Part shown: one piece after another, positions 1 to 64,000 of the stretch | How positions within the stretch are numbered: the first letter of the stretch is position 1 | Layout: each line of letters begins with the position of its first letter | Made by a program: the position numbers and the translations under genes | Origin: Terriglobus sp. RCC_193 | GTDB taxonomy: Bacteria > Acidobacteriota > Terriglobia > Terriglobales > Acidobacteriaceae | Length of the DNA stretch: 64,000 bases | Direction: 5' to 3' | Assembly: GCF_041355105.1 (NCBI RefSeq) | Contig: NZ_JBFUPK010000002.1 | Span: 806,001 to 870,000, forward strand | Notes under the pieces: generated by a model | Seen by the model: only the letters and a program-made list of their open reading frames with translations | Told to the model about the DNA's origin: nothing | Database searches by the model: none

Positions 1-1
1 T

Positions 2-763
2 GGCACATCAGGCTTGCTATGCGGCGCGGTACCGCCGCCCATTACCGGGGTTGCGCCGCCAACGCCTGCCGATCCACTCGCATATCTCCCCGCTCCTCCG
101 AATGCAAACGATGCGTGCGGAACAAGAAGCGGAAATGTCTACAATGGGTCGCCCAAACCTGTATCTCTAGTACTCCCGCTCGGCAGCACATACGTCTTTA
201 ATCCTGGCGTGTATTGCGGTGGCATTGCCATTACGGCCGCCGTACTTTCCAATGTCACGTTTAATCCCGGTGTATACATCCTGCGCAACGGCCATAACAC
301 CATCCTCGGTATCCCCGGCCCTACTACAAGCGGACTCACAATTACCATAGGACTTCTAAGTAGTATCGTGGGCAACGGAGTCATGTTTTACAACGAGGGA
401 GACGGCGGCAGCTTTTCCATCACTGCGACACCAGCGCTGCTGGGACTCTCGACGTATCAACTAACAGCGCCCACCAGCGGTAATTATGGTGGCATCCTCT
501 TCTTCCAGGCACATGGAGTTACAAACACTGGAACGTTTCTCGTCAATCTTCTACAGGGATCGCGGATGGATGGCGTTATCTATATGCCGGATGCACTTGT
601 TACGTATGGCGTCGGAGCAGTTGCGGGCGTTTCCAGGTTCAATGGCATTGTTGCGGATCGAATCCAGTTCACGGCACAGATCCTCAGCACGATTGGTAAC
701 GATTACTCCACTCTCCAGTCTGGTTCGCCACTGGGCGGAGACCATTCGGAGCTTGTGCAATGA
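2..763 (+). CDS. Tad pilus TadG-like exported protein, C-terminal part
   Basis: The frame is open to the left edge, so the start lies outside the window; about 253 residues are visible. The sequence is rich in Gly, Ser and Thr with repeated beta-like segments of the form FNPGVY, a pattern seen in the large Flp pilus-assembly TadE/G-like proteins of acidobacteria. Its stop codon overlaps the start of the next gene (ATGA), and the next two genes are TadE-like pseudopilins, so it is very probably part of a tad cluster. The function is inferred from neighbours more than from a recognised domain. Confidence 0.55.
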   Translation, partial: GTSGLLCGAVPPPITGVAPPTPADPLAYLPAPPNANDACGTRSGNVYNGSPKPVSLVLPLGSTYVFNPGVYCGGIAITAAVLSNVTFNPGVYILRNGHNTILGIPGPTTSGLTITIGLLSSIVGNGVMFYNEGDGGSFSITATPALLGLSTYQLTAPTSGNYGGILFFQAHGVTNTGTFLVNLLQGSRMDGVIYMPDALVTYGVGAVAGVSRFNGIVADRIQFTAQILSTIGNDYSTLQSGSPLGGDHSELVQ

Positions 764-1236
764 GCATGTATCGGAAAGTACTGAAGTTTGCAGCGCAATC
801 GCGAAACATCGCCAGCAATCAGGATGCCACCAGCCTGATTGAGACAGCAATCATCCTTCCATTTCTGTTGCTGATGCTTGCTGGTGCAATGGATATCGGT
901 CGCATGTTTCGCGCATCGATGATTGTCAAAGCTTCGGCTCGTATGGGTGCGGCGTATGGCATTCATCATCCCACGGATGTGGCCGGAATGATCACCGCGG
1001 CAAAGACGGATACGTCGACTCTCGTCAGCATCGTACCTCTGGCACAGTATGGATGCGAATGTTCGGACGGGAAGAATGCGATTGCGAGTTGTAGTTCAGA
1101 GCCTTCGTGCAGCATGAACAGCGTGTATTTCGTCGAGGTGGATACAAGTGCGAGCTATACGCCGATTCTGCCGTGGCCGGGCATTCCGTCAAGCATTCCC
1201 ATCAGGGCAGAGGTGAGGCTTCGTGCGGCGCGCTAA
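760..1236 (+). CDS. TadE-like pseudopilin
   Basis: A 158-residue protein with a short cytoplasmic N-terminus and one hydrophobic segment (about residues 28-45) preceded by Glu, in the pattern LIETAIILPFLLLMLAG, typical of TadE/TadF minor pseudopilins of the Flp (Tad) pilus. The periplasmic part holds four Cys (about residues 107-125) that could form disulfides. The ATG overlaps the upstream stop by 4 bases and has GGAG about 8 bases upstream. It would act in the inner membrane and periplasm in pilus assembly. Confidence 0.75.
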   Translation: MSMYRKVLKFAAQSRNIASNQDATSLIETAIILPFLLLMLAGAMDIGRMFRASMIVKASARMGAAYGIHHPTDVAGMITAAKTDTSTLVSIVPLAQYGCECSDGKNAIASCSSEPSCSMNSVYFVEVDTSASYTPILPWPGIPSSIPIRAEVRLRAAR

Positions 1237-1726
1237 GTTTTTTTCAGCACAACGTCTCGCTCGTCATGAGTCGGGAAGCACATTGCTGGAGATGGCGCTG
1301 TGTCTTAGCCTTGTGTCACTCGTGATGTTGGGTATCGTGGAGTGTTCGTTGGCGGTTTATACGGAACATTATGTGGAGTCAGCCGCACTTAGCGGTGCGC
1401 GCTATGCAACCGTAAGAGGTTCTACTTACAGCGGCACGGCCTGCGCAAGCGCCTCTTCCTATCAGTGCATGGCTGATACGAAGAGCATCCTCACGTACAT
1501 CCAGAGCAACTCTGCTCCTGGCATTGTTGCATCGCAGTTATCCGTCACGGCATCATGGCCCGGAACCACGGGCGGTGGTGGAGTATGTGATGTAACGCAA
1601 GGGAATGGTAGTCCCGGTTGCGTGGTCACTGTGACGGTAAGTTATCCATTTACCTTCATGCTGCCAGCTCCTCTCCATAAGAGCATTACCTTTCGCTCCA
1701 GCCGCTCCAGCGTGATCTCGCAGTAA
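1223..1726 (+). CDS. TadE-like pseudopilin
   Basis: A 167-residue protein with the N-terminal pattern ESGSTLLEMALCLSLVSLVM: a Glu at the start of a single membrane helix, as in TadE-family pseudopilins. The GTG start lies 14 bases inside the previous gene behind a GAGG-rich stretch, which indicates translational coupling. Four Cys in the periplasmic part suggest two disulfides. This is the last gene of the visible tad cluster; the hairpin over its stop codon probably ends the transcript. Confidence 0.75.
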   Translation: MRRAKFFSAQRLARHESGSTLLEMALCLSLVSLVMLGIVECSLAVYTEHYVESAALSGARYATVRGSTYSGTACASASSYQCMADTKSILTYIQSNSAPGIVASQLSVTASWPGTTGGGGVCDVTQGNGSPGCVVTVTVSYPFTFMLPAPLHKSITFRSSRSSVISQ

Positions 1727-1755
1727 ATCAGGGAACCCCTGGTTACTGTGAGATC
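1714..1755 (+). terminator. Hairpin spanning the stop codon of the last tad gene
   Basis: Bases 1714-1726 and 1743-1755 are complementary at 12 of 13 positions, and the inner bases (atcaggg / ccctgg) pair partly. The left arm contains the last sense codons and the TAA. There is no T tract, so it may be a Rho-independent-like stop or an mRNA 3' end stabiliser. Confidence 0.5.
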
Positions 1756-1779
1756 AACGCTGTAAGTGGCTGTAACGTA

Positions 1780-2004
1780 TCAGAAGCGCCGGAGTATGGG
1801 CGATCGGAGCGGCAGGCTGGACGATGCCGTCTTGCCCTGTTGGCGCAACCAACTTTCATGTTCCATGCGGCTGATTTTCTCCGCCACCGCCAGGCTGATG
1901 AAGTGATTGAGGGATATGCCTTCCAGCCGCGCAAGCTCTGTGGCCTGCATTCGTACTGACGGACTCAGACGCAAGGGGAAGCTAAGTAGTTTCTTCGGTT
2001 CCAT
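1780..2004 (-). CDS. Ribbon-helix-helix (HicB/Arc-like) protein
   Basis: A 74-residue protein whose core FPLRLSPSVRMQATELAR is followed by GISLNHFISLAVAEKI, the beta-strand then helix-helix pattern of HicB-type and Arc/MetJ-type ribbon-helix-helix DNA-binding proteins. The chosen ATG has GGAAGGA just upstream on the coding strand; in-frame ATGs further upstream (2025, 2100) are possible but have poorer signals. No toxin partner lies next to it, so it is either an orphan antitoxin-like protein or a small regulator. The target is unknown. Confidence 0.6.
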   Translation of the reverse strand: MEPKKLLSFPLRLSPSVRMQATELARLEGISLNHFISLAVAEKISRMEHESWLRQQGKTASSSLPLRSPILRRF

Positions 2005-2332
2005 AAGTCCTTCCGCGGTGCACATCGGTGTCTTCGTTGTAACTTTCGTGTGCATTTGCCATACTTCGAAACTCCGCATGGAAGCTTTGCGTATCGGCAT
2101 ATTCTCTTATCCGCTTATCGGTTCGATTTCTTACTTTCGTTAGAACTACATCATCGCTTCGGCTTAGTGGAGTCCTCTGATATCTCTGGTGATATCAAAT
2201 CTTCGGAATAAGATTTCCCGCCCGTGTTTACTGGTTTTTGTCACGTTATGGTTGCTTTCGACGATGGGAACTAGAGCGCAGAAGCGCTTCAGCATTCCTT
2301 TCTCGTAACCCCCCAGGGTGTTCGGAGGAACC
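2005..2332. promoter_or_regulatory. Divergent intergenic region with inverted repeats
   Basis: These 328 bases separate two divergent genes and hold no convincing ORF. Visible structure: two GATATC sites 12 bases apart (2179-2184, 2191-2196), directly followed by a perfect 7-bp inverted repeat AAATCTT/AAGATTT (2197-2203, 2210-2216). These could be operators or a leader hairpin of the lipoprotein mRNA. I could not assign -35/-10 boxes with confidence. Confidence 0.35.
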
Positions 2333-5300
2333 ATGGCTTACTTACGCAGTGGACTTACAGGAAAATCCATAGAGATTTCTTTGGCAAAGCTCCGCATTTT
2401 TGGTCACTTGATCATCCTTGTGATGTGTCTTGTGATCGCCGGATGTGGAGGAGGCTATGCAGGCGGTGTTGTTCCCAGCCTCGCCTCATCACACGTCACC
2501 ATTGACGCAGGTCAAAGCTTTCTTGCTGTTGCCAACAATCCGCAGAATTTTCCTTTGAGCTGGTCTGTTTCCGGCAGTGGCTGCTCCGGAGCAGGTTGCG
2601 GCACGTTGAGTGACACCTCCGCTCTTGGAGCCACATACGTTGCCCCTCCCGTGACGCAGCAGATCACGGTGACGCTTACCAGCGCGGTTACGGGAACACC
2701 GGCCTCCAGCAGCACGACGATCGTCGTCAATCCGGATCCGCAGATCAGCGGCAGCGCACCGAATGCAACCGTAGGCACGGCGTACAGCACCACATTTGCC
2801 CTCACAGGCGGTACACCCACGCTGAAGTGGCTTCCCGTGAAGGGTACTCTGCCTGCGGGCCTCAGCTTTAACACGACTACCGGCATTCTTTCCGGCACGC
2901 CGACGACGGTCGGCAGCAGCACGTTTACGCTTCAGGCAATTGATTCCAGCGATGTGCCTTTTACGGTCACTTCTACGGTCACGTTGAAGGTGAATGCAGG
3001 CAGCACCACGAACCCACCCGCGCTGCAGGCGACAGGCACCACGCCCGATGGCACAGTGAATGTGCCTTATGTTTCCGTGTTGCAGGCCAGCGGTGGCACC
3101 AGCCCATACAACTGGAGCATTACCAGCGGAACACTTCCGGCGGGTATCAGCCTTTCCGCCACAGGTGTTCTCTCCGGTACGCCGACGGCTGCAGGTACAT
3201 CCACATTCACCGCGCAGGTGAAGGACGCTGCGAACGCAACGGCAACGCTCAATCTCACGTTGAAGATCAATACCGCATCGTCGGGTGGATCGCTTAGCAT
3301 CGCCACTTCCACGCTGCCCAGCGGCACCGTGCAGATTGCATACGCCGCAAGCATCACCATCACAGGCGGGACGGCTCCTTACACCTGCACCGTTGACTCG
3401 GGTTCGCTTCCCGCAGGCCTCACCCTGGGCAGCAACTGCGCCGTCACCGGTATTCCAACAACTGCAGGCACCAGCACGTTCACGGTGCACGCTACGGATG
3501 CCAGCAGCCCGTCCCTCTCCGGCACAGGACTGATCACCATCGTCATTAACCCGGCGCCGGCAGTGCTTGTTATCGCCTCGCCTCCGACGGCAACAGTTGG
3601 CGTGCCTTACAGTGGCGCTGTTCCGGTAACGGGTGGCACTGCGCCCTATCAGTGCGTGCTTGCTTCTGGTGCCATGCCTGCGGGTCTTACACTCGGTTCG
3701 AACTGCGTCATCAGCGGCACACCGCTGGTGGCTGGCACCACGTCCATCGGTGTCACCGCAACCGACTCCGCGAACCCTGCAAACACAACCACGGCAACTG
3801 TCACTGTCACGGTGCAGGCTCCGCTGATCACGCTGACGATTACGGCTCCGCCAGTTGCAGTTGTTGGCGTCCCGTATATCGGAACCATCCTCGTCGCAGG
3901 CGGTACCGCGCCCTATCAGTGCACGCTTGTCTCGGGTGCCATGCCTGCGGGTCTTACACTCGGTTCGAACTGCGTCATCACCGGAACGCCACAAACGCCG
4001 GGTACTTCCACGGTTGGTATCACGGTGACGGACTCCGCGAATCCGCCGAACACCAAGACCACCACCATCAACATCACCGTGATTGGAAGCCTGCTCACGC
4101 TTACCATCACTTCACCGCCGGTGGCCGTGGTTCACGTGCCCTATGTCGGTGTTGTGCTGGTCGCGGGCGGCATCGCTCCCTATACCTGCACGGTGGCATC
4201 CGGTTCGCTGCCAGCAGGTCTGACGCTGGGCTCCAACTGCATCATTACCGGCACGCCCACAACGGCTGGCACGTCCACGGTGAATATCACCGCGACGGAC
4301 TCAGCCAACCCCGCCAACACCAAGACCGCACCGGTCACCATCACGGTGCAGGGAGCATTAATTACGCTCACGCTCACAGCGCCTCCTGTGGCTGTGGTCC
4401 ATGTGCCGTACGTCGGTCTCATCCTGGTACTCGGCGGAACACCGCCCTACACCTGCACGGTGGCATCCGGCACATTGCCTGCGGGCCTGACGTTAGGCTC
4501 CAACTGCATCATTACCGGCACGCCCACCACGGCTGGTACGTCCACGGTGAATGTCACCGCGACGGACTCAGCAAGTCCTGCTAACTCCACAACCGCGCCG
4601 GTCATCATCACCGTGCTGGGGCCCACGTCGTCGCTGACTCTCAGCCCGCCGCCGGATGCAACGGTGAACACGCCGTATAGCGGAAGCATCGGCGTTACGG
4701 GTGGAACTGCACCGTACGCCTGTGTCATCAACTCGGGCACATTGCCTGCGGGTCTGACGCTGGGTGCGAACTGCACCATCACGGGCACGCCGACAACGGC
4801 AGGCACGTCCACCGTGAATGTCACGGCAACGGATTCAGCCAGTCCGGCTGTAACCGGTACCGCGAACATTGCAGTGACGGTCCGTCCCATGACCCCGCTG
4901 TCCCTCACTGGCGCATTACCCAATGCAACGCTCGGCGTGGCTTACACGCAGACGCTGCATGCAACGGGTGGGCTGCCTCCGTACACCTACGCGGTTACCG
5001 CTGGATCACTGCCTGCAGGTTTGTCCCTCTCCGGCGCGGGCGTAGTCAGCGGAACTCCAACGGCGGTGGGCGCAAGCAGCTTCACCGTCACGGCGACGGA
5101 TAGTCAGTCCACACCGCAGACGGCCAGCCTTGCGCTGACCATGCAGGTGGTTTATCCGACCACGCCATACGACGCTCTGCTGAACGGGCCGTATGCGTTC
5201 CTCTTCCAGGGCTATGACGATGTCCTGGTGGGCGTGCTCGCATACCAGACCGCAACTGTCGGCAGTATCACTGCTGATGGCAACGGCCTGCTGACGGCTG

Positions 5301-6772
5301 GCGAACTCGACAGCAATCACCAGTCCTCTAACCCCACCGGCAATACCATTGCCACCAACGCCCTGCTGGGCACTTACACCATCGGTCAGGATGGGCGTGG
5401 CACCCTCGCCGTAACCACCATGAATGCCGATGGTACGGCGGGCAACACCACTCTCTACTCACTGACTCTGAAGTTGCCCACGGCTCCGGCCACGGCTTCC
5501 TCCAGTGGAAGCATGATTGAGTCGGACGGCAACATCCTCATCGCAAGCAAGGGATCCGGAACACTGCTGGCACAGAACACTGCTGCCTACAGCAACGGGC
5601 TGACTGGCAGCTATGCCTTCGGCATCTCCGGTGACACTCCCTGCATCCCCACCTGCACCATCGGCATCATCGCAGGGCCGGCTGCAACGGTAGGTCAGTT
5701 CACTGCCAGCGGTGGAACCATCACCGGTGTCAGCGACACCAACATCGCCAGCACCAACTACGCCAGCTCGGCGCTCTCCGGCTCCAGCTCCGCTGCGGAT
5801 ACCAACGGCCGCATCGGTCTGACGCTGAACAGCCAGGGGCTTGCTGGAATCGCAGCATACCCAACCCACTACGCCGTGTACCTGGTGGACGCGACCCACG
5901 CGTTCCTCATGTCCACGGACAAACACTCCTCCTTCGTCCTGCAGGCAGGCACCGCAACGACTCAGGCCACGACCACCTTCAGCAATGCATCGCTCAACGG
6001 TCCGTTCGTTGGCTATGAGAATGCTGCGGTGAACCCCGGCATTGTTGGCCAGGTACTCGGCTCTGTGCTCAACCTATCCTCGGCCACCATCATCCAGGGA
6101 ACGGGTAACAACAATGGCACCTGCAGCACCAATAACGTGGACATGGGAGGCGCCACCGGTCTGGTCAGTGCGCTGACTGGTCTGGGCAGCGGCAGCAATC
6201 TGGTGAATGCGGTTCTGGGCACGCATCAGATAACGGGCAACAGCAGCTGCGTCGTCGCCAGCAACGGACGCGCCGTATTCAACTATCCCCAGCCCACCGG
6301 GCTCCTGTCTGCGCTGCTTGCGCTGGTTGGTCTCGGTAACGATCCGGCACCGCCCCGTGTGGTCTACCTCACGAGCAACAACACAGGCTACTTCCTGGAG
6401 ACGGGCTACGCAGGCCTCGGTCACCTGGAAGCGCAGACAGGCGGACCGTACACACTGGCCAACCTGAATGGTACCTACACCTATGGCACGGTCCCGGCCT
6501 CCAGCCTGGCCACCATCGATGGTGACGGCACCTTCACCGCAGATGGAGCAGGGAATATCACTTTCACAACAGATACCAATGTGGGCGTGGGCAACCTGAA
6601 CATCCTCCAGCTGGGCGTTACAGGAAATGGAACGTACAGCCTCAGCGATGCAGCCGCAGGGCGTTACCTGATCAACGGTACGCGTGTGGTCTACGCTCTG
6701 TCCCCGGGCCGGTTCGTTGTCCTGGAGGGTGGCGCGCTGAGTACGGCTCCTTATACGGCGCTGCTGTACTAA
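2333..6772 (+). CDS. Large lipoprotein with nine putative-Ig (He_PIG) repeats
   Basis: A 1479-residue protein. The ATG at 2333 is chosen over an in-frame GTG at 2318 because GGAGGA at 2324-2329 lies between them. An N-terminal hydrophobic stretch ends in the lipobox LVIAGC (Cys38), so it should be lipidated and exported. About residues 133-940 hold nine tandem repeats of roughly 85-90 residues with the He_PIG signature (GGxxPYxx..SGxLPAGLxL....GTPTTAGTS). Repeats 3-8 each carry a Cys pair (PYxC and LGSNC or LGANC), probably one disulfide per repeat. The remaining about 540 residues contain four shorter beta-type units starting LNG(P/T)(Y/F) or LTGSY. The role is probably surface adhesion or matrix binding, but no ligand can be named. 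Such repeat lipoproteins are common in acidobacteria. Confidence 0.75.
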   Translation: MAYLRSGLTGKSIEISLAKLRIFGHLIILVMCLVIAGCGGGYAGGVVPSLASSHVTIDAGQSFLAVANNPQNFPLSWSVSGSGCSGAGCGTLSDTSALGATYVAPPVTQQITVTLTSAVTGTPASSSTTIVVNPDPQISGSAPNATVGTAYSTTFALTGGTPTLKWLPVKGTLPAGLSFNTTTGILSGTPTTVGSSTFTLQAIDSSDVPFTVTSTVTLKVNAGSTTNPPALQATGTTPDGTVNVPYVSVLQASGGTSPYNWSITSGTLPAGISLSATGVLSGTPTAAGTSTFTAQVKDAANATATLNLTLKINTASSGGSLSIATSTLPSGTVQIAYAASITITGGTAPYTCTVDSGSLPAGLTLGSNCAVTGIPTTAGTSTFTVHATDASSPSLSGTGLITIVINPAPAVLVIASPPTATVGVPYSGAVPVTGGTAPYQCVLASGAMPAGLTLGSNCVISGTPLVAGTTSIGVTATDSANPANTTTATVTVTVQAPLITLTITAPPVAVVGVPYIGTILVAGGTAPYQCTLVSGAMPAGLTLGSNCVITGTPQTPGTSTVGITVTDSANPPNTKTTTINITVIGSLLTLTITSPPVAVVHVPYVGVVLVAGGIAPYTCTVASGSLPAGLTLGSNCIITGTPTTAGTSTVNITATDSANPANTKTAPVTITVQGALITLTLTAPPVAVVHVPYVGLILVLGGTPPYTCTVASGTLPAGLTLGSNCIITGTPTTAGTSTVNVTATDSASPANSTTAPVIITVLGPTSSLTLSPPPDATVNTPYSGSIGVTGGTAPYACVINSGTLPAGLTLGANCTITGTPTTAGTSTVNVTATDSASPAVTGTANIAVTVRPMTPLSLTGALPNATLGVAYTQTLHATGGLPPYTYAVTAGSLPAGLSLSGAGVVSGTPTAVGASSFTVTATDSQSTPQTASLALTMQVVYPTTPYDALLNGPYAFLFQGYDDVLVGVLAYQTATVGSITADGNGLLTAGELDSNHQSSNPTGNTIATNALLGTYTIGQDGRGTLAVTTMNADGTAGNTTLYSLTLKLPTAPATASSSGSMIESDGNILIASKGSGTLLAQNTAAYSNGLTGSYAFGISGDTPCIPTCTIGIIAGPAATVGQFTASGGTITGVSDTNIASTNYASSALSGSSSAADTNGRIGLTLNSQGLAGIAAYPTHYAVYLVDATHAFLMSTDKHSSFVLQAGTATTQATTTFSNASLNGPFVGYENAAVNPGIVGQVLGSVLNLSSATIIQGTGNNNGTCSTNNVDMGGATGLVSALTGLGSGSNLVNAVLGTHQITGNSSCVVASNGRAVFNYPQPTGLLSALLALVGLGNDPAPPRVVYLTSNNTGYFLETGYAGLGHLEAQTGGPYTLANLNGTYTYGTVPASSLATIDGDGTFTADGAGNITFTTDTNVGVGNLNILQLGVTGNGTYSLSDAAAGRYLINGTRVVYALSPGRFVVLEGGALSTAPYTALLY

Positions 6773-6785
6773 ACCGCCGGCATGC

Positions 6786-6818
6786 GGAGTGAGGTCCGGG
6801 AGCGATCGGCCTCACTCC
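6786..6818. terminator. Intergenic hairpin after the repeat lipoprotein
   Basis: A perfect 9-bp inverted repeat (GGAGTGAGG at 6786-6794, CCTCACTCC at 6810-6818) with a 15-base loop begins 13 bases after the stop codon. There is no T tract, so termination is uncertain. Confidence 0.4.
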
Positions 6819-6861
6819 ACATCCGGAGACTTCCCAAGTCCTCGTTCAGAAAGGATTTTTT

Positions 6862-7956
6862 ATGACTCGCATCATGGCTGCACTTCTTGTTGCATCCGTT
6901 GCATCTCCCCTGGTTTTTGCGCAGGCACGTCCCAGCGGTGCTGACTGGTCTGCTCCTCGCACCACGCTCTCCGTTGGTTATGCCAACGTACGTTCCAACG
7001 CGCCGCCCAGCCAATGCAACTGCTTTGGCGCCAATGGTGGCTATGTCTCTGCTGCGTACTCTCTTCTTCCGTGGTTTCGCATAGCTGGTGAAGTGACAGG
7101 CAGCCATGCGAATCACATCGGAACGCTCGGTCAGGATCTGACGCTGGTCACCTATGCGGCCGGGCCACAGGTGGTTCTGCCTGCAGGACGCTTTGAGTTT
7201 TTTGGGCACGGACTCTTCGGCGCCGCCCACGGCAGTGACTCTTATTTCCCATCGGGCAACACGGTTAGCAGTTCCGCGAACAGTTTTGCGATCGTTACCG
7301 GTGGCGGTATCGACATCGGTCTCACGCGTCACATCGGCGTCCGTGCAGCCCAGGTGGAGTATCTGCGAACGAGTTTTCCCAACGCTGGAAACAACAGGCA
7401 GAACAGCACGATCTTCAGTGCCGGTCTTCTTTTTCGATTTGGTAGCGCCGCTGGGCGAGATGATGCCGACCGCAATCGCGCGTACAAGGTACAGCGCGAC
7501 ATGGAGAAGCAGGCGCATGCTGCGAAATCCGAACCGCCGGTGGCAACTGCGGCACCCGTTACCCCACCCCCAACTTCCACCACCATCAAGGCTCCTTCTG
7601 CTCCAGCGGCCGATTTCGACCACAGCGTAGAGAGCGCATATTTTGATTACGACAGCTATGAGCTTCGCCCGGATGCACTGGCCGCGGTGCTGAAAGATGC
7701 AACGTATCTCAAATCCCACCCTGATCTGGATATTGTTGTGGCCGGGTTTGCCGATGAGCGTGGTACAGCGGAATACAACCTTGCGTTGGGCCAGAAGCGC
7801 GCACAAACTGTGCGCGATCAACTCATTGCAGACGGTATTTCGCCAGCAAGGCTGGATGTTGTCAGCTATGGCAAGGAAAAGCTGCTGTGCAGTGATGAAA
7901 ACGAGGCGTGTTTCCAGAAGAATCGCCGTGCCTCTCTGGAGAACCACTCGCGCTGA
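6862..7956 (+). CDS. OmpA-family outer membrane protein
   Basis: A 364-residue protein with a signal peptide (cleavage after about residue 20, PLVFA|QA). Residues 30-195 alternate polar and hydrophobic residues like a small outer-membrane beta-barrel and end in LLFRFG. A Pro/Ala/Thr-rich linker (about 222-250) leads to an OmpA/Pal-type peptidoglycan-binding domain with YFDYDSYELRPDA, GFADERGTAEYN and ALGQKRAQTVRDQL. The last conserved element is NRRASLENHSR instead of the usual NRRVxF strand, so the extreme C-terminus is unusual. It likely anchors the outer membrane to peptidoglycan. AAAGGA precedes the ATG. Confidence 0.85.
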   Translation: MTRIMAALLVASVASPLVFAQARPSGADWSAPRTTLSVGYANVRSNAPPSQCNCFGANGGYVSAAYSLLPWFRIAGEVTGSHANHIGTLGQDLTLVTYAAGPQVVLPAGRFEFFGHGLFGAAHGSDSYFPSGNTVSSSANSFAIVTGGGIDIGLTRHIGVRAAQVEYLRTSFPNAGNNRQNSTIFSAGLLFRFGSAAGRDDADRNRAYKVQRDMEKQAHAAKSEPPVATAAPVTPPPTSTTIKAPSAPAADFDHSVESAYFDYDSYELRPDALAAVLKDATYLKSHPDLDIVVAGFADERGTAEYNLALGQKRAQTVRDQLIADGISPARLDVVSYGKEKLLCSDENEACFQKNRRASLENHSR

Positions 7957-8049
7957 GTGCCTGATGTCTTTTGAACCATTATTTGCCTCAATGAAAGCCG
8001 GAGAGCCGTAACCCATCGGCGCTCCGGCCTGGAAAGGATTGAAGACCTG

Positions 8050-9507
8050 ATGAGCTCTGCAGCAAGCTTTCCGTCTTCCCTGAATATGTATCTCGACGTG
8101 CACAATCGCGCCTCGGATGAAAAGCAACGGCAGGCCGCCGTGTTGAAGTTTCCTTCCAAGCCCGTGGCCTTCAGCGAGCTTGTTGCGGCGCTTACCTATG
8201 CCTTCGATCTCGGTTCAAGCGAACACTCCGGGCACACTCTGCGCACGTGCGTTCTGGGCATGAACCTTGGTCGATGCATCCACCTGTCGCAGGAGTGGAT
8301 GAGCGAACTCTATTACGCTCTACTGCTCAAGGACGTAGGAACCACGAGCAATACAGTCGACATCTGCGAGCTGATGGGTATGGAAGAACAGCTCTGCCGT
8401 CTTGCACTTCGCATCTTCGATTGGACAACGCTCACGTGGCCACAAATCCGTTTTGTCTTTCGACATGCCTTCCTGGGCAAATCATTCCCGTCAAGGCTGA
8501 AAGACATTCTGCGTCTTCTGCGAAATCGGCGACTCGTGTGGCGGGCCGCTCGCCAGCGCGCCGTCACCAGCGAACTGATTGCGCGCAAGTTTGGCCGCTC
8601 AGAAGCTACGATCGACGCGATACGCTCTGTCGATGAGCGATGGGATGGCTCGGGCGGTCCCGCGGGGCTGAAGGAATATGAAATCCCGTTAATGGCGCAG
8701 ACTTGTGCGATTGCGCAGACGCTCGAATCGCTGGAGACCATCTTTGGTCGCGATAAGGCAGTTCGCGTCATTGAAGATCGTTCCGGGACATGGTTTTATC
8801 CGGGACTGGTTGCCGTTGTCATCCTCATGCATGAAGAAGGCACGCTTTGGAACGGAGCGGATTCTCCCAACCTCATGCAGGAAGTCCTTTCGCGTGATCC
8901 ATCCCCAGCAAAAATGGCCTGCGACTACGACGCATTTGAGAATATCTGCTCCGCCTTCGCAGACATGATTGACGGGAAGTCACACTACACCTTCATGCAC
9001 TCGCAGAACGTCGCCGTGTTGACGGAAGCAATCGCACGGGAGATGCAACTTGACGAAGAGCAGATCACGTCTCTGCGTCGCGCAGCACTCCTGCACGATA
9101 TCGGCATGCTTGGTATTTCGCATTCCATTATGGATAAAGAAGGTCCGCTCACAGAGCAGCAGTGGACCGCGGTTCGCGAACATCCCCGGCACAGCTATGA
9201 GCTTCTACGTAAGGTGCGCGGCTTCGACGATATCGCCCGCATCGCACGCGACCATCATGAGCGTCTGGATGGTTCAGGCTATCCGCAGGGACTTACGGCA
9301 GAGAACATCGATCTGCCCACGCGGATCCTCAGCGTGGCCGATGTCTATGACGCCGTGTGCTCACCGCGTGCCTATCGCAACAATGTAGAACCGGACAACG
9401 TGCTGCAAATCATGGAGACCCTGGCGCCACATCAGCTGGATGTCGAATGCATCGCCGCTCTCAAACGCATTCTGGCCCAAGCGCACGAGTACAGCTTTGC
9501 ACCATGA
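8050..9507 (+). CDS. Tandem HD-GYP protein, first domain degenerate
   Basis: A 485-residue cytoplasmic protein with two HD-GYP-like modules. The C-terminal one is intact: HD at 349-350 (LLHDIGMLGIS), EHP at 378-380 and HHERLDGSGYP at 402-412, so it probably hydrolyses c-di-GMP. The N-terminal module (about 60-230) keeps the outline but has KD (94-95) instead of HD and ERWDGSGGP (196-204) instead of HHE..DG.GYP, so it is likely non-catalytic and may sense or regulate. There is no receiver or membrane segment. It lies alone between an OmpA gene and a tRNA gene. Confidence 0.85.
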   Translation: MSSAASFPSSLNMYLDVHNRASDEKQRQAAVLKFPSKPVAFSELVAALTYAFDLGSSEHSGHTLRTCVLGMNLGRCIHLSQEWMSELYYALLLKDVGTTSNTVDICELMGMEEQLCRLALRIFDWTTLTWPQIRFVFRHAFLGKSFPSRLKDILRLLRNRRLVWRAARQRAVTSELIARKFGRSEATIDAIRSVDERWDGSGGPAGLKEYEIPLMAQTCAIAQTLESLETIFGRDKAVRVIEDRSGTWFYPGLVAVVILMHEEGTLWNGADSPNLMQEVLSRDPSPAKMACDYDAFENICSAFADMIDGKSHYTFMHSQNVAVLTEAIAREMQLDEEQITSLRRAALLHDIGMLGISHSIMDKEGPLTEQQWTAVREHPRHSYELLRKVRGFDDIARIARDHHERLDGSGYPQGLTAENIDLPTRILSVADVYDAVCSPRAYRNNVEPDNVLQIMETLAPHQLDVECIAALKRILAQAHEYSFAP

Positions 9508-9561
9508 ACTCGGGAAGGCAGAGATAGCAGCGGATGCACATCAAATGAGGATGGAAAGAAA

Positions 9562-9638
9562 TGGTAGGCACGAATGGATTCGAACCATCGACCTCTACCG
9601 TGTCAAGGTAGCGCTCTAACCAACTGAGCTACGCGCCT
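9562..9638 (-). tRNA. tRNA-Val (GAC)
   Basis: A full cloverleaf can be folded on the minus strand: 7-bp acceptor stem AGGCGCG/CGTGCCT (one G-U), D arm GCTC...GAGC, anticodon stem CTACC/GGTAG with loop TTGACAC (anticodon GAC, Val), five-base variable loop and T arm with TTCGAAT. The 3' CCA is encoded (9562-9564). The length is 77 including CCA. Confidence 0.97.
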
Positions 9639-9743
9639 GCGTTTGGAGGGGGATTGCTCCCCGGCTACCCGGAACGGGCTGCCGACTTCCTCCAGTGTAA
9701 CTCCCGCCATCCCTCGTGGCAAACGGTTACTTCGTGCACAGGC

Positions 9744-10340
9744 CTACTGTGCAGAAGATGGGCGTGTCGTCTGAGGGCGCAGCTTGCGCGTGATCAGTCG
9801 CTGCATGTGTCCGGCCTGATCTTCTGTCAGGCAGCGGATCGGCAGTGCAGAAAAGCCTCCTTCATGCAGAAACACGATGGCACGATTGCCTCGCCGGGTT
9901 CCGGTAAGGCTGGTCCACGGCGACAGTGAATACTCTGCCTGCGCGTTGAGGTGTATCCCGGAGGCTGCTTCGGTCACGGCATCTTCATGGCTTGGAGCAC
10001 GGAAGCACCACCCGCTTTCCTGCAGGAGGGCTTCGCACTCGCCCGTCGGAAGAGGAGTTGCTGTGGCACGGCGGCGTTGTCGTTTCCAGATCATTCCAAC
10101 GATCCAAAGAATGGCGCACAATGCAGCCAATCCCAGCAGAAGCTGCACCACGATGCCTGCGCCGGTCCATGCACCTTTATGCCGCAGGTTCAGCAGGCCG
10201 CTGAGAGCCGCACCAACCAGCGGAACAAGTATGACGGCATACGTCGTCCCGGGAATGCCACCGCGTCCACGCTGGCGCTCCGTGGCCAGTCGCATGGCCT
10301 CGTTCCACTCCGCCTGAGTCCACTGGTAAACAACGCGCAT
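9744..10340 (-). CDS. YcxB-like two-helix membrane protein
   Basis: A 198-residue protein. Two hydrophobic segments (about 35-50 and 60-85) are followed by a basic stretch and a soluble C-terminal domain that includes VFLHEGGFSALPIRCLTED, resembling the YcxB-like C-terminal domain of small bacterial membrane proteins. The ATG has GGAAGGA 10 bases upstream. No function is known for the family, and the call rests on this pattern only. It is divergent from the pgsA-like gene. Confidence 0.55.
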   Translation of the reverse strand: MRVVYQWTQAEWNEAMRLATERQRGRGGIPGTTYAVILVPLVGAALSGLLNLRHKGAWTGAGIVVQLLLGLAALCAILWIVGMIWKRQRRRATATPLPTGECEALLQESGWCFRAPSHEDAVTEAASGIHLNAQAEYSLSPWTSLTGTRRGNRAIVFLHEGGFSALPIRCLTEDQAGHMQRLITRKLRPQTTRPSSAQ

Positions 10341-10462
10341 TCGTGTCGAATCCTTCCATCGGACTATATCGGCTCCCTACCCGCGAAGGACAAGGGGGAG
10401 CGTCGCAGAAGTCGCAGGACCGTGTCTTCAAGACAATCTCTACGTCGCGGCGTTCGCCGCAT

Positions 10463-11071
10463 ATGATTGAAGTGATTCCTTCACCAACCCGTATGAACTC
10501 GCTACTTCGACAGCTTCGCGCCGCGCCAAACCTGCTGACGCTTCTGCGCCTGCTGGCGGTGCCGTTTCTGGTGGAGGCGATTCTGGCGCAGCACGAAGAG
10601 ATTGCGCTGCTGATCTTCGTGGTGGCGGGCGCCACAGACGCTGTGGACGGTCGCCTCGCTCGCAGACTGAACCAGACCACACGCCTCGGCCAGTATCTGG
10701 ACCCCATCGCGGACAAGCTGATGCTTTCGACGCTATTCCTGACCGTCACCTGGGTTGGGCTGGTGCCTAAATATGTCACCGTGCTGGTGTTTGCACGCGA
10801 TATCGGCATTCTTTGTATCAGCATCCTGCTCTTTTTCACGGGCACCATGCGCGATTTCCGCCCCTCGGCCATCGGCAAACTGAACACACTGGTGCAGATC
10901 TTCACCATGCTCCTGGTCCTGTTGACAGCCGTGAAAACCACCGCGACCTTGACCGAACTACGGCATTGGCTGCTGGTTGGTATCGCCTGGCTGGCGCCGC
11001 TTTCCGCCGCGCAATATGCCTGGACGGTCTTCCACCGCATTGCGACGGACCCTCTGGAGAGCCTGGCCTGA
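10463..11071 (+). CDS. pgsA: CDP-alcohol phosphatidyltransferase (PgsA-like)
   Basis: A 202-residue, multi-helix membrane protein with the complete CDP-alcohol phosphatidyltransferase signature: D59..DG(62-63)..AR(66-67)........G76...D80...D84. It most likely makes phosphatidylglycerophosphate from CDP-diacylglycerol and glycerol-3-phosphate at the inner membrane; cardiolipin or phosphatidylserine synthesis by a relative cannot be excluded. The start is uncertain. The ATG at 10463 has no clear Shine-Dalgarno and sits directly after a perfect GCGGCG-tt-CGCCGC hairpin (10447-10460); ATG 10493 (residue 11) is an alternative. The glycerol-3-phosphate genes 8-11 kb away supply the second substrate. 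Confidence 0.85.
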   Translation: MIEVIPSPTRMNSLLRQLRAAPNLLTLLRLLAVPFLVEAILAQHEEIALLIFVVAGATDAVDGRLARRLNQTTRLGQYLDPIADKLMLSTLFLTVTWVGLVPKYVTVLVFARDIGILCISILLFFTGTMRDFRPSAIGKLNTLVQIFTMLLVLLTAVKTTATLTELRHWLLVGIAWLAPLSAAQYAWTVFHRIATDPLESLA

Positions 11072-11100
11072 TCCCTCAAATCCCTTAAAGTTTAATAATA

Positions 11101-11113
11101 ATTCTCAAAGAAT
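11101..11113. promoter_or_regulatory. Palindrome upstream of iscR
   Basis: ATTCT-caa-AGAAT is a perfect 5-3-5 inverted repeat, placed 12 bases upstream of the predicted -35 box of iscR. IscR-type regulators control their own operon, so this is a candidate operator. It does not match the E. coli type 1 IscR site well. Confidence 0.3.
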
Positions 11114-11125
11114 ACGGTTTTGCCA

Positions 11126-11154
11126 TTGCCACTCTGTTTCCACAGGCCTACACT
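11126..11154 (+). promoter_or_regulatory. Predicted sigma-70 promoter of iscR
   Basis: TTGCCA (11126-11131) and TACACT (11149-11154) are separated by exactly 17 bases, giving a start near 11161 and a leader of about 40 bases before the iscR ATG. It is the best -35/-10 pair in the gap between pgsA and iscR. Confidence 0.5.
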
Positions 11155-11199
11155 GGAACCATGCCCGTGGTGTCTCTTCCCGCTGGCCTTTGACCTTTT

Positions 11200-11682
11200 A
11201 TGCTGCGGTTGACTAAAAAAGCGGATTACGGCCTGATGGCCCTGAAATATCTTGCGGAGCAGGCTGTCCTGACCGGCAAGACGGGGTCGGCCAGTGCTCA
11301 ATCGGCCAAGGACATTGCGGAGGCGTATCACATTCCGCCTCAGCTTCTTGCCAAGATTTTGCAGACGTTGACCCGGCAGGGCATTCTTGTTTCGCACGCT
11401 GGAACCAACGGCGGCTACGCGCTGGCGCGTTCGGCTGCTGAAATCAGTGCGTTTGAGGTGATCCGCGCCATTGATGGCCCGCTGTTCATCACCTCCTGCA
11501 TCACCATTCACGGCACCTGCGACCTGGCCGGTCATTGCACCATCAAAGAACCGCTGCGCAAGGTGAATGACAGCATCAAGGAGCTGCTCAGCGGCCTCAA
11601 TATTGCCGATCTGGCGGAACCGCAGGACACCGCCGCACCAGCCAACACGCTGGGCGGAGGCCTTGTCTCCATCGCTCTTTAG
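11200..11682 (+). CDS. iscR: Rrf2-family Fe-S regulator IscR
   Basis: A 160-residue Rrf2 protein: winged helix-turn-helix at the N-terminus (MLRLTKKADYGLMALKYLA, then GTNGGYALAR) and three conserved Cys (100, 107, 113; spacing C-x6-C-x5-C, close to the C-x5-C-x5-C of E. coli IscR) that would bind a [2Fe-2S] cluster. It is the first gene of an isc cluster, 73 bases before iscS, as in proteobacteria, so repression of the isc genes when Fe-S clusters are plentiful is likely. A promoter and a palindrome lie just upstream. Confidence 0.88.
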   Translation: MLRLTKKADYGLMALKYLAEQAVLTGKTGSASAQSAKDIAEAYHIPPQLLAKILQTLTRQGILVSHAGTNGGYALARSAAEISAFEVIRAIDGPLFITSCITIHGTCDLAGHCTIKEPLRKVNDSIKELLSGLNIADLAEPQDTAAPANTLGGGLVSIAL

Positions 11683-11755
11683 AACCCATAAACAATAGGC
11701 ACGCGCAGCAAACTTGCACCACTTGCTCGGAAACGGATCAGGAGAAGAATCAAGC

Positions 11756-13024
11756 ATGAGCCTCGCCACGGAAATCGAACTGCTGGAATCCACACCGGCC
11801 CATAAGGGCGTTCAGCTGCCCATTTACATGGACAACCACGCCACCACTGCGCTCGATCCGCGCGTTCTGGAAGCCATGCTGCCGTACATGACCAAGATTT
11901 ACGGCAACGCTGCCAGCCGCAATCACCAGTTCGGCTGGGAAGCTGAACAGGGTGTGGACAAGGCGCGCGAACAGATCGCCAAGCTCATCGGTGCTTCGCC
12001 GAAGGAGATCATCTTCACCTCTGGTGCCACCGAAGGCAACAACCTTGCCATCAAGGGCGTCGCGGAGATGTACCGCGAAAAGGGCAACCACATCATCACC
12101 CAGGTGACCGAGCACAAGGCTGTGCTGGACACCTGTAAACACCTGGAAAAGCGCGGCTACAAGGTAACCTATCTGCCCGTTGAGGCGGACGGCCTGGTCG
12201 ACGTTGCAAAGATCGCGGAAGCCATCACACCGGAGACCATCCTTGTCTCCATCATGTACGCCAACAATGAGATCGGCGTCATCAATCCCATCGCAGAAAT
12301 TGGCAAGCTGTGCCATGAGAAGGGCGTGCTCTTCCACGTGGACGGCGTGCAGGCTGTGGGCAAGATCCCCGTGGACGTGCAGAAGGACAACATCGATCTG
12401 CTCTCCATGTCCGGCCATAAAATCTACGGACCCAAGGGAGTGGGCGCGCTGTACGTTCGCCGCCGCAGCCCGCGTGTTCAGCTTGTTTCGCAGATTGACG
12501 GTGGCGGCCACGAGCGCGGTATGCGTTCCGGCACGCTCAACGTCCCCGGCATCGTTGGTCTCGGTAAAGCCTGCGAAATCGCCGGTGAAGAGATGGAAGC
12601 AGAGACCAAGCGCCTTATCGAACTTCGCGACTATATGAAGGCGAAGTTCGAGGCCGCTCTGGACTACGTTCACGTCAACGGCAACATGGACCATCACCTG
12701 CCCGGCAACCTGAACATGAGCTTCGTCTACGTGGAAGGCGAGAGCCTGCTGATGGGCATCAACGACATCGCGGTCTCCTCCGGTTCGGCCTGCACCTCGG
12801 CCACGCTGGAGCCCAGCTACGTGCTGAAGGCCCTCGGCCTCGGCGACGACGTGGCACACTCGTCCATCCGCTTCGGTCTTGGCCGCTTCAACACTAAGGA
12901 AGAAGTGGATTACGTCAGCGACAAGCTCATCGACACGGTGCTGAAGCTCCGCGAACTGAGCCCACTGTACGAGATGGTCAAGGAAGGCATCGACCTCGAC
13001 AAGGTCGAGTGGACCGCCCACTAA
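11756..13024 (+). CDS. iscS: Cysteine desulfurase IscS
   Basis: A 422-residue pyridoxal-phosphate enzyme that takes sulfur from cysteine and passes it to IscU. Seen: PLP lysine in [12 protein letters not shown] (Lys222) and the mobile-loop cysteine in [13 protein letters not shown] (Cys346), which with the long loop marks a group I (IscS) enzyme. The C-terminus [14 protein letters not shown] matches the IscS tail that contacts IscU. The ATG at 11756 follows AGGAGAAG; an in-frame ATG at 11714 lacks a ribosome site. The N-terminus is about 20 residues longer than E. coli IscS. Confidence 0.96.
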
Positions 13025-13033
13025 GGAGTCGTG

Positions 13034-13231
13034 ATGAAGGAGCCGACCGGCAAAACCTGGTTCAAGACTATGTTGTTCACATGGTTCTCCAGCATTGCCG
13101 CCGGCTACTTCTTCCACACGCCCCTGACATGGCGTGAGGCGTTCAAAACATTCGACTACGCCATCGCGTTTGCGACCGTAGTCTGGCTCATCGCCCTGGC
13201 CCGTTGGCACAGGGGAATTATCAAGGGGTAG
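13034..13231 (+). CDS. Small membrane protein between iscS and iscU
   Basis: A 65-residue protein with two hydrophobic segments (about residues 13-27 and 40-57) and Lys/Arg-rich ends. I do not recognise a family. It starts 9 bases after the iscS stop, with AAGGAG at 13023-13028 serving ATG 13034 (the GTG at 13031 is too close to it). It lies between iscS and iscU on the same strand, so it must be co-transcribed with them. A role in membrane-linked Fe-S assembly is possible but unsupported by sequence alone. Confidence 0.65.
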   Translation: MKEPTGKTWFKTMLFTWFSSIAAGYFFHTPLTWREAFKTFDYAIAFATVVWLIALARWHRGIIKG

Positions 13232-13305
13232 CATCCGGCGGGGATTTGCACTGAAATCTGACCGGAAGGCATCTAATTAACGTATTCGCTCAACAGGAGA
13301 CGAAC

Positions 13306-13722
13306 ATGGCATACAGCGATAAGGTAGTCGATCACTACGAGAATCCGCGGAACGTTGGAACGCTCGACAAGAACTCCGCCGAAGTGGGCACGGGCCTGGT
13401 TGGCGCGCCGGAGTGCGGCGACGTCATGCGCCTCCAGATCAAGGTCAACCCCGACACGCAGGTTATTGAAGACGCGAAGTTTAAGACCTTCGGCTGCGGT
13501 TCGGCCATTGCCTCCTCCTCGCTCGCGACGGAGTGGGTCAAGGGCAAGACCATTGATGAAGCCCTCGCCATCTCCAACACGGAGATCGTGAAGGAACTGG
13601 CACTGCCGCCGGTCAAGATTCACTGCTCGGTGCTGGCGGAAGACGCCATCCGCGCCGCCATCGGCGACTGGAAGAAGAAGAACCACGCCGTCGAGCCGGA
13701 GCTGGCCGCAGCAGCACACTAA
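13306..13722 (+). CDS. iscU: Fe-S cluster scaffold IscU
   Basis: A 138-residue scaffold on which [2Fe-2S] and [4Fe-4S] clusters are built from IscS sulfur. The three ligand Cys are Cys37 (GAPECGDVM, with Asp39), Cys64 (FGCGSA) and Cys107. The LPPVK motif (100-104) recognised by the HscA chaperone is intact, followed by His106, which fits the presence of hscB and hscA elsewhere in the window. A strong AGGAG precedes the ATG. The C-terminal ALAAAAH-like tail is not conserved. Confidence 0.97.
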   Translation: MAYSDKVVDHYENPRNVGTLDKNSAEVGTGLVGAPECGDVMRLQIKVNPDTQVIEDAKFKTFGCGSAIASSSLATEWVKGKTIDEALAISNTEIVKELALPPVKIHCSVLAEDAIRAAIGDWKKKNHAVEPELAAAAH

Positions 13723-13736
13723 GCACTCGATTCGAC

Positions 13737-13759
13737 GGGACAGGCAGGTCGCCTGTTCC
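13737..13759. terminator. Hairpin between convergent iscU and DUF4242 genes
   Basis: GGGACAGGC (13737-13745) pairs with GCCTGTTCC (13751-13759) with one G-U and a 5-base loop. It sits between the ends of two convergent genes. No T tract is present. Confidence 0.4.
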
Positions 13760-13765
13760 GCCGCG

Positions 13766-14038
13766 TCACTCTGCCGTAACCGGGCTGATGGTTTCCCTAA
13801 TCGGCTCCACAGAGTCGGCGGGAAAACCGCCCAGGCGAGCGTGCTCGCGGATCAGTTCCGCATTCGGTGCCACGTAGACGCAGTAGATTTTGTTCGGCGT
13901 CACGAAGGACTCAATCCACTGAATTTGTGGGCCCAGGTTGCGCAGCACGGAGCAGGATGTCTGTGAAATGGCTTTCAACTGCTCCGCCGTCAGGTCACCT
14001 GCGCCCGGCAATGTTCTTTCGATCAGAAACTTCGGCAT
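13766..14038 (-). CDS. DUF4242 (putative nickel-binding) protein
   Basis: A 90-residue protein matching the DUF4242 / SCO4226-like pattern: FLIERTLPGAGDLTAEQL, then QTSCSVLRNLG and IYCVYVAPN, with HARLGGFPA near the end. Members of this ferredoxin-like-fold family have been described as nickel-binding, but the biological role is unclear. The ATG has AAGGAG 7 bases upstream. It is transcribed against the isc genes, between iscU and the exported-protein gene before iscA, and so splits the isc cluster. Confidence 0.75.
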   Translation of the reverse strand: MPKFLIERTLPGAGDLTAEQLKAISQTSCSVLRNLGPQIQWIESFVTPNKIYCVYVAPNAELIREHARLGGFPADSVEPIRETISPVTAE

Positions 14039-14102
14039 GCGAAACTCCTTTCATCACTCGCTGCCAACATAGCAGCGCACGTTGACTGGTGTCGCAACAG
14101 AA

Positions 14103-14716
14103 ATGCAGCTTCGACCGTCAAAATTCGTGATTCGTAAGACCTGGCGCACCGGTCTCTATGCTGCGTTCCTTGTCTTCCTGGCGTCCAGTATGTCTGCGCA
14201 ACAGGTCGTCCAGCGTGGCACCTTCGGCCATCCCGGTGCGGTGTTTGATGAAACCGAGCAATGGACCACGCCGCTTGCTCTTGCGGAAGATCACGACGTG
14301 GTTATTTACATGCCGGACACGTCCACACCGCAGTGGCTGCAGCGCAATTACAACAGCTATCTGAACAAGGGCACGTACATTCTGTCGTTGTTCACCTTCT
14401 ATCGCACGCCAGCGGCTTGCCGTGCCAATCAGATTGCATGGGGCCTTGGTGACGCGGCACACCTGAACGCCTGTCTGGACATTGCTTACCGGGTGCGCCG
14501 TGCGCTGATTGATCCGCAGTCAAAGTCCGTCACGCTGGAGGCCGCGGCCATGGTCGATCAGAATGGAAATATCCAGCCTCCACCGTGCAGGAAGACCGTG
14601 TCTTTCGCACCTGGGATCAGCTCGACACCAACACGCAGACCGCGCTGAAGAAGGCCGATGACCTCATCAGCCGTCAGATGAAGATTTATGACGCGCGCCA
14701 GCAGAGCCTGCGCTAG
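14103..14716 (+). pseudogene. Exported protein of unknown function, apparent one-base frameshift
   Basis: The ATG at 14103 gives a signal peptide (basic start, then TGLYAAFLVFLASSMSAQ) and about 155 residues containing VIYMPDTSTPQWLQRNYNSY and a pair of Cys. Near 14560-14590 the reading frame breaks: the original frame ends at 14648 with a Pro/Thr/Arg-rich tail. The frame starting with TCC at 14579 instead continues for 45 well-formed residues (RVFRTWDQLDTNTQT, KKADDLISRQMKIYDA) to TAG at 14714-14716, 15 bases before iscA and its ribosome site. The gene is probably intact in relatives, with a one-base loss here or in the assembly. No family is recognised. Confidence 0.6.
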
Positions 14717-14731
14717 GAAAGGATTACCGAT

Positions 14732-15208
14732 ATGTCCGTAGTAGGAATCAGCACGACGACCAGTAACGAGATGAGCGCACCTGCGCCAGCAGCAGGCGCT
14801 GCTCCGGTGTACTCCAGCCCCATCGTTCCGCCCGTTTCTGCACCGCCGGATAACGCGAAGGCCCAGAATATCCAGGTGACGGAAAAGGCGCTGAAGCGCA
14901 TCCGCTCAGCGATGCAGAAGGAAGGTGTCTCCGCCGAACAGGGCGGTCTGCGGGTGGGCATCACGGGCGGAGGCTGCAGTGGTCTCAGCTACAACATCCG
15001 TTTCGATTCGCAGGCCCGCGAACGTGATCGCGTGTACGTCTACGAGCAGGACGGCGACAAGGTCCAGATCTTCGTTGACCCCAAAAGTTTCCTCTACCTC
15101 AGCGGCATGATCCTCGACTTTGAAGAGACGCTGATGCGTCAGGGCTTCAACTTCATCAACCCGCACAGCACCAAGAGCTGCGGTTGCGGATCATCGTTCA
15201 CGGCTTAG
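14732..15208 (+). CDS. iscA: IscA/ErpA-type Fe-S carrier with extended N-terminus
   Basis: A 158-residue A-type carrier. The core (about 47-158) has the three conserved Cys: Cys82 in GGGCSGLSY and Cys150/Cys152 in SCGCGSSF, which bind iron or a cluster for delivery to target proteins. The first about 45 residues are an Ala/Pro/Ser-rich extension absent from E. coli IscA. The extension seems real because GGAAAGGA lies 8 bases before ATG 14732. Whether it acts as IscA or ErpA cannot be told from sequence; its place between iscU and hscB favours IscA. Confidence 0.9.
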   Translation: MSVVGISTTTSNEMSAPAPAAGAAPVYSSPIVPPVSAPPDNAKAQNIQVTEKALKRIRSAMQKEGVSAEQGGLRVGITGGGCSGLSYNIRFDSQARERDRVYVYEQDGDKVQIFVDPKSFLYLSGMILDFEETLMRQGFNFINPHSTKSCGCGSSFTA

Positions 15209-15256
15209 CAACAGGGGTTTCAGTTTGCGATAGCATTGCATCGTCAGGAGCTGACC

Positions 15257-15463
15257 ATGGCAATCCAGTTCACGCACGTGAAACGCGTCCGGTTTGAGGA
15301 TGATCGCCGCAACGAAGCCCTGTTCTGGGCAAAGCGCTCCATAGCGGAGCGTGTGGCCGCAGGTTGGCAGCTTGCTGAGGATGATTTATTCCGGAAGGAG
15401 CCGCATGAGTCGACGGGAAGAACAGCTTTCTCTCTTCGCCGCGTTTCACGCAGTTGGCGTTGA
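15257..15463 (+). CDS. Small charged protein overlapping a nucleotidyltransferase gene
   Basis: A 68-residue protein rich in Arg, Lys and Glu, with CAGGAG before ATG 15257 (in-frame ATG 15236 lacks one). No family is recognised. Its last about 20 codons overlap the start of the next gene in another frame, so the two are translationally coupled. The pairing of a small protein with a minimal nucleotidyltransferase resembles toxin-antitoxin layout, but neither a HEPN nor a DNA-binding domain is visible in it. Confidence 0.5.
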   Translation: MAIQFTHVKRVRFEDDRRNEALFWAKRSIAERVAAGWQLAEDDLFRKEPHESTGRTAFSLRRVSRSWR

Positions 15464-15884
15464 GTACGCTGTTGTAGGCGGCGTAGCAGTCAATGCGCAT
15501 GGCTTCATTCGCAATACCTGGGATCTCGACATTTTCATCCGGCCCACCGTCGAAAACGCAAAGGCCGCCTTCCGCGCTCTGAAGGAACTCGGCGCTCCGC
15601 TGGATGGTTCAGAGCCCGCGGATCTACGGATGGCCTATAGCCACTTTCAACTGCACACCCCGAATGGGCGTGTCGACATCCTGCCATCCATTGGCGAAAT
15701 GTCTTTCGATACCGTGTGGCGCAACCGCGTGGAAACGGAGATTGACAGGATCCCGGTCCGGTTCATTTCCAAGGCAGACTTGATCGAAAACAAACGCCAG
15801 GTTGGAAGGTTGGTCGATTTGGCTGACGTAGAACAACTTTCGCTGACACCAGATTCAGACGTACTCAAACTGCCGGAAGAATAG
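15405..15884 (+). CDS. Minimal nucleotidyltransferase-fold protein (AbiEii/DUF6036-like)
   Basis: A 159-residue protein with the nucleotidyltransferase core: GG (25-26) in YAVVGGVAVNAHG and the metal-binding DLD (40-42) in RNTWDLDIFIRP, then a third acidic region near VDILPS. This pattern is typical of small AbiEii/AbiGii- and DUF6036-like enzymes, some of which are toxins or toxin neutralisers that nucleotidylate a target. The ATG at 15405 follows GGAAGGAG and lies inside the upstream small gene (59-base overlap). It sits in the isc cluster without an obvious link to Fe-S assembly. Confidence 0.7.
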   Translation: MSRREEQLSLFAAFHAVGVEYAVVGGVAVNAHGFIRNTWDLDIFIRPTVENAKAAFRALKELGAPLDGSEPADLRMAYSHFQLHTPNGRVDILPSIGEMSFDTVWRNRVETEIDRIPVRFISKADLIENKRQVGRLVDLADVEQLSLTPDSDVLKLPEE

Positions 15885-15890
15885 CTTCCA

Positions 15891-16337
15891 GTGCGCCTCG
15901 ACTATCTCCACACCGCCGAACACCCGGTCTGTCGCGTCCCTGCGCGCTACTACCGCATGGTGAACATCGCAGGCGAACACGTTGGCAACATCAATCTCCG
16001 GCTCGACACCACGGAAGCCATTACGCGCTACGCGGGCCACATCGGCTATGAAGTGTTCCCGGAGCATCGCGGTCATCGCTACGCTGCGCAAGCCGTACGC
16101 TTGCTGATCCCTGTTGCACGAGAGCATAAGATCACCCTGCTCTGGATCACCTGTGACCCTGAAAATACTGCATCCCGACGCACCCTTGAGCTTGCTGGTG
16201 CCGAGTATGTGGAGACGGTGAACGTGCTCTACAACCACGCCATTTTCCTCGCTGGCCATCCGAGCAAATGCCGTTATCGACTTGCTACTTCGCCTGAAAC
16301 GGATACGCCACAGATACCATCAGAAGAGAAGCCATGA
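15891..16337 (+). CDS. GNAT-family N-acetyltransferase
   Basis: A 148-residue protein with GNAT motif A in YEVFPEHRGHRYAAQA followed by WITCDPENTASRRTLELAGA, as in RimJ/RimL-type acetyltransferases that use acetyl-CoA to modify protein N-termini or small amines. The start is GTG, 6 bases after the previous stop. The stop overlaps the hscB start by 4 bases (ATGA), so translation of hscB is coupled to it. The substrate is unknown. Confidence 0.8.
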   Translation: MRLDYLHTAEHPVCRVPARYYRMVNIAGEHVGNINLRLDTTEAITRYAGHIGYEVFPEHRGHRYAAQAVRLLIPVAREHKITLLWITCDPENTASRRTLELAGAEYVETVNVLYNHAIFLAGHPSKCRYRLATSPETDTPQIPSEEKP

Positions 16338-16942
16338 CCTACTTCGAAGTTTTCAGCCTGCCCACCAAACTCGCGCTCGACACTGCCGCCCTTGAGAAGA
16401 GTTTCTACAAGCTTTCGCGTGAGTTTCACCCGGATCGTTTCGCCTCCAGATCTGCGGAGGAACAGGCGGAAGCAACCGAGAAATCTTCACTGCTGAACGA
16501 TGCCTATCGCGCTTTACGTGACCCCATTCGCCGCACGGAATATCTGCTGGAGTTGGAAGGCGTCGAGCTGGAAGAGCAGTCAGTCAAGGCCACGGAATCC
16601 GCGCGTGCCTCAGGCACGGAGAAGAAGCAGATTGTTCCGGCGGATCTTCTGGAAGAGGCCTTCGAACTGAATATGCAGTTGGAAGAGATGAAGATGGCGA
16701 AGCAGATGGGCGATGACGATCCCCAGCTTCGCAAAGATCTTGAAGCGGCAAAGTCAAACTTTACCGCTATGCTCGACGATTCGCAGAAGCAACTGGAAGC
16801 ACTTTGGACCAAGTGGGACGCGGCTATCGATGCTGACGACCTCAACGCAAAGTCCACAGTGAAGGATGCGATGGTGGCGTTACTCAATCGCCGCAGCTAT
16901 CTGAGAAATCTTGTACGTGATGTAAATGCAGCGCTGGAATAA
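16334..16942 (+). CDS. hscB: Fe-S co-chaperone HscB
   Basis: A 202-residue J-domain protein: N-terminal J domain with HPD at residues 32-34 (SREFHPDRF) and DAYRALRDPIRRTEYLLEL, followed by a helical C-terminal domain that binds IscU. It stimulates the HscA ATPase and brings IscU to it. E. coli HscB has 171 residues; here the link between the two domains is longer and charged. The partner hscA is 11 kb away on the other strand, an unusual separation. The start overlaps the acetyltransferase gene. Confidence 0.92.
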   Translation: MTYFEVFSLPTKLALDTAALEKSFYKLSREFHPDRFASRSAEEQAEATEKSSLLNDAYRALRDPIRRTEYLLELEGVELEEQSVKATESARASGTEKKQIVPADLLEEAFELNMQLEEMKMAKQMGDDDPQLRKDLEAAKSNFTAMLDDSQKQLEALWTKWDAAIDADDLNAKSTVKDAMVALLNRRSYLRNLVRDVNAALE

Positions 16943-16960
16943 CGAGCGCTGCTAACCCCG

Positions 16961-18115
16961 TTATCGCAGTAGTTGGCGCGTTCTTTTCTGCAGCCACTCC
17001 AGCATGCGCTTGGGGGCCACTGCCACGATATTGTGATTGGAATAGTATCCGCCTGAAGTGGCCAGATCGCCGACTTGTGCCGCTAGCGATCGCGCATTGT
17101 GCGACACCAGGAACTGCGAAAGCTCTATGAATGACGTATTAAACATGTGGCTATAGGGGTCGTCTGCCCCTTGGCCTGCGGAAAGAATCGACACGGCTAA
17201 TCGCGTGGCAATTTTTACGCGATTGGAGGGCGGAAAGGTGATGGGCAGTGACGCATCGCACAATGCCTCACTCAGGGCCACTGCTTGCGCCAGTTGCCGC
17301 TCCAGGCGGCACTCCTTTGCATAGGCCGCTAGTTCCTGCAGTTCTGCTGCAGACCATGTGTGCAGCAGAGCTACGATATCGGCCAGCCACTTCAGTCGCA
17401 TCCACGAGTGCGATGTGCCGTGCAAACACAAATGCAGCACCAGATCCCGTATAGGTAGCGTGGGCAAACTAACGCCGCATCCCGCAAGCTTTACCAGCAT
17501 CACGCGCTTCGGATCAAAGTGCAGCGGCGTCAGAAAGCGGTTGTTACAAAGTCGCGCGTGTAGCTCCAGCTTCATTTTGTGTTGATCGTGAAAATATCCG
17601 AAGTGCTTCTGGTGTAGTTGCGAGCGTTGAATGCGTTCACGCGACCAGTCCGGCTCCGGCATCTCACGCCGATAGCCCATTCCGCGCAGGACATCATCTG
17701 CTTTCCAGATGTCTTCCGGCAGAATCACCATGTCAATGTCGCGGCTGTGTCGAATCGTTTCGCTGCCATAGGCCAGTTGGCCCACGGTTACGCCCTTCAA
17801 TACGGCACAGGCAACACCGCTTCGAGCCAATGCTTCTACTGCGCTACGGCTCGCCATCGCCTGACGCAGGTTTTCCATGCCATCGCGTCGCATGGCCTGC
17901 TGCAATACCTGCCATGTTTCTGCGGGGATGCCGTCTGCATACGGACGCAACGCTGTTGTCGCGAGTCCTGCGATGCGATGCCGCTCCAGCACGCGCAACA
18001 TCAGCGGCCAGTCAATGCCAGCTTCTAACAACCGCTCCATGCGTTGCGAGCGCGCATCACCCTGAGGCAGAATGCACGCGATCGCAAGCTGAAACTCGGG
18101 TGAGAAGGAAGGCAT
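16961..18115 (-). CDS. Nucleotidyltransferase family protein (NTP_transf_5-like)
   Basis: A 384-residue protein. Around residues 100-140 it has CAVLKGVTVGQLAYG followed by RHSRDIDMVILPED, a nucleotidyltransferase-like G...D.D core that matches the 'uncharacterised nucleotidyltransferase' family often found near polysaccharide genes. The rest is mainly helical, with HLCLHGTSHSWMRLKWLADI. The ATG at 18115 follows AGGAAAC. Convergent with hscB; the substrate is unknown. Confidence 0.7.
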   Translation of the reverse strand: MPSFSPEFQLAIACILPQGDARSQRMERLLEAGIDWPLMLRVLERHRIAGLATTALRPYADGIPAETWQVLQQAMRRDGMENLRQAMASRSAVEALARSGVACAVLKGVTVGQLAYGSETIRHSRDIDMVILPEDIWKADDVLRGMGYRREMPEPDWSRERIQRSQLHQKHFGYFHDQHKMKLELHARLCNNRFLTPLHFDPKRVMLVKLAGCGVSLPTLPIRDLVLHLCLHGTSHSWMRLKWLADIVALLHTWSAAELQELAAYAKECRLERQLAQAVALSEALCDASLPITFPPSNRVKIATRLAVSILSAGQGADDPYSHMFNTSFIELSQFLVSHNARSLAAQVGDLATSGGYYSNHNIVAVAPKRMLEWLQKRTRQLLR

Positions 18116-18150
18116 GTTTCCTATTCTATAAAGAACGGTGGTTCTGACTT

Positions 18151-18888
18151 TTACGCACCCAGTGCCAGCAAAACCCAGCCTGCCAGCCCTCCGCCCAGCA
18201 GCGGGCCGAGCACCGGAACCCACGCATAGGCCCAGTCGCTTGAACCCTTGCCTGCGATGGGAAGTAATGCATGCGCCAGCCGAGGGCCGAAGTCGCGGGC
18301 AGGGTTGATGGCATAGCCGGTGGTTGCGCCGAGCGATAGACCAATCGACCAGATAAGTAAGCTAACTAACAATGGGCTTAGCCCAGCCACGCCGGTTGTG
18401 AGCACCAGTTTGCTGGTCATGGCGCCGGCAACAAGCACCAGGATGAAAGATGCCAGTGCCTCGCAAAACAGCGCCCATCCATAATTCCGGACCGCAGGGA
18501 TGGTTGCGAAGACACCGAGTTTTGCGTCCTGTGCTTCCGTTAAACCCCACAGCGGCAGGTAAAACAACCATGTTGCAGCAGCACCGCAGAATGCGCCTGC
18601 CACCTGTGCCAGCACATAGGGAATCAGGTTTCCGTACGCATTGCCTTTGATCGCAAAGGCCAGCGTGAATGCGGGGTTGATGTACGCATCAGCCGATCCG
18701 AATAACTGCGCTACAAAGATGCCGCACAGTACGGCAAAAGCCCATCCTGCGGCGATGACCATCCAACCCGCGTCCTGTGCTTTGCTACGCTTCAGTGTCA
18801 CTGCCGCACACACGCCGTTGCCCAGCAGCAGCAGCACAAACGTTCCCATAAATTCGCCCAGTACCGGGCTGCGTGCAATCACAAACAT
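18151..18888 (-). CDS. glpF: Glycerol facilitator GlpF (aquaglyceroporin)
   Basis: A 245-residue six-helix channel with both NPA boxes (71-73 and 195-197). The second is NPARDFGPR; the Asp after the Arg is typical of glycerol-conducting channels and not of water-only aquaporins. It lies 21 bases after glpD in the operon glpK-glpD-glpF. AAGGAG directly abuts ATG 18888 with no spacer, so translation may really start at the in-frame GTG (18882), which has a 6-base spacer; the difference is two residues. Confidence 0.93.
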   Translation of the reverse strand: MFVIARSPVLGEFMGTFVLLLLGNGVCAAVTLKRSKAQDAGWMVIAAGWAFAVLCGIFVAQLFGSADAYINPAFTLAFAIKGNAYGNLIPYVLAQVAGAFCGAAATWLFYLPLWGLTEAQDAKLGVFATIPAVRNYGWALFCEALASFILVLVAGAMTSKLVLTTGVAGLSPLLVSLLIWSIGLSLGATTGYAINPARDFGPRLAHALLPIAGKGSSDWAYAWVPVLGPLLGGGLAGWVLLALGA

Positions 18889-18909
18889 CTCCTTAGGAAC
18901 GCAACCACT

Positions 18910-20478
18910 CTACTGCGGCAGATACTGCTGTGCCAATGCCGTAAACGCATTTACCTGTGCCTGCTGCCATGTTTCGTCATGATCCAGCTCGGCAGCCATT
19001 AATTGCGCGGTGCGCGGTGCCATCGCAATGGCTGCTCTTGCATTCAGCAACAGTGCGCGTGTCCGGCGCGACAGCACATCTTCAACAGTAACGGCCATCT
19101 CCTCGCGCGCCGCCCAGACGACTTCTGCGGCGAGGTAGGGAAGTGCCGGATGCAGCTGCTGCGCAAGCTCGGGCGACGAAGAAGCCAGCGCGCGAATCTT
19201 CGCCGCATCGCTGCCATACACCTGTAGATGGCCCAGGTCTTCCGCGTCGCTCCATCCATGCACATGCAGATCGGCTGTTGCGCATGTCACATCGGGCAAA
19301 TGCCCCAGTGTGGCCGCATGGTTCACTGTGTCTTCGGCCATGTGGCGATATGTGGTCCACTTGCCGCCAACAATGGTGAGCAGGCCACTGCCATCAATGT
19401 GAATCGTATGATCGCGTGATAATGCGCTTGTCTTAGATCCATCGCTTCCCGCGGCCTTTACCAGAGGACGAATCCCTACGTAGATGGCCAGAATGTCATC
19501 GCGCGTGGGTTTGCGCGAAAGATATTCGCCTGCTGTTTCCAGCACAAATTCAATCTCTTCTTCCAGAGGCTTTGGCTCATAGCTGGGATGATCAATCGGC
19601 GTGTCTGTTGTTCCCACTACGGTGTGCTCATGCCACGGAATGGCGAACAGTACGCGGCCATCGCTTGTACGCGGCACCATGATCGCTGTGTCCGCACGCA
19701 GAAAGCTCTTTTCAAACACCAGATGAATGCCCTGGGAAGGCGACACCATCGTCTGAACGTCGGGCTCGGCCATGCGCCGCACTTCGTCGGTGAAGATGCC
19801 CGTCGCATTCACTACGACCTTTGCTTGAACGTTAAAACGTTCGCCACTTACGCCGTCTTCCAGCGTTACACCATGCAGAAATCCATCTTCGCCGCGAAGC
19901 AGGCCAACGGCTCCGCAGTAATTCAACACGGTCGCGCCATGATCCGCTGCAGTCATCACCAGATGCGTCAGCAGCCGCGTGTCATCAAACTGTCCATCGT
20001 GATAAACAACGCCGCCGCGCAGTCCATCCTGCGAGATCGTTGGCAGACGTTCCAGTGTCTCTTCGCGCGAAAGAATTTTTGACTTGCCAAACGAATACTT
20101 CGTCGCCAGCAGGTCATAGATCTTCATGCCAATGCCGTAGAACGGGGCTTCCCACCACTCATAGTTCGGCACCACAAACGGCAGGTCGTGGACAAGATGC
20201 GGAGCATTCTGCCGCAGCAACCCGCGTTCCTTCAGCGCCTCCATTACCAGCGAGATATTGCCCTGTTCCAGATAGCGCACGCCGCCATGTACCAGCTTAG
20301 TGCTGCGGCTGGATGTGCCTTTGCCAAAGTCTTCGCGTTCCACCAGCAACGTCTTGTAGCCACGCACCGCAGCATCCACCGCCACACCCACGCCTGTAGC
20401 GCCACCGCCGATGATGACCACATCCCAAGGCGTATCGCCGTGTGCCTTAACGGCATCTAGCATCGCTGTACGATTCAT
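18910..20478 (-). CDS. glpD: Glycerol-3-phosphate dehydrogenase GlpD
   Basis: A 522-residue FAD enzyme that oxidises glycerol-3-phosphate to dihydroxyacetone phosphate at the inner membrane, passing electrons to quinone. Seen: dinucleotide-binding [18 protein letters not shown] near the N-terminus and the family motif [20 protein letters not shown]. The length fits aerobic GlpD. The start is taken as the ATG that overlaps the glpK stop (ATGA), with GAAGGGA upstream; two earlier in-frame ATGs lie inside glpK. Second gene of the operon. Confidence 0.94.
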
Positions 20479-21962
20479 GCGTTCCATCCCTTCGCGCGTT
20501 CCACGGCTTCTTTCCAACGCGCATATAAGGCATCGTAATCGTGCTGCGGTGTGAACAATGTTCCTTCCCCTTGCACGCGCTGAATTTCATCTGTGCTGTT
20601 CCAGAAGCCAACGGCAAGTCCCGCAAGAAATGCTGCTCCCAAAGCCGTTGTTTCCAGATTTGCAGGCCGATGCACCGGCACGCCCAGCAAATCTGCCTGA
20701 AACTGCATCAGGGTGTCGTTTGCTGTCGCGCCACCATCCACGCGCAATTCGCGCAGCGGCACGCCTGTGTCTGCATTCATCGCACGCATCAGGTCCGTAG
20801 TCTGAAGCGCGATGCTCTCCAGTGCTGCGCGCGCAATGTGTCCCTTTGTGGTGCCGCGACCCATGCCAATGATCATGCCGCTGGCATACGGGTCCCAATG
20901 CGGCGCGCCGAGGCCGGTAAACGCAGGGACAAACAACACACCACCGTTATCCGGAACGCTCTGCGCCAGCTTCTCCACATCACTGCTTCTTTCAATGATG
21001 CCAAGTCCGTCGCGCAGCCACTGCACCACCGCGCCGCCAATAAAAACAGACCCTTCCAGCGCATATTCCGGTCTGCGGTTGGTCGAGCACGCCAGCGTCG
21101 TCAGCAGTCGATTCTGGCTCTCGCGAAACTCGTTGCCAATGTGCTGCAGCAGAAAGCATCCGGTGCCATAGGTGTTCTTTGCATCGCCGGGCTTCGTGCA
21201 CATCTGTCCGAATAGCGCCGATTGTTGATCGCCCGCAATGCCTGCAATCTCTACACCTTCCAGTCCCAGCGTGGTGGAGACAGGGCCAAGCTTCTCGCTG
21301 GACCACACCACCTCCGGCATCATGCTGCGGGGCACACGCAGCAGCCGCAGCATCTCGTCGTCCCACTTGTCCTCCACGATGTTGTACAGCAGCGTGCGCG
21401 AGGCATTGGTGCGGTCGGTGATGTGTTTTTTGCCGCTGGTCAGGTTCCACACCAGCCAGCTATCCACGGTGCCAAATGCAAGCTCGCCACGCTCTGCCTT
21501 TTCACGCGCACCGGCAACGTTGTCCAGAATCCACGTGACTTTTGTGCCGCTGAAATAGGGGTCCAGGCGCAACCCGGTACGGCGGCGAACATCTTCTTCC
21601 ACACCTTCGTCGCGAAGCTGTTCGCACATGGATGCAGTGCGGCGATCCTGCCACACAATGGCGTTATAAACAGGCTTGCCCGTTGTGCGCTCCCACACCA
21701 CGGTCGTTTCGCGCTGATTCGTAATGCCCAGCGACGCCACATCGCGCGGTCGCACACCGGCGCGTCCCAGCACCTCCACGGCAGAGGTTAGCTGGCTGGT
21801 GAGAATCTCAAACGGATCATGCTCCACCCAACCCGCTTTGCCTTCGGGGAAAATCTGCGTGAACTCATGCTGCGCCGTGCCCGCAATTGCGCCCGCATGG
21901 TCCACCAGGATGGCGCGCGAACTCGTCGTTCCCTGATCCAGCGCCAGAACATACTTCGCCAT
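20475..21962 (-). CDS. glpK: Glycerol kinase GlpK
   Basis: A 495-residue FGGY-family kinase that phosphorylates glycerol with ATP. Seen: N-terminal [35 protein letters not shown] and the C-terminal GLAVGFW region; the length is close to the 502 of E. coli. The start is ATG 21962 with GAGGCGG upstream. First gene of glpK-glpD-glpF, divergent from trpG; glycerol-3-phosphate made here can feed GlpD or phospholipid synthesis (PgsA). Confidence 0.96.
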
Positions 21963-22111
21963 AAACCGCCTCACAACGCGCCACGAAAGCTTCAGAGCGC
22001 AACGGAGCCACCATATCACCGCGCGGTTGCGGATTCCACCGGCGCAGAAGCCTCAGAAAGAGCGTGTATGTAGCCAACACGCGTACACTTTTCCTAAGGG
22101 GTTTCGCTGCG

Positions 22112-22693
<582 letters not shown>

Positions 22694-22697
22694 TCGT

Positions 22698-23681
22698 ATG
22701 CGCCGCGCCTTTGTCTTCACTGCAGTTCTCGTGTGTGCGATTCATGGAAATGCCCAGCAATCGCTGGGTTCTGTGAAGACGCAGGGCAACGAAGTCAGTG
22801 GCCTGGTGCGTGTGAGCAATGGCAATGCAGTCATTGGCAATAGCGCTGCTGTGGCTGCGGGCGTGCAGCCTGCTGAAGTCACACTGAGCCGCGGCGGCTC
22901 AGTGAAAATCTGTTCCGGGTCTGCAGCACATCTGGCGCAGACGAGCATCGCCGTCGCGAAACCGCCCATGATGATGGCGGTGGACCGTGGCGCAGTTGAA
23001 ATCCGTACCGCTGCGGAAAAGACAGACAGCATCCTCACGCCGGACCTGCGATTCGAACTCTCCGATGCAGCGCCGCTGGACCTGCGCATCCGCATTGTGC
23101 CCAACGGCGACACGTGCGTGGACAACGCGGGCAAGAATGCCCCGATCCTGCATGTGACGGAGACGTTTGGCGACGGTACATATTTCATTCGTCCGGGCCA
23201 GCGCGTGCTGTTTGAACACGGTAGCTTGCGCGAAGTGGTGGACCACGAAAGCTCGTCCTGCGGATGTCCTCGCCCTGATGATCTCGTTCTGGCAGGTAAG
23301 GGCAAGCTGGGTGACGGCAAGGTCACAGACGAAGCGAAGTCGCATCCGTTCCCTGAAGCTGTAAGCCAGGGGCTGCAACAGCCGGAACCGCCACAGCCCG
23401 CGCCTGTGGGGGAAACGCATACTCGGGTGAACAGCACGCTGGCTTACAGCGGTGCCACCAACACCGTGACCGGGCCTCCGGGTGAGAGCACAACGGCAGC
23501 GGATGCTGCTACGCCTGTTGCTGCATCACATGTGGTGCCTGCTTCGGCAGCAGCAGTGCCGCCTGCAGCAGCGCCTGCAACGGATGTGCATGTGGCATCC
23601 ACAAAGCCGCCAGAAGAAGGCCCGCATCCCTTCCGTGCGATTGGCAACTTCTTCCGCAAGCTGTTCGGCGTTCACGACTAA
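22698..23681 (+). CDS. Exported FecR-like protein
   Basis: A 327-residue protein with a signal peptide (RAFVFTAVLVCAIHGNAQ). Residues about 25-185 contain VSNGNAVIGNSAAVAAGVQ, VTLSRGGSVKICSG and DRGAVEIRT, like FecR/LysM-less beta domains found in exported acidobacterial proteins. It has four Cys including SSCGCP. The C-terminal half is Pro/Ala-rich and disordered, ending in a short conserved-looking FRAIGNFFRKLFG helix. It starts 4 bases after trpG and is probably co-transcribed with it. The role is unknown. Confidence 0.6.
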   Translation: MRRAFVFTAVLVCAIHGNAQQSLGSVKTQGNEVSGLVRVSNGNAVIGNSAAVAAGVQPAEVTLSRGGSVKICSGSAAHLAQTSIAVAKPPMMMAVDRGAVEIRTAAEKTDSILTPDLRFELSDAAPLDLRIRIVPNGDTCVDNAGKNAPILHVTETFGDGTYFIRPGQRVLFEHGSLREVVDHESSSCGCPRPDDLVLAGKGKLGDGKVTDEAKSHPFPEAVSQGLQQPEPPQPAPVGETHTRVNSTLAYSGATNTVTGPPGESTTAADAATPVAASHVVPASAAAVPPAAAPATDVHVASTKPPEEGPHPFRAIGNFFRKLFGVHD

Positions 23682-23698
23682 ATAAGAGAAAAGATTGG

Positions 23699-24586
23699 TT
23701 AACGCTGAGCTACAGCGATGCGTTCAATCCCTTGCAGATCGCGCACCCAGTACACTTTCTGCCAGCTGCTCAGAAGTTCGTCTGCAATTGCGCTACGGCC
23801 GGCTGTCTCCAGTAGCAGCCATCCGCCGGGCGACAGTGCATCCTTTGCCTGCGGAATCAGACTGCGCAAAACATCGTGTCCATCGTTGCCGCCGAAGAGT
23901 GCCAGGTGCGGCTCATACTCGCGTACCTGCGCATGCAGCGTGTCTTTTTCGGTGAGCGGAACATACGGCGGGTTCGACACGATCAGATCAAACGTCTCGC
24001 CTGTGACCGCAGCCAGCAGGTCCGACTGCAGAATCCGTGTACGGTTCAGTGTGCCCAGCCGAGCGGCATTGTCCTGCGCCACTGCCAGCGCGTCCGACGA
24101 GATATCCAGCGCAGCGATAAGGCTTTGCGGATATTCCAGCGCCAGTGTCACAGCCAGAATGCCGCTGCCTGTGCCCACATCTGCAATCTTCAGCGGAGCA
24201 TTGCGATCCGGGTAGAGACGTAGAACTTCTTCGATGATGTGTTCCGTCTCCGGCCGCGGAATCAGCACGTCAGGAGAGACGGTGAAGTCACGCCCGAAGA
24301 ACTCCTGCGAGCCGCGCAGATGTTGAATCGGCACGGCATGGCGCCGCTGTGCCAGCATTCCCTGAAACGAACCTGCTTCCTCTTCCTTCAGCGGGCGATC
24401 TGGCTGCGCGAGCATCTGTGCGCGCGTCAGGCCGGTGGCGATCCCAAGAATCTGCTGCGCATCGCGCGCGGCGTTTTCACGCAGATCATCGCGCATGGAC
24501 AGGCGCATGGTGCCGAAGCGCAGCGCATCGGCCACGGTGCAGCCCTTGATCTTCAGCGGTTCGTGCGGCTGCAGTTCCTGCGCCAT
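23699..24586 (-). CDS. prmC: Release factor glutamine methyltransferase PrmC (HemK)
   Basis: A 295-residue S-adenosylmethionine-dependent enzyme that methylates the Gln of the GGQ motif in release factors. Seen: SAM-binding DVGTGSGILAVTLAL (136-150) and catalytic NPPY (205-208). The ATG overlaps the prfA stop by one base (TAATG), so the methyltransferase is made together with its substrate RF1, a common arrangement. Confidence 0.96.
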   Translation of the reverse strand: MAQELQPHEPLKIKGCTVADALRFGTMRLSMRDDLRENAARDAQQILGIATGLTRAQMLAQPDRPLKEEEAGSFQGMLAQRRHAVPIQHLRGSQEFFGRDFTVSPDVLIPRPETEHIIEEVLRLYPDRNAPLKIADVGTGSGILAVTLALEYPQSLIAALDISSDALAVAQDNAARLGTLNRTRILQSDLLAAVTGETFDLIVSNPPYVPLTEKDTLHAQVREYEPHLALFGGNDGHDVLRSLIPQAKDALSPGGWLLLETAGRSAIADELLSSWQKVYWVRDLQGIERIAVAQR

Positions 24587-25662
24587 TAAGCAGCAACCTC
24601 GGCTTCCGCCTTCAGGCGTTCGCTGGTGTCGTGCGCGATAAGCGCGTCCACAATGGGCTGCAGCTTGCCTTCCATCACGTATTCCAACTGGTGCAGCGTC
24701 AGGCCGATGCGGTGATCGGTGAGACGGTTCTGCGGGAAATTGTAGGTACGGATCTTTTCGCTGCGGTCACCGCTGCCCACCTGCGATTTACGTGCACTGG
24801 CCTGTGCCTGGTGCTGCTTCTCCATCTCCACCTCATACAGGCGCGAACGCAGAACACGCATGGCTTTTTCACGGTTTTTGATCTGCGATTTTTCGTCCTG
24901 GCAGCTTACGACGGTATTGGTCGGCAGATGCGTGATGCGGATGGCGGAGTACGTGGTGTTCACGCTCTGTCCACCGGGGCCGGAGGAGCAGAAGGTGTCA
25001 ATGCGAAGGTCCTTCTGCTCTATCTTCACGTCGACTTCTTCCGCTTCCGGCAGCACGGCAACCGTGATGGCGCTGGTATGCACGCGGCCCTGCGTCTCCG
25101 TGGCGGGAACGCGCTGTACGCGATGCACGCCGCTCTCATATTTCAGCGAAGAGTAGACGCGGTCACCTTCGATCAGTGCCGTAACTTCCTTCAAGCCGCC
25201 GACGGTAGATTCTGTTTCGCTGAGCACTTCCACCTTCCAGCGATGCAGTTCCGCGTAACGCAGGTACATGCGAAAAACCTCCGCGGCAAAGAGCGAAGCC
25301 TCGTCGCCGCCGGTCGCCGCGCGGATTTCCAGCACGACGTTCTTTTCGTCGTTCGGGTCCTTGGGCAGCAACATGATCTTGAGCTGCTCTTCAATCTCCG
25401 GCAGGCGGCCTTCCAGCGTGGAGAGTTCTTCCTGCGCCATGGCCCTGATGTCGGCATCGTCCTCGGCCAGCATCAGCTTTGCATCGGCAATACCGTCGCG
25501 CACCTGCTTGTATTCACGGAAGCGATCAATCACGGGTTCCATGTCGCGGTGCTGCTTGGCGGTCTTCTGAAAGCGCTGCTGATCGGTGACCAGCGAGGGG
25601 TCTGCGAGTGCTTTTTCCAGCTCTTTAAAGCGGTCTTCCAGCTGTTCCAGGCGGTCAAACAT
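24586..25662 (-). CDS. prfA: Peptide chain release factor 1
   Basis: A 358-residue RF1 that ends translation at UAA and UAG. Seen: the codon-recognition PAT (186-188) in [15 protein letters not shown], and GGQ (230-232) in [15 protein letters not shown], which triggers peptidyl-tRNA hydrolysis. The start is ATG 25662; GTG/TTG codons further upstream would add an unconserved extension. Overlaps prmC by one base. Confidence 0.97.
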
Positions 25663-25894
25663 GGGGTGTCTCTCTTCTCCTGCGCAGGGGGCAGGCAACA
25701 ATCAAATTTCAAGGGGGAACGAAAAGGGGTCGCGTACAGGCGCGAAAACGCTACGGCAAGCTCAGCTAGGCAAAGCCAAGGCGCGCCGCAGCGTGGCGGG
25801 AAGCAAGAACCGGATTGAATTCGGCGTGCAGCATCGCTCTCTATCTGATGATAGCGCGGTTACAGCGATGCATCCTGCCGTTTTGCCGGGGAAA

Positions 25895-26086
25895 CTAGAT
25901 GGCGCGCAGTACCCGCGCCGGCAGGAAGATGATGGCGGAGACCAGTTCCAGCGCTCCCTCCACTGCAATGCCCACCAGCCGGAACGGCAGCAGAAACAGC
26001 CACACCAGCGGATACAACACAATTGCGAGTAGCGCCAGCGGCCAGCACATGACGAAAAGAACGCAGAACAGCAGTAGTTTCAACAT
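25895..26086 (-). CDS. Small two-helix membrane protein
   Basis: A 63-residue, very hydrophobic protein (LLLFCVLFVMCWPLALLAIV, then YPLVWLFLLPFRLVG and a third amphipathic stretch). The start at ATG 26086 is supported by AAGGGGGA 7 bases upstream. No family is recognised. It follows iscX by 57 bases on the same strand and may be the last gene of the hscA-fdx-iscX side of the isc locus. Confidence 0.6.
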   Translation of the reverse strand: MLKLLLFCVLFVMCWPLALLAIVLYPLVWLFLLPFRLVGIAVEGALELVSAIIFLPARVLRAI

Positions 26087-26143
26087 GGGTTCATCCCCCT
26101 TGCATGACATACGCCATCCGCAGGAAAAGGTTCCGCTAATGGC

Positions 26144-26359
26144 TTACTTTGCGTCGTTGTACTCTTCCAGCCATGCCATCTGGATGGCTTCCAGAATGCC
26201 CTCGTTGGACTTCGCCGGGTCGCCGGTGAAGCCGGGCAGTTCGGTGATCATCTTGTGCATGTCCGTGAAGCGCACCGAAAGTGGATCGGTATCCGGGAAC
26301 CTCTCCTGCAACTGGATGCCGATTTCCTCGGCATTTTCCCAACCAAACTCAAAGGGCAT
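26144..26359 (-). CDS. iscX: IscX (YfhJ-type) Fe-S assembly protein
   Basis: A 71-residue acidic protein that matches IscX: FGWENAEEIGIQL, DTDPLSVRFTDMHKMI and SNEGILEAIQMAWLEEY. IscX binds iron and the IscS surface and tunes cluster assembly. It starts 5 bases after fdx, as at the end of the E. coli isc operon. AAGGA at the end of fdx is its ribosome site. Confidence 0.93.
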   Translation of the reverse strand: MPFEFGWENAEEIGIQLQERFPDTDPLSVRFTDMHKMITELPGFTGDPAKSNEGILEAIQMAWLEEYNDAK

Positions 26360-26364
26360 CGCGC

Positions 26365-26805
26365 TTAGTCCTTCCCCGCCGTAATGGCGGCGGGCTTGCC
26401 TTCCTGCACGTAGTTGCGGTTCCACGCGGGAATCTCCACCACGTAGGTTCCGGGACCTGTGATGACGGCCTGACAGCCCAGGCGCGAATTTGTCTGCGGT
26501 CCTGCGGCCAGGTCCACGCGATCCAACTCGTCATCTTCGGGGTCGCTGAGGCCTGCTTCGCCCTGCTTCACGTACAGATGGCAGGTGGTGCAGGCGCAGA
26601 CGCCGCCGCACGCGTGGTCCAGGAAAATGCCATAGTTTTCTGCAACATCCAGAAAACTCATGGGCTGGCCATGACCATCGTAGGGCAACGTTCCGAAAGG
26701 AAATTCCACCGTTTTGTTCTCTGGCAGGAACGTCACGCGGACAATGCCCTCGGTGGGCGGCTTGGAAAGGTCAACTTCGGGCAGTTCAACGTGATGTTCT
26801 GACAT
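26365..26805 (-). CDS. fdx: ISC-type [2Fe-2S] ferredoxin
   Basis: A 146-residue adrenodoxin-type ferredoxin. Ligands are Cys66, Cys72, Cys75 and Cys111 in HACGGVCACTTCH and SRLGCQA, with the extra non-ligand Cys70 in the same place as in E. coli Fdx. It supplies electrons for cluster assembly. N- and C-terminal tails make it about 35 residues longer than E. coli Fdx (111). Directly upstream of iscX. Confidence 0.93.
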   Translation of the reverse strand: MSEHHVELPEVDLSKPPTEGIVRVTFLPENKTVEFPFGTLPYDGHGQPMSFLDVAENYGIFLDHACGGVCACTTCHLYVKQGEAGLSDPEDDELDRVDLAAGPQTNSRLGCQAVITGPGTYVVEIPAWNRNYVQEGKPAAITAGKD

Positions 26806-26821
26806 GATGTTCGCTCTGCGT

Positions 26822-27484
26822 TCATTCTATCGAACGTGCGCGCCTGCGCAGCACCAGCTCCATTACAACCGTGTTGATTGTGAAGCCAATCCAGAAAGCG
26901 GGGCCGAAGAATTGGTGTGGCGTCCACCCAGTGAGCCGCGCTGTGGCGAAGAAAACGCCCATCACTGGCCGCGTGGTCGCAATACCCAGCACAATGGCTG
27001 TGGCCCGCAGTGTCCAGCGCCGATCTGCGATGGTGTCGCCACGGCGCCAGTAGCGAAAACTCTGCAGCAGGGAAAAGAGAAACAGCAGGTTGAAAACGAC
27101 GACTGCTGCACCCTCGACAACTCCGCCCACCGGATGCGCCGCCATGCCGAAGGCCGTAAGCCCGACAACCAGCCCCAGCAGGTAAAACAATGTCCGCACC
27201 GGCTGCCACAGCCGCGTCCGGCTCCAGTAAACCAGCGGCAGGATGCAGACAAACAGCAGTGCGACGACGATGTGCACATAGGTCAGCGAAGCATGAGAAC
27301 GGAAGAACTGGTCCAGCCTCTGCAGATCAGGCGGTTCTGTGGAGGACGGAGAGTGCCCAAGAGCCAGCAGGCGCCGCATTACGACGGCAATCGCCACCAC
27401 GATGCATAACCAGAAGCCAACCCGAAGCCCTGAAGGCAATGGTGTTAGCTCGTGTGGATGGGAATGGCGTGTCGTCGGTGTCAT
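26822..27484 (-). CDS. DUF2306-like membrane protein
   Basis: A 220-residue protein with about six hydrophobic helices. The pattern YVHIVVALLFVCILPLVYW and later RRWTLRATAIVLGIATTRPV recalls the DUF2306 family of predicted heme- or quinone-linked membrane proteins, but the match is by eye. The ATG has AGGGA 5 bases upstream. It lies 16 bases before fdx on the same strand, so it may share the fdx-iscX transcript. Confidence 0.55.
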   Translation of the reverse strand: MTPTTRHSHPHELTPLPSGLRVGFWLCIVVAIAVVMRRLLALGHSPSSTEPPDLQRLDQFFRSHASLTYVHIVVALLFVCILPLVYWSRTRLWQPVRTLFYLLGLVVGLTAFGMAAHPVGGVVEGAAVVVFNLLFLFSLLQSFRYWRRGDTIADRRWTLRATAIVLGIATTRPVMGVFFATARLTGWTPHQFFGPAFWIGFTINTVVMELVLRRRARSIE

Positions 27485-27682
27485 GGAATCCCTGCTTCAC
27501 TAACGCAGCGTGCCTTTCAGAAGTTCCGTGCGGAAGGGTCGCCTGGTTAAAAACATGTTCATGCAAATGCAGCGATGGTACGGAAGTTGCACAGCCGTGG
27601 CGCCAGCCACGGGTTCTGTGTGCTGTCCGCGATGTATCCTCAACCTCGAAGACGCAAACGCTCCACGGCGGAGGTTTCATCG

Positions 27683-28138
27683 GTGCATAACATGATGGTT
27701 GGGATCGGCTTTATGCTGCTTATCCTCATTCCGTGCCTCGTGGCCGTCTTCAGTTCATCCAAGGAAGGCCATTCCGGCAACACGGGCGAACACGAAATCC
27801 CGAAGGAAGCCGAGCGGACACGCAGTCACAGTCCTTCTCGTATCCGTGAAGCTGCCGCTGCCATGACAGCGCGCAAGGAAGCGAAGCTCGCAGCGGAAGA
27901 AGCTGCCTCACGTGGCGACCGTCCATCGCGCATTCGCCAGGCAGCCGTAGCCGCATTCACTCGACCAGAAGCCAGCGACCCGGGCGAACGCCCGTCGCGA
28001 ATCCGCAATGTGGCGGCAGCGCTGCGATCGCGCCCGCCCAAAGACGTTCCCATGGCCTCCGGCGATCCTGGCGCGGTGAAACCCAGCATCCGCGAACTGC
28101 GTGCAAAAGCCGCAGCTCACAAGCTGCCGCGTAGCTAG
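27683..28138 (+). CDS. Membrane-anchored protein with PSRIR repeats
   Basis: The GTG at 27683 is chosen because GGAGG (27670-27674) lies 8 bases upstream; the in-frame ATG at 27692 is 17 bases away. One hydrophobic helix at the N-terminus ([19 protein letters not shown]) is followed by about 125 charged residues that contain three copies of PSRIR followed by an Ala-rich stretch and a fourth, diverged PSIREL copy, spaced about 30 residues apart. I know no family with this layout. The stop overlaps the convergent hscA stop by 3-4 bases. Confidence 0.55.
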
Positions 28139-30069
28139 TTTTCTTTCTTTGTGTCGTCGATCTGCGCCGGTGCAAATGGGTGCGGAGCGGCTGGTCCGTC
28201 GCCAATGTTTTCGCCGGCGGCTTCCATCGTCTTGCCGGTCATGGCCTGCTGCAGCGTGGTGTCCATCATCAGTTCGGCAAAGCGCCGCGTGGCCTTGTCC
28301 AGCCGGTCAATTGCAGAACGGATGTCCTTGTAATCCTTGTTCTGGATGGTGGCATCCAGATTGGCCTCGGAAGCGTCGATCTCCGCGATCTCATGGGCTG
28401 TAAGCTGCTGCCAGGCGGCGTGATTGCGGCCCTTTGCCACGGCTTCACGAATGGTGTTCGCCTCGTTCGTGGCTTCAATCAACTGACGCTGTTCCAGGTC
28501 CTCTTCCGCGTGGTCGAACGAGGCGAGGATCATCTCTTCCACCTGATCGTCGGACAGGCCGTAGGTCGGTTTGACTTCGATTTCGGCGGCTTTTCCGCTG
28601 CGCTGTTCCTTCGCGCTCACCTGCAGAATGCCGTTCGCGTCGATCAGGAACCGCACCTCAATGCGCGGCAATCCTGCGGTCATTGGCGGAATACCCTTCA
28701 GGTCAAACCGCGCCAGCGAGCGGCAATCCTTCGCCAGTTCGCGCTCGCCCTGCACCACGTGAATGGCCACGTTGGTCTGGCCGTCCACGCCGGTTGTGAA
28801 GTGTTCTGTAGCGCTTGCGGGGATGGTGCTGTTGCGTTGAATAATCTTTGCAACCACTCCGCCCAGCGCCTCAATACCCAACGACAACGGAGTCACATCC
28901 AGCAGCAGAAGTTCGCTGGTGGCTGCAGAGCCACCTGCCAGGATGTCCGCCTGCACTGCTGCGCCCATCGCCACCACTTCGTCCGGGTTCAGCTCTGTGT
29001 GCGCCTTCTTGCCTCGCGCCGAAAGCTGAAAAACCTCATCCACCAGCGCTTGCACTGCGGGAATACGCGTCGATCCACCGACAAGGACCACCTCATCAAT
29101 CTGCGCAGGCTCCATGCCCGCATCCTTCAGTGCCTGCCGCGCTGGCGCAGCAGTACGCGCAATCACTGGCTGAATCAGCCCTTCAAACTGCTCGCGTGTG
29201 ATTTCGCGCTGATACTTCTTGCCACCGCTCAGCGCAATGTCGAACTTTGCAGCATTATCCGCTGACAGAGCAATCTTCACATCAATCACGGCCTGACGAA
29301 CGGTCTGCACCACTTCCGGCGTAGGTGCAACGCCAAGCTCGTGCTGAATTTCATCCAGCGCAATGCGCAGCAGTAGGTTGTCAATGTCGTCGCCGCCCAG
29401 GTGCGTGTCACCGTTGGTGGCAATTACTTCAAATATGCCGTCGTGCAGCTTCAGAATCGACACGTCAAAGGTGCCACCGCCAAAGTCATACACGGCCACG
29501 GTGCCTTCCTTCGCACGATCCAGACCGTAGGCCAGCGCAGCTGCGGTTGGCTCATTGACGAGGCGCAGAACATCCAGCCCGGCGATGCGTCCCGCATCCT
29601 TCGTAGCCTGCCGCTGCGCATCGTTGAAGTACGCGGGTACGGTGATTACGGCCCTGGTGATCGCTGTGCCGAAATAACGCTCAGCATTCTTCTTCAACTG
29701 CTCCAGCACCAGCGCGGAGATCTGTGGCGGTGTCAGCACGCGGTCGCCCACGTGCAGCTTCAGCACTTCATCCGCTTTCTGGTCATCCGCAATGCGGAAG
29801 GGAAACAGCGACAACTCATCGCGAACATCATCAATGCCGCGTCCCATCAGGCGTTTTGCGCTGTAGACAGCATTCGCAGGCGACGACAGCAGCGTGCCAC
29901 GCGCGCCATTGCCCACGGTCACCGTGCCGTTTTCAATGGCCACCACCGAAGGCACCAGCTTTGACCCGTCCTCGCCGGGAATGACCACCGGAACGCCATT
30001 TTCAAGAAAGGCGACAAGTGAGTTGGTGGTGCCAAGATCGATGCCGACGACGCGTGTCTGTTCTGCCAT
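28135..30069 (-). CDS. hscA: Hsp70-type Fe-S chaperone HscA
   Basis: A 644-residue Hsp70 protein. Nucleotide-binding domain: [36 protein letters not shown] and [14 protein letters not shown]. The substrate domain ends in a short lid whose tail [14 protein letters not shown] resembles HscA and not DnaK (no EVKD-like end). With HscB it acts on the LPPVK motif of IscU to help cluster release; that motif is present in IscU here. ATG 30069 has AGGAACGG upstream. It is 11 kb from hscB, on the other strand, and faces fdx-iscX. Confidence 0.9.
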
Positions 30070-30352
30070 ACCGTTCCTATTCCAGATGCGCTTCTGTGCA
30101 ACAAAGACGCACAAAAGCCCGACTCTTCATTGTCGCATTCCACAGATTTTCAAGGAAATCAGACTGTTGCAACGCGACAACGTGATGGTTTTCCGCAGAA
30201 AGCGCCTGAAAATTACATGCACCGTAGCCTGCGTCACTCCATCGGACCCGATATGCGAGGCAAAGAGTGCCACGGTGCCAGTTTCCACCCCGATGGACGC
30301 ATTCTTGCCATGCTGTTGCAGTAAGATAACCAGCGCAACGGAGGTCTTCCTC
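30070..30352. promoter_or_regulatory. Divergent hscA / VOC intergenic region
   Basis: These 283 bases hold no convincing gene. They must contain the promoters of hscA (leftward) and of the VOC gene (rightward). I could not assign a convincing -35/-10 pair or an Isc-type palindrome. Confidence 0.3.
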
Positions 30353-30775
30353 ATGAGCACCGTAAACATCATCACCGGCATCCGCTATCGCGATTGCAAT
30401 CGCATGATTGAGTGGTTGAAGCAGGCGTTCGGCTTCACGGAACACGCCGTCTATCGCGGTGACGACGGTGGGGTGCAACACGCAGAACTCGTTCTGGGCA
30501 ATGGCATGATCATGCTGGGAACCGTTGGGACAAATCCTGCAACAGCAGATTGGTATGTGCAGCCGGACGAAGCAGGGAATCGCGTGACTTCGTCGATCTA
30601 TCTGATTGTGAAGGATTGCGCTGCAGCATGGGAGAAGGCAAAAGCTGCAGGCGCCACTGTACTCATGCCGCTGGAGACAAAAGACTACGGCGGCAGTGGC
30701 TTCAGCGTGCGCGATCCCGAAGGACAGATCTGGAGCGTGGGCGACTACGATCCCTGGGCAACGCCGAAGAGCTAA
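30353..30775 (+). CDS. VOC (glyoxalase/bleomycin-resistance fold) protein
   Basis: A 140-residue VOC-superfamily protein: two babbb halves with YRDCNRMIEWLKQAFGFTEH, HAELVLGNGMIMLG and FSVRDPEGQIWSVGDYDPW. The metal-type residues of glyoxalase I cannot be assigned, and the pattern is closer to PhnB/YdfO-like stress proteins of unknown substrate. GGAGG lies 8 bases before the ATG. Monocistronic; convergent with the GGDEF gene. Confidence 0.85.
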   Translation: MSTVNIITGIRYRDCNRMIEWLKQAFGFTEHAVYRGDDGGVQHAELVLGNGMIMLGTVGTNPATADWYVQPDEAGNRVTSSIYLIVKDCAAAWEKAKAAGATVLMPLETKDYGGSGFSVRDPEGQIWSVGDYDPWATPKS

Positions 30776-30787
30776 TCGCGGTGCATC

Positions 30788-32272
30788 CTAAACCACCTGC
30801 GTCTCGCAGTTGTAACAGATGAAGCGATCACGCCCGCCTTCCTTGGCGCGGTAGAGTGCTGCGTCGGCATTGTCCACCATGTCATCCGACGTCCAGTTCC
30901 TGCTCCAGATGGCAATGCCCATGCTGATGGTGACCGGCTCTTTTTCCCAGTGGAAGGCGTGCATGGCTTCACGGATGCGTCTACCCAGCGCCATGGCTCC
31001 CTGCGCATCTGTGTCCGGCATCAGAATGACAAACTCTTCTCCGCCAAAGCGGCATACCGCCTCGTCTGCGCGGGTGGTGCGGTTCAGAATGGTCGCCACG
31101 TTGCGCAGAACATCATCGCCACAGGAGTGACCAAAGCGGTCGTTGATGCTCTTGAAGTGGTCCACATCCAGCAGCATCAGCGCCAGAGGCTGTTTGCTTC
31201 GCTGTGCGCTGATGACAGCGGTTTCCAGCCTGGAATCGAAGGCGCGGCGATTCCACAGGCCGGTCAAAGCATCGGTCAACGCCAGTGAACTCAACTTGCG
31301 ATTTGCCTCTTCCAGCTCTTCCTGAATTTCGTGCAGGTGGCGTTCGCGTTCACGTTGTTCCGTCAGATCGATGGAGCAGCAGGCCAGGACCGGCTTGCCG
31401 TTAGAGTCCTGGCACGGGGCCTTTGTGGTTCTCCAATAGCTCACTCTTCCATCCGCTTCCTTCAGGTCCAGGAACGTTTCCTGCGGTTTGCCCGACTCCA
31501 GTGCGGCCTGGTCCTCCTGAAGAATTCGCTCGGCGGTCGGCTCGTCCCACAGATCGCGGCTGGTCTTACCCAGCCACGCGTTTTCGTCAATGGAAAATCG
31601 GTCGGCGACTTTGCGGTTATAGAAGCGAAGCTTGCCAGTCTCGTCTTTCAGATATATCTGAGCAGGAACGTTATTCAGGATGGTCACGAACATTTCGCGA
31701 GCGCGTTCGCGTTCTGACAGCAGGTCTGCCATCGCACGTGCGCGTTCGCGCAACTGGATACGACTGCTGAGTTGCCGTCCCAATACCTCCAAAGCTCGAA
31801 GCTGTTGCGGTGTCAACGCCGAAGGCGTCGTATCCATGACGCACAAAGCTCCGACAGCCGTGCCGTCCATGGTGGTGAGCGGCGTGCCGGCGTAGAACCG
31901 GATCCCACCGCCCACAGGCCCACCAAACCGGGCATCTGCCACGGTGTCTTCCACCACCAGGAGCTGATTGCTCTGCACGGTGTACTGGCAGATCGATTCA
32001 CGGACAGGCATGGTTCGGGCTCCCTGAAAGCCCATGCGCGCCTTGATGAGTTGTGTTTCTTCATCCAGCAGCGTCATCGCACTCAGCGCCTTGCCGCAGA
32101 GTGCCGCAGCAAGTTCTACCAGTTCGTCGAACTCACGCTCATCCACCTCTTCCATCAGCCCAAGCTGACGGAGAATCTCACCACGCCTAAGGGCAGCGTG
32201 TTGCAGCGATGGTGTGTCGGTTTGGGGGATCGGCAACGCGGTCAAACCTCCAGAGGTGATGAACGGCAACAC
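30788..32272 (-). CDS. GAF-PAS-GGDEF diguanylate cyclase
   Basis: A 494-residue soluble sensor: GAF domain (about 40-172), PAS domain (about 195-305), a short coiled linker and GGDEF (about 328-485) with an intact GGEEF active site (410-414), so it should make c-di-GMP. The I-site position reads RADE (401-404) instead of RxxD, so product feedback may be weakened. The GTG start follows GGAGAG. The counterpart HD-GYP hydrolase is at 8-9.5 kb. Confidence 0.9.
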   Translation of the reverse strand: MLPFITSGGLTALPIPQTDTPSLQHAALRRGEILRQLGLMEEVDEREFDELVELAAALCGKALSAMTLLDEETQLIKARMGFQGARTMPVRESICQYTVQSNQLLVVEDTVADARFGGPVGGGIRFYAGTPLTTMDGTAVGALCVMDTTPSALTPQQLRALEVLGRQLSSRIQLRERARAMADLLSERERAREMFVTILNNVPAQIYLKDETGKLRFYNRKVADRFSIDENAWLGKTSRDLWDEPTAERILQEDQAALESGKPQETFLDLKEADGRVSYWRTTKAPCQDSNGKPVLACCSIDLTEQRERERHLHEIQEELEEANRKLSSLALTDALTGLWNRRAFDSRLETAVISAQRSKQPLALMLLDVDHFKSINDRFGHSCGDDVLRNVATILNRTTRADEAVCRFGGEEFVILMPDTDAQGAMALGRRIREAMHAFHWEKEPVTISMGIAIWSRNWTSDDMVDNADAALYRAKEGGRDRFICYNCETQVV

Positions 32273-32293
32273 ATGCTCTCCATCGGACTTGCC

Positions 32294-33178
32294 TCAATCT
32301 TTCATGATGACGTTGCGTCCCGTCGAGTCCTTTTGTAACCGTGTCATACATCGGCGGTGATCGTGTGGGAAAAGGATCAACCAGTCTTCGGGAATGGCCC
32401 GGGAATAGAAGCGCTTGCGCTCTTCCATGGTCCGCAGTGGGTCCAGATCGAACCCCATCACCCATCCCAGGTCAAGGTGCGCGCTGGTGGGGATCAGGTC
32501 GCTGACAAAGCACGAATGTTCGCCGCCGCTCTCAATGTGGACTGCCATGCAATGCCGCGTATGCCCCGGATAGCACTCCAGTGTCACGCCGGGAATCACC
32601 TCGGCGTGCGTTCCTTCCACCAGCCGCATCTGCCCTGTGGCAATCATGGGCTCATAGTTCTCAGCGACATAGCTAATGCGGTCGCGCTCCCACTGATGGC
32701 GTCCATGTTCCACTTCGCCGCGATGCGCAATGTATTGCGCGTTCGGGAAATACGGCACCGCATTGCCATCCGCATCCGGCACGCTGTTCCATCCGCAGTG
32801 GTCCCAGTGCAGATGCGAGTTGATGACGATATCGATATCTTCCGGCGCGATTCCTGCAGCTTCCAGCGAAGAGGGGAGTCGCTCCTGCGTGGCGTAAATC
32901 TCCTTCAGTTTCGGAGCAATCTTGTTGCCGAAGCCGGTCTCAATCAGCACGTTCATGCCGCCGATCTTCACCACCACGCAGTTCAGCCCAAGCATCACGC
33001 GGTTCTTCTCATCGGCTTCCACTTTGCGCGACCACAGCGTCTTCGGCACCACGCCAAACATGGCTCCACCATCAAAGAGGCAAGTGCCATCGGTACACAC
33101 CACAATCTCGGCATCGCCCACACGGGCGCGTCCACGGATCAGAGCATCATCGTCTGTTGCAAGAAACTCAATCGGCAT
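32294..33178 (-). CDS. Metallo-beta-lactamase-fold hydrolase
   Basis: A 294-residue protein with HLHWDH (122-127), the dinuclear zinc HxHxDH motif, and later His in CYPGHTRHCM and an Asp in CFVSDLI. The arrangement and length are like AHL-lactonase/MBL-fold quinolone-type hydrolases (AttM/YtnP-like); the substrate cannot be told. It lies 21 bases upstream of the GGDEF gene on the same strand and may form an operon with it. Confidence 0.85.
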   Translation of the reverse strand: MPIEFLATDDDALIRGRARVGDAEIVVCTDGTCLFDGGAMFGVVPKTLWSRKVEADEKNRVMLGLNCVVVKIGGMNVLIETGFGNKIAPKLKEIYATQERLPSSLEAAGIAPEDIDIVINSHLHWDHCGWNSVPDADGNAVPYFPNAQYIAHRGEVEHGRHQWERDRISYVAENYEPMIATGQMRLVEGTHAEVIPGVTLECYPGHTRHCMAVHIESGGEHSCFVSDLIPTSAHLDLGWVMGFDLDPLRTMEERKRFYSRAIPEDWLILFPHDHRRCMTRLQKDSTGRNVIMKD

Positions 33179-33218
33179 CAGAAACAGCCTACCGCCTCGC
33201 TGCGTTGTGTCGATAACA

Positions 33219-34520
33219 CTATTGCAGGCCGTGGGACTTCAGAAACAACGCCGTACTCTTCCAGTACGAACCGCCATCACGCGATATCGCCATCCCACGC
33301 GGTCGGTCCAGTACAAACACCTGGTCATCAATAATGCGCCATGCGGCACGCAACTCCCATCGATTGTCGTTGGTGCGTCCCACTGTCAGAAAGTAGTCGC
33401 CGCCTTCCACAAGCGGCTGCTGCGTCGCCGTCAGGGCGGTCAGCACCACTCTACTGTCCTTCCACAACAATCCTCCACGTTGTGTGATATCGATGGTTCG
33501 TTCGCGCGGCTTCATGCCCTGATAAACCTTATCTACTGCAGCTACTGAGTCCGTCACAATACCAAGTCCACCCGTCGTGATATTGGCATCGCTTCGCAGG
33601 ATGTGTGCCCGCACAAAGCTCTCGTCCGTTGAGGAAGGAGTAAATGGCGGCATATCGATCTCAGGACCAGGCAAGCGCCGAATGTCCCCCTGCCCCACGT
33701 TGTAGTGACCCTCCAGGGAAGCGGCCCACCCTCGAATGCCCTCTCGCACAGAATCGGCAATGGCCGCGCCCGTTGCGTTGTATGCCTTAACCGTTGCCAT
33801 CCCGCCGTGCACACGTGCCGTCAACTCATCGGAGTGGATGGGATTCCCGTCAATGGAAGCGCATGTGTTTTCCTGCGGCGCACAGGCGCTTTTTAGCAGC
33901 AACACTGCTGAGGGTGGCTCGGTGGGACTGCCGACGATGGTCTGGCCAAAGAAAACCAGATTTTCGCCGGGGCCGGGATATCGCACGCCGGTTTGTCGCA
34001 CTGTGGCGCCGTTATTGTCATCGAAATAGACCGTACCGCCTGCCAAGGCAAATCGCAGCGCCGAACCTGGTGGCGGCGGAGGTGGTGGAGCCGCAGGAAT
34101 CACTTCACGGTGTCGGCCTGAAGATCGATTCGACATAGTAGGCGAATTTGGAAAGCCAGCAGGCGCGCGCAGAATCACTGTGGGCAGCACGGTAAGCACA
34201 GTCACCATGCTGTTCTTGTCCGGTGCAAGGTACGCATCGGTACGCAGCACCACGCCCTCAGCGATCACGTCAGTAGATGCATTTGTGCGCAGGCTGCCAG
34301 CAATCGACCGGTCCACAACGCCAACGGAGCGGTTGTTCATGTCGAGAGAGTTTTGCCCGTTAAATGTACGCAGCGCAATCTGCAGATCGCGATCGATGTT
34401 GAGCCGGTCGCCGCGCAACTCGGGAATCACAGATTGATAACCGGAACCAGTGACATGATCCTGCGCCAGCGCAACGAACGGCATCACGAACGCAATCACG
34501 CAGATGTGAAAACGCTTCAC
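33219..34520 (-). CDS. Exported protein of unknown function
   Basis: A 433-residue protein with a signal peptide (RFHICVIAFVMPFVALAQ) and GTG start. Features: a PPPPPPPG stretch near residue 147, two Cys in SACAPQENTCAS (about 207-216), and beta-rich flanks. I recognise no domain. It lies 40 bases upstream of the hydrolase gene on the same strand. Probably periplasmic. Confidence 0.6.
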   Translation of the reverse strand: MKRFHICVIAFVMPFVALAQDHVTGSGYQSVIPELRGDRLNIDRDLQIALRTFNGQNSLDMNNRSVGVVDRSIAGSLRTNASTDVIAEGVVLRTDAYLAPDKNSMVTVLTVLPTVILRAPAGFPNSPTMSNRSSGRHREVIPAAPPPPPPPGSALRFALAGGTVYFDDNNGATVRQTGVRYPGPGENLVFFGQTIVGSPTEPPSAVLLLKSACAPQENTCASIDGNPIHSDELTARVHGGMATVKAYNATGAAIADSVREGIRGWAASLEGHYNVGQGDIRRLPGPEIDMPPFTPSSTDESFVRAHILRSDANITTGGLGIVTDSVAAVDKVYQGMKPRERTIDITQRGGLLWKDSRVVLTALTATQQPLVEGGDYFLTVGRTNDNRWELRAAWRIIDDQVFVLDRPRGMAISRDGGSYWKSTALFLKSHGLQ

Positions 34521-34583
34521 AGTGGCAGCAGTGTATCTCTTGAATCACTACCGCCACCGTCGTTTTCTCTTCTCAACCTCTAT

Positions 34584-35870
34584 TCATCCCTTATGACGCG
34601 ATGTGTGCAGGTCTGCATCGTTCCACAGCGCATCCGGTGGTGCAGCCTTTGCCTCTTCAAAGGTGACACGTGCCTTGCGCCGGTAGGCCAGGTTCGACAT
34701 GTACGCCGCGACAGAAGACCGATAGCCAACGTCCACGGTGGCGTTCACATTCTTGCTGCGCGAACGGATCGCATCGAACCAGTTGCCCATGTGCGTGACG
34801 CCTTTGGTGGTCGATTCGATCACGGTGCCAGTAGGGTCATTTGCCTTTTCTGGCATGAACTTCGTGCCGCCGCGAGCGCTCTGGCTGCCCGTCACCATGC
34901 CCGTCGAACCGGACACGTGCTCAATCGTGCCGTTGGAACCCAGGTAGTGTTCGCCCAGGCCATAACGCGAATTGGAGAAGGTGGACTGCCACAACACGGT
35001 CAGGTCGTTCGGATATTCCAGCGTGACGGCGATGGTGTCCGGCACCTGGCGTCCATCCTTCTCGCTGAAGACGCCGCCCGCGCAATAGGCGGCGGCGGGA
35101 ACGTCCAGATCCAGTGCGGTTGCGATCCATGCAATCTGGTGCACCATATTTTCCGTGATGTTGCCACCGGAGAACTCCCAGAATAGCCGCCAGTTGATGA
35201 ACTTGTTCGGGTCAAATGTACTCTTGGGGCGGTTCGCCAGAAACAGATCCCAGCGCACATGGTTCGGGTTGCAATCTTCCGGGATAGGCCGTACCCACTG
35301 ACCTTTGCCGCGCGGTGTGTTGCGGCTCATCCACGCTTCCACCATGGTCAACTTGCCAAGTTTGCCGCTCTTGACCCAATCCTGCACATCGCGCAGTTCG
35401 CCTTCGCTCTCATGCTGCATGCCAATCTGCACCACCTGTTTGGAAGCCTTCGCGGCATCGCGGCAAGCGGTTGCGTCCGTCAGGTTATAGGCCATGGTCT
35501 TTTCGCTGTACAGGTCTTTCCCCGCCTGCAGCGCGGCAAGAAAATACTTGGCGTGCAGGTGCAGCGGCGTCGCATTGATCACCGCATCCACATCCTTGTT
35601 TTCCAGTAGCTTCAGCGGATCGTCGTAGGTTTTGATGCCGGGATACTTCTCCTTCATCATCTCTAGCCGACGGGTGTAAGCGTCCGCTGCAGCAACGACT
35701 TCAATGTTTGGTTCCCGCAGAGCATCCCGCAGGTCCTGCATACCGCGATCGCCGCATCCCACCAGCGCGATTCGGATGCGGTCGTTAGCGCCAAGAGCGC
35801 GTGCAGTGGGCATGGCTGCCAGCGCTGTCGCGGCTCCCATGGTTCCAAGGAAGGTTCTGCGAGTGATCAT
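34584..35870 (-). CDS. Tat-exported Gfo/Idh/MocA-family oxidoreductase
   Basis: A 428-residue protein. The N-terminus MITRRTFLGTMGAATALAA is a twin-arginine signal, followed by IRIALVGCGDRGMQDLRDAL, the nucleotide-binding Rossmann loop, and EKTMAYN (EKP-like catalytic strand). The C-terminal domain contains GGNITENMVHQIAW. It probably oxidises or rearranges a sugar or glycoside in the periplasm with bound NAD(P), as do GFO-like exported enzymes. AAAGGGA precedes ATG 35870. The second Tat sugar enzyme is at 41.9 kb. Confidence 0.85.
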   Translation of the reverse strand: MITRRTFLGTMGAATALAAMPTARALGANDRIRIALVGCGDRGMQDLRDALREPNIEVVAAADAYTRRLEMMKEKYPGIKTYDDPLKLLENKDVDAVINATPLHLHAKYFLAALQAGKDLYSEKTMAYNLTDATACRDAAKASKQVVQIGMQHESEGELRDVQDWVKSGKLGKLTMVEAWMSRNTPRGKGQWVRPIPEDCNPNHVRWDLFLANRPKSTFDPNKFINWRLFWEFSGGNITENMVHQIAWIATALDLDVPAAAYCAGGVFSEKDGRQVPDTIAVTLEYPNDLTVLWQSTFSNSRYGLGEHYLGSNGTIEHVSGSTGMVTGSQSARGGTKFMPEKANDPTGTVIESTTKGVTHMGNWFDAIRSRSKNVNATVDVGYRSSVAAYMSNLAYRRKARVTFEEAKAAPPDALWNDADLHTSRHKG

Positions 35871-36108
35871 GAGTAGGTTCCCTTTGTGAGCTGAAAGCAT
35901 TTGCCGGCGAGGTCCAACTGCGGAGGTTGGACCACTGCAACTAAGACCTTGCCGAAGCGCATACCAATCTAGTCCACAAATTCCGTCGCCGTCACGCGAA
36001 TCTGCGCCATTTTTTTCGTACTTCACTTTTCGTAAATCTGGCAGCATTTCCCTGGTTGGAATCGCTTCCTATCCACTGTATTTTCCGAAGCACCTTCACT
36101 GCCTTGGT

Positions 36109-38031
36109 GTGCGGCGTTATCATCGGCTCACTGTGAAGAATTCCTCTGCTTGCTTACTGCGTCTTGTGGGTGCCGTGGCTGTTGCTGCTGCCACCCTGCC
36201 TGCCCTTGCACAGAACAACGCCACGGAATACCGCTTTACCTTTCCGGACGTGGTGCACCATGTGGTGCAGGTGGAGGCGACATTTCATAACGTGCCGCAG
36301 CAGCCTCTGACTGTGCAGATGAGCCGCTCGTCGCCGGGCCGCTATGCCGCGTTTGAATACGCGTCGAATGTGTTTGAAGAAAAGTTCACGGATGAGAATG
36401 ACAAGCCGCTGGCGGTGACCAAGCCTGATCCGCGCTCGTGGACGGTGAGCGGACATCACGGCACCGTGCATGTGACTTACAAATTGTTTGGTGATCGCGT
36501 TGATGGCACGTTTATGGCGGTCGACACGACGCATGCGCATCTGAACTGGCCTGCCACGGTGATATGGGCGCACGGTTTCGATGATCGTCCGTCGAAGCTG
36601 ACCTTTGTTCTGCCGGATGGTTTGAACTGGAAGATCGCCACGCAGCTTTATCCCACGAATGATCCGAATACGTTTACCTCGCCGAATCTGCAGTACCTGA
36701 TGGACAGCCCTGCAGAGCTTGCGAATTACGCTCTTCACACCTTCCAGGTGCCAGCGCTGAAGTCGGGTGGTAAGGCGCAGACCATCCGCATCGTGGTGCA
36801 TTCGCAGGCAACAGACGCGGAACTGGCCGAGTACTTTGCAGGCGTGGAAAAGATTGTGAAGGAAGAGCAGGCTGTGTACGGCGAACTGCCCGACTATGAG
36901 CCGGGCTACTACACCTTCCTTGCCGATGCGCTGCCGTGGGATAACGGCGATGGCATGGAGCATCGCAACAGCACCGTGATGACTTCTCGTCAGCTTGGCC
37001 TGAGCGTTGTGGCGCACGAGTACTTTCACAACTGGAATGTGGAACGCATTCGTCCTGAGGGTCTGGAGCCGTTCAACTTCCGCGATGTGAATATGAGCGG
37101 CCTGATGTTTGTTGCGGAAGGCTTCACCCAGTATTACGGCAACCTGGCGATGATCCGCACCGGGCTGACGCCGATGCCGCGCGGCATGATGGGTTTTGCA
37201 CGCGATCTGAGCAACGTGATCAACTCGCCCGCGACGCAGTATCGGTCCGCGATGGACATGAGCCGCATGGCACCGTTTGTGGACGGCGCGAGCGATCTGT
37301 TTCCCACGTATTACAACAACACATTTGTTTCCTACTACACGTTTGGCGATGTCGTTGCGATGGGGCTTGATCTGTCGCTGCGTGTGAAGACAAACGGCAA
37401 GGTCACGCTGGATGACTTCATGCGTGCCATGTGGTTCGCGTATGGCAAGCCCGGTGGACCCGCGCCCGGACTCGTTGGCCATCCGTACAGCATTGCGGAT
37501 GTGCAGACGCAGCTTGCGAAGGTAAGTGGTGATCCTGCGTTTGCTGCGGACTATGTGAAGCGTTACATGATTGGCACGGAGAAGGTGGACTACGCCGCGT
37601 TGCTGCAACATGCGGGCTTCGTGATGAAGAAGAAGGGCGGCGCTACGCTGGGCAACATCTACCTGGCGAAGAAGGGTGATCCTGTGCGTCGCGGTCAGGC
37701 TCCTGCAGGACCGGAGACGCTGAAGGTAGCCGCTTCCACCATCATTGGTTCGCCTGCATATCTTGCGGGATTGGATCTGGATGATGAATTGATCAGTGTG
37801 GGTGGTGTGGCGATCAACTCATCTGCTGATGTCGAGAAGGCCATTGAGGGACACAAGCCGGGCGATAGCGTGGAGCTTGTCTACAAGCGGCGCGGTCAGG
37901 AAGTGCGTTCGAAGGCTGTGCTCGCGGAAGATCCTGCGCTGGAGATTGTCCCTGTAGAGACAGCGGGTGGAACGTTGACCACGGAACAGAAGGCGTTTCG
38001 CGAAGCATGGCTTGGAAGCAAAGCGAAGTAG
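36109..38031 (+). CDS. M61-family metallopeptidase with PDZ domain
   Basis: A 640-residue exported protein (hydrophobic signal ending LPALAQ). N-terminal beta domain with PGRYAAFEYASNV; zinc motif HEYFH (303-307) in VVAHEYFHNWNVERIRP, and the downstream Glu in GFTQYYG; PDZ domain at about 540-610 (GSPAYLAGLDLDDELISVGG). This matches M61 glycyl aminopeptidase relatives. The GTG at 36109 has no clear ribosome site; the GTG at 36133 would give a tidier signal peptide. A strong terminator follows. Confidence 0.88.
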   Translation: MRRYHRLTVKNSSACLLRLVGAVAVAAATLPALAQNNATEYRFTFPDVVHHVVQVEATFHNVPQQPLTVQMSRSSPGRYAAFEYASNVFEEKFTDENDKPLAVTKPDPRSWTVSGHHGTVHVTYKLFGDRVDGTFMAVDTTHAHLNWPATVIWAHGFDDRPSKLTFVLPDGLNWKIATQLYPTNDPNTFTSPNLQYLMDSPAELANYALHTFQVPALKSGGKAQTIRIVVHSQATDAELAEYFAGVEKIVKEEQAVYGELPDYEPGYYTFLADALPWDNGDGMEHRNSTVMTSRQLGLSVVAHEYFHNWNVERIRPEGLEPFNFRDVNMSGLMFVAEGFTQYYGNLAMIRTGLTPMPRGMMGFARDLSNVINSPATQYRSAMDMSRMAPFVDGASDLFPTYYNNTFVSYYTFGDVVAMGLDLSLRVKTNGKVTLDDFMRAMWFAYGKPGGPAPGLVGHPYSIADVQTQLAKVSGDPAFAADYVKRYMIGTEKVDYAALLQHAGFVMKKKGGATLGNIYLAKKGDPVRRGQAPAGPETLKVAASTIIGSPAYLAGLDLDDELISVGGVAINSSADVEKAIEGHKPGDSVELVYKRRGQEVRSKAVLAEDPALEIVPVETAGGTLTTEQKAFREAWLGSKAK

Positions 38032-38051
38032 TGATTGTTTCTTGTTTGTTC

Positions 38052-38080
38052 AAAGGGCACGGCTTTTGCCGTGCCCTTTT
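38052..38080. terminator. Rho-independent terminator between convergent genes
   Basis: AAAGGGCACGGC (38052-38063) pairs perfectly with GCCGTGCCCTTT (38068-38079) around a TTTT loop, with T-rich sequence after it on the plus strand and A-rich sequence before it, so it can serve both the M61 peptidase and the PepSY gene. Confidence 0.9.
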
Positions 38081-38088
38081 GATTTTGC

Positions 38089-39216
38089 TTATTGGTGGAG
38101 CTTTTTCCAGCGCTTGCCCAGATAGCGGTTCCAGTACATCAACAGGCCGGTGATGGATAGGATGGGCAAACTCATACCGAGCGTGCTCCAGATCACCTTC
38201 ACCCACGTGCCCCATAGCGTGCCGAAGTGCAGCGGATAGACCAGCCACAGAATCCAGTCGCCCAGCGTTTCCTTCTCGCCGTAGCGCCACGAAGAGAGCA
38301 GTTGCCCATCTGCAGCAAAGGTATGAACGAAGCGGTGCGAAAAGTCACCGGGTGTAGATCGATCCATGTACGCCACATAGTTGCCGTCAGGCGCATCGGG
38401 CACAGACATACCTGCAAGAAACGCCGTGGGACTCAACCGGTGCGCACGATCTGCAATCGTTTGCACCGGTACGAATGCGCCCACATGCAGCGGCTTGGGC
38501 ACATCCGGCTGCTTCATCGCCTTCACGGGCGAGATCACATTCACAGCCTTCATCACCTGCGCCGGGAATAAGAAGTCAATCGCGGTAAAGCCCCACCAGC
38601 TCACAATGAGCAGCGTCCAGATGCCAATAGCGTTATGCGCGTCATAGTTGATGCGCTTCCATCCAGCGCGGAGATTCACATAGAAACCACGCGCCCACGC
38701 ACGCAACCCCGGCCACCACAACACCACACCTGTAACCGCAAGCACCAATAGGCCGATACCCATCACGCAGTTGATGATGAAGCCTGTCCGCCCCATCAGC
38801 AGGTAAACATGCACATCACTCACCCAGTCCATGGCTGTGCGGCTTTGCGGCAGCAGGTTGCCCGTCGTGGCGCTGACACGCACCATGCGCTGCCCTTTGT
38901 TTTCCGTATGCATGTACACGCTGTACACAGGCACATCCGGCTGCGGCCACATCACAAAGGACACTGGATCTTTCGGATATGCCGCGGCCACGCTCTTCAG
39001 GACCTGCGGCATCTCAACGCGATGTGCAGGGTTATACGATTCGCTGCGGAAGGTGCGCGCCTGGATCTCGTCTTCCCAAACCAGTATGGAGCCGGAAAGA
39101 CCAATGACCACAACGTAAAGCGATAGCAGAACGCCCAGCCAGAGATGCACCTGGAAGAGCGCCCTGCGCAGCCACAGTTTGCGTGGGTGATGAACGAGAT
39201 TGTTTGCGAATGCCAT
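38089..39216 (-). CDS. PepSY-associated membrane protein (ferrisiderophore reductase-like)
   Basis: A 375-residue inner-membrane protein with four hydrophobic helices (about 22-45, 145-168, 200-222, 335-360) and the PepSY_TM layout: VHLWLGVLLSLYVVVIGLSG, DVHVYLLMGRTG and HNAIGIWTLLIVSWW with conserved His for heme. Relatives (PiuB/FoxB-like) reduce siderophore iron at the inner membrane. It starts 4 bases after the siderophore receptor stop, so the two form an operon. Confidence 0.88.
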   Translation of the reverse strand: MAFANNLVHHPRKLWLRRALFQVHLWLGVLLSLYVVVIGLSGSILVWEDEIQARTFRSESYNPAHRVEMPQVLKSVAAAYPKDPVSFVMWPQPDVPVYSVYMHTENKGQRMVRVSATTGNLLPQSRTAMDWVSDVHVYLLMGRTGFIINCVMGIGLLVLAVTGVVLWWPGLRAWARGFYVNLRAGWKRINYDAHNAIGIWTLLIVSWWGFTAIDFLFPAQVMKAVNVISPVKAMKQPDVPKPLHVGAFVPVQTIADRAHRLSPTAFLAGMSVPDAPDGNYVAYMDRSTPGDFSHRFVHTFAADGQLLSSWRYGEKETLGDWILWLVYPLHFGTLWGTWVKVIWSTLGMSLPILSITGLLMYWNRYLGKRWKKLHQ

Positions 39217-39220
39217 GTGT

Positions 39221-41605
39221 TTAGAAGTGGTACTTCACTTGTCCAATGACGTTGCGCACGTAGCCGTAGTAGCAATAGTTCAACCCGCCGCACGTAGCCA
39301 CATAACGCTTGTCCGTCAGGTTGGTTGCGTTCACGCTGAACAACATGCCGCGATATCCAAACCGCAATCCCGCATCCAGCAGAGCGTAGTTGGGCACAAA
39401 GAAGCTGTTCATGCTATCGGCTGCATTCGTGCCGACGAAGCGCACACCAAAGTTGCCACCCAATCCGCTGAAGCGTCCGCCAGGCACGGTGTAATCCGCC
39501 AGCGCAGACACCTGGTTCTTCGGCGTCTGCGGCAGCCACTTGCCAACGTTTGCGGCGGTCTGGTCCTTCAGCGTCTCCGTTGCGGTAAACGTGTAGCCAC
39601 CATGCAGGCTCAGCCCATGCTGCAGGCTTGCAATGCCTTCAAGCTCTACACCGCGAGAGCGAACTTCGCCCGTCTGATACGTCTGGAACGCTGCATTGGT
39701 CACCAGCACATTCGTCTGGTTGATCTGGAAGAATGCCGCGGTAAAGTAGCTGTTCCACGTATTCGGCTGCACCTTCACGCCCGCTTCAATCTGTCGCGAA
39801 TCGGACGGCTTGGCGGGATCGGTCGATTGCCCTGTCGTTGCGTTATAGACATACGACCCAGCATTCGGCAGAAAGCTGGTGGAGAAGGAAACGTAGGGTG
39901 AGATGCCGCTTGCTGTCAGATAACCAACGCCCGCGCGGCCCGTGAATCGCTGATCGAGATGGCCTGTTTCTTTGTTCGCGAGGAAGTCTGCGATGTCATT
40001 CTTCGCAAAGTCCTGGCGGCCGCCCACGGTGAAGATCAGCCGGTGACGATACTTGATCTGGTCCTGCGCATACAGGCCATGCTGCTGCAACAGGTTGTCC
40101 TGATACAGGTACGGCGACATATTCGGAATCGTCGTCACACCATATACCGGCTTGAAAATGTTGATGTCCGCCACCTGTGCGAAGGCCTGCTTGCTCTTGA
40201 GAGCCACATGCTGGTAGTCGTAGCCAAACAGCACCGTCTGTTCCCAGTCACCATTTGTAAAGCGGCGCAGTGCACGGTTATCCAGCGTGTTGACGCGGTT
40301 CCAGCTTGGCAGCTCATACGCATAACGCACCACGTTCGTAGTGCTATTTCCATCAAAGCCCCCGCCATACACCGTACGGCCCTGGAAGTTGATGTACTGA
40401 TAGCGATAGTTGGAGTGCACATTCCAGCCATCGCGGAACAGATGGTCGCCCGTATAGCCAGCCGAGGCCTGTTCACGCGTCACGTGCTCCCATCCTGGCT
40501 CACCGAGGAAAGTGTTCACGGGGATGATGCCGTTGGGATTGCTGTACAGCGTACCGCTTGCGGGCAGGAACTGGCTCCATCGCGTGCCGTCGTGCTGCCA
40601 GTCGCCGAGGAAGGTGAAGTTGGTGCGGTCGCTTGGCTTGTAAGTGAATGACGGTGCAATCAGACGACGATTATCCGGCGTGTAATTCGTCTGCGTGTCG
40701 CTGTTGCGGAGCACGCCGAGCAGGCGATACTGCCACACCTGGTTCTTGTCGATGGAGCCTGTGGTGTCGAAGAATCCTTCACGGCGTGTGAATGCGCCAA
40801 GCTGCATACCGACTTCTGTGCGGCGTTCCGGCGAGGGACGCTTGGTGACCTGGTTAATCAATCCTCCGGGAGGCACCTGGCCATAGAGTACGGACGATGG
40901 TCCGCGCAGCACTTCCACGCTCTCCAGTTCGTATGGATCCAGCTTGCCTGAGAGGGAATTGAAGCGCATGCCGTCGCGGAAGACACCGAAGGTTTCCGCG
41001 GCGAATCCGCGAATCTTCAACCAGTCAAAGCGCGGTTCCACGCCAAACTCGTCTGCCGTCACGCCCGGCGTATAACGCAACGCCTCGTTCATCGTGATCA
41101 CATTGCGCGACTGCATCTCAAGTCCACTAATGATGGAGATGGACTGCGGCACTTCGATCAACGGGGCGTTCGTCTTTGACCCTGCATTCGATGCGTAGGG
41201 GACGAAGCCGGTGTTTGCCGTGACGCTGATCACGTCGGTTGCCGAGCCCACCTGCAGTTTCAATATGGTGGGCTGCGCGCTTCCTGAGAGCGCTACATTG
41301 TCCTGTTGCAAAGCAGTAAAACCGGGTGCCTGCACGGAGATGGTGTAGGTGCCGGAGCGCAAGGACAGTGCGACATCGCCGTGTGGCCCGGACTGTGCGC
41401 GATACACCGTAGCGCCACAACGAACCTCAACCGCAGCACGTTCCACCGTGGCACCGCTGGCATCCTGCACCTGTAGCATCACGGTCTGGACAGGGGATGA
41501 CTTATCTTCCGAACATGCTTTTGACTGGCAATAGGCGACCTGTGAGATCGCGGACAGCGAAGCGAGCAGAATTGCAGAACGATGGAGAGCTTTCAAAACA
41601 AACAT
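39221..41605 (-). CDS. TonB-dependent siderophore receptor
   Basis: A 794-residue outer-membrane receptor: signal peptide (to about residue 26), CarboxypepD_reg-like domain (about 38-120), plug (about 140-255) with APLIEVPQSISIISGLEM and LDPYELESVEVLRGPSSVLY, and a beta-barrel ending in VIGQVKYHF with a terminal Phe. The plug motifs are those of ferric-siderophore receptors (FhuA/FoxA class). In operon with the PepSY reductase. GAAGG directly abuts the ATG; the TTG at codon 4 may be the true start. No Fur box is visible upstream. Confidence 0.93.
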   Translation of the reverse strand: MFVLKALHRSAILLASLSAISQVAYCQSKACSEDKSSPVQTVMLQVQDASGATVERAAVEVRCGATVYRAQSGPHGDVALSLRSGTYTISVQAPGFTALQQDNVALSGSAQPTILKLQVGSATDVISVTANTGFVPYASNAGSKTNAPLIEVPQSISIISGLEMQSRNVITMNEALRYTPGVTADEFGVEPRFDWLKIRGFAAETFGVFRDGMRFNSLSGKLDPYELESVEVLRGPSSVLYGQVPPGGLINQVTKRPSPERRTEVGMQLGAFTRREGFFDTTGSIDKNQVWQYRLLGVLRNSDTQTNYTPDNRRLIAPSFTYKPSDRTNFTFLGDWQHDGTRWSQFLPASGTLYSNPNGIIPVNTFLGEPGWEHVTREQASAGYTGDHLFRDGWNVHSNYRYQYINFQGRTVYGGGFDGNSTTNVVRYAYELPSWNRVNTLDNRALRRFTNGDWEQTVLFGYDYQHVALKSKQAFAQVADINIFKPVYGVTTIPNMSPYLYQDNLLQQHGLYAQDQIKYRHRLIFTVGGRQDFAKNDIADFLANKETGHLDQRFTGRAGVGYLTASGISPYVSFSTSFLPNAGSYVYNATTGQSTDPAKPSDSRQIEAGVKVQPNTWNSYFTAAFFQINQTNVLVTNAAFQTYQTGEVRSRGVELEGIASLQHGLSLHGGYTFTATETLKDQTAANVGKWLPQTPKNQVSALADYTVPGGRFSGLGGNFGVRFVGTNAADSMNSFFVPNYALLDAGLRFGYRGMLFSVNATNLTDKRYVATCGGLNYCYYGYVRNVIGQVKYHF

Positions 41606-41842
41606 CCTTCAAGGCGCACCGCCACGGCCGCGCAAAGAGGCACGGGAAACCGCAGGAGCAGTGGATTTTCTCTGGGGCGAGCGGACTCGCACGTTAGCGT
41701 AGGAGAGGCTGCCGCACACACTGCCGCGGCATGCACTTCTCTCCCCTCCCTCAAGGAGAGCCTCAGAAAACGGCAATTTCTACCGCACCTTCAAAATACG
41801 ACAGAATAAGTCCGAGATCAAGCGAAAGATGTATTTGGATAT

Positions 41843-41868
41843 GAAAAGAGCCGGCACATGGCCGGCTC
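41843..41868 (-). terminator. Terminator of the TIM-barrel isomerase gene
   Basis: Perfect 8-bp stem GAGCCGGC (41848-41855) / GCCGGCTC (41861-41868) with loop ACATG. On the minus strand it is followed by TTTTC, as for a Rho-independent terminator placed 24 bases after the gene. Confidence 0.8.
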
Positions 41869-41891
41869 CTTGTTGATTGCGGAAGGTCTTG

Positions 41892-42872
41892 TTATGCGAG
41901 GCAGCTCTTTGCGTAAGCCAGGCACTTTGCCACTTCCTTCACGGCGTCGGAACTGTCGGGCAGCTTGTACTCCAGCTCGATGGTTGCGGGGAAGTTGTAC
42001 TTCTCCTTCTTCATCAACTGCAGCACTTCCTTGATGGGGGTGTCGCCTTCGCCGAAGGGCTGGTTCTGGCCGCCCTTTTCCGGGTACTGGCGGTCCTTCA
42101 GGTGCATGCTGGTGATGCGCGCATGGTTCTTCTGGATGAAGGCGATCTGATCGTGATTGCCTGCGGCAGTGTAGTGGCCAATGTCGAGGTTGATGGCGTT
42201 CCACGGCGACTGTGCCAACGCCTCATCCCAGGTATCGGGCTTGGCCTGCGTGTGTGCGTGGTAGCCCATGCGCATCTTGTACTTCTCACCAAACTTGCCG
42301 ATGCGGGCGGTCAGGCCGGGATTGTTATCGGGCATCTCCATGGTCAGGTGGTTTGCGCCACATGCCTTGGCCGCCTTGAAGGCGTAATCAAATTCCGCAT
42401 CGGGCATACGGTCGGTCAGCGTGATCTTGAACGCGTAGATGTTGACACCGGCATTGTTGTAAAGCTTGCGCAGCTCGGTGTACTTGTTCACGTCCATGGT
42501 GGTGCGCCACTTGGTGACTTCCTCGGCATGCGCAGCCATTGCGGCCTTGGCTGCTTCAGACATCTGCGGACGCGGTGTGCCCGGTGCGGGCGGCGGTCCC
42601 AGGGGGCGGGGTGGCATGGACGGCATGCCAGCCCAAAGTTCCTGCACGTTCTCCAGTTCCGTGGCGTTGATGCCGTCTTCCACGGCGTACTTCAGAACAG
42701 ACAACGCATCAAACGGCTTCATCTGTCGGTAGGAATAGCTGATGACGCCAATCTGTACGCCGTTGATCTTCGAATTTGGCTTACCCTGGGCAAAGAGCGA
42801 ACGCGGTTGAAGCGCAGCGGCGGAGATGCCGGCAGCAGCAAGACGACCGAAGTCGCGGCGAGTGATGTTCAT
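41892..42872 (-). CDS. Tat-exported sugar phosphate isomerase/epimerase-like protein
   Basis: A 326-residue AP-endonuclease-2-type TIM barrel. The N-terminus NITRRDFGRLAAAGISAAAL is a twin-arginine signal. Seen: GVISYSYRQMKPFDALSVL, MEMPDNN, MGYHAHTQA, NLDIGHY and SMHLKDRQ, which carry the metal-binding Glu/His/Asp residues of the xylose-isomerase-like family, then IELEYKLPDSSDA. A Pro/Gly-rich insertion (about 85-105, PPRPLGPPPAPGTPRPQ) is unusual. AAGGGA precedes the ATG. The substrate is unknown. Confidence 0.85.
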   Translation of the reverse strand: MNITRRDFGRLAAAGISAAALQPRSLFAQGKPNSKINGVQIGVISYSYRQMKPFDALSVLKYAVEDGINATELENVQELWAGMPSMPPRPLGPPPAPGTPRPQMSEAAKAAMAAHAEEVTKWRTTMDVNKYTELRKLYNNAGVNIYAFKITLTDRMPDAEFDYAFKAAKACGANHLTMEMPDNNPGLTARIGKFGEKYKMRMGYHAHTQAKPDTWDEALAQSPWNAINLDIGHYTAAGNHDQIAFIQKNHARITSMHLKDRQYPEKGGQNQPFGEGDTPIKEVLQLMKKEKYNFPATIELEYKLPDSSDAVKEVAKCLAYAKSCLA

Positions 42873-43062
42873 GTGCGGAAAATCCCTTCGTGGGAGTAAC
42901 GGTTCCCCGAAGCGAAATTCTAGGGCGCAACGCAAAGAGATGGCAAGGTATTATCAATAACTTCATAAAGCCATACCTTTTCGCAATATTCCAAACGTGA
43001 TTTCTCCTGAGCGATGGAGTGTAAAAGCTTCGTGGGGGCCTCCCTTGCGCGATGGCAAGTCT

Positions 43063-45780
43063 CTATTCGTAGCGCAGTGCCTGCATGGGATTCACACGCG
43101 ACGCCCGGCGCGCAGGTACATAGCCTGCCGCCAGCGCAATCGTCGTAAGCGAAACGATCGCTACTGCAAGGCTCATCGGCTCCGACGGAGCAATGCCGTA
43201 AAGCATGTTGCGCACCAGCTGTCCTCCCAGCAGCGTCAATACGATTCCCGCCGCAATGCCACTGACCACCAGCATCGTAATCTCGCGCATCACCATCCAT
43301 CGCACGCCGGTATGCGATGCACCCAGCGCCATCCGTATACCGATCTCACCTGTACGCTGACCCACCAGGTAGCTCATCAACCCATAGATACCAACCGCGG
43401 AGAGCAGCACGGCAAGGAGACCGAAAGTGGTGGAAAGCTGTGCCATCAGGCGCTGGTTCACCATCGTTCCTTCAATCACGCGATCCAGCGTGGTCACATG
43501 GTCAATCACCAGGTTGCGATTCACTGAATGAATCGTGTTCTGCACAGCGGCAGACATCGTGGCAAAGTTGCCATCGTAGCGCACTACCAGCGTTCCATAA
43601 CCCGATGGATGCTGCGGATTCGGATAGTAGTCGATGTACTGTCTCGGCTCATCGAGGCTCCCAAACTTCACATCGCGCACAATGCCGATCACTTCCACCC
43701 TCTTCTCCGGGTTGGGATCTTTACCGTAGTAAATGTGACGGCCAATCGGATTCACACCTGGAGGGAAGTAGTCACGCGCGACACTCTCACTCAGGATCAC
43801 CACCTTGTTCGATGCCGCATTGTCCTGTGGTCCAAAGGCACGGCCTGCCAGCAACGGCATCTGCATCACGTTGAAATAGCTGTTGCCAATCACGTTGTGC
43901 TTCACGTTGGCCTTTTCGTTGAATGGCATGCCGGGTACGTTGAGCGTTCCATTCCAGCTTCCCTGCGCAAAAGTGAAGGCAGCAAAACTAGCGGCCCTTA
44001 CCTGCGGCAATGCACCGGCGCGCTGCTCAATCTCCTGGAACATGGCGACCATACGCGGGTCTTCACCCTTCATGCCCAATACGCTGGAATCTATGTCGAC
44101 CAGCATGACGCCGTTCCGCGGAAAACCCGTATCCACACGCGTCAGGTTAACCAACGTCCTCAAGAACAGAACGGAAGCCACGCTCAACACCAGTGAGAGT
44201 GCGATCTGCGCAATCACTAGCCCTTTACTCAGCGGACTACGCGAATTGCTATTGCTACGGCGACTCTCCTTCAGTCCTTCATTCACAGCTACGCGCGAGG
44301 CACGCAGCGCAGGCACCAGCCCGAACAATACTGCAGTGCCTATCGTGGCAAACAATGTGAAGCTAAGCAGGCGCAGGTTCAGCGAAATGTCCAGCGGCAA
44401 TAGGTTTGCATCCGGGCCGCCTGAAATCATGCGCAGCAACAGACGATCCGCAGCGAGCGCAAGGACCACACCAAGCACTGCACCCGCCACTGACAATAAG
44501 AGACTCTCTGTAAGCAGTTGACGAATCAGCCGCAGGCGTTGTGCTCCAAAGGCCTGTCGCACTGCAAATTCATGCGTACGCGTCGTCGCCCGCGCCAGCA
44601 ATAGATTGGCGATGTTGGCACATGTAATCAACAGCACCAGCGCTGCCACGCCCATCAGGATCTTCAACGGATCAGAGAACGTACTGCGCAGGAACGAACG
44701 TCCTGTGGTCAGGTCAGTCAACTGCACATGCGCGTTCTGCAGATGCGACAGGTTATACGCATTCAGATCGGCGTTCGGAAATGACCGAACAATATGCTGA
44801 TACAGCAGATTCGTCTCCGCCTCGGCCTGCGCACGCGTCACGCCTGGCTTCAGCCGCCCGAAAATATAGTTCGATTGAAAGAAGCCGTCAGCATATCCCT
44901 TGTGATGCGAGGGCAGCGATTGCATCATCGCCATCGGCACCCAGAAATCCGGCGCATGCCCGACTTCAATGCCAAAGAATCCCGGCGGCGCCACACCGAT
45001 AATGTTGAAGGTGGTATCAGCCAGTTTCACCGTGTGATTCAGTATGTCCGGCGTCCCTTGGAATGCCGATTGCCAGAAGGCATAACTGACCACTGCGACA
45101 GGAAACTTGCCCTCGACGCGATCTTCTTCATCCCGAAAAAAGCGGCCCATTGCAGGTTCCACGCCCAGCGTGGAGAAGAATGTGCCTGAGACTGTGTCTG
45201 TCGTAAGCTTCTGCATACTGGGGCTGTGGTCCAGAGTCCCGTGTATCTCACTGCCAAAGCTGAAGACCGCAGCAACCGAAGAGAACACAGTGTTGCTCTT
45301 CCGAAACTCCCGAAAAAACGGATAGGAATACAGCGTGGTATCGCCATAATCGCCCGTTACGCCCGCCTCATCGCCTTTGCCAAACTGAACCAGTTCTGCG
45401 GGCTTTGTCACCGGCAGCGAACGCAGTACCAGCGCGTCCAGAAAGCTGAAGATGGCAACATTCGCTCCAATGCCAAGACTCAGCGAAAGCAATGCCATCA
45501 GCGTCAGCGCCTTCGCATGCGTCATGGAACGCAGCGCATAGTGAATGTCCTGCACCAGTGACTCAAGCCATCCCCATCCCCATGCGGCATGGCTGCGCTC
45601 GCGCAGCACGGTGGGATTGCCAAAGTCGCGCCTGCTCTGTCGGCGCGCTTCTTCTGGTGTTGCTCCCGCGAAGCGCTGCTCCTCTTCACGCAGGTCCATG
45701 TGGAGGCGCATCTCCTCTTCCAGCTCAGAGTCAAAGCGCTTGCGGTGCAGCAGCATCTGGATACGACGAAGAAGTGACAT
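43063..45780 (-). CDS. ADOP-family ABC transporter permease (MacB/FtsX type)
   Basis: A 905-residue protein. N-terminal 'permease prefix' helix (RRIQMLLHRKRFDSELEEEM), first transmembrane helix (LMALLSLSLGIGANVAIFSF), a MacB-type periplasmic domain (about 110-330), an FtsX domain (about 370-480) and a second periplasmic plus FtsX unit (about 500-905), ending RRASRVNPMQALRYE. Such duplicated orphan permeases without a nearby ATPase are a hallmark of Acidobacteria and normally follow a PadR gene, as here (50-base gap). Probable role: efflux or lipoprotein/envelope stress export; the ATPase partner must be elsewhere. Confidence 0.92.
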   Translation of the reverse strand: MSLLRRIQMLLHRKRFDSELEEEMRLHMDLREEEQRFAGATPEEARRQSRRDFGNPTVLRERSHAAWGWGWLESLVQDIHYALRSMTHAKALTLMALLSLSLGIGANVAIFSFLDALVLRSLPVTKPAELVQFGKGDEAGVTGDYGDTTLYSYPFFREFRKSNTVFSSVAAVFSFGSEIHGTLDHSPSMQKLTTDTVSGTFFSTLGVEPAMGRFFRDEEDRVEGKFPVAVVSYAFWQSAFQGTPDILNHTVKLADTTFNIIGVAPPGFFGIEVGHAPDFWVPMAMMQSLPSHHKGYADGFFQSNYIFGRLKPGVTRAQAEAETNLLYQHIVRSFPNADLNAYNLSHLQNAHVQLTDLTTGRSFLRSTFSDPLKILMGVAALVLLITCANIANLLLARATTRTHEFAVRQAFGAQRLRLIRQLLTESLLLSVAGAVLGVVLALAADRLLLRMISGGPDANLLPLDISLNLRLLSFTLFATIGTAVLFGLVPALRASRVAVNEGLKESRRSNSNSRSPLSKGLVIAQIALSLVLSVASVLFLRTLVNLTRVDTGFPRNGVMLVDIDSSVLGMKGEDPRMVAMFQEIEQRAGALPQVRAASFAAFTFAQGSWNGTLNVPGMPFNEKANVKHNVIGNSYFNVMQMPLLAGRAFGPQDNAASNKVVILSESVARDYFPPGVNPIGRHIYYGKDPNPEKRVEVIGIVRDVKFGSLDEPRQYIDYYPNPQHPSGYGTLVVRYDGNFATMSAAVQNTIHSVNRNLVIDHVTTLDRVIEGTMVNQRLMAQLSTTFGLLAVLLSAVGIYGLMSYLVGQRTGEIGIRMALGASHTGVRWMVMREITMLVVSGIAAGIVLTLLGGQLVRNMLYGIAPSEPMSLAVAIVSLTTIALAAGYVPARRASRVNPMQALRYE

Positions 45781-45830
45781 AGCGGATTTCTCCTGCAAAG
45801 CAAAAATGGAAACAGAAAATGAGCGGCTAC

Positions 45831-46160
45831 TTAAGCCGTCTGCAATACACGTGCAATGGCGCTGTAAACACGCTCAAAATTCGACGACTCTGCTGCAAGC
45901 TGCTTCCGTCCTGCAGCGGTCAACTGGTAGTAGCGCGCACGACGATTGCCCTTCGTCACGCCCCACTCTGCTTTCACCCAGTTGTTGACGAGCATCTTCT
46001 GCAGTGCGGGATACAGTGACCCCTCTTCCACTTCCAGGACGTTGTCGGACGCCTGCAGGATCGACTCCGCAATCTCATAGCCGTGCAACGTCCCATGTCG
46101 CGACAGTGTGCGAAGAATCAATAGCGTTAAAGATCCGGGTGGAATTTCGTTGTGCTTCAT
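45831..46160 (-). CDS. PadR-family transcriptional regulator
   Basis: A 109-residue winged-helix PadR protein: EIPPGSLTLLILRTLSRHG, HGYEIAESILQASD, VEEGSLYPALQKMLVNNWVK and RARYYQLTAAGRKQL. This is the acidobacterial PadR type found next to ADOP permeases, and it likely represses the permease operon. ATG 46160 has GAGG 9 bases upstream. A large inverted repeat lies directly upstream and is the likely operator. Confidence 0.94.
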   Translation of the reverse strand: MKHNEIPPGSLTLLILRTLSRHGTLHGYEIAESILQASDNVLEVEEGSLYPALQKMLVNNWVKAEWGVTKGNRRARYYQLTAAGRKQLAAESSNFERVYSAIARVLQTA

Positions 46161-46175
46161 GCGGAGCGCCTCTGC

Positions 46176-46225
46176 TGGCATAGATTGCCTATGCCAGTGA
46201 ACGTAACTGGCATAGGCAATCTATG
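46176..46225. promoter_or_regulatory. Operator candidate: perfect 18-bp inverted repeat upstream of padR
   Basis: Bases 46181-46198 and 46206-46223 are perfect reverse complements with a 7-base spacer (GAACGTA). The arms contain CTATGCCA/TGGCATAG, and a further TGGCATAG lies just left at 46177-46184, so three copies of one half-site are overlapped. It is 21 bases upstream of the padR start, where a PadR repressor would be expected to bind. Confidence 0.75.
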
Positions 46226-46245
46226 TCAATCCCCGATCTAAAGAA

Positions 46246-46273
46246 AAAGCCCCGGAGAAAACTCCGGGGCTTT
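46246..46273 (-). terminator. Rho-independent terminator of the osmC gene
   Basis: AAAGCCCCGGAG (46246-46257) pairs perfectly with CTCCGGGGCTTT (46262-46273) around AAAA. On the minus strand the stem is followed by a T-rich run. It lies 20 bases after the osmC stop. Confidence 0.88.
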
Positions 46274-46293
46274 CACGCTTCACGAAGCTGTTC

Positions 46294-46728
46294 TTACGAA
46301 ACTAACTTCGCATCCAGATCGATCTTCGCTGCCGCCAGCAGGCGCGAGATGGGGCAGTTCTTCTTCGCGCCCTCTGCAATCTCCTGGAACTTCGCCGCAT
46401 CCAGCCCGGGCACCTTCGACTGGTTCTTCAGGTGAATCGTGGTCACGGTCGGCGCGCCGTTTACAAACTCCAGTACCACGGTTGCGGTGGTGGCCACGCT
46501 ATCGCCCTTGTGTCCAGCCTTCTCCAGTTCCGCGCTCAGCGCCATGGAGTAGCAGCCGGCATGCGCTGCAGCAATCAACTCTTCCGGGTTGGTACCTGCG
46601 CCGTTTTCAAAGCGCGACACAAACGTGTATGACTGTTCCTTCAGCACGCCGCTCTGTGTGCTGATCACGCCCTTGCCGTCCTTCAGACCGCCATTCCAAA
46701 CTGCATTTGCACTGCGTTCCGTTGCCAT
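46294..46728 (-). CDS. OsmC-family peroxiredoxin-like protein
   Basis: A 144-residue OsmC/Ohr-type protein with the two redox Cys: Cys59 in AAAHAGCYSMALSAEL and Cys125 in GAKKNCPISRLL. It reduces organic hydroperoxides; the pattern is closer to OsmC than to Ohr. ATG 46728 has GGAAGG about 8 bases upstream. Monocistronic with its own terminator. Confidence 0.93.
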   Translation of the reverse strand: MATERSANAVWNGGLKDGKGVISTQSGVLKEQSYTFVSRFENGAGTNPEELIAAAHAGCYSMALSAELEKAGHKGDSVATTATVVLEFVNGAPTVTTIHLKNQSKVPGLDAAKFQEIAEGAKKNCPISRLLAAAKIDLDAKLVS

Positions 46729-46910
46729 AACAAACCTTTCCTTCCTGCGCTCGGTGTCACCGTGCGGGACGTCTTCCGTTGTCAATGTCCGCAGCCATAC
46801 GGAATGGGGCGGCGGATGCTTCCCTTATGGGATGTACACGGAAACACCCGCAGGAGCAAGTGTGGCACGGTAAATTGCGACTTCGCATCGGTGGGCTTTA
46901 CTTCGCATGG

Positions 46911-48074
46911 CTAGGCTTTTTTGCCCGTAGCCGCTCGTCCGCCACGCCCGATCAGGAGCGGAACCTCCTGCGGCAGCCCACCTGGAAGCTTCATCAGCTT
47001 CATTCTCTGCAACACCTTGCGGGCCAGGCCCGTCAGCGGAAATTCCTGTAGCTTCGCCACCGGAACCCACTCCATTGCATCGCTGCGCAATGTATATTTT
47101 GCAGCCTCTCTTCGCGTTGCCATGCCCACCACTTCCACGTAGTAATTGGTGCCCACAATTGAGTGCCGCACGCGCAGCAACGGCTCTTCCAGCAGCACCA
47201 GATCTCCCGCCTCTGTCTTCATGGAAAGCTGTGGCAGTTCCAGCATGTTGGCCATCAGCGACGCCTCTTTCGGACGCCGCTGCAGCAGCACCTCCAGCCC
47301 GTCCTGCCTGCGCCGCGTGGTCAGCGCATAGCGCACACGTTCTGATCGCATGGGGATGCGCTCCAGTGTGGGATGTTCGCCACGCGTCCGGCACAGCGTA
47401 AACACCGGGCACTCCATGCATCGCGGCGCACGCGGGGTGCAGATCATGGCGCCAAGTTCCATCATGGCCTGATTGTGGTCGCCGGCATTTTGTTTTGGCA
47501 CCAGGGCATTGGCCGTCCGTTCCAGAAACTCTACCATCTTCGCGCCTGGTGTCTCCGGCAGCCCCAGCACACGCAGCAGCACGCGTTCCACGTTGCCGTC
47601 CACTACGGCAATTGATTCGCCAAACGCAATGCTCGCAATCGCTGCCGCGGTGTAGGCTCCAATCCCCGGAAGCCTTCGCAGCCCCACAGCGGTAGACGGC
47701 AATTCGCCGCCGTACTCCTCCACGATCAGCTTCGCCGTGCGATGCAGCATACGCGCACGACGGTAATAGCCCAGCCCGCTCCACTGTGCCAGCACTTCAT
47801 CTTCCGGCGCCAGCGCTAAAGAAATGATGGTGGGAAAGCGCCGCAAAAACCGTTCGTAGTGCTCCAGTACGGCGTTTACCCGTGTCTGCTGCAGCATGAT
47901 CTCCGAAAGCCACGTGCGATACGGATTGCGCACACCCCGCCACGGCAACACGCGAGCATGTTGTTCATACCAGCGGCGCAAACTACGCGTAAATTCGGTT
48001 CGTTGTGCGGGCGTGAATGCCGGCTCGACGGTGATTTCAGAGGATGTGTTCCTGGAGGCGTGCAAGAGTTTCAT
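46911..48074 (-). CDS. mutY: A/G-specific adenine glycosylase MutY
   Basis: A 387-residue DNA repair enzyme that removes A opposite 8-oxoguanine. Seen: catalytic Glu58 (LSEIMLQQT), helix-hairpin-helix RRLPGIGAYTAAAI, Asp159 (VVDGNVERVL), four [4Fe-4S] Cys (212, 219, 222, 228; C-x6-C-x2-C-x5-C) and a C-terminal NUDIX-like 8-oxoG recognition domain. It is a client for the ISC machinery. ATG 48074 is preferred over the GTG at 48095. Confidence 0.95.
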   Translation of the reverse strand: MKLLHASRNTSSEITVEPAFTPAQRTEFTRSLRRWYEQHARVLPWRGVRNPYRTWLSEIMLQQTRVNAVLEHYERFLRRFPTIISLALAPEDEVLAQWSGLGYYRRARMLHRTAKLIVEEYGGELPSTAVGLRRLPGIGAYTAAAIASIAFGESIAVVDGNVERVLLRVLGLPETPGAKMVEFLERTANALVPKQNAGDHNQAMMELGAMICTPRAPRCMECPVFTLCRTRGEHPTLERIPMRSERVRYALTTRRRQDGLEVLLQRRPKEASLMANMLELPQLSMKTEAGDLVLLEEPLLRVRHSIVGTNYYVEVVGMATRREAAKYTLRSDAMEWVPVAKLQEFPLTGLARKVLQRMKLMKLPGGLPQEVPLLIGRGGRAATGKKA

Positions 48075-48284
48075 TGTAGGTGCGATCGCTGGCACAGACC
48101 ATGCCGCCCAGTCATAAGGCTTTGTGTCGTGCTGTATGTATTTTGCGCCGCGGCCGGAAAACCCTTGTTTCTCGTTGAAACGACCCTATTGCTATCGACT
48201 GAATATTTCTTTTTTATCGGCAACCGCAACGGGTACTCGATTCGTCGGGCGAATTGCTGCTGCCGTACGGATTCTCTGTGTCAC

Positions 48285-49073
48285 CTAATCCAGTCGCACA
48301 AGATAGGGCAGAGCATCCGGTTCGGCGGTTCGCAGGCTGTCTGCGATTGCTACCGCCTGTCGCTTGTCGTATCCGAGTGGATTGATGCGTACCCAATGGC
48401 CGGTGGGTCCTTGAAATTCCAGCACCTTTGCGCTGCCGTAGCGTTTCTGCAGGTCGTTTTGCAGACGAAGGGCGTTGCGAGCGTCCTGAAACGCCCCAAT
48501 TTGTACGCACCATCTGCCCGTGGGCGATACGCCGGCCCGCTGTTGAAGCACTTCAATCCGTACCTGCGTCACGCCCGCACGATAAACGCCTGTGGCTTTG
48601 GCTGCGGCCAGCGACAGATCCAGCACACGCCCGTGCACGAAGGGACCTCGGTCGGTAATGACCACCACGACCGATTGATTGGTCGCGGTGTTGGTCACGC
48701 GGACCGTGGTACCCATGGGGAGCGTTCGATGGGCCGCGGTCATCGCGTTCTGGTCGAAGGGTTGGCCGTTGGCGGCCTGCCGGTTGTGATACGGCGGGCC
48801 GTACCAGCTGGCAAGGCCTACTTCTGTGCTGGAGTCGCGGGGAGCCAGGGCATTGTCATTCCAGTTCGGCGGCGGTGTTGCATAGGCCGGCAGAGGCCGT
48901 TTCGCTGTTGCGGAACTGGAGGAAGGAGCACTGCCGCGCACCGGCGGAGGAGGCGGATACTTCCGCGACACCTTGGCCTTGTGATGGCATCCAGTGGTGA
49001 GCAGCACCAGCAGCAGGCTGGCAAATACCAGCGCTGCGCGTTGCCATCCTTTGGGGCTACCGCCTGCCGTCAT
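48285..49073 (-). CDS. rlpA: RlpA-family lipoprotein with SPOR domain
   Basis: A 262-residue lipoprotein: lipobox LLTTGC (Cys29), Pro-rich linker, double-psi beta-barrel RlpA domain (about 85-180, VGLASWYGPPYHNRQAANG and VVITDRGPFVHGRVLDLS with the catalytic-type Asp) and a C-terminal SPOR domain (about 188-262, VQIGAFQDARNALRL). It is a septal or envelope lytic transglycosylase that cuts denuded glycan. GGAGAAG precedes the ATG, which lies inside the upstream small gene (17-base overlap). Confidence 0.9.
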   Translation of the reverse strand: MTAGGSPKGWQRAALVFASLLLVLLTTGCHHKAKVSRKYPPPPPVRGSAPSSSSATAKRPLPAYATPPPNWNDNALAPRDSSTEVGLASWYGPPYHNRQAANGQPFDQNAMTAAHRTLPMGTTVRVTNTATNQSVVVVITDRGPFVHGRVLDLSLAAAKATGVYRAGVTQVRIEVLQQRAGVSPTGRWCVQIGAFQDARNALRLQNDLQKRYGSAKVLEFQGPTGHWVRINPLGYDKRQAVAIADSLRTAEPDALPYLVRLD

Positions 49074-49242
49074 CCATCTTCTCCGCTAGTTTGTGCAGTC
49101 CTTCCGCAGCTTTTCGCAGCGCGGACGAACCCTGTTGCCGCACGTCCGGCACCACCTCATCGTTCAGGTAGCGGATCAGGCGTTGCAGTTCGGCTTCGGC
49201 GCGATCGGTTGCATCCTGCACTTCGCGGTTCCAGTCGGTCAT
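49057..49242 (-). CDS. Small coiled-coil-like protein before rlpA
   Basis: A 61-residue charged protein (MTDWNREVQDATDRAEAELQ at its start), predicted to be one long amphipathic helix. GGAAGGA lies 10 bases before ATG 49242. It overlaps rlpA by 17 bases, so the two are co-translated. No family is recognised; it may be a cell-envelope accessory factor. Confidence 0.55.
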   Translation of the reverse strand: MTDWNREVQDATDRAEAELQRLIRYLNDEVVPDVRQQGSSALRKAAEGLHKLAEKMDDGRR

Positions 49243-49444
49243 CTTCCGATTCCTTCCCGCGCCGATGGGCGCACGTATCCACATGCAATTAGAACCGTAT
49301 CCACAGCGAGGTTCTGCGGGAATTCTCAGGAGTTGCCGCGAAAGTTACCCCCGGAACCCGGTGCAACTTAAAGGAAAGAGCTGGCTTCCAATCTGCGATA
49401 AACCGAGGCACTCCGTTCGGAGCCCGGAAAAGGAAAATGCCACG

Positions 49445-50230
49445 TTGAAGCGATATCTCATTGCGCCTGCCGCCTCTCTTTTGTTTTCACCGCTATTGCT
49501 CGCGCAGGGAACGAATCTGTTGCCAGTTGCGGAGGCGCGGCTGGAGCAGCCAGTTCCGTTGCCGGATGCACCTTCTGCCGTGCGCGATTCGCTGGAGGAT
49601 CAGGCGTCACAGTCGAATGCGAATTCGCCTGTTCGGGCCAATGTGGGGAATTATGGCCGGCCAGTGGCGAAGAAGTACGCCAGCGTCATCTATCCCGGTC
49701 AGCAGTCGCTGCCTCTCAGCGCCACAGACAAAATGGTCTATGCAGTTCCTGACTCCTTTGGGCTGATGAATCTCGCCAGCATTATGACGTCGGCGGGATG
49801 GTCGCATCTGGTGGACTCCGCACCGCATTACGGCAGGAACAGCGAAGCCTTCGGCAAACGCGTGGGTGCTGCGACATTGCGCAACGCGACACAAAGTCTG
49901 ACTACCGACGCTGTCTTTGCCCCTCTTTTCCGGGACGATCCGCGCTATTACCAGATGGGGCGCGATCAAAACTTCTTCAAGCGCGGCCTTTATGCTGCCT
50001 CGCGTGTGGTGGTGACACGGTCTGACAGCGGCCACCAAACGCTGAATGCTCCATTGTTGCTCGGTTATGGCACCGCGGCTGGGATCAGCAACTTCATCTA
50101 CCCCGATCAGGACACGGGCGCGAAGGCCACGTTGGGCAACTACGGCATGTCATTGGGCGGTGCCGCCATTGGCATGCTCGCGAATGAATTTCTGGACGAC
50201 GCCCTGCGCATCGTTCATTTGCGCAAATAG
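49445..50230 (+). CDS. Exported protein of unknown function (acidobacterial family)
   Basis: A 261-residue protein. The TTG at 49445 is taken as start because it gives a clean signal peptide (KRYLIAPAASLLFSPLLLAQG) with AAGGA about 10 bases upstream. The mature part has FGLMNLASIMTSAGWSHLVD, ATQSLTTDAVFAPLFRDDPR and a Gly-rich hydrophobic end (LGYGTAAGISNFIYPDQ), which together look like a small beta-barrel or membrane-associated protein. Function unknown. A strong terminator follows. Confidence 0.6.
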   Translation: MKRYLIAPAASLLFSPLLLAQGTNLLPVAEARLEQPVPLPDAPSAVRDSLEDQASQSNANSPVRANVGNYGRPVAKKYASVIYPGQQSLPLSATDKMVYAVPDSFGLMNLASIMTSAGWSHLVDSAPHYGRNSEAFGKRVGAATLRNATQSLTTDAVFAPLFRDDPRYYQMGRDQNFFKRGLYAASRVVVTRSDSGHQTLNAPLLLGYGTAAGISNFIYPDQDTGAKATLGNYGMSLGGAAIGMLANEFLDDALRIVHLRK

Positions 50231-50266
50231 CGCGGTTTTCTGCGGGAGCGCCATTTCGCGTCACGA

Positions 50267-50297
50267 CTAAACGCCGACTGAAATAGTCGGCGTTTAG
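50267..50297 (+). terminator. Rho-independent-type hairpin
   Basis: CTAAACGCCGACT (50267-50279) and AGTCGGCGTTTAG (50285-50297) are perfect reverse complements with loop GAAAT, 36 bases after the stop of the preceding gene. Little T follows on the plus strand, so it may be a stability hairpin or a bidirectional terminator. Confidence 0.75.
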
Positions 50298-50553
50298 TTG
50301 CGAAAAAGTGACCCATCCGTTCACTGCAACAGATCACCGTTCGCTGCGCGATGTTGCTGTTCCGTAAATCGTGGATGTGTCGCCCTGATCCTTCCGATAC
50401 GCTTTTTGAGGCGCAAGTCCCTGTGTCTTTGCGGGTTCGTGCCGAAAGTTTGGAGCTTGGGATGGAACTCGATCATCTTTAAGCTTGTCGCATAGATTCA
50501 TTCCGCCTGTCCACGTGATCCCCACGGGGCGAGGCGTTCGTTCAGGAGAAGGT
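50298..50553. promoter_or_regulatory. Upstream region of the radical SAM gene
   Basis: These 256 bases contain no gene. They must carry the promoter of the radical SAM gene; the only clear signal is AGGAGAAGG just before its ATG. No riboswitch or operator pattern is recognisable. Confidence 0.35.
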
Positions 50554-52695
50554 ATGGCCAAGGCATCGAAGCTCGCAGAAAAAGCCCTTACGCTTGCAGC
50601 GCAAGGCGCATGGGTAGTGTTTGACAAGCTGAACAACATCAGCCCGAACCCGTCGTTCACACCGAAGTGGAGCGACAAGCCTCTGCTGAAGAGCTACCAG
50701 AAGGAAAAGCCTCCCCTTGGCTGGCCCCGCACCACTGATTCCCTCTGCCCCCGCTGCGTGCCGGAGATCCGTCAGCAGATTGTGGACGGCAAACTGCCCC
50801 ACGAAATCCTCCTGAACGAAAAGGTCGGCGAGATCAAGGCGCAGATCATCGAGCGCGATGGCCAGATCCTGATGGTGAAGGATTGTCCGATTCACGGCCA
50901 TTTCGAGGACGTGATGTCCATCGATCCGCCGATGATGAAGCACCTGGAAGACGTCTTCCCGGGCCGCGACATCCGCGCCCACAATGACGAGAAGCTGCAC
51001 AACCACGGCACCTCGACAGTCACGCACGGTCGTGGATCCGTTCTGACCATCGATCTGACCAACCGCTGCAACATGATGTGCGACCCCTGCTTCATGGATG
51101 CGAACCAGGTTGGCTTCGTTCACGAACTTACGTGGGACGAGATCAAGACCATGCTGGACAACGCGATCCAGATCAAGCCGCGTCGCCAGATGTCGGTACA
51201 GTTCTCGGGCGGTGAGCCGACCCTGAGCCCGTACTTCCTGGACGCTGTGGCCTATGCACGCAAGGTTGGTTACAACTCGGTGCAGGCTGCCACCAACGGT
51301 ATTGAGTTTGCCAAGTCGAAGGAATTTGCGAAGGCCGCGGCGGAAGCCGGTCTGCGCTACGCATACCTCCAGTTCGACGGTATCGGCAACGCTGCCAACA
51401 GCCACCGTAAGGTTGGTAACTCGTTCGACGTGAAGCTGCAGGCGATCCACAACCTGCATGAGGCTGGTGTGGACATCGTTCCCGTCACCTGCATCATCAA
51501 CGGCATCAACAACGAGCAGGTTGGCCGCATCATCGAGTTCGCGCTCGACAACCCGAAGAAGATCAACTTCCTCAGCTTCCAGCCGGTTTCGTTTACGGGC
51601 CGCGACGAAGCGGTTTCTGACGAGCGCCGCCAGGCACAGCGTTACACGCTGTCGCACCTTGCGCATGATATCCGCAACCAGACGGGCCTTGGCGAGTCCA
51701 CCCGCGACTGGTTCCCGATTTCGTTCATGTCCACCTTCTCCGACTGGGCCGATCTGGTTCACGGACCGGATCATGACTGGGGTCAGCTCTCCTGCGGTTG
51801 CCACCCGAACTGCGGTATCGGCATGGCGTTGATGATCGATAAGGAAACGAAGGAAGCCGTTCCGGTGACCGCGTTCCTGAATGCAGTGCAGCTTGCCAAG
51901 GACGTGGCCCGCGTCAACGACGCAGCCCGCGGCAAGTTCCTGTCCATCGTCGGTGTATCGCTTGCTCTGCTGCGCAATTATGATCCGACGAAGTCGCCCA
52001 CGCACTTCCGCATCATGGATCTGCTGCAGAAGTTCGACAAGTGCTTCGGCGCCACTGGCCGCAATTATGGCAAGGTGACCGGTGACCGCACCATGGCTGA
52101 CATTGAGAAGCGCCGCGCTGACCGCTGGAACTTCCTCTTTATCGCCGGCATGTGGTTCCAGGATCTGTTTAACTACGACTTCCGCCGTACCGAGCAGTGC
52201 ATCATCCCGTACGCCACGCAGGAAGGCGAAATCAGCTTCTGCGCGTACAACACGGGCGTTGGCTGGCGCAACATCATCGAAAAAATGCACATGACGTCGA
52301 CCCTCACCAAGTGGTACGAGGAGCACGGCCGTCACGAAATCTTCGCCGGTGGCAAGAAGGTTGCGATCGAGAAGCAGGAGAAGTATGACCTGGTGCTGAA
52401 CCAGGCGCATGTGGACTCTGCGGCGAACGACACCTTCGATAAGAGTGGTATCGCCAAGAACGCTCGCGAAGAGAAGATTCGCGCACGCGATGCGAAGCTG
52501 AAGCAGGATGCAGAGAACGCCCGCATGGCGAAGCTCTACCGCAAGGAAATCCTGAAGGAGGCCGAGACCCCCGGCGGCTTCGTCGCCATCGGCGAAATCG
52601 GCGGACTGGGCGGCATCAAGCCCGCAGCTCCGGCAACCAGCAACGTCGAAGTGGTGAACGCGATCAGCAACGACGAACTGGTCGCAGGCGACTAG
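50554..52695 (+). CDS. Radical SAM protein, tetraether/membrane-spanning lipid synthase (Tes/Mss)-like
   Basis: A 713-residue protein. An N-terminal Cys set (TDSLCPRCVPEI, Cys65/Cys68; KDCPIHGHFEDV, Cys111) precedes the radical SAM motif CNMMCDPC (Cys172/176/179) with SGGEP (218-222) for SAM binding. A further Cys group is CGCHPNC (414, 416, 420), and Cys497, 549 and 563 follow. The N-terminal CPxC / CPxHG element before a CxxxCxxC core is the layout of the archaeal tetraether synthase Tes (MJ0619 type) and its bacterial relatives, which join lipid tails. The core is followed by a basic/acidic C-terminal helix (about 640-680). ATG 50554 has AGGAGAAGG upstream. Probable substrate: membrane lipid acyl chains; monocistronic with its own terminator. 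Confidence 0.75.
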   Translation: MAKASKLAEKALTLAAQGAWVVFDKLNNISPNPSFTPKWSDKPLLKSYQKEKPPLGWPRTTDSLCPRCVPEIRQQIVDGKLPHEILLNEKVGEIKAQIIERDGQILMVKDCPIHGHFEDVMSIDPPMMKHLEDVFPGRDIRAHNDEKLHNHGTSTVTHGRGSVLTIDLTNRCNMMCDPCFMDANQVGFVHELTWDEIKTMLDNAIQIKPRRQMSVQFSGGEPTLSPYFLDAVAYARKVGYNSVQAATNGIEFAKSKEFAKAAAEAGLRYAYLQFDGIGNAANSHRKVGNSFDVKLQAIHNLHEAGVDIVPVTCIINGINNEQVGRIIEFALDNPKKINFLSFQPVSFTGRDEAVSDERRQAQRYTLSHLAHDIRNQTGLGESTRDWFPISFMSTFSDWADLVHGPDHDWGQLSCGCHPNCGIGMALMIDKETKEAVPVTAFLNAVQLAKDVARVNDAARGKFLSIVGVSLALLRNYDPTKSPTHFRIMDLLQKFDKCFGATGRNYGKVTGDRTMADIEKRRADRWNFLFIAGMWFQDLFNYDFRRTEQCIIPYATQEGEISFCAYNTGVGWRNIIEKMHMTSTLTKWYEEHGRHEIFAGGKKVAIEKQEKYDLVLNQAHVDSAANDTFDKSGIAKNAREEKIRARDAKLKQDAENARMAKLYRKEILKEAETPGGFVAIGEIGGLGGIKPAAPATSNVEVVNAISNDELVAGD

Positions 52696-52719
52696 TCTTC
52701 GAACCAGAACGAAATAAGT

Positions 52720-52744
52720 AAGGCCACCCGAAAGGGTGGCCTTT
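52720..52744 (+). terminator. Rho-independent terminator of the radical SAM gene
   Basis: AAGGCCACCC (52720-52729) pairs with GGGTGGCCTT (52734-52743) around GAAA, followed by TTCTGCTT. It lies 24 bases after the stop. Confidence 0.9.
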
Positions 52745-52790
52745 CTGCTTCAATAGCTTCGTGGCCAAGGACTAAGTCTGACCGGAAATG

Positions 52791-53201
52791 CTAGAGATCC
52801 ACTAACGGTACATCCAGCGGTTCGAAGTCTTTTCGGTTTAAGGTCACGATACTCAGACCATGCACTGTTGCGGTCGCTGCAATCAGTGCATCTGCCAGAG
52901 ACGGATTCTTGCCCTTGCGACGTGCCGTGGCCAGCTTGGTCGAACAGACGTCCGCAATCCGAACATCTACCTCAACGATGCGGTCAGCAAATGTTGGGAT
53001 GATCCTGTCTTTGAACCAATGCTCCAGCCGTGTTCGCTTCGGCCCTTGCACCAGGAGGCGGATGCCGAAGAGCAGTTCTTCGATGGTGATGACGCTCAAA
53101 TAGAGATACTGGTGTGACACGCTCCGCAGAAATCGTGCAGCACTCGTGTCTCCGTGATCCTTGACTGTTTCTGAGACGATATTGGTGTCAAGCAGGTACA
53201 T
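52791..53201 (-). CDS. PIN-domain toxin (VapC-like)
   Basis: A 136-residue PIN RNase. Acidic active-site residues: Asp5 (YLLDTNIVSE), Glu41/Glu42 (ITIEELLFG), Asp104 (SLADALIAATA) and Asp125 (NRKDF). ATG 53201 overlaps the antitoxin stop by one base (TGATG). The target is probably tRNA or rRNA. Toxicity is inferred from the family. Confidence 0.92.
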   Translation of the reverse strand: MYLLDTNIVSETVKDHGDTSAARFLRSVSHQYLYLSVITIEELLFGIRLLVQGPKRTRLEHWFKDRIIPTFADRIVEVDVRIADVCSTKLATARRKGKNPSLADALIAATATVHGLSIVTLNRKDFEPLDVPLVDL

Positions 53202-53473
53202 CAGAACTTCGCAGCACGCGCCGATGTACGGTCGCGCTCGGCTGTAAAGTCGCCTGCGCGTCCCAGCTTGGATGGTCGCATCGCATCCCAGGCGCTCATA
53301 CCCTTTGCAGGACGGATGGGAGGCATAGCCTTCCGCGCCTCCCACTCCTCACGCGAAACAATCACGGCCACAGGTTTCCCGTTGCGGGTGATCTCTTGCG
53401 GTTCATGCCGTTCGGCGCGTTCCACCACTTCGCTGAACTTTGCCTTTGCTTCTGCCAATCCCCACGTCGCCAT
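53201..53473 (-). CDS. Phd/YefM-type antitoxin
   Basis: A 90-residue protein with ATWGLAEAKAKFSEVVERAE and ITRNGKPVAVIVSREEW, the Phd/YefM DNA-binding fold; the C-terminal about 45 residues would wrap the PIN toxin. Start ATG 53473 without a clear ribosome site. It is upstream of and coupled to the toxin gene, and probably represses the operon at the TGGTCAA repeats. Confidence 0.9.
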   Translation of the reverse strand: MATWGLAEAKAKFSEVVERAERHEPQEITRNGKPVAVIVSREEWEARKAMPPIRPAKGMSAWDAMRPSKLGRAGDFTAERDRTSARAAKF

Positions 53474-53475
53474 GA

Positions 53476-53514
53476 TGGTCAATCTAGTCCATCTGGTCAA
53501 AGTGGTCAACTATA
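53476..53514 (-). promoter_or_regulatory. Promoter / operator region of the toxin-antitoxin pair with three TGGTCAA repeats
   Basis: TGGTCAA occurs three times (53476-53482, 53494-53500, 53503-53509), at spacings that are multiples of 9 bases. On the coding strand TATAGT (53509-53514) is a plausible -10 box and the repeats lie just downstream of it. The repeats abut the antitoxin start, so they are candidate operator sites for Phd-type autoregulation. Confidence 0.5.
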
Positions 53515-53659
53515 GCCGATCTGCCGGTCGCAGCGCGAACAAGATGAGTGGATACGTGGGAACGCGTGAGGAAGAGATCGATTCACGTCAGCATTCCATC
53601 ATGTCTTTGTTCGCAGGGGAAGCGTACTCTTCGCAGCGTGAATGCTCGTCCTATAGGGC

Positions 53660-54100
53660 ATGAACACGCATTCTTTTCACCATCGAATTTTTCGTGGCGC
53701 GGTGCAGGCCGTGCCCTCGTTTGGTGTGTTTCTACTCACGGTGTTGCTGGTGGTGCAGAGTGGCATTACGCAACAGCGGATGGAGCCACCCTCGCCCGCC
53801 ATGGAGGTGGATCGCATTGCGCGTGCCATGTCGCGTGCCGAGGTTGGTCTCAGCACCGATCAGCAGAAAAAGATCTTCAGCGTTTATGTGGACGCGCAGA
53901 CTGCTGCGCAATCGTCTTCCAGCAGCAGCACGGATGAGTTTGCGCGTCGCCAGCAGATGGAGGCGTTGCAGGCCAGTGTGCGCAAGGAAGTGCGCGCCTT
54001 GTTGACTGAAGCGCAGCAGAAGGTCTTTGACACCATGGCCACGCAGCGCGGCGCAGGCAGCCCGCCTTCCGGACCACCGCCTTCCGGTTCGCAGAATTAG
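53660..54100 (+). CDS. Exported LTXXQ-like (Spy/CpxP-type) protein
   Basis: A 146-residue protein with one N-terminal hydrophobic segment ([17 protein letters not shown]). The mature part is helical and contains [13 protein letters not shown] and [13 protein letters not shown], which resemble the LTXXQ repeats of Spy/CpxP chaperones; the tail is Pro/Ser/Gly-rich. It may be a periplasmic stress chaperone. It ends tail-to-tail with the HerA-like gene, overlapping by 4 bases. Confidence 0.6.
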
Positions 54101-55680
54101 TAATTGTTACGACGCGAAGACGATCCCATCATGCTGCCCATGATGGAGCCGAGGACACCGCGCACAATCTGTCTTCCTGCCTGGCTTGCCATGGCGCGTG
54201 CGGCGGATTTCGCGGCTGTTTCAATAATCGAGTCAGCTCCGCGACCACCACGAGGTCCTGTCGGCCCATGTTGCGTCAGTACTTCCGTCATGCTGGATAG
54301 CCAACCGCCACTTTGTTGTTGTGGGACGTCTTGTGGGACTGGCATATCCTGCGGCATGGGCGAAGGTGTTCCCGCAGGCGCTGCATTGTTTGCGTTGGAG
54401 GATGTGTTGGCGCGCTGCTGCAGACGCTCGTAGGCGCTCTCGCGATCGACCGTCTTGTCGTACACACCGGCAACAACGGAGGTCTGCATCAGTGCTTTGC
54501 GTTCGTCAGGCGTTACCGGCCCGATGCGTGCGTGTGGCGGGATTACCCATGCGCGTTCCACGATGGTGGGCGTGCCTTGTTCGTCGAGAAAACTAACCAA
54601 TGCTTCGCCCACGCCAAGCTGGCTGATGGCCTCTTCTGTATTCAACGCCGGATTCACGCGGAAGGTTTGCGCGGCGACTTTCACGGCTTTTTGTTCCTGC
54701 GGCGTGAAGGCACGCAACGCATGTTGTACGCGGTTGCCAAGCTGCGAAAGCACTACCGGCGGAATGTCCGCGGGGTTCTGCGTGACGAAGTAAATGCCCA
54801 CGCCCTTGCTGCGGATCAGTCGCACTACTTGCTCAATCTTTTGCGAGAGTTGTGCAGGCAGATCGTTGAAGAGCAGATGCGCTTCATCAAAGAAGAAGAC
54901 GAGCTTGGGCTTGTCTATGTCGCCCACTTCGGGCAGGTGTTCGTATAGCTCGCTCAGCAGCCACAGCAGGAATGTCGCGTAGAGTTGCGGCGACTGCATC
55001 AGCTTGTCCGCTGCAAGAATGTTGACCACCCCTTTGCCATCGACGGTCTGCAACAGGTCGTCAATGTTCAGCGCAGGTTCGCCGAGGAACTTGTCGCCGC
55101 CCTGCTGCTCCAGCGAGACGAGGCCGCGCTGAATGGCTCCAATGGAGGCGGCTGAGATGTTGCCGTACTCCGTCTGGTAGGTCTTTGCGGTTTCGCCGAC
55201 GGCATTCAGCATGGCCTTCAGGTCTTTCAGATCCAGCAGCAGAAGTCCCTGATCGTCTGCGATTTTGAAGACCAGCGTCAGCACGGCGGTTTGCGTGTCG
55301 TTCAGGTTCAGAATGCGTGCGAAGAGTAACGGGCCGATCTCGCTGACGGTGGTGCGCAGCGGGCTGCCTTCTTCACCGAGGACATCCCAGAAGGTGACCG
55401 GGCAACCGGCGAAGGTCCATGTGCCCAACCCCAGCTTCTGCACGCGCGCATCGAACTTCGGGGATGACGTTCCGGGCTCGGCAATGCCGCTGAGATCACC
55501 CTTCACGTCCGCGGCGAAGACAGGTACGCCGATGCTGCTGAAGGCTTGCGCCATCACTTCCAGTGTTACGGTCTTTCCGGTGCCTGTGGCTCCGGCGACA
55601 AGGCCGTGGCGGTTGGCCATTCCGGGCAGCAGCGTCAGTTCTTTGGTGTCGGTCTTCGCAATCAGTAACGGTTCCGGCAA
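54097..55680 (-). CDS. HerA-like ATPase (DUF853 / YjgR family)
   Basis: A 527-residue cytoplasmic ATPase: Walker A GATGTGKT (30-37), Walker B in [12 protein letters not shown], and [22 protein letters not shown]. These are the marks of DUF853/YjgR proteins, which resemble HerA/FtsK translocases; the cellular role is unknown. A Gln/Pro/Asn-rich stretch (about 430-470) precedes the Gly/Met-rich C-terminus. Start TTG 55680 is supported by GCGAGG 9 bases upstream. Confidence 0.88.
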
Positions 55681-55772
55681 GCTGGTATACCTCGCATTGA
55701 CAACGCTGTTGATTGTAGAGCCACATCGTTACGTATGGGCAGATGCGGTGTGGTCGCGCCTGATTGGTGATA

Positions 55773-56771
55773 TCAGGGAAGTTTCACATCCAGGACGGAA
55801 GAAGGCGGAGGTGGTGGCGGTGGAGCAAGGACTGGAGGTGTTGCGGCCAGCGCTGCGGAGGCCACTGCTGAGGAGCTTGCAATTGCTGCACCAGACCCAC
55901 TGCCTGAGGCCGCGGATGCAGAGCTTGCAACTGAACTAGCCGCAGCGGGGGGCGCGGCTACCGGCACAAAACGTGCTCTGCGACTTAGCTGGTGTTCTCC
56001 GCGCGATTGCATTAAATCTGTGATGGTGATTCTGATACCGAGGTCTCGTTCCAGTACGCCTTCCAGTAACCTTGCCCATTCCGTTGGCAGATCGCGCGGT
56101 TCTATCGTTTTATCCACATAGGGAACCTGCCCCCAAGGGATGCAGCAGCACACATAGTTAGGAACCATCAGCGGCTTAATCGGCTGAAATGTAGGGATAA
56201 TACTTTCACGCATCTGCCCTGGGAACTCGTTCAGCGTAGACGCGTGGCGGATGTAATAGCCTGTTGCATCCCTCTGAATGGCGAAACCAAGACAGCGTTC
56301 CCACTTCACGCTGTCATCGCAGTAACGAACGACCCATCTGTGCATGGCTTTGTGGGAATAGCCGTCAAAGGATGGCTTGTCCAGAGGCACAAAGCAGACT
56401 CCGTGGGCACCGTAGATATGATCAAGTTCTGACTTGGGCGTGCCCACCATCGTCTTGTCGGCAGCGCTGGTGGAGTTTGCCATGCAGGGAGTGTCAGGCG
56501 GAAAGACACCGTCGCGTACGGCGTTGTAAAAATCCACAAGCTGCTTAAAGGTCTCCTTCGGGTTGCTTACCACGATGCCGAAGCAAGGAGCCAGATAGCA
56601 GATCCATTTCTGCGTATCGATGATGCCGATGAAGGTGTCCAGGCGTCCGGAGCGCAGGGTAGTTTGCCAGAGATTAATACAGGCTGGAGCAACGCGGGTG
56701 GTGCCTGCTCCTGGACCAAGCAGTTCCTTTGGATCGCGCGGTAAGGGGAAAATCGTTGCTGCGGATGCCAT
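55773..56771 (-). CDS. Unrecognised protein with Cys-rich core and Ala/Ser-Pro tail
   Basis: A 332-residue protein without a signal peptide. The core (about 20-265) has scattered Cys and a YVCCCIPWG stretch, and WxxC/DxTxx patterns that I cannot place. The last about 60 residues are a low-complexity Ala/Ser run followed by PPPPPPPSS. GAGGAGG precedes ATG 56771 at good spacing, so the gene is expressed as one unit. Monocistronic. No function can be suggested. Confidence 0.6.
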   Translation of the reverse strand: MASAATIFPLPRDPKELLGPGAGTTRVAPACINLWQTTLRSGRLDTFIGIIDTQKWICYLAPCFGIVVSNPKETFKQLVDFYNAVRDGVFPPDTPCMANSTSAADKTMVGTPKSELDHIYGAHGVCFVPLDKPSFDGYSHKAMHRWVVRYCDDSVKWERCLGFAIQRDATGYYIRHASTLNEFPGQMRESIIPTFQPIKPLMVPNYVCCCIPWGQVPYVDKTIEPRDLPTEWARLLEGVLERDLGIRITITDLMQSRGEHQLSRRARFVPVAAPPAAASSVASSASAASGSGSGAAIASSSAVASAALAATPPVLAPPPPPPPSSVLDVKLP

Positions 56772-57025
56772 AGAGCCTCCTCAAAAACAGTGACAAGGTA
56801 GTTCGTTGCCGGATTTTTGAAGAAGGAAAATGGTCACGCACGGCAGGCGCAGAGAGAGTAAACGAATCGTTCGTAAGAAATCCCTTCTCAGCATCCTGGA
56901 GTAAAGGTGAAGATGCAATCCCATTCCTGGACCATGTGCCCAGGCGGATAATCCCCCCTCAGCAGAGCAAATGCAGATGGAACCCTCGCGGTGTTCCGGC
57001 ACCATCCGGTAGACTGGACGCTGCC

Positions 57026-57823
57026 ATGGCTGAAACCGCAGTCGCCCACAAAGAAGAGAAGCAAGAGACTCTGCCCGAATCACTCGCCGGACTGGCGTAC
57101 GTACTGGTCATCGGTCTCTTTATCATGACGTTCCTCTTCCAGAACTTCGCCATCCCCTCGGGGTCGATGGAGAAGACGCTGCTCGTTGGCGACCATGTTC
57201 TGGTGGATCGCGTCACACTGGCACCCGCCACACAGTGGATGCCGCTGGAATGGCATCGCCAGGTGCATCGCGGTGACGTGATTGTTTTCGTAAAACCCCA
57301 TCCGGAGAATCCAGACCTCATCCTGGTGAAGCGTGCCATTGGCTTGCCGGGGGACCGCATTCATCTGGAGCACGGCATTGTGTACCGTAATGGTCAGCGC
57401 CTGGATGAGCCGCAGATTTCTGTTCCGGATAATTCCGGCATTCCCAGCCACAACTACGACACGGCACGTGACGACTTTCCGCGCGACATTGAAGGCATCT
57501 CGTCTGCCGCTGCAATGAACAATGCCGAACACTGGGCCGTGGATATTCGCAATCATGTGCAGAACGGCGAACTCGTCGTGCCCGAAGGTGTTGTCTTCGC
57601 GATGGGCGACAACCGCCTGGAGAGCCTCGACAGCCGCTACTGGGGCTTTGTTCCGCAGCAAAACCTGATTGGCAGGCCCATGTTCGTCTACTGGTCGTTT
57701 GTTACACCTGACGATCAGGTGATGAAGGCACAGTATCCCAGCACCGCCGGATGGTTCCTGCACGTCATCACGCATTTCTTCAGCGACACCCGCTGGAGCC
57801 GCACCTTGCACCGGATTCAGTAG
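57026..57823 (+). CDS. lepB: Signal peptidase I
   Basis: A 265-residue S26 peptidase. One hydrophobic helix (about 23-40), then catalytic Ser47 in IPSGSMEKTL and general base Lys102 in LVKRAIGLPGDRI, and the box GDNRLESLDSRYWG near residue 196-210. It cleaves Sec signal peptides at the outer face of the inner membrane. Upstream in-frame codons would add a non-conserved extension. The next gene starts 3 bases after it. Confidence 0.95.
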   Translation: MAETAVAHKEEKQETLPESLAGLAYVLVIGLFIMTFLFQNFAIPSGSMEKTLLVGDHVLVDRVTLAPATQWMPLEWHRQVHRGDVIVFVKPHPENPDLILVKRAIGLPGDRIHLEHGIVYRNGQRLDEPQISVPDNSGIPSHNYDTARDDFPRDIEGISSAAAMNNAEHWAVDIRNHVQNGELVVPEGVVFAMGDNRLESLDSRYWGFVPQQNLIGRPMFVYWSFVTPDDQVMKAQYPSTAGWFLHVITHFFSDTRWSRTLHRIQ

Positions 57824-57826
57824 GCG

Positions 57827-59566
57827 ATGGAGAACGAAGAAGTCCTGCACGACGACCATCACCCACTGTGGACACCCACCATCCGCCGCCGCCTGACGTT
57901 TGCCCTGATTGGTGTGCTGGTGGTGGTGCTGCTGGTTGTTCTGCCGCCGTACATCAGTATCAGCCGGTATCAGCGACGGGTGGCGTCGGCCATGTCGGAG
58001 GCGCTTGGGCGCTCCGTGCGCATCGACAATATTCAGCTTCACCTGCTGCCGTTGCCGGGGTTGACGCTTTCGAATTTTGTGGTCAGCGAGACGCCGGAGT
58101 TTGGTTCAGAGCCGGTTCTTCGCGCTAACACCGTGGAAGCGCGGTTGCGTCTGGCATCGCTGTGGCGGCGACGGATTGAGGTGTCGCGCATCTCGCTGGT
58201 TTCGCCTTCCATCAACCTGGTGCGTAATCCGCAGACCGGCCGATGGAACTTGCAGCGCATCGTCACGCAGGCATCGCAGATCACCTCTGCGCCGACCACG
58301 CAGGCAAAAGCCAGCGAGGCTCCGCGTTTTCCGTATATTGAGGCAACGGATGCGCGCCTGAACATCAAGAACGGCGAGGTGAAGCTGCCGTTTTCGCTAA
58401 AGGAAACGGAGTTTGCGTTATGGTTGCCGGAACCGGATCAGTGGCAGCTTCGGCTTTCAGGCCGGCCTTCGCGCACAGATACAGACGCATCGGATGTGGG
58501 TCTGGTGAAATTGGAAGCCACACTGGGCCGAGGGGCGGATCTGTCGTCTGCCAGCATCGATCTCAACGGGACCTGGAAACCCACTCCGATGGGCGAGGCC
58601 ACGAAGCTGGTCGCTGGAAGTGACCAGGGATGGCGCGGTGAAGCCTCTGCTTCGGCAACGCTGAAGGGAACGCTGAACACGGCGCGCCTGAATGCAGATC
58701 TGCATCTGCTCTCGCTACATCGTGCGGACTTCGCACCGGAGCAAACGGCACAGATCAACGCGCATTGCGAAGCGGATACGGCTGGCCTGCTCCGCAGTCT
58801 GCATGACCTTCGTTGTGCTATTCCGACCAAGGAAGATACGTCGTTCCTTGCAGCCATTGACTTCCTGCGCAACGAACCCGCGCCGCTCAGCACACGCGAC
58901 AAGCCGGATGCTGCGGCCAAACCGGGCGTCTTCCTGCTGCGTGGCGAAATTCCGGATACCTTCTCGTTCAGCACGGCTTCCATTCAGGCGTCACTGAAGG
59001 ATGCGTCTCCGAATTACGCCCTGGCATGGATGCGCCTGTTCTCGCGCCGCATCCCAAAGAATCTCAGCCTTGCCGGATCGCTCGATCTGACGGCTTGGAA
59101 GGAAGACACCGGGGCGGAGAACAGCCGCTGGGGAACCACCGTGGTCTGCACCTGCACATTGCCTATGCAAAAGGACGATGCTGCAACTGCAAACCACGCC
59201 TGGAATGTGGTGCTTACGAATGTGGGAACGGGCAACAACAGCGCGTTGCTGGATACGGCGCTGACGCTTACCGCGTATCAGACAACAGCGGCTGTACCCG
59301 GAACGCCGGAACCTGTGGTACCACGCGTTGCTGAGGGGCAAAGCGTCATTGGCACGCTGGATCGCAACAGCTACAAGCTGACCTTCGCATCGGCAGATGT
59401 GGCACACCTTGCGGCTCGCTACTTTCCGCCGCTGGGCGATGGCATGCCTGCAGAAACCGCCGAGGGAAGCCAGCTTCAGACGATGCGTAACTGGACGGGA
59501 ACTCCTGTCTGGACAGTAACTTCCGCTGCGCCTGCCGCGAAATCGAAGCCCCGGCGTCATCGCTAG
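57827..59566 (+). CDS. AsmA-family envelope protein
   Basis: A 579-residue protein with one N-terminal transmembrane helix (RRLTFALIGVLVVVLLVVL) followed by an AsmA-type start: SRYQRRVASAMSEALGRSVRI and LPLPGLTLSNFVVSETPEFG. The rest is long beta-rich sequence like AsmA/TamB-type proteins, which span the periplasm and move phospholipids or help outer-membrane assembly. It follows lepB by 3 bases, so the two are co-transcribed. The C-terminus is basic. Confidence 0.8.
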   Translation: MENEEVLHDDHHPLWTPTIRRRLTFALIGVLVVVLLVVLPPYISISRYQRRVASAMSEALGRSVRIDNIQLHLLPLPGLTLSNFVVSETPEFGSEPVLRANTVEARLRLASLWRRRIEVSRISLVSPSINLVRNPQTGRWNLQRIVTQASQITSAPTTQAKASEAPRFPYIEATDARLNIKNGEVKLPFSLKETEFALWLPEPDQWQLRLSGRPSRTDTDASDVGLVKLEATLGRGADLSSASIDLNGTWKPTPMGEATKLVAGSDQGWRGEASASATLKGTLNTARLNADLHLLSLHRADFAPEQTAQINAHCEADTAGLLRSLHDLRCAIPTKEDTSFLAAIDFLRNEPAPLSTRDKPDAAAKPGVFLLRGEIPDTFSFSTASIQASLKDASPNYALAWMRLFSRRIPKNLSLAGSLDLTAWKEDTGAENSRWGTTVVCTCTLPMQKDDAATANHAWNVVLTNVGTGNNSALLDTALTLTAYQTTAAVPGTPEPVVPRVAEGQSVIGTLDRNSYKLTFASADVAHLAARYFPPLGDGMPAETAEGSQLQTMRNWTGTPVWTVTSAAPAAKSKPRRHR

Positions 59567-59697
59567 GCAGTATCCACATACAGCCCAGGTTGTATTGGTT
59601 GCGCAGGCCGATCGGGACGATTCTCCACCACGGAATCCCCAATCTGCGATATCCTAAGAAACGGTCAGCGTGACCTGAGAGCGGGGTGTTTTACTAC

Positions 59698-59895
59698 ATG
59701 GCAGAAGTACGTCTCCAAGAGGGCGAACCCCTTGAGAATGCACTGCGCCGCTTCAAGCGGAAGGTTCAGCAGGAAGACATCATCAAGGAAGTCAAGCGCC
59801 ACTCCTTCTACCTGAAGCCCGGCGAAAAGAAGCGCGTCAAGGAAGCACTGGCACGCAAGCGGAATCGCAAGAAGGTTCGTAAGGAACAGGATTAA
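59698..59895 (+). CDS. rpsU: 30S ribosomal protein S21
   Basis: A 65-residue basic protein: EVRLQEGEPLENALRRFKRK at the start and KPGEKKRVKEALARKRNRKK at the end, the S21 signature. The ATG at 59698 follows GAGCGGGG; an in-frame start 12 bases earlier is less likely. It is followed by a terminator. Confidence 0.96.
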   Translation: MAEVRLQEGEPLENALRRFKRKVQQEDIIKEVKRHSFYLKPGEKKRVKEALARKRNRKKVRKEQD

Positions 59896-59946
59896 TTTTC
59901 CTCGACCTGCTTCGCAGGCGATCCTTGCAACTTCAATCAGTATGGG

Positions 59947-59973
59947 AAAGCCCGGCCTCGCGCCGGGCTTTTT
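59947..59973 (+). terminator. Rho-independent terminator of rpsU
   Basis: AAGCCCGGC (59948-59956) pairs perfectly with GCCGGGCTT (59962-59970) around CTCGC, then TTTC follows. It lies 52 bases after the rpsU stop. Confidence 0.9.
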
Positions 59974-60010
59974 CTATAGCTGTGGAATATAGCAGTGGAA
60001 TTAAACCAGC

Positions 60011-60261
60011 CCTGCAGAGCAGGACTCATACGAACGAAGTTCGTCATCCTGAGCGAAACGAAGTGAAGCCGAAGCATGCCCTCGAGCGAAGCGAAGGGGA
60101 CCTGCATTCCTCTCACCCCACTACAACACGTCAGGAAACCAGAAACGCACCTTCGACCGAAACCGGGTGCCCCAGGTTCGCGAAGCTAACCTGGGCAGAG
60201 CGGCTTTGCCGCTCTCATTCGCGCCAAAGCGCGATCCGATGGAGCAGGGCCTACAGGCCCT
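60011..60261. repeat. Chain of intergenic hairpins / dispersed repeat mosaic
   Basis: The 336 bases between the rpsU terminator and the phosphatase gene hold no gene but six short perfect inverted repeats: 60011-60023 (CCTGC/GCAGG), 60030-60044 (ACGAAC/GTTCGT), 60171-60195 (CCCAGGTT/AACCTGGG), 60197-60215 (AGAGCGGC/GCCGCTCT), 60221-60232 (GCGC/GCGC) and 60246-60261 (AGGGCCT/AGGCCCT). The stretch 60041-60110 (GTCATCCTGAGCGAA, then GCGAAG repeats) resembles a dispersed intergenic repeat family. Confidence 0.6.
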
Positions 60262-60309
60262 CTGAATCAAGTAATGCGGGAAAGAGGGCCTCAGCCCCGG
60301 CCCCCTGCC

Positions 60310-61416
60310 CTACTTCAATGGCAAAGGCGCACCGGCTTTGGGCTCCGCAACATTCCAGTTCTCACCCAGGAAACGCGCCAGCGTCGCCGCCACCTGCGAC
60401 TGCGTCACCACTGCGGCATTCTTCTGGATGCCCTTACCGTTCAGCCCCGGCGTACTCACAGCGATGAAGATATCCTTCGACTCCGGCACCTTCTCGCCAT
60501 GCTTCCGCCACGCATCGCCAACCGTACCGCGACCATGATCGGTGGTAAATATCAGCGCTGTCGAATCGCGATACTCCGGCATAGATTGCAGTAAATCCCA
60601 AAGCTGCTTCATGTACTGATCCGCCCGGTGCGCCGACAGCAGATACTCGCCGTAGTTGCCAGCATGCGCCCATTCATCCGTCTCCCCTAGCGAGATGTAC
60701 AGCACATGTGGCTTCTTCGCCTTCACATACTCCATCGCCGTGTAGAACGTTGGCGCATCCACCGTCTCGTCTTCCCATTCGCGTGGAGAATCACGTTTCA
60801 CCGCATTCAGCACTGTCAGCGCATCCGGCATTGGTGAAATCAGCAGCGGATCGTACGCCGCATTGTCCACGCAGCCGCACTTCTCCGGATTCACGGCATT
60901 GGCAATGGTGTGCCATGCACCAAACGCCGCAACGCTGCCCTTGAACTTCGGCGTGTGATTCAGCCACGCCAGCACTGTCAGGTTCGGGTTCGGCTTGTCG
61001 TCATTCGAGTCAATGCGCGGGTCCGGATGCCCGGTCAGCGTCTCCGAATATCCGGGATAGGAGAAGTTCTTGCCATTGGTCACGGAGGCGGTGGAACCGG
61101 CATCCTGATCGCCAAAGATGAACCCGGTGGAACCAAAGTGCTCCCAGAAAAACGGCATCAGCTTGCGGCGGCGCTCTTCCGGCGTGGCTGCCAGGAACTG
61201 CTGCTTCAGCGGCGCAACGTCGCGCTTGTTGTAGTAGTTCTCCGGTGTCAGCAGAGTCTCGTCCGCGCCTCGGAAGATCTCCTGCCAGCGCATACCGTCG
61301 GTCATCACCAGCACCACATTGCGGACGGGCGTTGGCTGCTGCGCGGATAGACGCAGTCCACAAAGCAGCAAAAGAACAAGCATGTTTCGAAACGACAGAA
61401 AGGACATGGTTTTCAT
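60310..61416 (-). CDS. Exported alkaline phosphatase / sulfatase-superfamily protein
   Basis: A 368-residue protein with a signal peptide (LSFRNMLVLLLLCGLRLSAQ) and the alkaline phosphatase-like core: VVLVMTDGMRWQEIFRG (metal Asp and nucleophile Thr/Ser region), SLGETDEWAHAGNYG and STALIFTTDHGRGTVGDAWRKHG with the metal-binding DHG. It is likely a periplasmic phosphodiesterase or sulfatase-like hydrolase; the substrate is unknown. Start ATG 61416 or 61407 (both in the same frame). Confidence 0.85.
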   Translation of the reverse strand: MKTMSFLSFRNMLVLLLLCGLRLSAQQPTPVRNVVLVMTDGMRWQEIFRGADETLLTPENYYNKRDVAPLKQQFLAATPEERRRKLMPFFWEHFGSTGFIFGDQDAGSTASVTNGKNFSYPGYSETLTGHPDPRIDSNDDKPNPNLTVLAWLNHTPKFKGSVAAFGAWHTIANAVNPEKCGCVDNAAYDPLLISPMPDALTVLNAVKRDSPREWEDETVDAPTFYTAMEYVKAKKPHVLYISLGETDEWAHAGNYGEYLLSAHRADQYMKQLWDLLQSMPEYRDSTALIFTTDHGRGTVGDAWRKHGEKVPESKDIFIAVSTPGLNGKGIQKNAAVVTQSQVAATLARFLGENWNVAEPKAGAPLPLK

Positions 61417-61562
61417 CGCTGCCGATAATACCCGCAACCCGCAAAACGTGGGGTAACGCGCATCCTTCATACCTGTAATCGCACGCGCCGCTTGATATAA
61501 GACTTAACATGTCCGATATTGGTACCTACAAGCTTTCACTGCTTTCGGCGCTCTGAGGGGAG

Positions 61563-61614
61563 TCCGTTGGAGTGAGTTCGATGGGCCCACCCGGCAGCCT
61601 CGAATTCCCACGGA
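61563..61614 (+). promoter_or_regulatory. Possible structured leader of the second siderophore receptor
   Basis: TCCGT (61563-61567) can pair with ACGGA (61610-61614), and inside it TTCGA (61577-61581) with TCGAA (61600-61604), enclosing GGG/CCC. The receptor ATG is 43 bases further. It does not match the cobalamin or other riboswitches I know. Confidence 0.3.
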
Positions 61615-61657
61615 GTTCTTTTCTGCTTTCACGGGCCACATCCCTGGAAGGTATTTC

Positions 61658-64000
61658 ATGCGCCCGTTTTTGCCAGTTTCGTTTGCCCTTGCACTCTCCT
61701 CCATCGCCGTGATGCACACGGTTGCGGAGGACCCTCGCCCCGCCACAAAACCCGCAGCCAATGCCGCCGTGGAACCCGCGCCCGCAGGTTGCGATGGCCG
61801 TCGCGGCACGCCTCGCCGTCTCTCCGGCGTGGTCACAGACTCCTCCGGTGCGGGTGTCCCACGCGCCCAAATCACCCTCACCTGCGGCACTCTGCGCACG
61901 CAGATCACCGCTGACGCTGCGGGAGCCTACGTGGTCAGCGTGCCCTCTGGTGAATACCAGATCGACGTGGAAGCGCCGAACTTCGGCGCGGCATCGCAGA
62001 AGGTCAATGTGGCCGACTCAACCTCCGGCACTGTCCTGAATCCGGTGTTGCAGGTGGGCAATGTCAACAGCGCCGTAACCGTCACGGCCACCGAGGGTAA
62101 TGAGTTTGCAACACCCGTCAGCAGCGGCGGCACCAAGACGGACCTGCCCCTGGCCGAGGTGCCTCAGGCCATCAGCGTGGTCAATCGCAGCCTGATGGAT
62201 TCGCAGGCAGTGGTGAAGCTGGATGACGCACTGAAGAACGTTCCCGGCGTCATCGCGGGCGGTTATTACGACGGCTGGGACTACTACCGCATCCGCGGCT
62301 TTGATGCTTCGTTCAACACCTACATCGACGGCCTGCGCGGCGGCAACGGCATGATGGAAGAGACGTGGGGGCTGGAGTCCGTTGAAGTGCTGAAGGGGCC
62401 ATCCTCCGCGCTCTACGGCCAGAGCGTTCTTGGCGGTCTTGTGAACATCGTCACGCGTAAGCCCGTACCGGACTTCTTTGTCCACGCGCAGGTCACAGCA
62501 GGCTCGTTTAACTTTGTCGATCCTGCGATCGACATCGGCGGTTCGCTGAACTCATCGCGCACGGTCTACGGCCGTCTCGCCGCGCTGTATCACTCCGCGA
62601 ACACCTTCGTGGATTACACCTATCGCCATCGCTATTACTTTGCGCCATCGCTTACATGGAAGCCGCGCAGCTCCACATGGCTCACGCTCACCGGACGTAT
62701 CCAGCGCGATAACGGCCGACAGGGCATGCCTCTGCCTGCTATCGGCACTGTGCTCCCTAATCCCGGCAACGGCATCCTGCCCATCTCTACCTACATCGGC
62801 GAACTGGAAGCCAATGCGAATAAGATGTCACAGGCCAATCAGCAGTTCGGCGTGCAGTTCCATCACAGCTTCAGCGACAACCTGATCTTCCGCGAGAATG
62901 CACGCTTTGCCTGGTATCAGCAGAACTGGAATCGCATCTATTACCCCGGGTTCCTCGGCGCAGACAACCGCACGCTCTATCGCTACCCGTATAGCTTCTA
63001 TGGACCGTGGCAGACGCATGAAACGGATACCAGCATCGAAGGTCGCGCCAAGTTTCTGAACATGGAACACAGTGCGCTGCTCGGCCTGGACTTCTATCGG
63101 AACCCGTCGACTGGCAAGGGATCGTCGATCGACTTCAGCGACCTTACGCAGTACGAACCGCTGGACCTGTACAAGCCTGTGTATGGACAGAACCCTGTGC
63201 AATCACTGATCGTAGTTTCCGACACGAAGACCGTCACGCAATACACCGGTCTCTATCTGCAGGACCACATCCGCCTGCCAAAGCATGTGAGCATCACCGG
63301 TGGCGGACGCTTTGACTGGGCCAAGAACGAAAGCCGTGGCTCTGCAAACCAGAACGGCCACGGCACCACGCCACGCGTGGGTGTCACCTGGCAGGCCTTC
63401 GGTCAGACCGCAGTTTATGCCAGCTTCAGCAAGTCATACCTGCCGCAGTCGGGCCAGGTCTACATCGACGCCACACACGCTTCTTACCTGCCACCGGAAC
63501 GCGGACAGCAATGGGAAGGCGGCGTGAAGTCATCCTTCCTCAACGGCAAACTGCTCGCCAACGCAGCACTCTTTCAGCTTGATCGTAAAAACGTTGCCAC
63601 AGCTAACCAGGCCGTTCCGAATTTCTACCTGGTAACCGGCGCACAACGCAGCCGCGGCGTGGAGCTTGAGGCCACACTGCACCCGCTGGCAGGTTGGAAC
63701 ATCGTGTCGTCGTACTCGTTCATCAACGCCATCGTCACCAACGACACCACACTGCCCACCGGAACACCGACGCTTAACGCACCGAAGCATCTCTTCAACA
63801 TGTGGAGCACCTACGAGATTCCGCGTGGCCCTGTGCGCGGTCTCACCTTCGGCTTCGGTGGACGCCATTACACCGACCAGTCCGGCGATCTTGCCTACAG
63901 CTTCCGCCTGCCCGCATACGGCATTGTGGATGCTTCGGCCAGCTATCGTCGCGGTCATGCCATGTGGCAACTGAACGCCAACAACATCACCAACAAGCGG
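61658..64000 (+). CDS. TonB-dependent siderophore receptor, 3' end outside the window
   Basis: The frame is open to the right edge (781 codons seen), so only the last barrel strand(s) are missing. Start ATG 61658 with GGAAGG 6 bases upstream. Signal peptide, then a CarboxypepD_reg-like domain (about 55-140: LSGVVTDSSGAGVPRAQI), a plug (about 150-265: DLPLAEVPQAISVVNRSL and LESVEVLKGPSSALYGQ) and a beta-barrel. The plug motifs match ferric-siderophore receptors. No reductase or permease is visible next to it. Confidence 0.93.
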   Translation, partial: MRPFLPVSFALALSSIAVMHTVAEDPRPATKPAANAAVEPAPAGCDGRRGTPRRLSGVVTDSSGAGVPRAQITLTCGTLRTQITADAAGAYVVSVPSGEYQIDVEAPNFGAASQKVNVADSTSGTVLNPVLQVGNVNSAVTVTATEGNEFATPVSSGGTKTDLPLAEVPQAISVVNRSLMDSQAVVKLDDALKNVPGVIAGGYYDGWDYYRIRGFDASFNTYIDGLRGGNGMMEETWGLESVEVLKGPSSALYGQSVLGGLVNIVTRKPVPDFFVHAQVTAGSFNFVDPAIDIGGSLNSSRTVYGRLAALYHSANTFVDYTYRHRYYFAPSLTWKPRSSTWLTLTGRIQRDNGRQGMPLPAIGTVLPNPGNGILPISTYIGELEANANKMSQANQQFGVQFHHSFSDNLIFRENARFAWYQQNWNRIYYPGFLGADNRTLYRYPYSFYGPWQTHETDTSIEGRAKFLNMEHSALLGLDFYRNPSTGKGSSIDFSDLTQYEPLDLYKPVYGQNPVQSLIVVSDTKTVTQYTGLYLQDHIRLPKHVSITGGGRFDWAKNESRGSANQNGHGTTPRVGVTWQAFGQTAVYASFSKSYLPQSGQVYIDATHASYLPPERGQQWEGGVKSSFLNGKLLANAALFQLDRKNVATANQAVPNFYLVTGAQRSRGVELEATLHPLAGWNIVSSYSFINAIVTNDTTLPTGTPTLNAPKHLFNMWSTYEIPRGPVRGLTFGFGGRHYTDQSGDLAYSFRLPAYGIVDASASYRRGHAMWQLNANNITNKR

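Follow-up and report, generated by a model that had tools for sequence, protein, structure and literature searches.

Which enzyme joins fatty acyl chains tail to tail in the Acidobacteriota? The product at issue is iso-diabolic acid, whose ether relatives, the brGDGTs, are the basis of temperature and pH reconstructions. Acidobacterial homologs of Tes, proposed for membrane-spanning lipids, were known before; what is added here is a clade of such proteins that loses one metal cluster. Iso-diabolic acid itself has been reported in subdivisions 1, 3, 4 and 6 (PMC13274423), and the literature passages that deal with its synthesis treat the acidobacterial coupling enzyme as a proposal without a test. 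Bacterial Tes homologs are described as untested in the relevant passage of another account (PMC11868695).

We analysed a 64-kb window, that is, the whole stretch of 64,000 nucleotides of Terriglobus sp. RCC_193 DNA in which the gene at 50554-52695 lies. An initial annotation of this window had suggested that the gene may encode the chain-coupling enzyme of the organism. Below we ask what kind of protein the gene encodes, how it is related to known coupling enzymes, and which reaction it would most probably carry out.

Results

A radical SAM protein of the Tes type

The gene lies on the plus strand where it was first placed and encodes a radical SAM protein of 713 residues (Table 1). We prefer the start at ATG 50554 to the TTG at 50485 that an automatic ORF listing gives, because AGGAGAAGG precedes this ATG and because its position is close to the protein starts of several relatives. 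Pfam recognises a radical SAM domain at residues 168-330 and, above its cut-off, the N-terminal zinc-ribbon/rubredoxin-type domain PF23545. The top NCBIfam family is the tetraether lipid synthase Tes (NF045702; 313.2 bits, E 2.8e-93, residues 61-580), although the score stays below the curated equivalog cut-off (313 vs 450 bits).

Second among the curated families is TrsS (NF045646), which raises the question of whether the protein could be a TrsS or class D type radical SAM enzyme with a substrate other than a lipid tail. We find this scarcely credible. The TrsS score of 205.7 bits is far under the cut-off of 490, the TrsS-like proteins L077 and L078 lack [4Fe-4S]C ligands that the 713-residue protein keeps, and both are separate from its clade on the tree described below.

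Table 1. Features of the gene, its product and its 3' flank (window positions).
Feature	Position	Strand	Basis
CDS, 713 aa, Tes-type radical SAM protein	50554..52695	+	ATG 50554 after AGGAGAAGG, stop TAG
N-terminal helix, residues 4-27, moderately amphipathic	50563..50634	+	AlphaFold2 pLDDT 85-97 (blocks 1-30), hydrophobic moment 0.39
Rubredoxin-type metal domain PF23545, residues 58-122, ligands C65, C68, C111, H114	50725..50919	+	Pfam, alignment
Stretch equivalent to Tes N-terminal 4Fe-4S ligand region, residues 139-163	50968..51042	+	Alignment
Radical SAM core, residues 163-350, with SGGEP and FQPVSFTGR loop	51040..51603	+	Pfam, alignment
CNMMCDPC, residues 172-179, CX3CX2C radical SAM cluster motif	51067..51090	+	Sequence, alignment
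CGCHPNC, residues 414-420; C420 equivalent to [4Fe-4S]C ligand C338	51793..51813	+	Alignment
Rest of C-terminal cluster region, residues 525-566	52126..52251	+	Alignment to MJ0619
C-terminal tail, residues 601-713: charged helix 637-665, then low-confidence end	52354..52692	+	AlphaFold2 model, alignment
10-pair hairpin AAGGCCACCC-GAAA-GGGTGGCCTT, likely terminator	52720..52743		Folding z-score -3.75

A search of PDB sequences returned the archaeal enzyme MJ0619 (7tol) as the top match (E 8.7e-58, query residues 93-587), followed by a runner-up at 3e-6; MJ0619 is the sole PDB relative of the protein past the generic SAM core. An AlphaFold2 model built from a 54-row alignment reached a mean pLDDT of 82.9 and a pTM of 0.86, and its low-confidence loops include residues 182-185 and 537-540, beside the metal sites. 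When the model was used for a structure search, it matched 7tom and 7tol (E 4e-28 and 3e-26; rmsd 5.0 and 4.6 over 568 and 563 alignment columns) with a TM score of 0.80 by target length and 0.57 by query length, the latter including the extra ends of the 713-residue protein. After these came MoaA (E 1.5e-7). Because MJ0619 is the only such PDB match, Tes is the top NCBIfam family and the model matches 7tom and 7tol, sequence and model together indicate that the protein is a relative of Tes over the whole enzyme. The initial annotation had recognised a Tes-type layout and had advised comparing a predicted structure with that of Tes; family assignment, PDB match and this comparison, in which the cysteines were aligned in sequence, all back the layout.

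Judging from the model, it is possible that the N-terminal helix could touch the membrane. The charged C-terminal stretch, which had been pointed out as unusual, is real. The tail that contains it differs in sequence and length between relatives, and its final ~40 residues are weakly conserved in the group-A alignment.

Metal sites and active-site residues

The cysteines of the protein are C65, C68, C111, C172/C176/C179, C313, C414/C416/C420, C497, C549 and C563; every one named in the initial annotation is present, and C313 was missing from its list. Among 213 aligned relatives, C65, C68 and C111 are kept in 206, 205 and 209, C172, C176 and C179 in 211, 210 and 211, C414, C416 and C420 in 177, 203 and 209, and C549 and C563 in 209 each, with C313 (20) and C497 (42) being variable. 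A pattern kept across so many relatives is no accident. The suspicion of more than one metal site was well founded, as alignment to MJ0619 finds rubredoxin-type, radical SAM and C-terminal 4Fe-4S ligand sets.

The rubredoxin-type ligands of MJ0619 are C9, C12, C33 and H36, of which the last two pair with C111 and H114 in the alignment. C65 and C68 were assigned by motif and by PF23545, since the aligned stretch of MJ0619 starts past C12. Between C68 and C111 there is an insert that is absent from the D-type Tes rows compared.

In what follows, window type denotes proteins of the kind of the 713-residue protein, and canonical type denotes group D, whose members have the N-terminal cluster and score 472-619 bits on NF045702. 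The initial annotation had credited our protein with the N-terminal Cys set of archaeal Tes. This holds for the rubredoxin-type ligands but not for the CX3CX2C...H of the N-terminal 4Fe-4S cluster, which is lost clade-wide: MJ0619 residues C73, C77, C80 and H83 are replaced by K147, H151, S154 and T157. In a set of 172 window-type sequences, defined by absence of the full CCCH set and including one that has a single Cys of that set, the three Cys columns hold K/D/G in 131, H in 168 and S in 165. The same 172 sequences have Cys at each of C420, C549 and C563 in 171 cases and Met at M533 in every case.

The radical SAM motif is provided by C172, C176 and C179. For the residues around 5'-dAH and the active-site loop we used the roles assigned in MJ0619, as given in the passages on them in its published description (PMC9433317). 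Eleven of these 13 residues are kept (F180, A183, G220, Y271, D275, R285, V311, Q343, S346, T348 and R350); the two exceptions are D182 in place of N108 and C313 in place of T238. The MJ0619 counterpart of the FQPVSFTGR loop is assigned to 5'-deoxyadenosine binding in the same passages (PMC9433317).

At the C-terminal cluster, MJ0619 C338, C455, C470, M439 and Y459 correspond to C420, C549, C563, M533 and Y553. Scored in blocks of 25 residues, conservation in the group-A alignment is highest across residues 525-566. The description of MJ0619 names Met439 as a labile ligand where this cluster is treated (PMC9433317), and conservation suggests that C338, C455 and C470 are its Cys ligands. C414 and C416 are additional conserved cysteines, invariant in 54 aligned clade members.

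MJ0619 (Tes/GDGT-MAS) and the 713-residue protein are thus alike in predicted fold, rubredoxin-type site, radical SAM cluster, most 5'-dAH contacts and a C-terminal 4Fe-4S cluster with a labile Met and a conserved Tyr. Unlike MJ0619, to which it is 29.5% identical, our protein is without the N-terminal 4Fe-4S ligands and has a longer rubredoxin loop, the additional C414/C416 and extra extensions at both ends. It would be expected to carry two 4Fe-4S clusters and one mononuclear Fe, compared with three and one in MJ0619.

A clade within the bacterial Tes-type proteins

We built a tree of 54 rows, rooted on MJ0619, with four matches from a plasmid search with the canonical-type protein L067 as outgroups. 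The window clade takes up 29 of the 54 rows, the 713-residue protein included, with support of 100/100; it is composed of Acidobacteriota and some Myxococcota. It branches from within the bacterial Tes-type proteins, beside L104 (from genome G130) and family f7, on a stem of 1.19 changes per site. Closest homologs outside the Tes/Mss clade would have spoken against the initial annotation; on the Tes side, the protein falls inside the bacterial Tes-type proteins. Forcing 16 canonical-type rows into one clade was rejected by the AU test at a cost of 30 log units (p-AU 0.0018, for a set picked post hoc with the tree known), and the test did not reject a smaller set of 12 canonical rows that left out L104 and f7 (p 0.34).

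The window clade thus arises from a group D background. Members of group D keep the N-terminal cluster and pass the Tes cut-off, whereas the window clade does neither. By identity, group D is the kind of protein that Zeng 2022 gives for Koribacter (42%) and Solibacter (40%) in the passage on bacterial homologs (PMC8941075). In L104 the N-terminal cluster is found together with C414 and C416, and in f7 together with C414; these intermediate sequences suggest in which order the changes came about. Members also drift in other ways: a paralog in genome G011, L066, has lost all C-terminal cluster ligands.

Distribution of the two types

Thirty of 41 genomes of relatives carry the window type and six the canonical type instead. 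Four more (G033, G034, G036 and G038, 54-88% complete) have matches limited to the generic SAM core, and one (G019, 90% complete) has no match. In genus g1, which includes Terriglobus sp. RCC_193, the window type occurs in 19 of 19 genomes at 91-100% identity. A broader sample comprised 297 Acidobacteriota genomes, each at least 85% complete: 168 match at 1e-20, 141 have the window type or the close groups B/C (E < 1e-190), and 31 have a canonical Tes-type protein above the cut-off. Both types (window type or B/C, with canonical) occur together in at least 10 of the 297 genomes, three of family f1 and seven of f31, so the two are no simple substitutes for each other.

Strict complementarity of the two types across the phylum was considered and dropped in view of these genomes; it holds in family f2 only. 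There, ten genomes at least 85% complete divide into four with the window type, five with the canonical type, one with neither and none with both, and the split runs by genus, three against three. In genomes G282, G150 and G107 the two types are separated by 0.5, 3.7 and 6.1 kb, and these neighbouring copies may go back to one ancestral event.

A scan for the clade motif GMWFQDLF found at least 119 stretches, and all 119 of those listed encode the family. Among the matches listed, 111 are titled Acidobacteriota (Acidobacteriaceae, Granulicella, Acidipila, Bryobacterales, Blastocatellia, Pyrinomonadaceae and Vicinamibacteraceae are represented), seven are titled Myxococcota (Polyangium fumosum among them), and one, titled Bordetella parapertussis, probably corresponds to G206:C1, which belongs to the window's class. 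One clade member, L190 of group C, is titled Holophagales and lies, if the title is right, beyond the subdivisions reported for iso-diabolic acid. The motif had no match in viral contigs, and plasmid records held distant radical SAM proteins only (in all 18 records the match spans less than 80% of the query).

Other radical SAM proteins and the relation to Mss

The Terriglobus sp. RCC_193 genome is rated 99.98% complete, and no second Tes-like gene was found in it; the runners-up on the Tes model, at 63 and 49 bits, match over the SAM core only. It encodes 15 radical SAM proteins, ours included, and 12 of the 14 others resemble named families. Ten are above a curated cut-off (MoaA, MiaB, HpnJ, RimO, MqnC, HemW, HpnH, LipA, MqnE and RlmN), and two have their best match under it (PA0069 family and QueE). 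The remaining two, L253 (359 aa) and L257 (688 aa, B12-binding), are without a named family.

Mss, the confirmed synthase of Thermotoga maritima, which was reportedly discovered by Sahonero-Canavesi et al. in 2022 (Science Advances), is proposed to work similarly, by tail-to-tail coupling. The T. maritima control genome has no match to NF045702 at E <= 1e-40, nor to PF23545; among the archaeal controls, M. jannaschii, S. acidocaldarius and M. acetivorans match both. Once the limit is relaxed to 0.001, NF045702 matches 14 of 14 control genomes, T. maritima included, which is what a common SAM core would produce. Judged in this way, through the T. maritima genome and not through the Mss sequence, Mss looks like a family apart from the 713-residue protein, and the joint Tes/Mss label of the initial annotation should be split. 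In the passages concerned, the bacterial coupling enzyme backed by heterologous expression is Mss (PMC11604127, PMC11868695), and it has been superposed on Tes by AlphaFold (PMC13274423).

It is conceivable that a Thermotoga-type Mss or another radical SAM protein does the coupling in this organism, and that the gene at 50554-52695 is unrelated to iso-diabolic acid. We consider this improbable. The expression evidence for Mss and the two proteins without a named family speak for it, but L253 matches the Tes model over the SAM core only (49 bits), L257 carries a B12-binding domain, and neither has the Tes layout.

Surroundings of the gene

The hairpin of Table 1 lies in the gap between the CDS and a convergent PIN-domain gene. 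A consensus terminator scan called it solely for the minus strand and counted 3 sites across the region vs 3.2 in shuffles; a promoter scan found 1 site vs 0.9 expected. The gene had been described as standing alone with its own terminator. It does appear to be a single gene, and the folding score favours the hairpin, but the scan lists the hairpin on the minus strand and the upstream ORF has the same orientation. As this ORF ends ~320 bases before the CDS, the two may be co-transcribed.

We ran Pfam on seven neighbour proteins, five of the window and two of relatives. Matches were SPOR/DPBB, HerA, PIN, aminotransferase and Sortilin/BNR, with a DUF4837 match under the cut-off and no match for the upstream 321-aa ORF. 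A comparison of 15 loci (the window and 14 genomes, with L112 left out) revealed no pathway context around the gene, because neighbour genes are common only to some same-family relatives.

Discussion

Based on these results, we propose that this acidobacterium owes its tail-to-tail coupling to the gene at 50554-52695, whose product, a bacterial Tes-type protein, would join two iso-C15 acyl chains into iso-diabolic acid. From sequence and model we put the probability of this reading at roughly 0.73. We favour it because MJ0619 is the best PDB match both in sequence and in predicted fold, because the protein retains the ligands of the C-terminal cluster along with 11 of the 13 residues assigned to the 5'-dAH surroundings and the active-site loop, because this is the sole Tes-like gene found in the genome, and because of its distribution (30 of 41 relatives; 141 of 297 Acidobacteriota with the window type or B/C). 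The initial suggestion of a chain-coupling enzyme is thus backed by the Tes-model score, homology to MJ0619, the ligand alignment and the predicted fold.

Our model of the reaction takes MJ0619 as its template. SAM would be cleaved at the radical SAM cluster (C172/C176/C179), and the 5'-deoxyadenosyl radical would abstract a hydrogen at the end of the first chain. The carbon of this chain would then stay bonded to sulfur (C-S) at the C-terminal 4Fe-4S cluster (C420, C549, C563 and the labile M533) until the other chain is activated by a second SAM, whereupon the C-C bond would be made. In this way two glycerolipid iso-C15 acyl chains would be joined at their methyl ends to give membrane-spanning iso-diabolic acid.

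The substrate would probably be ester-bound iso-C15 chains. DUF2229, which we take to be a marker of Ger/PlsA-type ether formation, is absent from the Terriglobus sp. RCC_193 genome and present in four controls, T. maritima among them. The product should therefore be ester-bound, barring a different route to ethers such as Elb or Agps (the search covered DUF2229).

Lipid reports fit a coupling role. E. aggregans has one Tes homolog (32% identity to archaeal Tes, 4e-61) according to the passage in Zeng 2022 (PMC8941075). This level appears to fit the window type, with 29.5% identity to MJ0619, better than canonical L067, with 43%. Six Edaphobacter strains including E. aggregans are listed with iso-diabolic acid at 11.8-30.4% of fatty acids (PMC11354219), and five strains around Occallatibacter at 26.8-49.2%, in the excerpts concerned (PMC12935467). 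These E. aggregans data, the pattern in f2 and the 0.5-6.1 kb proximity in G282, G150 and G107 argue that coupling is the job common to both types. We also considered hopanoid modification, which is unlikely: Pyrinomonadaceae and Blastocatellia records carry the gene, and subdivision 4 strains are mostly hopanoid-free, with C. thermophilum as the exception in the passage on these strains (PMC5462960).

Several observations weigh against coupling. The score is under the Tes cut-off, and loss of the N-terminal cluster together with the long stem would equally fit a change of function. Window and canonical types coexist in at least 10 of 297 genomes, the contrast within f2 comes down to three genera on either side, and the neighbouring copies perhaps reflect one ancestral event. 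G019 is without a match, four other relatives have the generic SAM core only, and L190, if correctly titled, falls outside the subdivisions with iso-diabolic acid. The protein could thus have kept the Tes fold and C-S radical storage for a different lipid product, with chains joined at other positions or an already coupled chain being modified, and another enzyme would make iso-diabolic acid. The extra C414/C416, the rubredoxin-loop insert and L066 with its lost ligands point the same way. We regard this as unlikely, though worth weighing, for the ligands of the carbon-storing cluster are kept almost throughout the window type, no other Tes-like gene was found in the genome, and E. aggregans, with its one Tes homolog, is among the strains that make iso-diabolic acid.

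If coupling is the function, as we prefer, the N-terminal cluster would be dispensable for the coupling chemistry. Extending this to the family, we lean, at slightly better than even odds on the sequences, towards a large Acidobacteriota clade, reaching into the Myxococcota, with a streamlined Tes-type enzyme that would make iso-diabolic acid without the N-terminal 4Fe-4S cluster. Our literature search returned passages with no report of such a loss. As the cluster would lie at the surface, losing it may reflect adaptation to aerobic life.

By sequence and model, the gene at 50554-52695 would be the best candidate for the acidobacterial membrane-spanning fatty acid step.

The curated Tes cut-off excludes the window clade. 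With one named candidate gene, an expected cofactor set and a natural variant that is short of one Tes cluster, both the origin of the lipid and the role of the cluster become testable questions. If our reading of the clade is true, the Acidobacteriota would have a bacterial route to membrane-spanning lipids that is distinct from, and additional to, the Thermotoga-type Mss, and would supply natural evidence that sp3-sp3 coupling needs no N-terminal cluster.

Intermediate and paralogous Tes-type proteins

Four Tes-type proteins, L104 (genome G130) and L106, L108 and L110 (family f7), adjoin the window clade on the tree. In the alignment, all four have both the N-terminal cluster and C414, one of the extra conserved cysteines (window protein numbering), and L104 additionally has C416. 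We regard them as intermediates.

A paralog in a genome of the window's genus, L066, is 40% identical to the window protein. It retains the radical SAM and rubredoxin-type ligands in the alignment, and the C-terminal cluster cysteines at positions C420, C549 and C563 are gone. Because of this loss, L066 is probably incapable of Tes chemistry.

Genomic context

At three loci, L111 (G282), L113 (G150) and L114 (G107), a canonical Tes-type gene lies 0.5-6.1 kb from the window-type gene. In G150 and G107 the two are separated by a gene for a protein of ~1060 aa, which in G107 contains Sortilin/BNR repeats.

In the window, a PIN-domain gene and a small ORF lie side by side, convergent with the Tes-type gene; they are perhaps a toxin-antitoxin pair. 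The 321-aa ORF upstream had no match in a Pfam search, and its relatives adjoin the Tes-type gene in several close genomes.

Coordinates of the paralog and of the window genes discussed
Feature	Position	Strand	Remark
L066	G011:C1:3779869-3781617		633 aa
PIN-domain gene	52794-53345	minus	within positions 52791-53509 of the window
Small ORF	53201-53509	minus	Phd-like, judged by eye
321-aa ORF	49265-50230	plus	upstream, same strand as Tes-type gene

Distribution

A public MAG titled Bordetella parapertussis (L183, CALQCC020000001.1) contains a window-type gene on a contig of the same length as G206:C1, which is placed in the window's class; this title is probably a mislabelling.

Among the matches listed, at least seven Myxococcota loci (L132, L203, L215, L229, L233, L236 and L244) encode proteins of the cluster-losing clade, and one carrier is Polyangium fumosum. 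Membrane-spanning lipids in these Myxococcota might merit a look.
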